From Gallionella sp. (GTDB lineage Bacteria; Pseudomonadota; Gammaproteobacteria; Burkholderiales; Gallionellaceae), in NCBI GenBank assembly GCA_025362155.1, contig JANYHX010000164.1, forward strand, positions 1-17,574: a stretch of 17,574 nucleotides of DNA, given 5' to 3'. Position 1 is the first letter of the stretch. Every line of letters begins with the position of its first letter. Of this stretch, positions 1 to 17,574 are shown one piece after another. A program made the translations under genes and the position numbers. A model generated the notes under the pieces. That model was given only the letters and a program-made list of their open reading frames with translations. It ran no database searches and had not been told where the DNA came from.

Positions 1-121
1 TGCCGTACTGTTATCACCGGCGTGCGCCAGTTTCGATATGTTCCGTAACTATAAACATCGTGCTGAAGTGTTCATTCAATCAGTTCATGAGTTGGAAAGG
101 GAGGATATATGGCATCGCTAA
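1..121 (+). CDS. murD: UDP-N-acetylmuramoylalanine--D-glutamate ligase MurD, C-terminal end (partial)
   Basis: Only the last 39 codons are present. The frame starts at base 2 and ends at the TAA at 119-121. The peptide contains [18 protein letters not shown], the conserved C-terminal block of MurD (family form [18 protein letters not shown]), which is part of the third Mur ligase domain. MurD is the cytoplasmic ligase that adds D-glutamate to UDP-MurNAc-L-Ala. Its stop lies 13 bases inside ftsW, so the two genes overlap and are probably translationally coupled. This matches the usual dcw order murD-ftsW-murG. Confidence 0.9.
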
Positions 122-1482
122 CAACTATCAAGAATCGCATGACAGAAAACTTGCAAATCGCTAACTGGTTTAAATGGCTGCCCTCGTTGGCATTGCCTAA
201 TGGCGGTAATTTACCCGTGGGCAATACAAATGGAGAAGCAACGCGACGGCGCTTTCATCCACCGCCTTTCGCCGCACCCGCAGGGGGTACGCCGATGGGT
301 GCCCGGGGGTTTCACCCCCACCCTTTCGCTGTCAAAACGCGCGCCCGGCCATCTCCGGCACAATTCGATGAAGTATTGATCTGGGTCTGGATAGGGCTGC
401 TGGCACTCGGTTTGGTGATGGTGTATTCCGCGTCAATTGCCACCTCTGAGGCGAACAAATTTACTGGCTATCAATCGTCCTATTATTTGTTGCGGCACGG
501 GGTGTTTATTGCTACGGGTTTGCTGGCCGCGTTGTTTGCCTTCCAGGTGCCAGTACAGACCTGGCAAAAGTATGCGCTATATTTATTTTTGATAGGCGGG
601 GCGCTGCTGTTGCTGGTGCTGATTCCGGGTATCGGGCGGGAAGTGAATGGTAGCCGCCGCTGGTTGTCCTTTTTCGTTATTAACGTACAACCCTCGGAGC
701 TAATGAAACTGAGCGCGGTACTGTATGCCGCCGATTACACCGTGCGTAAAGGCAAGGTAGGACATTTATTCAAGAAAGCTTTTGTGCCGATGTTGGCGGT
801 GATGGTATTGATCGGCGGCTTGCTGTTGCAAGAACCCGATATGGGTGCGTTCGTGGTGATCCTGTCGATAGCTTTCTGCACCTTATGGCTGGGCGGTTTT
901 AACATCAAGGTGTTCGCTGCGCTGCTGGTGACATTGCCGCTGGCATTCACGGCCTTGATACTTTCTTCGCCCTATCGGATGCAACGCGTCATCGGTTTCA
1001 TGGATCCCTGGTCAGACCCCTATGGCAAGGGCTATCAACTGAGTCATGCGCTGATCGCTTTCGGGCGAGGTGAGTGGCTGGGCGTGGGCTTGGGCGGCAG
1101 TGTCGAAAAATTATTTTATTTGCCGGAAGCACACACCGATTTTCTGATGGCGGTGATTGCGGAGGAATTAGGCCTGGTCGGCGTGGCCGCAGTGATCGCC
1201 CTGTTTGCAGTGCTGGTGGTGCGCGCCTTTCGTATCGGGCGCGATGCGGCTTTACTGGACCGCCGCTTCTCGGCCTTGGTTGCGCAGGGGATCGGGGTCT
1301 GGATAGGCATGCAGGCAATGATCAATATCGGCGTGAACATGGGCGTGCTGCCAACCAAGGGATTGACCCTGCCGTTCCTGAGTTTCGGCGGTAGCGGTAT
1401 TGTGGTGAATTGCATTGCCGCAGCCCTGTTGCTAAGAGTGGATTATGAGAACAGAAGGATTGCGCGGGGACTGCCGGTATGA
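109..1482 (+). CDS. ftsW: Peptidoglycan glycosyltransferase FtsW with an extended N-terminus
   Basis: FtsW is a SEDS-family integral membrane glycosyltransferase that polymerises lipid II at the division septum with its partner FtsI. The SEDS core starts near residue 84 ([25 protein letters not shown]) and runs through about ten hydrophobic segments. Visible family landmarks are NGSRRWL near 180, QPSELMK near 195, LLQEPDMG near 240, the periplasmic stretch [14 protein letters not shown] near 344 and the end block [16 protein letters not shown] near 415. The start at 109 is supported by an AAGGGAGG Shine-Dalgarno at 97-104 and by the overlap with murD. At 457 residues it is about 75 longer than usual. 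The extra length is all N-terminal, lies before the first helix, and carries a duplicated proline-rich peptide (see the repeat at 251-329). The function call is secure; the role of the extension is unknown. Confidence 0.96.
251..329 (+). repeat. Direct repeat pair inside the ftsW N-terminal extension
   Basis: Positions 251-272 and 308-329 are ungapped 22-base direct repeats with 17 identities by eye. They are read in frame as RFHPPPFA and GFHPHPFA. The 35 bases between them are rich in short G and C runs, including GGGGG and CCCCC at 305-319 that could pair. The block lies in a proline- and glycine-rich part of the protein that ordinary FtsW proteins lack. An inserted repeat element read as protein is the likeliest explanation, but its ends are not clear. 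Confidence 0.5.
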
Positions 1483-1490
1483 GGCATCAG

Positions 1491-1594
1491 AGGACAGAGG
1501 ACGGGGGACAGACGACAGAGGTTTTGTCGCGGCTGCCCCGCGTCCTTGAAATATCGTGCCGCGCAGCAGCGCATAACAATCCGCCCTCTGTCCC
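1491..1594. repeat. GACAGA-type repeat in the ftsW-murG gap, with inverted partner
   Basis: The ftsW-murG gap is 124 bases, long for a dcw cluster. Positions 1491-1521 form a purine-rich 31-base unit of repeated GGACAGA motifs. A shorter inverted copy is at 1581-1594; its perfect core is GGACAGAGG at 1492-1500 paired with CCTCTGTCC at 1585-1593. The 31-base unit matches 7152-7182 inside ftsQ at 25 of 31 positions without gaps, and matches the reverse complement of 7278-7308 at 22 of 31. This marks a small dispersed family. No Shine-Dalgarno for murG is visible in the gap. Confidence 0.65.
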
Positions 1595-1606
1595 ACGAAA
1601 CCCGTA

Positions 1607-2671
1607 ATGAGCTACTCCATACTCATTATGGCCGGCGGCACCGGCGGCCATATTTTCCCTGCCTTGGCAGTGGCTGACATTTTGCGCTTGCAGGGATGGC
1701 GGGTAACCTGGCTGGGCGCGCCAAACAGCATGGAAGCGGAGCTGGTGCCCAAGCATGGTTATACGCTGGCGTGGGTACGTTTTTCCGGGGTGCGTGGCAA
1801 AGGGTGGTTGCGCTGGTTACAGTTGCCGTTCGATATGTTGATTGCATTGTGGCAGAGTGCGGTCGCGATATTTCGTACCCGTCCCGACGTGGTGCTGGGC
1901 ATGGGCGGATACATCACTTTCCCGGGCGGCATGATGGCGGCTTTACTGCGTCGCCCGCTGGTGATACATGAGCAAAATTCTATTGCTGGATTGAGCAATA
2001 AATTGCTGGCGCGCATTGCGCAAAAAATTCTCAGCGGTTTTCCCGAGGTGTTGCCGCACGCCATATGGTGTGGTAATCCGGTGCGCATCGAAATTGCCGC
2101 TTTGCCTGATCCGCAGCAACGCTATGGCGTGCGCAACGGCAAGCTGAATGTGCTGGTGGTGGGCGGCAGTCTGGGTGCCCAGGCGATCAATGAAGTAGTG
2201 CCACGAGCGCTCGCGTTGTTGCCGCCCGCGCTGCGCCCCAATGTGTTGCACCAAACCGGCAAGCAACATTTCGCTGCGGTGCAACGTTTATATCAGCAGC
2301 TGGATGTGCAAGCCGAGATTAAACCGTTCATGGATGAAATGGCCAAACACTATGCCAATGCCGACCTGGTGATTTGTCGCGCCGGTGCGCTGACGATCGC
2401 GGAGCTTGCCGCTGCGGGCGTGGCGAGCATTCTGATCCCGTTCCCGTTCGCGGTGGACGATCACCAGACCTACAATGCGCGCTTTCTTTCCGATCGCGGC
2501 GCGGCAGTGTTGCTGCCGCAAAGCGAAATGACTGTGGAGAAACTCGCGCAATTACTGCGCGATTCGACCCGCGAAAAATTATCGGTGATGGCACAACAGG
2601 CGCGCAGCATGGCAAAGGCCGACGCGGCGCAGCGAGTGGCGCAGGTATGCGCAGAATTGGCTGGAAAATGA
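1607..2671 (+). CDS. murG: Lipid II synthase MurG (UDP-GlcNAc:undecaprenyl-PP-MurNAc-pentapeptide GlcNAc transferase)
   Basis: MurG is a peripheral membrane GT-B glycosyltransferase. It adds GlcNAc to lipid I on the inner face of the membrane, giving lipid II for FtsW. The N-terminal glycine-rich loop GGTGGHIFPALAVA is at residues 10-23, and the second-domain loop GGSLGAQAINE is near 186. The UDP-GlcNAc site appears as CRAGALTIAELAAAG near 256-270, followed by IPFPFAVDDHQTYNA. The length of 354 residues is normal and, unlike ftsW, murC and ftsQ, there is no insertion. The ATG at 1607 fits the family N-terminus. No good Shine-Dalgarno precedes it, and the gap upstream is taken up by a repeat. 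Confidence 0.97.
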   Translation: MSYSILIMAGGTGGHIFPALAVADILRLQGWRVTWLGAPNSMEAELVPKHGYTLAWVRFSGVRGKGWLRWLQLPFDMLIALWQSAVAIFRTRPDVVLGMGGYITFPGGMMAALLRRPLVIHEQNSIAGLSNKLLARIAQKILSGFPEVLPHAIWCGNPVRIEIAALPDPQQRYGVRNGKLNVLVVGGSLGAQAINEVVPRALALLPPALRPNVLHQTGKQHFAAVQRLYQQLDVQAEIKPFMDEMAKHYANADLVICRAGALTIAELAAAGVASILIPFPFAVDDHQTYNARFLSDRGAAVLLPQSEMTVEKLAQLLRDSTREKLSVMAQQARSMAKADAAQRVAQVCAELAGK

Positions 2672-2682
2672 AAAAACAATTC

Positions 2683-2759
2683 TGTCCACGAAAAACACGA
2701 AAGGCACGAAATAAAACCGTGGTTTGTTTTGTTCATGCCTTTCGTGTTTCTCGTGGACA
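2683..2759. repeat. Large hairpin repeat (CCACGAAAAACACGAAAGG family) between murG and murC
   Basis: The arms at 2683-2706 and 2736-2759 are 24 bases each with one mismatch, around a 29-base loop, giving a very stable stem. The motif CCACGAAAAACACGAAAGG resembles a repeat I have seen in gaps of unrelated bacteria; this is from memory and unchecked. It starts 12 bases after the murG stop and ends 14 bases before the murC start, so it fills the gap. The right arm is not followed by a T-run, so it is not a typical terminator, although the stem could affect mRNA stability or murC translation. Confidence 0.8.
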
Positions 2760-2773
2760 AATGGGGTTGAGAG

Positions 2774-4420
2774 ATGAAACATAAAGTCAAACATCTCCAC
2801 TTCGTTGGCATCGGCGGCGCAGGCATGAGCGGTATTGCCGAGGTGCTGCTCAATCTTGGTTTTCAAGTGAGTGGTTCGGATCTCAGCCAGAGTGTGGCGA
2901 CCAAACGCCTCAAGAAACTGGGTGCGACGCTCTACCTCGGCCATGCTGAGCAGAACCTGACCAATGCCGACGTGGTGGTGATCTCCACGGCCGTGAGTCA
3001 GGATAATCCCGAAGTGCTGGCGGCGCGTGCCCGGCACATTCCAGTGGTGCCGCGCGCGATGATGCTGGCCGAGCTGATGCGCTTGCGCCAAGGCATCGCC
3101 GTGGCCGGTACGCATGGCAAAACCACCACCACTTCGTTGACCGCCAGCATTTTGGCCAAGGGCGGCTTCGACCCCACTTTTGTGATTGGCGGCAAGCTGA
3201 ACAGCAGCGGCAGCAACGCCAAACTCGGCACGGGTGAATTTATTGTGGTCGAGGCGGATGAGTCCGACGCTTCATTTCTGTATCTGCAACCGATACTGGC
3301 GGTAATCACCAACATCGACGCCGACCATATGGAAACTTACGATCACGATTTCGAAAAGCTCAAGCAGGCGTTCGTGGACTTTGTCGGGCATTTGCCATTT
3401 TATGGGATGGCCATGTTATGCATAGATGATGCCCATGTGCGCGAAATTCTGCCGCGCATCAGCAAGCCGGTCACCACTTATGGCATCAGCGAGGGCGCGC
3501 AAATCCGTGCCGTCGATGTGCGCCATCAGAGTGGTCAGATGCGCTTCACTGCGCAATGCCGCCAGAATGGAACGCCAAAGGATTTGGACATCACGCTGAA
3601 TCTGGCCGGAGTGCATAACGTACTAAATGCGCTCGCCGCCATCGCCATTGCATTGGAATTGGGCGTGGCGGATGAAGCGATTATCTCGGCCCTCGCGGAA
3701 TTCCAGGGCGTGGGCAGGCGCTTCCAGCGTTATGGGGAGGTAGCCTTGCCGGAATACCCCCTCTCCAACTCTGATGGAACAACTGATAACACTACTAGCC
3801 ATCTGACTAACCCAGCAAAAGACGCTGGGCAAGTCATTGGTTATAGCCATTCGACTAAGCCCGCAAGCGGGCAAGTCGCTGGTTACCCCCCGCAAGCGGG
3901 GAGAGCGGAGCGAGGGGAGCGAAGCCGGGCAATCGTCCCCTCTCTTAAAAGCAGGAGAGGAGGCTTTACCTTAATCGACGACTACGGCCATCATCCGGCA
4001 GAAATGGTCGCGACGCTGGCAGCAGTGCGCGGCGCGTTTCCCGGTCGGCGTTTGGTACTGGCATTTCAGCCGCATCGTTATACCCGCACGCGCGATTTAT
4101 TCGAGGACTTTGTGAAAGTGTTGTGCAGCGTAGATGCGCTGGTGTTGGCGGAAGTCTATGCCGCAGGCGAGGCAGTCATAGTCGGCGCAGATGGGCGCGC
4201 CCTGATGCATGCCTTGCGTGTAGCGGGGCAGAGCGAAGCGGTGTTTGTCGAGGATATTCAGCAGATGCCAGCTGCGATAATGCAAATGGCACGCGATGGC
4301 GATGTGGTCATCACCATGGGTGCGGGTTCGATCGGCTCCATCCCGAATAATTTGTTGGGAAAAAGTGATGTCGATGCAACCGGCAAAATACCCGCGCTAC
4401 AGGGTGCGGCGTTTGGATAA
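2774..4420 (+). CDS. murC: UDP-N-acetylmuramate--L-alanine ligase MurC with an interdomain insertion
   Basis: MurC is the cytoplasmic ATP-dependent ligase that adds L-alanine to UDP-MurNAc, the first step of stem-peptide synthesis. The N-terminal substrate domain opens with [17 protein letters not shown] near residue 10. The ATP loop GTHGKTTT is near 113-120, [10 protein letters not shown] is near 157, and [13 protein letters not shown] is near 178. The C-terminal domain opens with [13 protein letters not shown] near 395 and ends with [14 protein letters not shown]. At 548 residues it is about 60-80 longer than usual. The excess lies between [13 protein letters not shown] and [11 protein letters not shown], a spot where the family has only a few residues, and is made of tandem and palindromic repeats (see 3753-3964). 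All catalytic motifs are intact, so the enzyme is probably active. Only a weak GA-rich Shine-Dalgarno precedes the ATG. Confidence 0.96.
3753..3964 (+). repeat. Composite in-frame repeat insertion in murC
   Basis: About 210 bases with no counterpart in ordinary murC are inserted in frame at the boundary between the central and C-terminal domains. Two tandem units lie at 3796-3843 (48 bases) and 3844-3885 (42 bases). Both are multiples of three and are read as [16 protein letters not shown] and [14 protein letters not shown]. Three hairpins follow in line: 3811-3816 with 3824-3829, 3859-3864 with 3867-3872, and 3888-3893 with 3896-3901. The block is edged by CCCCTCTCC near 3758-3766 and by a CCCCTCTC / GGAGAGG pair near 3937-3962, which resemble the CTCCCGCTTGCGGGAG family seen at 6341 and 6931. 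The exact ends are estimates. Confidence 0.7.
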
Positions 4421-4423
4421 GCC

Positions 4424-5353
4424 ATGGATATGAGTGAGCTAAAACACTTTGCCAACTCCACCTTGCGCGGCACGTTGAGCCAAAATGTGCCGATGAGCAA
4501 GCATACCAGCTGGCGCGCGGGCGGTATGGCCGAGCGTATCTACCAGCCCGCCGATCTTGAGGATTTGCTGGAGTTCCTGCGCGGTGTGGCAGTGGATGAG
4601 CCACTTTATGCGCTGGGTTTAGGCAGTAATTTATTGGTGCGCGATGGCGGTTTGCGCGGCACGGTGTTATTGCTGCATGCGGCTTTGAGTGCATTACATT
4701 TAACCGAGGACGGTAGCGTGTATTGCGAGGCGGGTGTGCCCGGAGCGAAGCTGGCGCGTTACGCGGCACTGCACCATCTGCACGGTGCGGAATTTTTTGC
4801 CGGTATCCCCGGCACGCTGGGCGGCATGCTGGCGATGAATGCCGGTTGTTATGGCAGCGAAACCTGGGAAAAAGTGCTGCGCGTGCAAACTGTGGATAGG
4901 CACGGGGAAGTGCATATACGCACCGCCGCTGATTATGAAATTGGCTATCGGCATGTCGCGAAACTTGCCAGCAGAAATGTACAGGAAGAATTTTTTCTCG
5001 CCGCGTGGCTGCAGTTTCCGCGCGGCGACGAGGAAGCCGCTCGGCAAGGCATCAAAGCATTATTAAGCAAGCGCATCGCTACCCAGCCTTTAAATTTACC
5101 GAATGCCGGTTCGGTGTTTCGCAATCCGCCTGGCGACCATGCGGCGCGGTTAATTGAGCAGTGCCGGCTAAAAGGCCGGCAGATTGGCGGCGCGCAGGTG
5201 TCGGAAAAACATGCCAACTTCATCGTCAATACCGGCGCTGCGACTGCGACGGATATCGAAAATCTGATTAATGAAATCCAGGCCACGGTGCAGCAGCAAA
5301 CCGGGGTAAGACTGCAATGCGAAGTGCGCATTGTTGGAAAAGCTAGGAACTAG
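4424..5353 (+). CDS. murB: UDP-N-acetylenolpyruvoylglucosamine reductase MurB
   Basis: MurB is the cytoplasmic FAD enzyme that reduces UDP-GlcNAc-enolpyruvate to UDP-MurNAc using NADPH. FAD-domain motifs are [13 protein letters not shown] near residue 65 and [21 protein letters not shown] near 125. GYRH near 168 holds the expected active-site arginine. [19 protein letters not shown] near 226 holds the catalytic serine, and the C-terminal CEVRIVG holds the glutamate. At 309 residues it looks like the shorter MurB form rather than the roughly 340-residue E. coli form. It starts 3 bases after murC. A second ATG at 4430 is an equally possible start. Its last codons and its stop lie in the left arm of the repeat at 5340-5390. 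Confidence 0.96.
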
Positions 5354-5390
5354 AGGCTAGGGCTAGCCCCGAGTCTCTAGCCCCTAGCTT
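5340..5390. repeat. CTAG-rich inverted repeat spanning the murB stop codon
   Basis: The arms at 5340-5355 and 5375-5390 are 16 bases with two mismatches, around a 19-base spacer that itself contains GGCTAGGGCTAGCCCC. The left arm contains the last codons of murB (A-R-N) and its TAG stop, so the repeat forms the end of the gene. The unit is dense in CTAG, a tetramer often rare in proteobacterial DNA, which suggests an origin different from its surroundings. The right arm ends 9 bases before the ddl ATG, and no Shine-Dalgarno for ddl remains visible. Confidence 0.7.
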
Positions 5391-5399
5391 CTAAATTGA

Positions 5400-6323
5400 A
5401 TGGATCAAATGAATAAATTTGGAAAAGTTGCGGTGTTATTCGGCGGACGCTCTGCCGAGCGCGAGGTCTCGCTGAACAGCGGCGCGGCGGTGCTTGCGGC
5501 ACTGTTGCGTAGCGGTGTGGATGCCTATCCGTTTGATCCGGCCGTGCAGAATTTGCAGGCACTGGTGGATGATGGTTTTGACCGTGCTTTTATTGCGCTG
5601 CACGGACGCTATGGCGAGGACGGCACGGTGCAGGGTGCGCTGGAATTATTGGGTATTCCCTATACCGGCAGCGGGGTGATGGCTTCCGCGCTCGGCATGG
5701 ATAAATGGCGTACCAAGCTGGTGTGGCAGGCAGGCGGGCTGCCGATTCCGGATTATGCGCTGCTTGATGAGCGCAGCGATAGTCAGGCGATTGTAAAGCA
5801 ATTGGGCTTGCCGCTATTTGTAAAACCCGCCAATGAAGGTTCGAGTGTAGGTATTAGCAAAGTGAAAGCAGCGAGTGAATTACAGGACGCATATCGGGTC
5901 GCCGCCAAGTACGACAAGTTGGTACTGGCAGAAAGTTTTATCGGCGGCGGCGAATACACCGTGGCTATTTTGGGTGAACAGGCGTTGCCAGTGATCAAGA
6001 TCGAAACGGCCAACGAGTTCTATGATTACGAAGCCAAGTATTTACGCAATGACACGCGCTATTTGTGCCCGAGCGATCTGAATGCAGCGCAGGAAGCCGA
6101 GATGCAGCGCCTCGCCAAACAGGCTTTTGCGCTGATCGGCGGGCAAGGCTGGGGGCGTGTGGATTTTCTGAAAGATGAGGCAGGCAAGGCCTATTTACTC
6201 GAAGCCAACACCTCGCCGGGCATGACTGACCATAGCCTGGTGCCGATGGCGGCGCGGCAGGCGGGAATAAGTTTCGAGCAACTGGTGGTGCGAATTCTGG
6301 AGCTGGCGGGGGTTAACAAATGA
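5400..6323 (+). CDS. ddlB: D-alanine--D-alanine ligase
   Basis: This is an ATP-grasp enzyme that makes D-Ala-D-Ala, the dipeptide added to the peptidoglycan stem by MurF. Family signatures are [17 protein letters not shown] near residue 11, [20 protein letters not shown] near 73, [15 protein letters not shown] near 140, [11 protein letters not shown] near 182 and the closing [21 protein letters not shown] near 264. The last includes the Mg-binding Glu/Asn and the serine loop. The length of 307 residues is normal. There are two in-frame ATGs, at 5400 and 5409; neither has a clear Shine-Dalgarno, and the conserved region begins after both. The dcw position next to ftsQ is where the ddlB paralogue usually lies. 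Confidence 0.96.
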
Positions 6324-6340
6324 TTTTCACGTTTGTCCTT

Positions 6341-6373
6341 TCTCCCGCTTGCGGGAGAGAGTTAGAGAGAGGG
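6341..6373 (+). repeat. CTCCCGCTTGCGGGAG repeat in the ddl-ftsQ gap
   Basis: A stem TCTCCCGC (6341-6348) pairs with GCGGGAGA (6351-6358) across a TT loop, followed by a purine-rich tail of GAG motifs to 6373. The 33-base unit matches 6931-6963 inside ftsQ at 29 of 33 positions without gaps. I recognise the type from memory as common in proteobacterial intergenic DNA, where its frames give peptides such as PLAGEGWGEG. It fills most of the 54-base gap between ddl and ftsQ. Confidence 0.8.
6364..6373 (+). promoter_or_regulatory. Shine-Dalgarno of ftsQ supplied by the repeat tail
   Basis: AGAGAGAGGG ends 4 bases before the ATG at 6378, and it is the only purine-rich stretch able to act as an ftsQ ribosome binding site. 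It is also the tail of the repeat at 6341-6373, so the repeat seems to have been taken over as the translation signal. An out-of-frame ATG at 6374 overlaps it and could compete. Confidence 0.5.
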
Positions 6374-6377
6374 ATGT

Positions 6378-7253
6378 ATGTGGGATAACGCGCCGCTACT
6401 TCGCAGCATTGCTAATACGCTGATCGCCCTCAGTGTGTTGGCCGTTTTGTATGGCGCGATTTATTACGCCGTGCATTTACCGGGATTATTTCCGCTGCGC
6501 AACGTGCGCTTGAGTGATACGCCGCAACGCGTGGACGCAACTGATGTATTGCAAGTAGTGCGCAGCGAGGTAAAGGGCAATTTTTTTACTGTGGATATTG
6601 AGCACTTAAGGCAAGCGTTGGAAAAATTACCATGGGTGCGCAGTGTCAGCATACGCCGTGAATTTCCGTATCGTTTGGTCGTTCAGCTGGAAGAACACCA
6701 GGCATTGGCGCGCTGGAACAACCGTTCATTGGTGAATCAGCATGGCGAGGTTTTTGTGGCCAAGAGTGAGCAAGCGCTGCCGAATTTTCTCGGCCCGGAG
6801 GATACGGCTGCTGACATCACGGCACGTTACACACAGTTCACCCAGCAACTTGCGTCGTTGAATAAAAGAGGGCTTCCCGATTGCCCCCTCTACCGCAGAG
6901 ATCAAAAAATTGTTTTTCTCGATCGCCCCCTCCCCCGCTTGCGGGAGAGGGTTGGGGAGAGGGGGTTTTCTGGGGGGAGGGTTGGGGAGGGGGACAGCGT
7001 GCGCGGTACGTGCTCAGATGTGAATTTGCAGGCGGCTCAGATTACCTTGTCGCCGCGCCGCGCCTGGCAATTGCGTTTGAGTAACGGCATGGTGCTGGAG
7101 CTGGGACGCGAGGACATGCAGCAACGTTTGGCGCGGTTTGTGGCTGTGCAGAGAACAGAAGACGGAAGGCAGAAGACAGAGGGAGCAATGTATGTGGACT
7201 TGCGCTATCGCAATGGGTTTGCAGTCAGGCAGGTTACAAATGTTAAAGAATAG
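6378..7253 (+). CDS. ftsQ: Cell division protein FtsQ carrying two in-frame repeat insertions
   Basis: FtsQ is a bitopic inner-membrane protein that links the FtsB/FtsL complex to the early divisome. There is a short cytoplasmic head, then one transmembrane helix (about residues 10-32, ANTLIALSVLAVLYGAIYYA). A POTRA domain covers about 37-107 (FPLRNVRLSD ... LPWVRSVSIRREFPYRLVVQLEEH). The FtsQ beta domain includes LGPEDTAAD and ITLSPRRAWQLRLSNGMVLELGRED, and ends with MYVDLRYRNGFAVRQ. At 291 residues it is about 40-60 longer than is typical. Residues 163-212 are a repeat-derived insertion rich in Arg, Gly and Glu, and residues 258-269 (QRTEDGRQKTEG) are a second, read from a GACAGA unit. Both lie in or beside the beta domain and keep the frame. 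No stop or frameshift is seen, so the gene is probably functional. Confidence 0.93.
   Translation: MWDNAPLLRSIANTLIALSVLAVLYGAIYYAVHLPGLFPLRNVRLSDTPQRVDATDVLQVVRSEVKGNFFTVDIEHLRQALEKLPWVRSVSIRREFPYRLVVQLEEHQALARWNNRSLVNQHGEVFVAKSEQALPNFLGPEDTAADITARYTQFTQQLASLNKRGLPDCPLYRRDQKIVFLDRPLPRLRERVGERGFSGGRVGEGDSVRGTCSDVNLQAAQITLSPRRAWQLRLSNGMVLELGREDMQQRLARFVAVQRTEDGRQKTEGAMYVDLRYRNGFAVRQVTNVKE
6926..6993 (+). repeat. CTCCCGCTTGCGGGAG repeat inside ftsQ, with partial tandem copy
   Basis: The unit at 6931-6963 repeats 6341-6373 with 29 of 33 identities, including the CCCGC-TT-GCGGG hairpin at 6934-6945. A second, truncated copy of its GGGAGGGTTGGGGAGG tail follows at 6975-6993. The frame used gives PLPRLRERVGERG then GRVGEG. 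Another possible inverted pair, AGAGGG at 6867-6872 and CCCTCT at 6886-6891, lies just upstream. The whole foreign stretch in ftsQ is about 6864-7013. Confidence 0.75.
7152..7182 (+). repeat. GACAGA-type repeat read as protein near the ftsQ 3' end
   Basis: This 31-base unit matches 1491-1521 at 25 positions without gaps. It is translated as QRTEDGRQKTEG between the FtsQ block QRLARFVAV and MYVDLRYRNGFAV, where related proteins have a short loop. It faces an inverted copy at 7278-7308, just beyond the ftsQ stop, so the pair brackets the end of the gene. Confidence 0.65.
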
Positions 7254-7277
7254 AGCGCGCGGAGAAATGGGATCGAT

Positions 7278-7308
7278 TTTCTGTCCTTTGTCTTGCGTCT
7301 TGTGTCCT
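7278..7308 (-). repeat. Inverted GACAGA-type repeat in the ftsQ-ftsA gap
   Basis: On the minus strand this unit matches 1491-1521 at 22 of 31 positions without gaps. On the plus strand it is a pyrimidine-rich run (CTGTCCTTTGTCTTGCGTC) directly upstream of the ftsA ribosome binding site. Together with 7152-7182 it forms an inverted pair about 95 bases apart. The pair at 1491 and 1581 is arranged the same way, about 60 bases apart. Confidence 0.55.
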
Positions 7309-7322
7309 GTGGGGAACAATCG

Positions 7323-8558
7323 ATGAGCAGAAACAAGGAGGCCAAGAACCTGGTGGTCGGATTGGACATCGGCACATCCAAGATCGTGGTGATTGTGGGT
7401 GAAGCCAAGCCGGATGGCACGCTGGAGGTGATCGGCATGGGAATGCACACGTCATCCGGTATGAAGAAAGGCATGGTGGTCAATATCGAAGCCACGGTGG
7501 GCGCGATTCAGCGCGCGCTGGAAGAAGCCGAGTTGATGGCTGATTGCAAAATATCTGAAGTTTATACCGGTATTGCGGGCAGCCATATACGCAGCATTAA
7601 TTCCCGTGGCATGGTGAAAATCAAGGAGAAAGAGGTGACCGCTGCCGACATCGAACGTGTAATCGAGACGGCCAGTTCCATCAGCCTGCCAGGCGACCAG
7701 CAGATACTGCATATCCTTGAGCAGGAATTTAGTATCGACGGTCAGGACGGCATTAAAAAGCCGCTGGGTATGAGCGGGATGCGGCTGGATGTGGAAGTGC
7801 ATATTGTCAGCGGCGCGGTGGCGGCGGTGCAGAACATCATGAAATGCATCCATCGCTGTGGCCTGGAAGTAAACGAATTGATATTGCAGCCATTGGCCTC
7901 GAGCAAGGCGGTGCTGGCCGATGACGAGAAAGAATTGGGCGTGTGTCTGGTAGACATCGGCGGTGGCACCACCGACATTGCGGTGTTCACCGGCGGTGCG
8001 ATCCGTCACACCGCGGTGATACCGATAGCCGGCGACCAGATCACTAACGATATTGCGATGGCATTGCGCACACCCACGCAGGATGCCGAAGACATCAAGA
8101 TCAAGCATGGCTGCGCACTGCGCCAGTTGGCGGATAGCGGCGCGATTGAAGTATCCGGGGTGGGGGAGCGCGGACCGCGCATGTTGTCGCGTCAAACCTT
8201 GGCGGAAGTGATTGAGCCGCGCGTTGAAGAGCTGTATTCGTTGGTGCAGCAGGAACTGCGCCGTAGCGGTTTCGAAGAGTTGCTTTCATCGGGCATCGTG
8301 ATTACCGGCGGCAGCAGCTCCATGCAAGGCATGGTCGAATTGGGCGAGGAAATTTTTCATCTGCCGGTGCGTTTGGGTACGCCGAAATATATTGGTGGCT
8401 TGTCCGATGTGGTGAAAACCCCGCGTCTGGCAACCGGTGTGGGGCTGCTGTTATATGGCCTGGAGCATCATCAACGCAATGAGGAGACGCGTATGCAATC
8501 AAATTCATTTAGCGACATTTTGGCAAGAATGAAGGCTTGGTTCCAAGGGAATTTTTAA
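7323..8558 (+). CDS. ftsA: Cell division protein FtsA, actin-like membrane anchor of FtsZ
   Basis: FtsA is an actin-fold ATPase that tethers FtsZ to the inner membrane and recruits later division proteins. The phosphate-1 loop LDIGTSK is near residue 14, the SHS2 1C region follows at about 85-165, and LVDIGGGTTDIAVF, the second phosphate loop, is near 208. The adenosine motif GIVITGGSSSMQGM is near 324. The C-terminal SFSDILARMKAWFQGNF is the expected amphipathic membrane-targeting helix. The ATG at 7323 was chosen over an upstream in-frame TTG at 7293: it has GGGGAA at 7311-7316 six bases upstream, and the extra residues from the TTG would come from repeat DNA. The length of 411 residues is normal. 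Confidence 0.97.
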   Translation: MSRNKEAKNLVVGLDIGTSKIVVIVGEAKPDGTLEVIGMGMHTSSGMKKGMVVNIEATVGAIQRALEEAELMADCKISEVYTGIAGSHIRSINSRGMVKIKEKEVTAADIERVIETASSISLPGDQQILHILEQEFSIDGQDGIKKPLGMSGMRLDVEVHIVSGAVAAVQNIMKCIHRCGLEVNELILQPLASSKAVLADDEKELGVCLVDIGGGTTDIAVFTGGAIRHTAVIPIAGDQITNDIAMALRTPTQDAEDIKIKHGCALRQLADSGAIEVSGVGERGPRMLSRQTLAEVIEPRVEELYSLVQQELRRSGFEELLSSGIVITGGSSSMQGMVELGEEIFHLPVRLGTPKYIGGLSDVVKTPRLATGVGLLLYGLEHHQRNEETRMQSNSFSDILARMKAWFQGNF

Positions 8559-8639
8559 ATTCATTTTTTGGGCGCATCGCGGTGTTGCGCGGTGTAGGTT
8601 TAAGGCAGGTTAAGGTTAATTTTTTCGGTAATTATTTTT

Positions 8640-8645
8640 AAGGAG
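8640..8645 (+). promoter_or_regulatory. Shine-Dalgarno that decides the ftsZ start
   Basis: AAGGAG at 8640-8645 directly touches an ATG at 8646, too close for initiation there. It lies six bases before the ATG at 8652, which is the normal spacing and gives the usual MFEIME N-terminus. The 93-base ftsA-ftsZ gap holds no clear terminator or promoter that I could identify. Confidence 0.75.
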
Positions 8646-8651
8646 ATGACG

Positions 8652-9818
8652 ATGTTTGAAATCATGGAAGCACAAACTCAGGATGCAGTGATCAAAGTGG
8701 TCGGTGTGGGCGGCTGTGGAGGCAATGCCGTGGATCATATGATCGAACAAGGCGTGCAGGGAGTCGAGTTCATTGTCATCAATACCGATGCACAAGCCCT
8801 CAAGCGCAGTAAGTCACATACCCAGTTACAAATCGGTGTGAACATCACCAAAGGTTTGGGTGCAGGTGCCAAACCTTCGGTAGGCCAGGCGGCAGCGGAA
8901 GAGGATCGCGAGCGCATCAAGGAAATGCTCAGCGGTGCACACATGGTGTTCATCACCGCCGGCATGGGCGGTGGCACCGGTACCGGCGCTGCACCGATTG
9001 TCGCGCAAATTGCCAAGGAGATGGATATCCTGACGGTGGCGGTAGTGACCAAGCCGTTTGCTTATGAGGGCAATCGCATGCGCCTCGCCAAAGCCGGTAT
9101 TGAGGCGCTGACCCAATATGTTGACTCGTTAATCATCGTGCCCAATTCCAAGTTAATGGAAGTGCTGGGCAACGATATTACTGTTCCGGAAGCCTTCAAG
9201 GCGGCCAATGGCGTGTTACAGGGCGCTGTTGCAGGCATCGCCGAAGTCATCAATGTGCCCGGCTTGATCAATGTCGACTTCGCCGATGTGCGCACTGTGA
9301 TGTCAGAAAATGGCATGGCGATGATGGGCTCGGCGATTGCGTCCGGTCCGGAGCGCGCGCGCATAGCCGCTGAGCGCGCCATTGCCAGTCCGTTGCTGGA
9401 AGATGTGGATATGTCCGGAGCGCGCGGCGTGCTGGTGAATATCACTTCCAGCAGCAGCCTCAAGCTGAAAGAAATCGACGATGTAATGGAGTGCGTCCAA
9501 TTTGCTGCCGAAGAAGCCACTGTGATCGTCGGTTCAGTATTTGATGAAACCATGGGTGACGAAATGCGCGTGACAGTAGTCGCTACCGGCTTGGGGGTTC
9601 CTGCGGCGCGTAAGCAAGCCAAACCGGAAATTGTCTATCAGAACCAGAATTACCAGCGCACCGGTACCCATGATGAACCGATGGCGAATGTGAATTACGG
9701 GGAACTGGAAAGCCCGGCCATTATGCGCAGCGGACGCAGGGCAGCGGTAGATGCGCTGGAAAAATCTGGCGTGGATACTTATGACATCCCTTCGTTTCTG
9801 CGTAAACAGGCGGACTAG
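8652..9818 (+). CDS. ftsZ: Cell division protein FtsZ
   Basis: FtsZ is a tubulin-like GTPase that polymerises into the Z-ring. The N-terminal GTP-binding domain contains VGVGGCGGNAVDHM near residue 17, and the tubulin signature GGGTGTG is at 106-112. The synergy loop NVDFADVRTVMSENGMAMMG is near 202. A variable linker (about 320-375) precedes the C-terminal peptide DIPSFLRKQAD at 378-388, which binds FtsA and other partners. At 388 residues it is a normal betaproteobacterial length. The start at 8652 is preferred over 8646 because of Shine-Dalgarno spacing. It is the last gene of the plus-strand division block, and no hairpin with a T-run follows it. Confidence 0.98.
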   Translation: MFEIMEAQTQDAVIKVVGVGGCGGNAVDHMIEQGVQGVEFIVINTDAQALKRSKSHTQLQIGVNITKGLGAGAKPSVGQAAAEEDRERIKEMLSGAHMVFITAGMGGGTGTGAAPIVAQIAKEMDILTVAVVTKPFAYEGNRMRLAKAGIEALTQYVDSLIIVPNSKLMEVLGNDITVPEAFKAANGVLQGAVAGIAEVINVPGLINVDFADVRTVMSENGMAMMGSAIASGPERARIAAERAIASPLLEDVDMSGARGVLVNITSSSSLKLKEIDDVMECVQFAAEEATVIVGSVFDETMGDEMRVTVVATGLGVPAARKQAKPEIVYQNQNYQRTGTHDEPMANVNYGELESPAIMRSGRRAAVDALEKSGVDTYDIPSFLRKQAD

Positions 9819-9836
9819 CCTTTAAATAATGTTTGG

Positions 9837-9947
9837 TTACTCAGCCTGTGCAAATTTTTCGTAGATGGTAGCAGGCCGCAGCCTGAGGAGATCGGCAATC
9901 AAGTTGGTCAGATTGACCTCGCCGCTTCGGTACGGGTTAGGCTTCAT
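9837..9947 (-). CDS. Possible 36-residue ORF or gene remnant between ftsZ and cysM
   Basis: An ATG at 9947 opens a minus-strand frame of 36 codons ending in TAA at 9837-9839. It begins MKPNPYRSGEVNLTNLIADL and ends YEKFAQAE. The composition is protein-like, with an apparent helical stretch LIADLLRLRPATIYEKF. I do not recognise it, and there is no Shine-Dalgarno in front. The candidate cysM promoter (-10 at 9949-9954) lies across its upstream region. It may be a chance frame or a fragment of a lost gene. Nothing else was seen in the ftsZ-cysM gap. Confidence 0.2.
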   Translation of the reverse strand: MKPNPYRSGEVNLTNLIADLLRLRPATIYEKFAQAE

Positions 9948-9954
9948 CTATAAT
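9926..9954 (+). promoter_or_regulatory. Candidate sigma-70 promoter for the cysteine synthase gene
   Basis: A perfect TATAAT lies at 9949-9954. Seventeen bases upstream is a poor -35 (TTCGGT, 9926-9931). A better TTGACC at 9913-9918 is 30 bases away, too far. The start codon is 36 bases downstream of the -10. A separate promoter would fit a gene that is not part of the division block. Confidence 0.4.
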
Positions 9955-9989
9955 GCCCATTCAAACTTAGCAAAGAAAATCTATCCATC

Positions 9990-10868
9990 ATGCAAACTAT
10001 TCTTGACGCTATCGGTTCGACCCCGCTGATCCAGATCGATGGCATCTGGGTCAAACTGGAATTTTTGAATCCGTCTGGATCGATCAAAGCGCGTATCGCG
10101 AAATACATGGTCGAACGCGCTGAACGCGAGGGACTGCTGAAGCCGGGCGACACCATAGTGGAAGCGAGCAGCGGCAATACCGGCAACGCGATGAGCATGG
10201 TCGCCGCCGTCAAGGGCTACAAGATGCTGGTGCTGATGCCCAACGGCTTGAGCCGCGAGCGCACCGCGATTTCGCGGGCTTATGGCGCCGAGGTGCGCAT
10301 CATCGGTGATTTCCATGTCACCGATGCGTTGGCCGAAGTGCGCAGGCTGGGCAAGCTGCCCGGTTATTTTGCGCCGCAGCAATTCGACAACGAATGGAAC
10401 GTGGACGAAAACCGCGAGTGGCTGGGACAAGAAATACTGGCGCAACTGCCCGTGCTGCCCGATGCGGTCGTCGGTGGCGTAGGCACTGGCGGCACGATCA
10501 TCGGTGTGGGCCAAGCATTCAGGACAGTCAATCCGGCCTGCAAGGTGGTCGCGCTTGAGCCTAGCGAGTCATGCACGATACTCTGCGGCGAGATCGCCAA
10601 GCATTTGATCGAGGGCATCGCCGACGGCTTCGTGCCCGGCATTATTGAGCGCCATCGTGACCTGCTGAATGAAATCGTTACGGTTGAGTCTACAGAAGCG
10701 GTGCTTGAGATGCGCCGTCTGGCGCGTGAGCATGGCATCTTCGTCGGCCCATCATCCGGCGCACACCTGATCGCCGCGCGAGAATTGCGTGATCGGTACC
10801 AGCTCGAGCACGTCGTTACGTTCTTCTGCGACAAGGGCGAGAAATACATCAGCGACTACTGGCTGTGA
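9990..10868 (+). CDS. cysM: PLP-dependent cysteine synthase family protein (CysM-like)
   Basis: This is a fold-type II PLP enzyme of the cysteine synthase / cystathionine beta-synthase family. The likely reaction is O-acetylserine (or a related substrate) plus sulfide or thiosulfate to cysteine, in the cytosol. The PLP lysine is probably K33 in NPSGSIKAR. The substrate loop SSGNTGN is at 60-66. The PLP phosphate loop GVGTGGTIIGVG is near 165, and VGPSSGAHL is near 251. The length of 292 residues is typical for CysM. One oddity is that the residue after the lysine is Ala; the family usually has Asp there (KDR). Substrate class (CysK, CysM or a relative) cannot be settled from sequence alone. 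It sits between ftsZ and prc with its own possible promoter and no obvious link to division. Confidence 0.85.
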   Translation: MQTILDAIGSTPLIQIDGIWVKLEFLNPSGSIKARIAKYMVERAEREGLLKPGDTIVEASSGNTGNAMSMVAAVKGYKMLVLMPNGLSRERTAISRAYGAEVRIIGDFHVTDALAEVRRLGKLPGYFAPQQFDNEWNVDENREWLGQEILAQLPVLPDAVVGGVGTGGTIIGVGQAFRTVNPACKVVALEPSESCTILCGEIAKHLIEGIADGFVPGIIERHRDLLNEIVTVESTEAVLEMRRLAREHGIFVGPSSGAHLIAARELRDRYQLEHVVTFFCDKGEKYISDYWL

Positions 10869-10988
10869 AAGCCTCCAAGCATTGTGCTCACACTGGACAT
10901 CATCCGCTATGGCTTGCCGTTATAGGTGAGGGTAAAAATTTTCCCGGTTTTGACTTGCCGCAAATTTTGAAAGCTTTGCTTTGCTTCC

Positions 10989-13118
10989 TTATGGCGATAT
11001 GCTGCCCGCGAGCTTGGAATCATTTTCCAGCAATCCAGCCTCATCGCTGACTATATGCGCTGCTTCGTTCAACGATATATCCTTGGTATTTTTACTCGCA
11101 TTCTCGATGGCCAGGTCGGCACTGAGATTGCGTTCGCTGGATAACATGCCATCGTCTTGAAGTGCATGGCTGCTGGCTTCAGCAGATGCCTTGTCCGATT
11201 GTTTGTCTCCCTGGTTTTTCTCGCGGGACTTTTCGCGTGCCTCCTGCGCAGCACGCTCTTTGCGGCGGTCAGCCTCATTCAGCGAGATCAGGTTTTCCCG
11301 GCGCAGCTTGTTGAACTGGGCAATATCTTCCTGCAGGTACTTGAAGTCTTTGTCATGACTTATGCGCTTGTCGTGGCTCGCTATCAATATGGGCATGATG
11401 TTTGTCAAATTACCTCCCGGCGTATAGTTAGCCGCCTTGATTTGTGACCAAGGCAAGGCATTGTCGTAACTGGATTCACCAAAGTCTTCTGCGTCAGTCA
11501 TTGACGGCAGGCTGATATCCGGAGTCACACCGCGTAACTGGGTGGTGCCGCCATTGATCCGGAAAAACTGGGCGATGGTCATCTTGACCTCGCCGAATTC
11601 GGGTTTGTCATTTTTCGCGATTCGATCAAGATCTGCTACGGTCTGTACGGTGCCTTTGCCAAAGCTGGTTTCACCGATCACGACCCCGCGTCCGTAATCC
11701 TGTAGCGCCGCCGCGAAGATTTCCGACGCTGATGCTGAGCCGCGATTAATGAGCACGGCCAGCGGGCCATTCCAGGCAATATCCGTATCAGTATCGCTGG
11801 TAACAGTTACTTTGCCTTCGGAGTCGCGTTGCTGTAATACGGGGCCTTTGCCTGCAAACAGGCCAGTCATTTGGATGGCTTCATCCAATGAACCACCGCC
11901 ATTGTTACGCAGGTCCACCAGCACGCCATCCACTTTGTCATTTTTCAGTTCATTCAGCAGGCGCGCGACATCCATGGTTGCGCTTTTGAAATCCTTGTCG
12001 CCCTTCTGATGGGCAGAAAAATCCTGATAAAACTCAGGCAATGAAATCACCCCGATGTGGCGTGTCACTTCCCCATCTTTCACCTCAAGGGTAGATTTTT
12101 TGGCAGCCTGTTTTTCCAGGCTGATTTTTTTTCGCACCAGCGAAATGAGCTTGTGTTTACCGTCTGTGCCGACTTCTGCGGGCAGCACATCAAGACGTAC
12201 CACGGTATCCTCAGCGCCGCGTATCAAGGCCACGGTATCGTCAATGCGCCAGCCCATGATTTCAGTTATCGGACCATTTTCGCCTTGCCCGACACCTACG
12301 ATACGGTCCCCGGCTTTCAATTTGCCGGATAGCGTTGCAGGGCCGCCTGCCAATAGCTCCCTGATTGTGGTGTATTCATCCTTGTCATACAGCGATGCGC
12401 CTATGCCAACAAGAGATAATCTCATCGAAATATCAAACTCCTCGGAAGCACGCACCCCGAAATAATTTGTATGCGGGTCTATGGACATCGCATAGGCATT
12501 CATAAAACTTTGAAATACGTCTTCACTTTTGACCTTGGACAGACTTTTCAAGGAATTTTCATAGCGTTTGCCTAGTGTTTGGCCGATGCTTTTTTCATCC
12601 TTGCCGGCCAGCTTGAGACGCAGCCAGTCATTCTTGACACGCTTGCGCCACAAGTCATTCAGTTCGTCTTCGGATTTCGGCCATGGCGCATCCTTGCGGT
12701 TGAATTGATAGCTTTCCTTTTTCTTGAAATCAAAACCATTGGTCAGCAGGGAACGGGCATACACAAGGCGTTCATTGATTCGCTGTTGATAGAGATTGAA
12801 TATGGCGTAAGGGATGCTCAAGTCCTTGGCGAGTATGGCATCATCAAGTCTGGTTCGCGCGTAGTCGAAATGGTCAATGTCAGCCTGTAGGAAAAATACC
12901 TTTTCGCCATCCAGCATCTTCAGGTAGCGGTCGAATATTTGCGCAGATAAATTATCGTCAAGCGCGGGGTGTTTGTAACTATACCGGCCCAGAACTTTAG
13001 CGGATAAAAAAGCTGCCAGAGGCTGCTGTTCCAGCGGCACAAGCTGCGGGACAGCCTGCGCCGTATTGAGTGCGGCCAGCGTAAACGCCAGCAATATCCA
13101 CAGTAGTTTATTTCTCAT
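10989..13118 (-). CDS. prc: Tail-specific (C-terminal processing) periplasmic protease, S41A family
   Basis: This is a Prc/Tsp-type serine protease, expected in the periplasm, that trims or degrades proteins from their C-termini. In E. coli, Prc acts on FtsI and on the peptidoglycan hydrolase MepS with NlpI. A signal peptide MRNKLLWILLAFTLAALNTAQA is at 1-22. Next come a helical N-terminal domain, a PDZ domain at about 235-320 (LSLVGIGASLYDKDEYTTI, then AGDRIVGVG) and the S41 domain. That domain has VDLRNNGGGSLDEA, GSASASE (catalytic Ser about 463) and SFGKGTVQ (catalytic Lys about 488). A charged Lys/Glu/Asp-rich C-terminal region follows from about 600. The ATG at 13118 is preferred over one at 13172 because it places the signal peptide at the N-terminus. 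The resulting 709 residues are close to the E. coli length. It converges on cysM and diverges from lpxC. Confidence 0.93.
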   Translation of the reverse strand: MRNKLLWILLAFTLAALNTAQAVPQLVPLEQQPLAAFLSAKVLGRYSYKHPALDDNLSAQIFDRYLKMLDGEKVFFLQADIDHFDYARTRLDDAILAKDLSIPYAIFNLYQQRINERLVYARSLLTNGFDFKKKESYQFNRKDAPWPKSEDELNDLWRKRVKNDWLRLKLAGKDEKSIGQTLGKRYENSLKSLSKVKSEDVFQSFMNAYAMSIDPHTNYFGVRASEEFDISMRLSLVGIGASLYDKDEYTTIRELLAGGPATLSGKLKAGDRIVGVGQGENGPITEIMGWRIDDTVALIRGAEDTVVRLDVLPAEVGTDGKHKLISLVRKKISLEKQAAKKSTLEVKDGEVTRHIGVISLPEFYQDFSAHQKGDKDFKSATMDVARLLNELKNDKVDGVLVDLRNNGGGSLDEAIQMTGLFAGKGPVLQQRDSEGKVTVTSDTDTDIAWNGPLAVLINRGSASASEIFAAALQDYGRGVVIGETSFGKGTVQTVADLDRIAKNDKPEFGEVKMTIAQFFRINGGTTQLRGVTPDISLPSMTDAEDFGESSYDNALPWSQIKAANYTPGGNLTNIMPILIASHDKRISHDKDFKYLQEDIAQFNKLRRENLISLNEADRRKERAAQEAREKSREKNQGDKQSDKASAEASSHALQDDGMLSSERNLSADLAIENASKNTKDISLNEAAHIVSDEAGLLENDSKLAGSISP

Positions 13119-13410
13119 TTGTATAATTCGCGGGGTAAGGTTGGTGCAGAGCACATTTTGATTTTCAATCAATTAAGATGGACAGAATTAAAGTCGCCAA
13201 GTTCGATATTTTATCTTGATATGAAATCATTTGAACCCCGGCACCTTTAATTCCTTTCGCTCCAGATCGTGGCAAATCTGACGGCATTGCTTTTTATGAC
13301 CACAACGGCGACCTTTGTGACCGGATTAAAATCGCAAGTTACAAAAGCTGTGACAGGGAAAAATCCGTCTGTGCTAAAATCCTCTCGAGAATCTCTCAAT
13401 CAAAACATTA
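13119..13410. other. Divergent prc/lpxC intergenic region with a short direct repeat
   Basis: This 292-base region separates two divergent genes and must hold both promoters. A direct repeat lies at 13181-13203 and 13319-13340 (GAC.G.ATTAAA.TCGC.AAGTT, about 19 of 23 positions). Both copies fall in the same plus-strand frame, reading DRIKVAKF and DRIKIASY. The second is part of a 58-codon open stretch, 13235-13408, that has no ATG and ends at a TAA overlapping the lpxC ATG. These could be remains of a decayed gene or duplication. No clear promoter for prc was found. Confidence 0.3.
13350..13380 (+). promoter_or_regulatory. Candidate sigma-70 promoter for lpxC
   Basis: GTGACA at 13350-13355 (5 of 6 matches to TTGACA) and TAAAAT at 13375-13380 (5 of 6 to TATAAT) are separated by 19 bases, slightly long. 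The lpxC ATG is 31 bases past the -10. A promoter here is expected because the gene upstream points the other way. Confidence 0.45.
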
Positions 13411-14322
13411 ATGGTTAAGCAACGCACCTTAAAAAATTCCGTCAGCGTGACGGGGGTCGGCTTGCACAGCGGCGAAAAAGTCACGTTGGGTTTACGTCCC
13501 GCGCCGGTTAATACCGGCATTATGTTCCGTCGTGTGGATGTCAAACCGGTAGAGGAAATTCGCGCCCATGCGGGGTTGGTGCATGACACGCGGTTGTCCA
13601 CCTGTATGGAGCAAGGTGGTGTGCGCGTCGCGACGATTGAGCACCTGATGTCGGCATTGGCCGGACTGGGAATTGACAATGCCTATGTTGATCTGGATAG
13701 CGCAGAAGTGCCGATCATGGATGGCAGTGCCGGCACATTTGTTTTTCTGCTGCAATCTGCGGGAATTGTGGAGCAATCCTCCGCCAAAAAATTCCTGCGC
13801 ATCAAAAAAACCGTAGAGGTGAAGCAAGGCGATAAGTGGGTGCGCTTTGAGCCGCACCACGGCTATAAATTGACCTTCACCATCAATTTTGCCCACCCGG
13901 TATTTGCCAATACCAAACAACATGTCATTGTCGATCTCGACGAGGAATCCTATGTGCGCGACATCAGTCGCGCGCGGACCTTTGGTTTCATGCAGGAAGT
14001 GGAGAGCATGCGTGCACAAGGACTGGCGTTGGGCGGCAGCCTGGATAATGCCATCGTGATGGATGAATATCGGGTGCTGAATTCGGATGGTTTGCGTTTT
14101 GAGGATGAATTCGTCAAACACAAGGTGCTCGACGCGATAGGTGATCTCTACCTGCTGGGACACCCGCTGATTGGTGCATTTTCCGGTTATAAATCCGGCC
14201 ATGCCTTGAACAACGCCTTGCTGCGCGAACTACTTTCCGACGATGAGGCTTGGGAATATGTCACGTTTAATAACGTGGAAGATGCGCCCGCATTTCTGCG
14301 ATTACAACTACAGTCTGTTTAA
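13411..14322 (+). CDS. lpxC: UDP-3-O-acyl-N-acetylglucosamine deacetylase LpxC
   Basis: LpxC is the zinc-dependent cytosolic deacetylase that commits UDP-3-O-acyl-GlcNAc to lipid A synthesis. The N-terminus [21 protein letters not shown] matches the family. Zinc and catalytic residues are visible: E77/H78 in [10 protein letters not shown]237 and D241 in [15 protein letters not shown], and H264 in [19 protein letters not shown] near 98 is also conserved. The 303 residues are a normal length. No Shine-Dalgarno is apparent before the ATG at 13411. In many betaproteobacteria lpxC directly follows ftsZ. Here cysM and prc intervene and lpxC seems to have its own promoter, so it is probably uncoupled from ftsZ transcription. 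Confidence 0.97.
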
Positions 14323-14345
14323 TCCAATCTGAAAACGGCGGGCCT

Positions 14346-14546
14346 ATGTTGATCCTGCGTTTATTCATCGTTCTTGTAGCATTGCTGCTGATACTGAGTG
14401 GTGCAATGTATCTTTTTACTCGTAATCCCCGCTACATGGAATTTGCATGGCAAACAGTGCGCTTCAGCGTGCTCCTGCTGTTAGTGTTTGGCCTGCTGTT
14501 TTTGTTGGAGCGCTATGTGCTGGTAGGTTGGCTGGCGATCCTTTAG
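14346..14546 (+). CDS. Small two-helix membrane protein of unknown function
   Basis: The 66-residue product is almost entirely hydrophobic. There are two predicted transmembrane segments, about residues 2-24 (LILRLFIVLVALLLILSGAM) and about 42-64. A short polar loop between them contains TRNPRYMEFAW and RF. It begins 23 bases after the lpxC stop, with GGCGGG near 14337-14342 as a possible but close ribosome binding site, so it is probably cotranscribed with lpxC. I do not recognise a family. The clean helix-loop-helix pattern and the tight spacing are the grounds for calling it a gene. Confidence 0.65.
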   Translation: MLILRLFIVLVALLLILSGAMYLFTRNPRYMEFAWQTVRFSVLLLLVFGLLFLLERYVLVGWLAIL

Positions 14547-14599
14547 GCCCCCCTTTGAGATGTTCCCAAGTTGCGGGAGGCAGTGGTTGCAAAGATATC

Positions 14600-15028
14600 T
14601 TAGCTTCTTGCCTTAGCCATTTTTCCTAGCGCAACTTTGAGCGGTGAATCATTCAGGCTCAGGCTGAGGTCATTGATTGCATTTTGTGCCGTTTTGCTCA
14701 ATTTATGAGGGGCGGGTTTGGGTTGCAGGCGGTCGAAGGAAACTTGCACCTTGATCCGGATTCCGCTAACCTCACAACCCCTGCCCTGCATTAGAATCAC
14801 CAGTTGTGGTGCCAGTTGACGTAATTTTGCGGCCAGCGTGGCATTGGCGACGGCGATGCTGAGTGTGCCCAATTGCAGACTCAACACCTGTACTTGGCTG
14901 GATTGCGCAAGATGGGGCGGGGCAACACTGATAAAATGGTTCTGCAACGCGGATAAGGCTTGGGCTTTAACCAATAGCGGACGCAATTCTGGATTACCGT
15001 TTAGTAATGTTTTTACAGGTTGTGCCAC
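14600..15028 (-). CDS. dciA: DUF721/DciA-family protein, probable replicative helicase operator
   Basis: The 142-residue protein fits the DUF721 family. Family-like blocks are LSALQNHFISVAPPHLAQSS, VLSLQLGTLSIAVANATLAA and KLRQLAPQLVILM, with a disordered, Ser/Lys-rich C-terminus. DciA proteins interact with DnaB and help load the replicative helicase in the many bacteria that lack DnaC. The place between lpxC and secA is a known DUF721 location in proteobacteria, which supports the call. The start is a GTG at 15028; an in-frame TAA shortly upstream and the lack of a nearby in-frame ATG make it the best choice. It diverges from the M23 gene with only 31 bases between the start codons. The similarity is moderate, so the functional name is an inference. 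Confidence 0.7.
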   Translation of the reverse strand: MAQPVKTLLNGNPELRPLLVKAQALSALQNHFISVAPPHLAQSSQVQVLSLQLGTLSIAVANATLAAKLRQLAPQLVILMQGRGCEVSGIRIKVQVSFDRLQPKPAPHKLSKTAQNAINDLSLSLNDSPLKVALGKMAKARS

Positions 15029-15048
15029 AGATTTCCAATTACATTAAG

Positions 15049-15056
15049 AAGGAGGA
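15049..15056 (+). promoter_or_regulatory. Strong Shine-Dalgarno of the M23 peptidase gene
   Basis: AAGGAGGA is nearly a full anti-16S match, four bases (counted from GGAGG) before the ATG at 15060. It is the strongest ribosome binding site in the window and fixes this start. Confidence 0.8.
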
Positions 15057-15059
15057 AGC

Positions 15060-15980
15060 ATGAATCTTATTCTAGTTTCCAATAGCTTGGCAAAAACTCG
15101 CAGCATCACCCTGGGCGGATGGCAGATTATGTTGCTGTTGATGCTGCTGTCCGGACTAATGTTAGGCGCGGCATTTACCTTACAATATGCGCTGGTGCGC
15201 TTTGCCCCTGAGGGCTTGAGTGATGATATACGCACTTTGTTATCCGAGGTCCACAGCGATGAACAGCAGAAGCAGCAAACTTATCTGCATAGTAGCCTGG
15301 ATGCCATGGCAATTAGAGTCGGGCAAATCCAGGCACAGTTGCAGCGTCTGGATGCGCTTGGGGTGCGCTTGGCAAAGTTGACCGGCATGAAACCGGAAGA
15401 ATTCAAATTCTCTCAACCTCCCGCCCAAGGCGGACCACTGATAGTTTCCCCCGATCAGAAAATATCTGAGAATGATCTGGATCAGCAACTGGACATGCTG
15501 ACCCATGTGGTGAGTGACCGTAACGACAAATTGATGGCTTTGGAAACCATGTTGTTGCAGAACCAATTGAGCCGTAAATTGCTGCCCTCTATTCCGCCCG
15601 TCCATACCGGCTTTTATTCTTCAAATTTTGGTTGGCGTATCGATCCTTTCACTGGGAGCAGTGCGATGCACGAAGGAGTGGATTTTATGGCTGATGTTGG
15701 CACACCGATTTACGCTTCAGCGGGCGGTGTGGTGGACTATGCGGCCTTACATCCCCAGTATGGTAATATGGTTGAGATTGATCACGGTAATGATATTGTC
15801 ACACGCTATGCGCATGCTTCAAAATTGCTGGTAAAGGTCGGCCAGGTAGTGCGGCGCGGCGAGAAGATTGCCGAGGTGGGAAGTACCGGACGCTCTACCG
15901 GTAGTCACTTGCATTTTGAAGTCCGTTACAAAGGTATCGCTCAGAATCCCGTGCGCTTTTTAGAAAAAACCACCAGTTAA
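15060..15980 (+). CDS. M23-family (LytM-type) murein endopeptidase, membrane-anchored
   Basis: This is a predicted zinc metallopeptidase that cleaves peptide cross-links in peptidoglycan from the periplasmic side, anchored by one N-terminal helix (about residues 22-44, WQIMLLLMLLSGLMLGAAF). Coiled-coil-like segments follow at about 60-125 (IRVGQIQAQLQRLDALGVRL) and 145-180. The C-terminal M23 domain, about 190-300, opens with SSNFGWRIDPFTG. The zinc ligands are present: H204 and D208 in HEGVDF, and HLH at 283-285 in GSHLHFEV. Because these are intact it is probably an active enzyme, not a degenerate EnvC/NlpD-type activator. The 306-residue length and position before secA match similar betaproteobacterial genes. 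A terminator follows 19 bases after its stop. Confidence 0.92.
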   Translation: MNLILVSNSLAKTRSITLGGWQIMLLLMLLSGLMLGAAFTLQYALVRFAPEGLSDDIRTLLSEVHSDEQQKQQTYLHSSLDAMAIRVGQIQAQLQRLDALGVRLAKLTGMKPEEFKFSQPPAQGGPLIVSPDQKISENDLDQQLDMLTHVVSDRNDKLMALETMLLQNQLSRKLLPSIPPVHTGFYSSNFGWRIDPFTGSSAMHEGVDFMADVGTPIYASAGGVVDYAALHPQYGNMVEIDHGNDIVTRYAHASKLLVKVGQVVRRGEKIAEVGSTGRSTGSHLHFEVRYKGIAQNPVRFLEKTTS

Positions 15981-15998
15981 CAGGAATGGATATTGGTG

Positions 15999-16034
15999 AG
16001 GGTGAGGTGATGGATAGCCTCACCCTTAATTATT
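15999..16034 (+). terminator. Probable rho-independent terminator after the M23 gene
   Basis: A perfect 9-base stem AGGGTGAGG (15999-16007) pairs with CCTCACCCT (16018-16026) across a 10-base loop. It is followed by the T-rich but interrupted stretch TAATTATT. It ends the M23 transcript, so secA needs its own promoter or readthrough. Confidence 0.6.
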
Positions 16035-16037
16035 TGC

Positions 16038-16181
16038 AGGGGACAGCTAAAAATCCAGATTTTCATCCCAACTGCTGCGTTGTGTAAAAATTTATTTTGC
16101 TGACATATAAATCATATGTGGCGCTGCTAAATTTTTTCCACGCTTGCATTTAAGCGAACTCTGAATTTTTAGATGCCCCCT
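16038..16181. repeat. 144-base imperfect palindrome with 22-base terminal inverted repeats, upstream of secA
   Basis: The ends at 16038-16059 and 16160-16181 are inverted repeats with 19 of 22 matches (AGGGG.CA.CTAAAAAT.CAGA). The similarity continues inward, with AAAAATTTA near 16085-16094 facing the inverted TAAATTTTTT near 16128-16137. A central hairpin ACATAT-AAATC-ATATGT at 16103-16119 sits almost exactly at the centre. The whole unit is therefore one long imperfect palindrome. This is the structure of a small non-autonomous mobile element (MITE), or of a long hairpin RNA. I could not find a clear target duplication. It occupies most of the 238-base M23-secA gap, 37 bases before the secA ATG, and no secM-like ORF is present. 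I saw no convincing secA promoter in the remaining gap. Confidence 0.7.
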
Positions 16182-16218
16182 TAGTCGAGAACTTTATTAC
16201 CTTTTTGTTTTAGAAAAT

Positions 16219-17574
16219 ATGATTCCAAATGTACTGAAAAGTATCTTCGGTAGCCGCAATGATCGCTTACTCAAGCAATACCGCGCTACTGTAATTGCCA
16301 TCAATAAGCTGGAAGCCGAGACTGCCAAGTTAAGCGATGAAGCTTTGCGCCAGAAAACGGATAATTTCAAGCAACGTTTTGCAAAAGGTGAATCACTGGA
16401 TGAGCTGCTATCGGAAACCTTTGCGGTAGTGCGAGAGGCAAGTAATCGCGTGCTGGGCATGCGCCATTACGATGAGCAACTGATCGGCGGAATGGTTTTG
16501 CATTATGGCAAGATCGCCGAAATGCGCACTGGCGAAGGCAAAACCCTGATGGCCACCTTGCCGGTTTATCTGAATGCGATTTCCGGCAAGGGCGTGCACG
16601 TGGTTACCGTAAATGATTATCTGGCGGCGCGCGATGCCGAGTGGATGGGACGGTTGTATCGCTTTCTTGACTTAACGGTGGGGGTGATCCTGTCGCAGAT
16701 GCCTTCCAGCGACAAACAGTCTGCTTACGCTGCCGACGTGACCTACGGCACCAATAATGAATTCGGCTTCGATTATCTGCGCGACAACATGGCCACCCAG
16801 GTTAGCGAGCGTTTCCAGCGCCCGCTCAATTATGCCATCGTGGATGAGGTGGATTCGATCCTGATCGACGAGGCGCGCACCCCGCTGATTATTTCCGGCC
16901 AGGCCGAAGATAATGTGGATATTTATGTGCGTATCAATCAATTGGTGCCCCAACTGGTGCGCCAGGCGCCCGTGGATCCGAATCGGGACGATGAAACAGA
17001 AGCTCCCGGCGATTACAGCGTTGACGAAAAGAACAATCAGATTCTATTGACTGAGTCCGGTCACGAGCATGCTGAAAATATTCTCACCCAGGCTGGCCTG
17101 TTGCCGGTGGGCGGCAGTTTATATGACCCCGCCAATATTACTCTGATTCATCATTTGTATGCGGCGTTGCGCGCGCACAATCTGTTTCATCGCGACCAGA
17201 ATTACGTGGTGCAAAATGGCGAAGTGGTGATCGTGGACGAATTTACCGGCCGCATGATGGTCGGACGGCGCTGGTCCGACGGCCTGCATCAGGCGGTGGA
17301 GGCAAAGGAAGGCGTGCCGATTCAGCGCGAGAACCAGACGCTGGCCTCGATCACGTTCCAGAACTTTTTCCGCATGTACAAGAAGCTGTCCGGCATGACC
17401 GGCACGGCCGATACCGAAGCCTACGAATTCCAGCAGATCTACGGCCTGGAAGTGGTCGTCATCCCGACCCATCAGCCAATGGTGCGCAAGGACAACCAGG
17501 ATCTGGTCTTCCTCAAACAGAAGTACAAGTTCGAGGCGGTGATCGAAGACATCAAGGATTGCAGCGCGCGGCGT
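16219..17574 (+). CDS. secA: Preprotein translocase ATPase SecA, N-terminal half (partial)
   Basis: SecA is the motor ATPase that pushes unfolded preproteins through SecYEG. The first 452 codons are present of roughly 900 expected, and the frame is open to the edge of the window. The N-terminus [20 protein letters not shown] is typical. The Walker A loop MRTGEGKT is near residues 101-108. [18 protein letters not shown] is near 174, and Walker B with [17 protein letters not shown] is near 209. The preprotein cross-linking domain covers about 230-370, and the motif [14 protein letters not shown] near 392 marks the return to the motor. The ATG at 16219 fits the family start but lacks a Shine-Dalgarno; TAGAAAAT precedes it. 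Confidence 0.97.

Follow-up and report, generated by a model that had tools for sequence, protein, structure and literature searches.

Dispersed palindromic repeats between and inside genes of the dcw operon in a Gallionella-like genome and its relatives

Palindromic repeats inserted in frame in protein-coding genes are an already known kind of element, which the literature consulted treats for Rickettsia and a restricted set of other genomes. As described in PMC2229807 and PMC10969869, the Rickettsia palindromic elements (RPEs) measure 105-146 bp, carry 12-bp inverted ends and occur both between genes and in frame in many unrelated conserved proteins, where the extra peptide is possibly neutral or slightly harmful. 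Intragenic REPs of the GTAG and CGTC types are reported in PMC3733652 from Opitutus terrae, Thauera, Thioalkalivibrio and R. conorii; many of them encode 20-30 amino acids, some genes are hit twice, many repair genes are affected, and loop insertion is proposed there to be neutral. Gallionella is not mentioned in the main text of that article, which also describes RAYT genes as flanked by their REPs or by other inverted repeats. REPINs, associated with RAYT, are non-autonomous hairpins present in many copies per genome (PMC3116915, PMC2817692), while the insertion sequences ISPsy8, ISPa11, ISPpu9/10 and ISRm19/22 target small repeats for insertion (PMC1525189).

The most abundant repeat family of the locus analysed here, called F, resembles these systems in several respects. 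It shares with the RPEs, as they are described, the short palindromic form, the occurrence both between genes and in frame in unrelated conserved proteins, and the possibly neutral or slightly harmful peptide; with the intragenic REPs the location inside ORFs; with the REPINs the non-autonomous hairpin in many copies; and with the listed insertion sequences the use of small repeats as landing sites. However, F is 60 or 54 nt long, lies as a rule directly after CT and inserts preferentially in other repeats, which sets it apart from the RPEs as described. It has neither the GTAG nor the CGTC head of the intragenic REPs, and, unlike the REP-targeting elements, which are full insertion sequences, it is a 60-nt unit that enters several unrelated repeat families as well as itself. 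A limited literature search found no description of the F family, of its insertion after CT or of its preference for repeats.

The window is a stretch of 17,574 nucleotides from a Gallionella-like metagenome-assembled genome (MAG) of 2.2 Mb, 88% complete and in 330 contigs. Repeats were present in all five gaps and inside all three genes (ftsW, murC and ftsQ) named in a preliminary description, and murG, ddl, ftsA and ftsZ are, as stated there, of ordinary length. Family A, made of GACAGAG words with a period of 7, fills the ftsW/murG gap (1491-1595, with CTCTGTCC at its right end) and recurs in the ftsQ/ftsA gap (7278-7308, minus strand) and in frame near the C-terminus of ftsQ (7147-7184, plus strand), where it replaces the YPYSL.. 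of relatives. Family B (CACGAAA words, period 9) forms a hairpin with an inverted repeat of 88% in the murG/murC gap (2683-2759), and family C consists of inverted CTAG words at the end of murB and in the murB/ddl gap (5340-5393); no strand is assigned to B, C or the first A region. The D unit, CTCCCGCTTGCGGGAG, which has the form CCCTC...GAGGG, lies in the ddl/ftsQ gap (6338-6373, minus strand) and inside ftsQ (6925-6993), so that A and D both occur between genes and within one, as previously noticed. The E repeat (GCCGATGGGTGCCCGGGGGTTTCACCCCCACCC) is found at about 274-334, inside an insert of ftsW.

The D palindrome occurs at nine places in the host genome, two of them in the window, compared with none for the control. 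The expectation of genome-wide copies was borne out insofar as the units are not single-copy, but A and E have just two further matches each in the host genome, and B and C one each. A looser A pattern (3 mismatches) matched 27 times and its backwards control 22 times, a comparison that says little because the control is nearly the same string. When loose word patterns were counted in dcw loci, A, G, H, I, J and L lay above their backwards controls, B and D about twofold, and neither F (14 vs 38) nor C (1 vs 13) was in excess; the case for F rests on whole-unit matches. No Rfam family scored above its gathering score anywhere in the window.

The F unit begins with GATGRAACWAC, continues with an imperfect palindrome of variable stem and ends with TTAT. 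Among 169 distinct copies, a sample biased toward the best matches of one copy, 139 are 60 nt long, 16 are 59, 13 are 54 and one is 61, and most have a length divisible by three. The copies start mostly with GATG, GATA or GGTG, and 161 of them end in TTAT. Compensatory changes were found at eight pairs of the stem (for example, the pair formed by positions 31 and 41 is GC in 65 copies, TA in 26 and CG in 15), and both strands of two copies fold with z-scores of -3.6 to -4.7. By copy number, covariation and hairpin, F is a dispersed palindromic repeat, as the Rickettsia elements are. Within the window's family, 98 of 120 genomes proved to contain F, whereas none of 24 genomes from other families did. 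The 330 contigs of the host MAG invite the explanation that the inserts arose by faulty assembly or binning; the same unit is present, however, in differently named projects (L025, L028, L035, L037, L072) and in the single-contig genomes G063, G403 and G409, which makes such an origin highly improbable.

F lies in frame within or between Pfam domains in 17 of the 20 F-bearing ORFs tested, and is read mainly as one of two peptides, DGTTSHST..QVAGY or ITSDLAGV..SRMASSSI. Intergenic copies of the same units exist as well, and unrelated genes carry them in several reading frames. Like the RPEs, F is inserted in frame in several conserved but unrelated genes, murC among them, and the Rickettsia precedent invoked in the preliminary description fits. 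In these iron-oxidising bacteria F has added extra, probably unstructured peptides to essential cell-wall and housekeeping proteins while leaving their reading frame intact.

The most complex case is murC, whose product in the window has 548 aa, compared with mostly about 460-500 aa in relatives. Its insert contains two F copies (3773-3886) and is a nest, in which a 60-nt unit (F2) lies within a 54-nt sister (F1), itself within D. All its parts are on the plus strand: the left part of D (3757-3772), interrupted by F1 (compare L025, L028 and L100); the 5' part of F1 (3773-3784), inserted in D after ..ACTCT; the complete F2 (3785-3844; DNA fold z -4.6), inserted in F1 after ..ACAACT; the 3' part of F1 (3845-3886); and the right part of D together with additional repeat-like sequence (3887-3961), ending at a conserved stretch of 13 residues. 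Exact empty partners were found for F2 in F1 and for F in D. F1 is uninterrupted at the same murC site in L025 and L028, and L097 carries F2 in F1 at the identical position. The insert has 34 matches in the host genome including itself, two of which match its D part only. It is predicted to be disordered in the protein model and falls between the two matched parts of a solved MurC.

Among 74 MurC sequences, including that of the window, 57 have a short form of 14-15 residues and four a 20-residue form, and in 11 this single site holds a D/F-like insert; the insert of L079 is unrelated, and the form of L072 is unclear. Presence and absence of the insert on a 67-taxon tree, with L079 and L072 scored as filled and L028 and L066 outside the tree, gave 11 changes, no fewer than the mean of 10.3 with shuffled labels, and inheritance by descent was not retained as an explanation. 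The site is identical in many species, as it would be if the inserts were ancient, conserved parts of the protein that only look like repeats. Set against this, the short form predominates, the units recur outside murC in several frames, and the tree does no better than shuffled labels; the idea has almost no probability left, in line with what was first proposed. The D+F1 insert is common to the window, L025 and L028. Moreover, identity between L013 and L025 is 94-100% over murG and mostly 95-99% over murB, but falls to 82-92% over the first portion of murC and to 78% immediately past the insert site, and the two differ by the entire D+F1 insert. The shared insert and this mosaic suggest an older insert in murC plus exchange or loss.

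FtsW has 457 aa in the window and about 387 aa in most relatives. Its in-frame insert of 70 aa (121-330, plus strand), which holds the E repeat, lies between MASL and VKTR; L025, L020 and L021, among others, lack it and read M(A/V)SLV(K/R)TRT..Q(F/Y)D straight through, and L014, L017 and L019 have different segments at this site. FtsQ has 291 aa, compared with mostly about 230-260 aa in relatives, and alignment with these places an in-frame insert at 6861-7019 (plus strand, residues about 162-214). The model gives pLDDT <50 at residues 165-213, the insert with its D copy, and at residues 262-268, the A repeat near the C-terminus. The D copy in ftsQ folds no better than shuffles (z -0.4). Alignment with relatives, suggested earlier, yielded shorter forms of MurC, FtsQ and FtsW, and a comparison covering the dcw loci of 80 relatives showed empty as well as filled sites. 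These data support the earlier proposal of a lineage that tolerates or spreads several families and keeps their peptides in division proteins, although F was not named there.

In the relatives' dcw loci the gene junctions often overlap or nearly touch: the ftsW/murG gap is ≤10 nt in 21 of 45 loci, and murG and murC overlap in L013, L014, L016, L017 and L025. The murG/murC junction contains an insertion similar to B in L015, L021 and L023; the murB/ddl junction, occupied by C in the window, holds other repeat families in relatives; and at the ddl/ftsQ junction of L072 F is inserted within a D. Of the 58 dcw gaps that measure 60-220 nt, 31 gave fold z-scores below -3, compared with 1 of 58 segments from gene interiors. 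The sole strong gap of the window is murG/murC (-7.0; the B hairpin as DNA, -8.5), followed by ftsW/murG (-2.0) and ftsQ/ftsA (-0.3).

CT directly precedes F in 140 of the 169 copies. Counted from the nearest CT (≤5 nt), the unit measures 60 nt in 132 copies, 54 in 12 and another length in 12, with no CT in 13. Filled and empty pairs differ by exactly one unit, with no target duplication and no loss, and at least three unrelated empty copies were found for 77 of 169 F junctions, compared with 22 of 999 control points. The dispersed repeats in which F sits are chiefly D, but also A, H, I and F itself; its hosts besides D include the GACAGAG, CACAGAG, ATCCTCA, GGATTCCCGCCT and CTTCGACAGGCT families. 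As the families enter one another, a repeat already tolerated in a gene can admit the next. A stem of at least 8 bp exactly across the junction occurs in seven of 169 copies (shuffled mean 0.3), a small excess, so hairpin-loop targeting as such is shown for a minority. The repeats may be just harmless places where F copies survive.

The junctions in D form clusters of 30 and 19 at closely similar places. This pattern would suit a spread of F and D mainly by homologous exchange, through D-to-D gene conversion and interspecies recombination of segments after F entry, as would the L013/L025 mosaic, which indicates that recombination may move alleles. However, F occupies two different CT registers of D (17 and 19 copies in one strict count) and is also found in unrelated repeats and in itself, and we consider homologous exchange quite unlikely as the main route.

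The reading we favour, and regard as probable, is that the dcw operon was colonised by small non-autonomous hairpin elements, of which F is the best defined. F would be moved in trans by a precise recombinase, either single-strand (HUH/IS200-like) or of another kind, which would paste it behind CT where the DNA is exposed or palindromic. Within genes, mainly in-frame copies in loops would survive, because the peptide that they add would be disordered; where a gene already tolerates a D, as murC does, this D would become the landing pad for F, and F that for another F. Between genes, the permitted places would be the junctions, so that several repeat families would meet there. Elements derived from IS200/IS605 insert precisely on the 3' side of a short, invariant target, which they do not duplicate, and carry a subterminal hairpin; by its preceding CT, clean insertion and hairpin, F agrees with this definition. 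A classical MITE, with a DDE transposase, terminal inverted repeats and target duplication, was rejected, as the empty partners show no duplication.

The hairpin, the precise insertion and the adjoining CT, at which the E. coli RAYT cleaves, would also agree with a REP-type element that, like those of gammaproteobacteria, depends on a RAYT (Y1) transposase for its movement, and Y1_Tnp genes are present in 35 of 41 genus genomes. However, the stem of F is adjoined by the tetranucleotide CTAC, which reads GTAG on the opposite strand, in 67 of 169 copies and by CAAC in 74, and among the best 30 Y1 loci of a longer list two have F within 1.8-3.4 kb and none has it on both sides, so that no transposase was linked to F by neighbourhood in these loci. 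Y1 matches were absent from G063 (one contig, 99% complete, 30 F candidates, seven scored) and G036 (99% complete, 12 F matches), and from the less complete G022 and G034. F was accordingly not classed as a GTAG REP, nor as a CGTC REP, since the unit ends given above are not CGTC, a word that 57 of the 169 units contain at some position on one strand or the other. Movement by RAYT is possible but doubtful. Of the colonisation reading we also offer, tentatively, a narrower form that we hold to be less probable than its opposite: F would be a parasite of repeats, a yet unnamed, possibly non-Y1 single-strand recombinase would recognise CT in palindromic or word-array repeats, and tolerated repeats would act as ports by which MurC, IleRS, PolA and other proteins grow stepwise through nesting.

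For annotators, DGTTSHST..QVAGY or HPNPLP..GEGAN peptides in these bacteria are repeat-derived. In a free-living family with many sequenced genomes, the process is seen at empty, single and nested stages, in many conserved genes and with clean element ends, which makes two questions testable: which enzyme moves the elements, and whether they give rise to new protein segments.

The window is part of contig C138 in a 2.2 Mb draft genome (330 contigs, 88% complete), with the gene order ftsW-murG-murC-murB-ddl-ftsQ-ftsA-ftsZ. Its genes were compared one by one with those of 80 relatives with a whole or partial dcw locus; FtsA is 97% identical to that of three Gallionella MAGs. MurG, Ddl, FtsA and FtsZ are of ordinary length, as stated in the preliminary description, and alignment to relatives bore out its claim of extra in-frame segments in three other proteins, all of which exceed the common lengths: MurC has 548 aa (460–500 in 67 of 73 relatives), FtsQ 291 aa (230–260 in 67 of 76) and FtsW 457 aa (379–395 in 41 of 60, the start position being uncertain for some FtsW). 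The window's lengths are exceeded among relatives by those of one MurC, one FtsQ and three FtsW. The FtsW insert, delimited by comparison with relatives, comprises 70 residues between MASL and VKTR. The MurC insert adds 67 residues to the short form at a single site (between QRYGE and GGxFT), separating two parts that match a solved MurC (residues 3–324 and 395–528). FtsQ carries an in-frame insert at residues about 162–214 and a second replacement near the C-terminus. AlphaFold2 models, based on alignments of 17 (MurC) and 16 (FtsQ) sequences, had a mean pLDDT of 75 and 77, respectively; they were mostly confident outside stretches with pLDDT <50, namely MurC 329–393, FtsQ 165–213 and 262–268, as well as MurC 142–146 and both C-termini.

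In a genome search, proposed earlier as a check of copy number, the murC insert matched 34 places in its own genome. The repeated unit is a hairpin element, here called F, present in murC as F1 (54 nt) and F2 (60 nt). Its ends were set exactly by comparing copies. A further 100 stretches around matches in genus genomes, together with other loci, yielded 178 copies, 169 of them distinct, a sample biased to the best matches to one copy, with at most about 15 scored per genome. The unit measured 60 nt in 139 copies, 59 nt in 16, 54 nt in 13 and 61 nt in one; CT directly preceded it in 140/169 and TTAT ended it in 161/169. Counted from the nearest CT (at most 5 nt away), the length was 60 in 132, 54 in 12 and another value in 12, while 13 had no CT within this distance. 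F is predicted to fold into a three-part stem, with compensatory changes at eight pairs (139 60-mers), and single-strand DNA folding gave z from −3.6 to −4.7 against shuffles (both strands, two copies).

F matched 35 of 61 genomes, all within the genus (37 genomes, own included) and none among the 24 from other families of the order; within the family it occurred in 98/120 genomes and 14/15 genera. Its 16-nt core was found on four IMG/VR contigs, two with the full element; one of the latter, L187, has phage-like genes, including tail-like ones, and its F (5595–5656) lies at a gene end, where it would provide the stop codon. A limited literature search on palindromic and miniature inverted repeats of Gallionella and Gallionellaceae found no description of the family; published work on small repeats served for comparison (PMC2817692, PMC3116915, PMC1525189, PMC2229807, PMC3733652, PMC10969869). 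Arrays of the word CACAGAGNN in three copies matched 22/299 Pseudomonadota genomes, with up to 84 matches per genome, the backwards control pattern giving one match; they were plentiful in two genomes from other families of the phylum, G187 (84) and G101 (27).

Reading frames that continue through F and extend for 70 codons or more on both sides number 48, from 42/169 copies, although some are not genes; the two main readings, DGTTSHST..QVAGY and ITSDLAGV..SRMASSSI, account for 31 and 10 of these frames. Twenty F-bearing ORFs, picked by eye, were scanned with Pfam, and the protein names are our reading of the matches. One match spans F in six (BioF-, RfbB-, TsaD- and MurF-like, a ResIII protein and an MFS transporter); in six others F adjoins the best of two same-family stretches (MutM, IleRS, a Polysacc_synt_2 protein, an RND transporter, SDR and glucokinase), and in five it lies between different domains (PolA-, NuoG-, GlnE-, E2- and CobQ-like). 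The other three (L281, L286, L214) are unclear, have F upstream of the domain or lack a Pfam match. In the own genome, an ORF for a helicase resembling UvrD/RecB (L097, G000:C161; identified by eye) contains three or more in-frame repeat-derived inserts.

With F taken out, many flanks have the sequence of dispersed repeats: the palindrome D (..AACCCT^CTCCCGC.., the caret marking the insertion point), the families A (..CTGTCCTCT^GTCCTCTG..), H (..TGTGTTCTCT^GTGGC) and I (..CAATCCT^CAATCC..), two further repeats (GGATTCCCGCCT^GCGCGGGAATGACG and CTTCGACAGGCT^CAGGGCGAACGG) and F itself. The window holds such a nest at 3757–3961, with F2 in F1 in D. When hits with homology beyond the junction were dropped, at least three unrelated empty copies were present in the collected sequence for 77/169 F junctions versus 22/999 control points 250–330 bp from F, and at least one for 112/169 versus 150/999; with no homology filter, at least one was present for 139/169 versus 217/666. 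Thirty-two junctions cluster with no other junction. A stem of at least 8 bp lies exactly across the junction in only 7/169 (shuffled mean 0.3), so hairpin loops account for the targeting only in part. The preference for repeats may also owe something to survival bias, because repeats are harmless places.

Among 74 MurC proteins, 57 are short, four have a 20-residue form and 11 a D/F-like insert; L079 has an unrelated insert and L072 is unclear. On a 67-taxon tree the filled-site label required 11 changes, compared with a mean of 10.3 and a minimum of 7 for shuffled labels. F1 in D is common to the window, L025 and L028 at this site; L013, the sister of L025, has the short MurC, and the identity of these sisters falls within murC. 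An older insert followed by exchange or loss is therefore as likely as repeated gain.

In loci of the window's group, junctions of at most 10 nt, overlaps included, numbered 21/45 (ftsW–murG), 36/50 (murG–murC), 46/50 (murC–murB), 33/49 (murB–ddl), 47/52 (ddl–ftsQ) and 3/53 (ftsQ–ftsA). Many long gaps are repeats. Folding with z < −3 was found in 31/58 gaps of 60–220 nt versus 1/58 control segments (single-base shuffles), murG–murC being the only such gap in the window. Eleven word families matched 54/74 gaps of at least 40 nt versus 15/74 read backwards, a descriptive count since the families were drawn from these very gaps; the 20 gaps matching none are mostly at ftsQ–ftsA. One junction can hold different families by species: at murB–ddl the window carries CTAG words, five loci have CACAGAG words, two a GTAG-type REP, and L025 has F within an ATCCTCA array, while at ddl–ftsQ D is plain in the window and interrupted by F in L072. 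The B hairpin at murG–murC (window 2672–2773) is common to L015, L021 and L023; closer relatives lack it, their genes overlapping there by 4 nt, and loss, exchange or parallel gain are possible alternatives. An L-type element (TTTCGGCG.AGGCTAA..TTAAGCC..CAAAA) occurs across relatives in 12/24 ftsW–murG gaps of at least 40 nt. In L014, L033, L037, L064 and L083 an L-type unit in reverse orientation (TTAGTC..CGCCGAAA) stands ahead of the murG start, behind a truncated copy of that start (MAGGTGGHIF) in L014, L064 and L083, and in L083 this block is repeated; the arrangement suggests an insertion that regenerated the gene start.

The only Y1 match of the own genome had no F within the 2.9 kb examined, F was nearby at only 2 of the best 30 genus Y1 loci examined, and the F carriers G063, G036, G022 and G034 had no Y1 match. 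Single-strand transposition of the IS200/IS605 type involves precise insertion of a hairpin unit without duplication. F is likewise a hairpin unit inserted precisely, after CT, and without duplication, and its insertion pattern, as judged from the compared copies, resembles transposition of this type.
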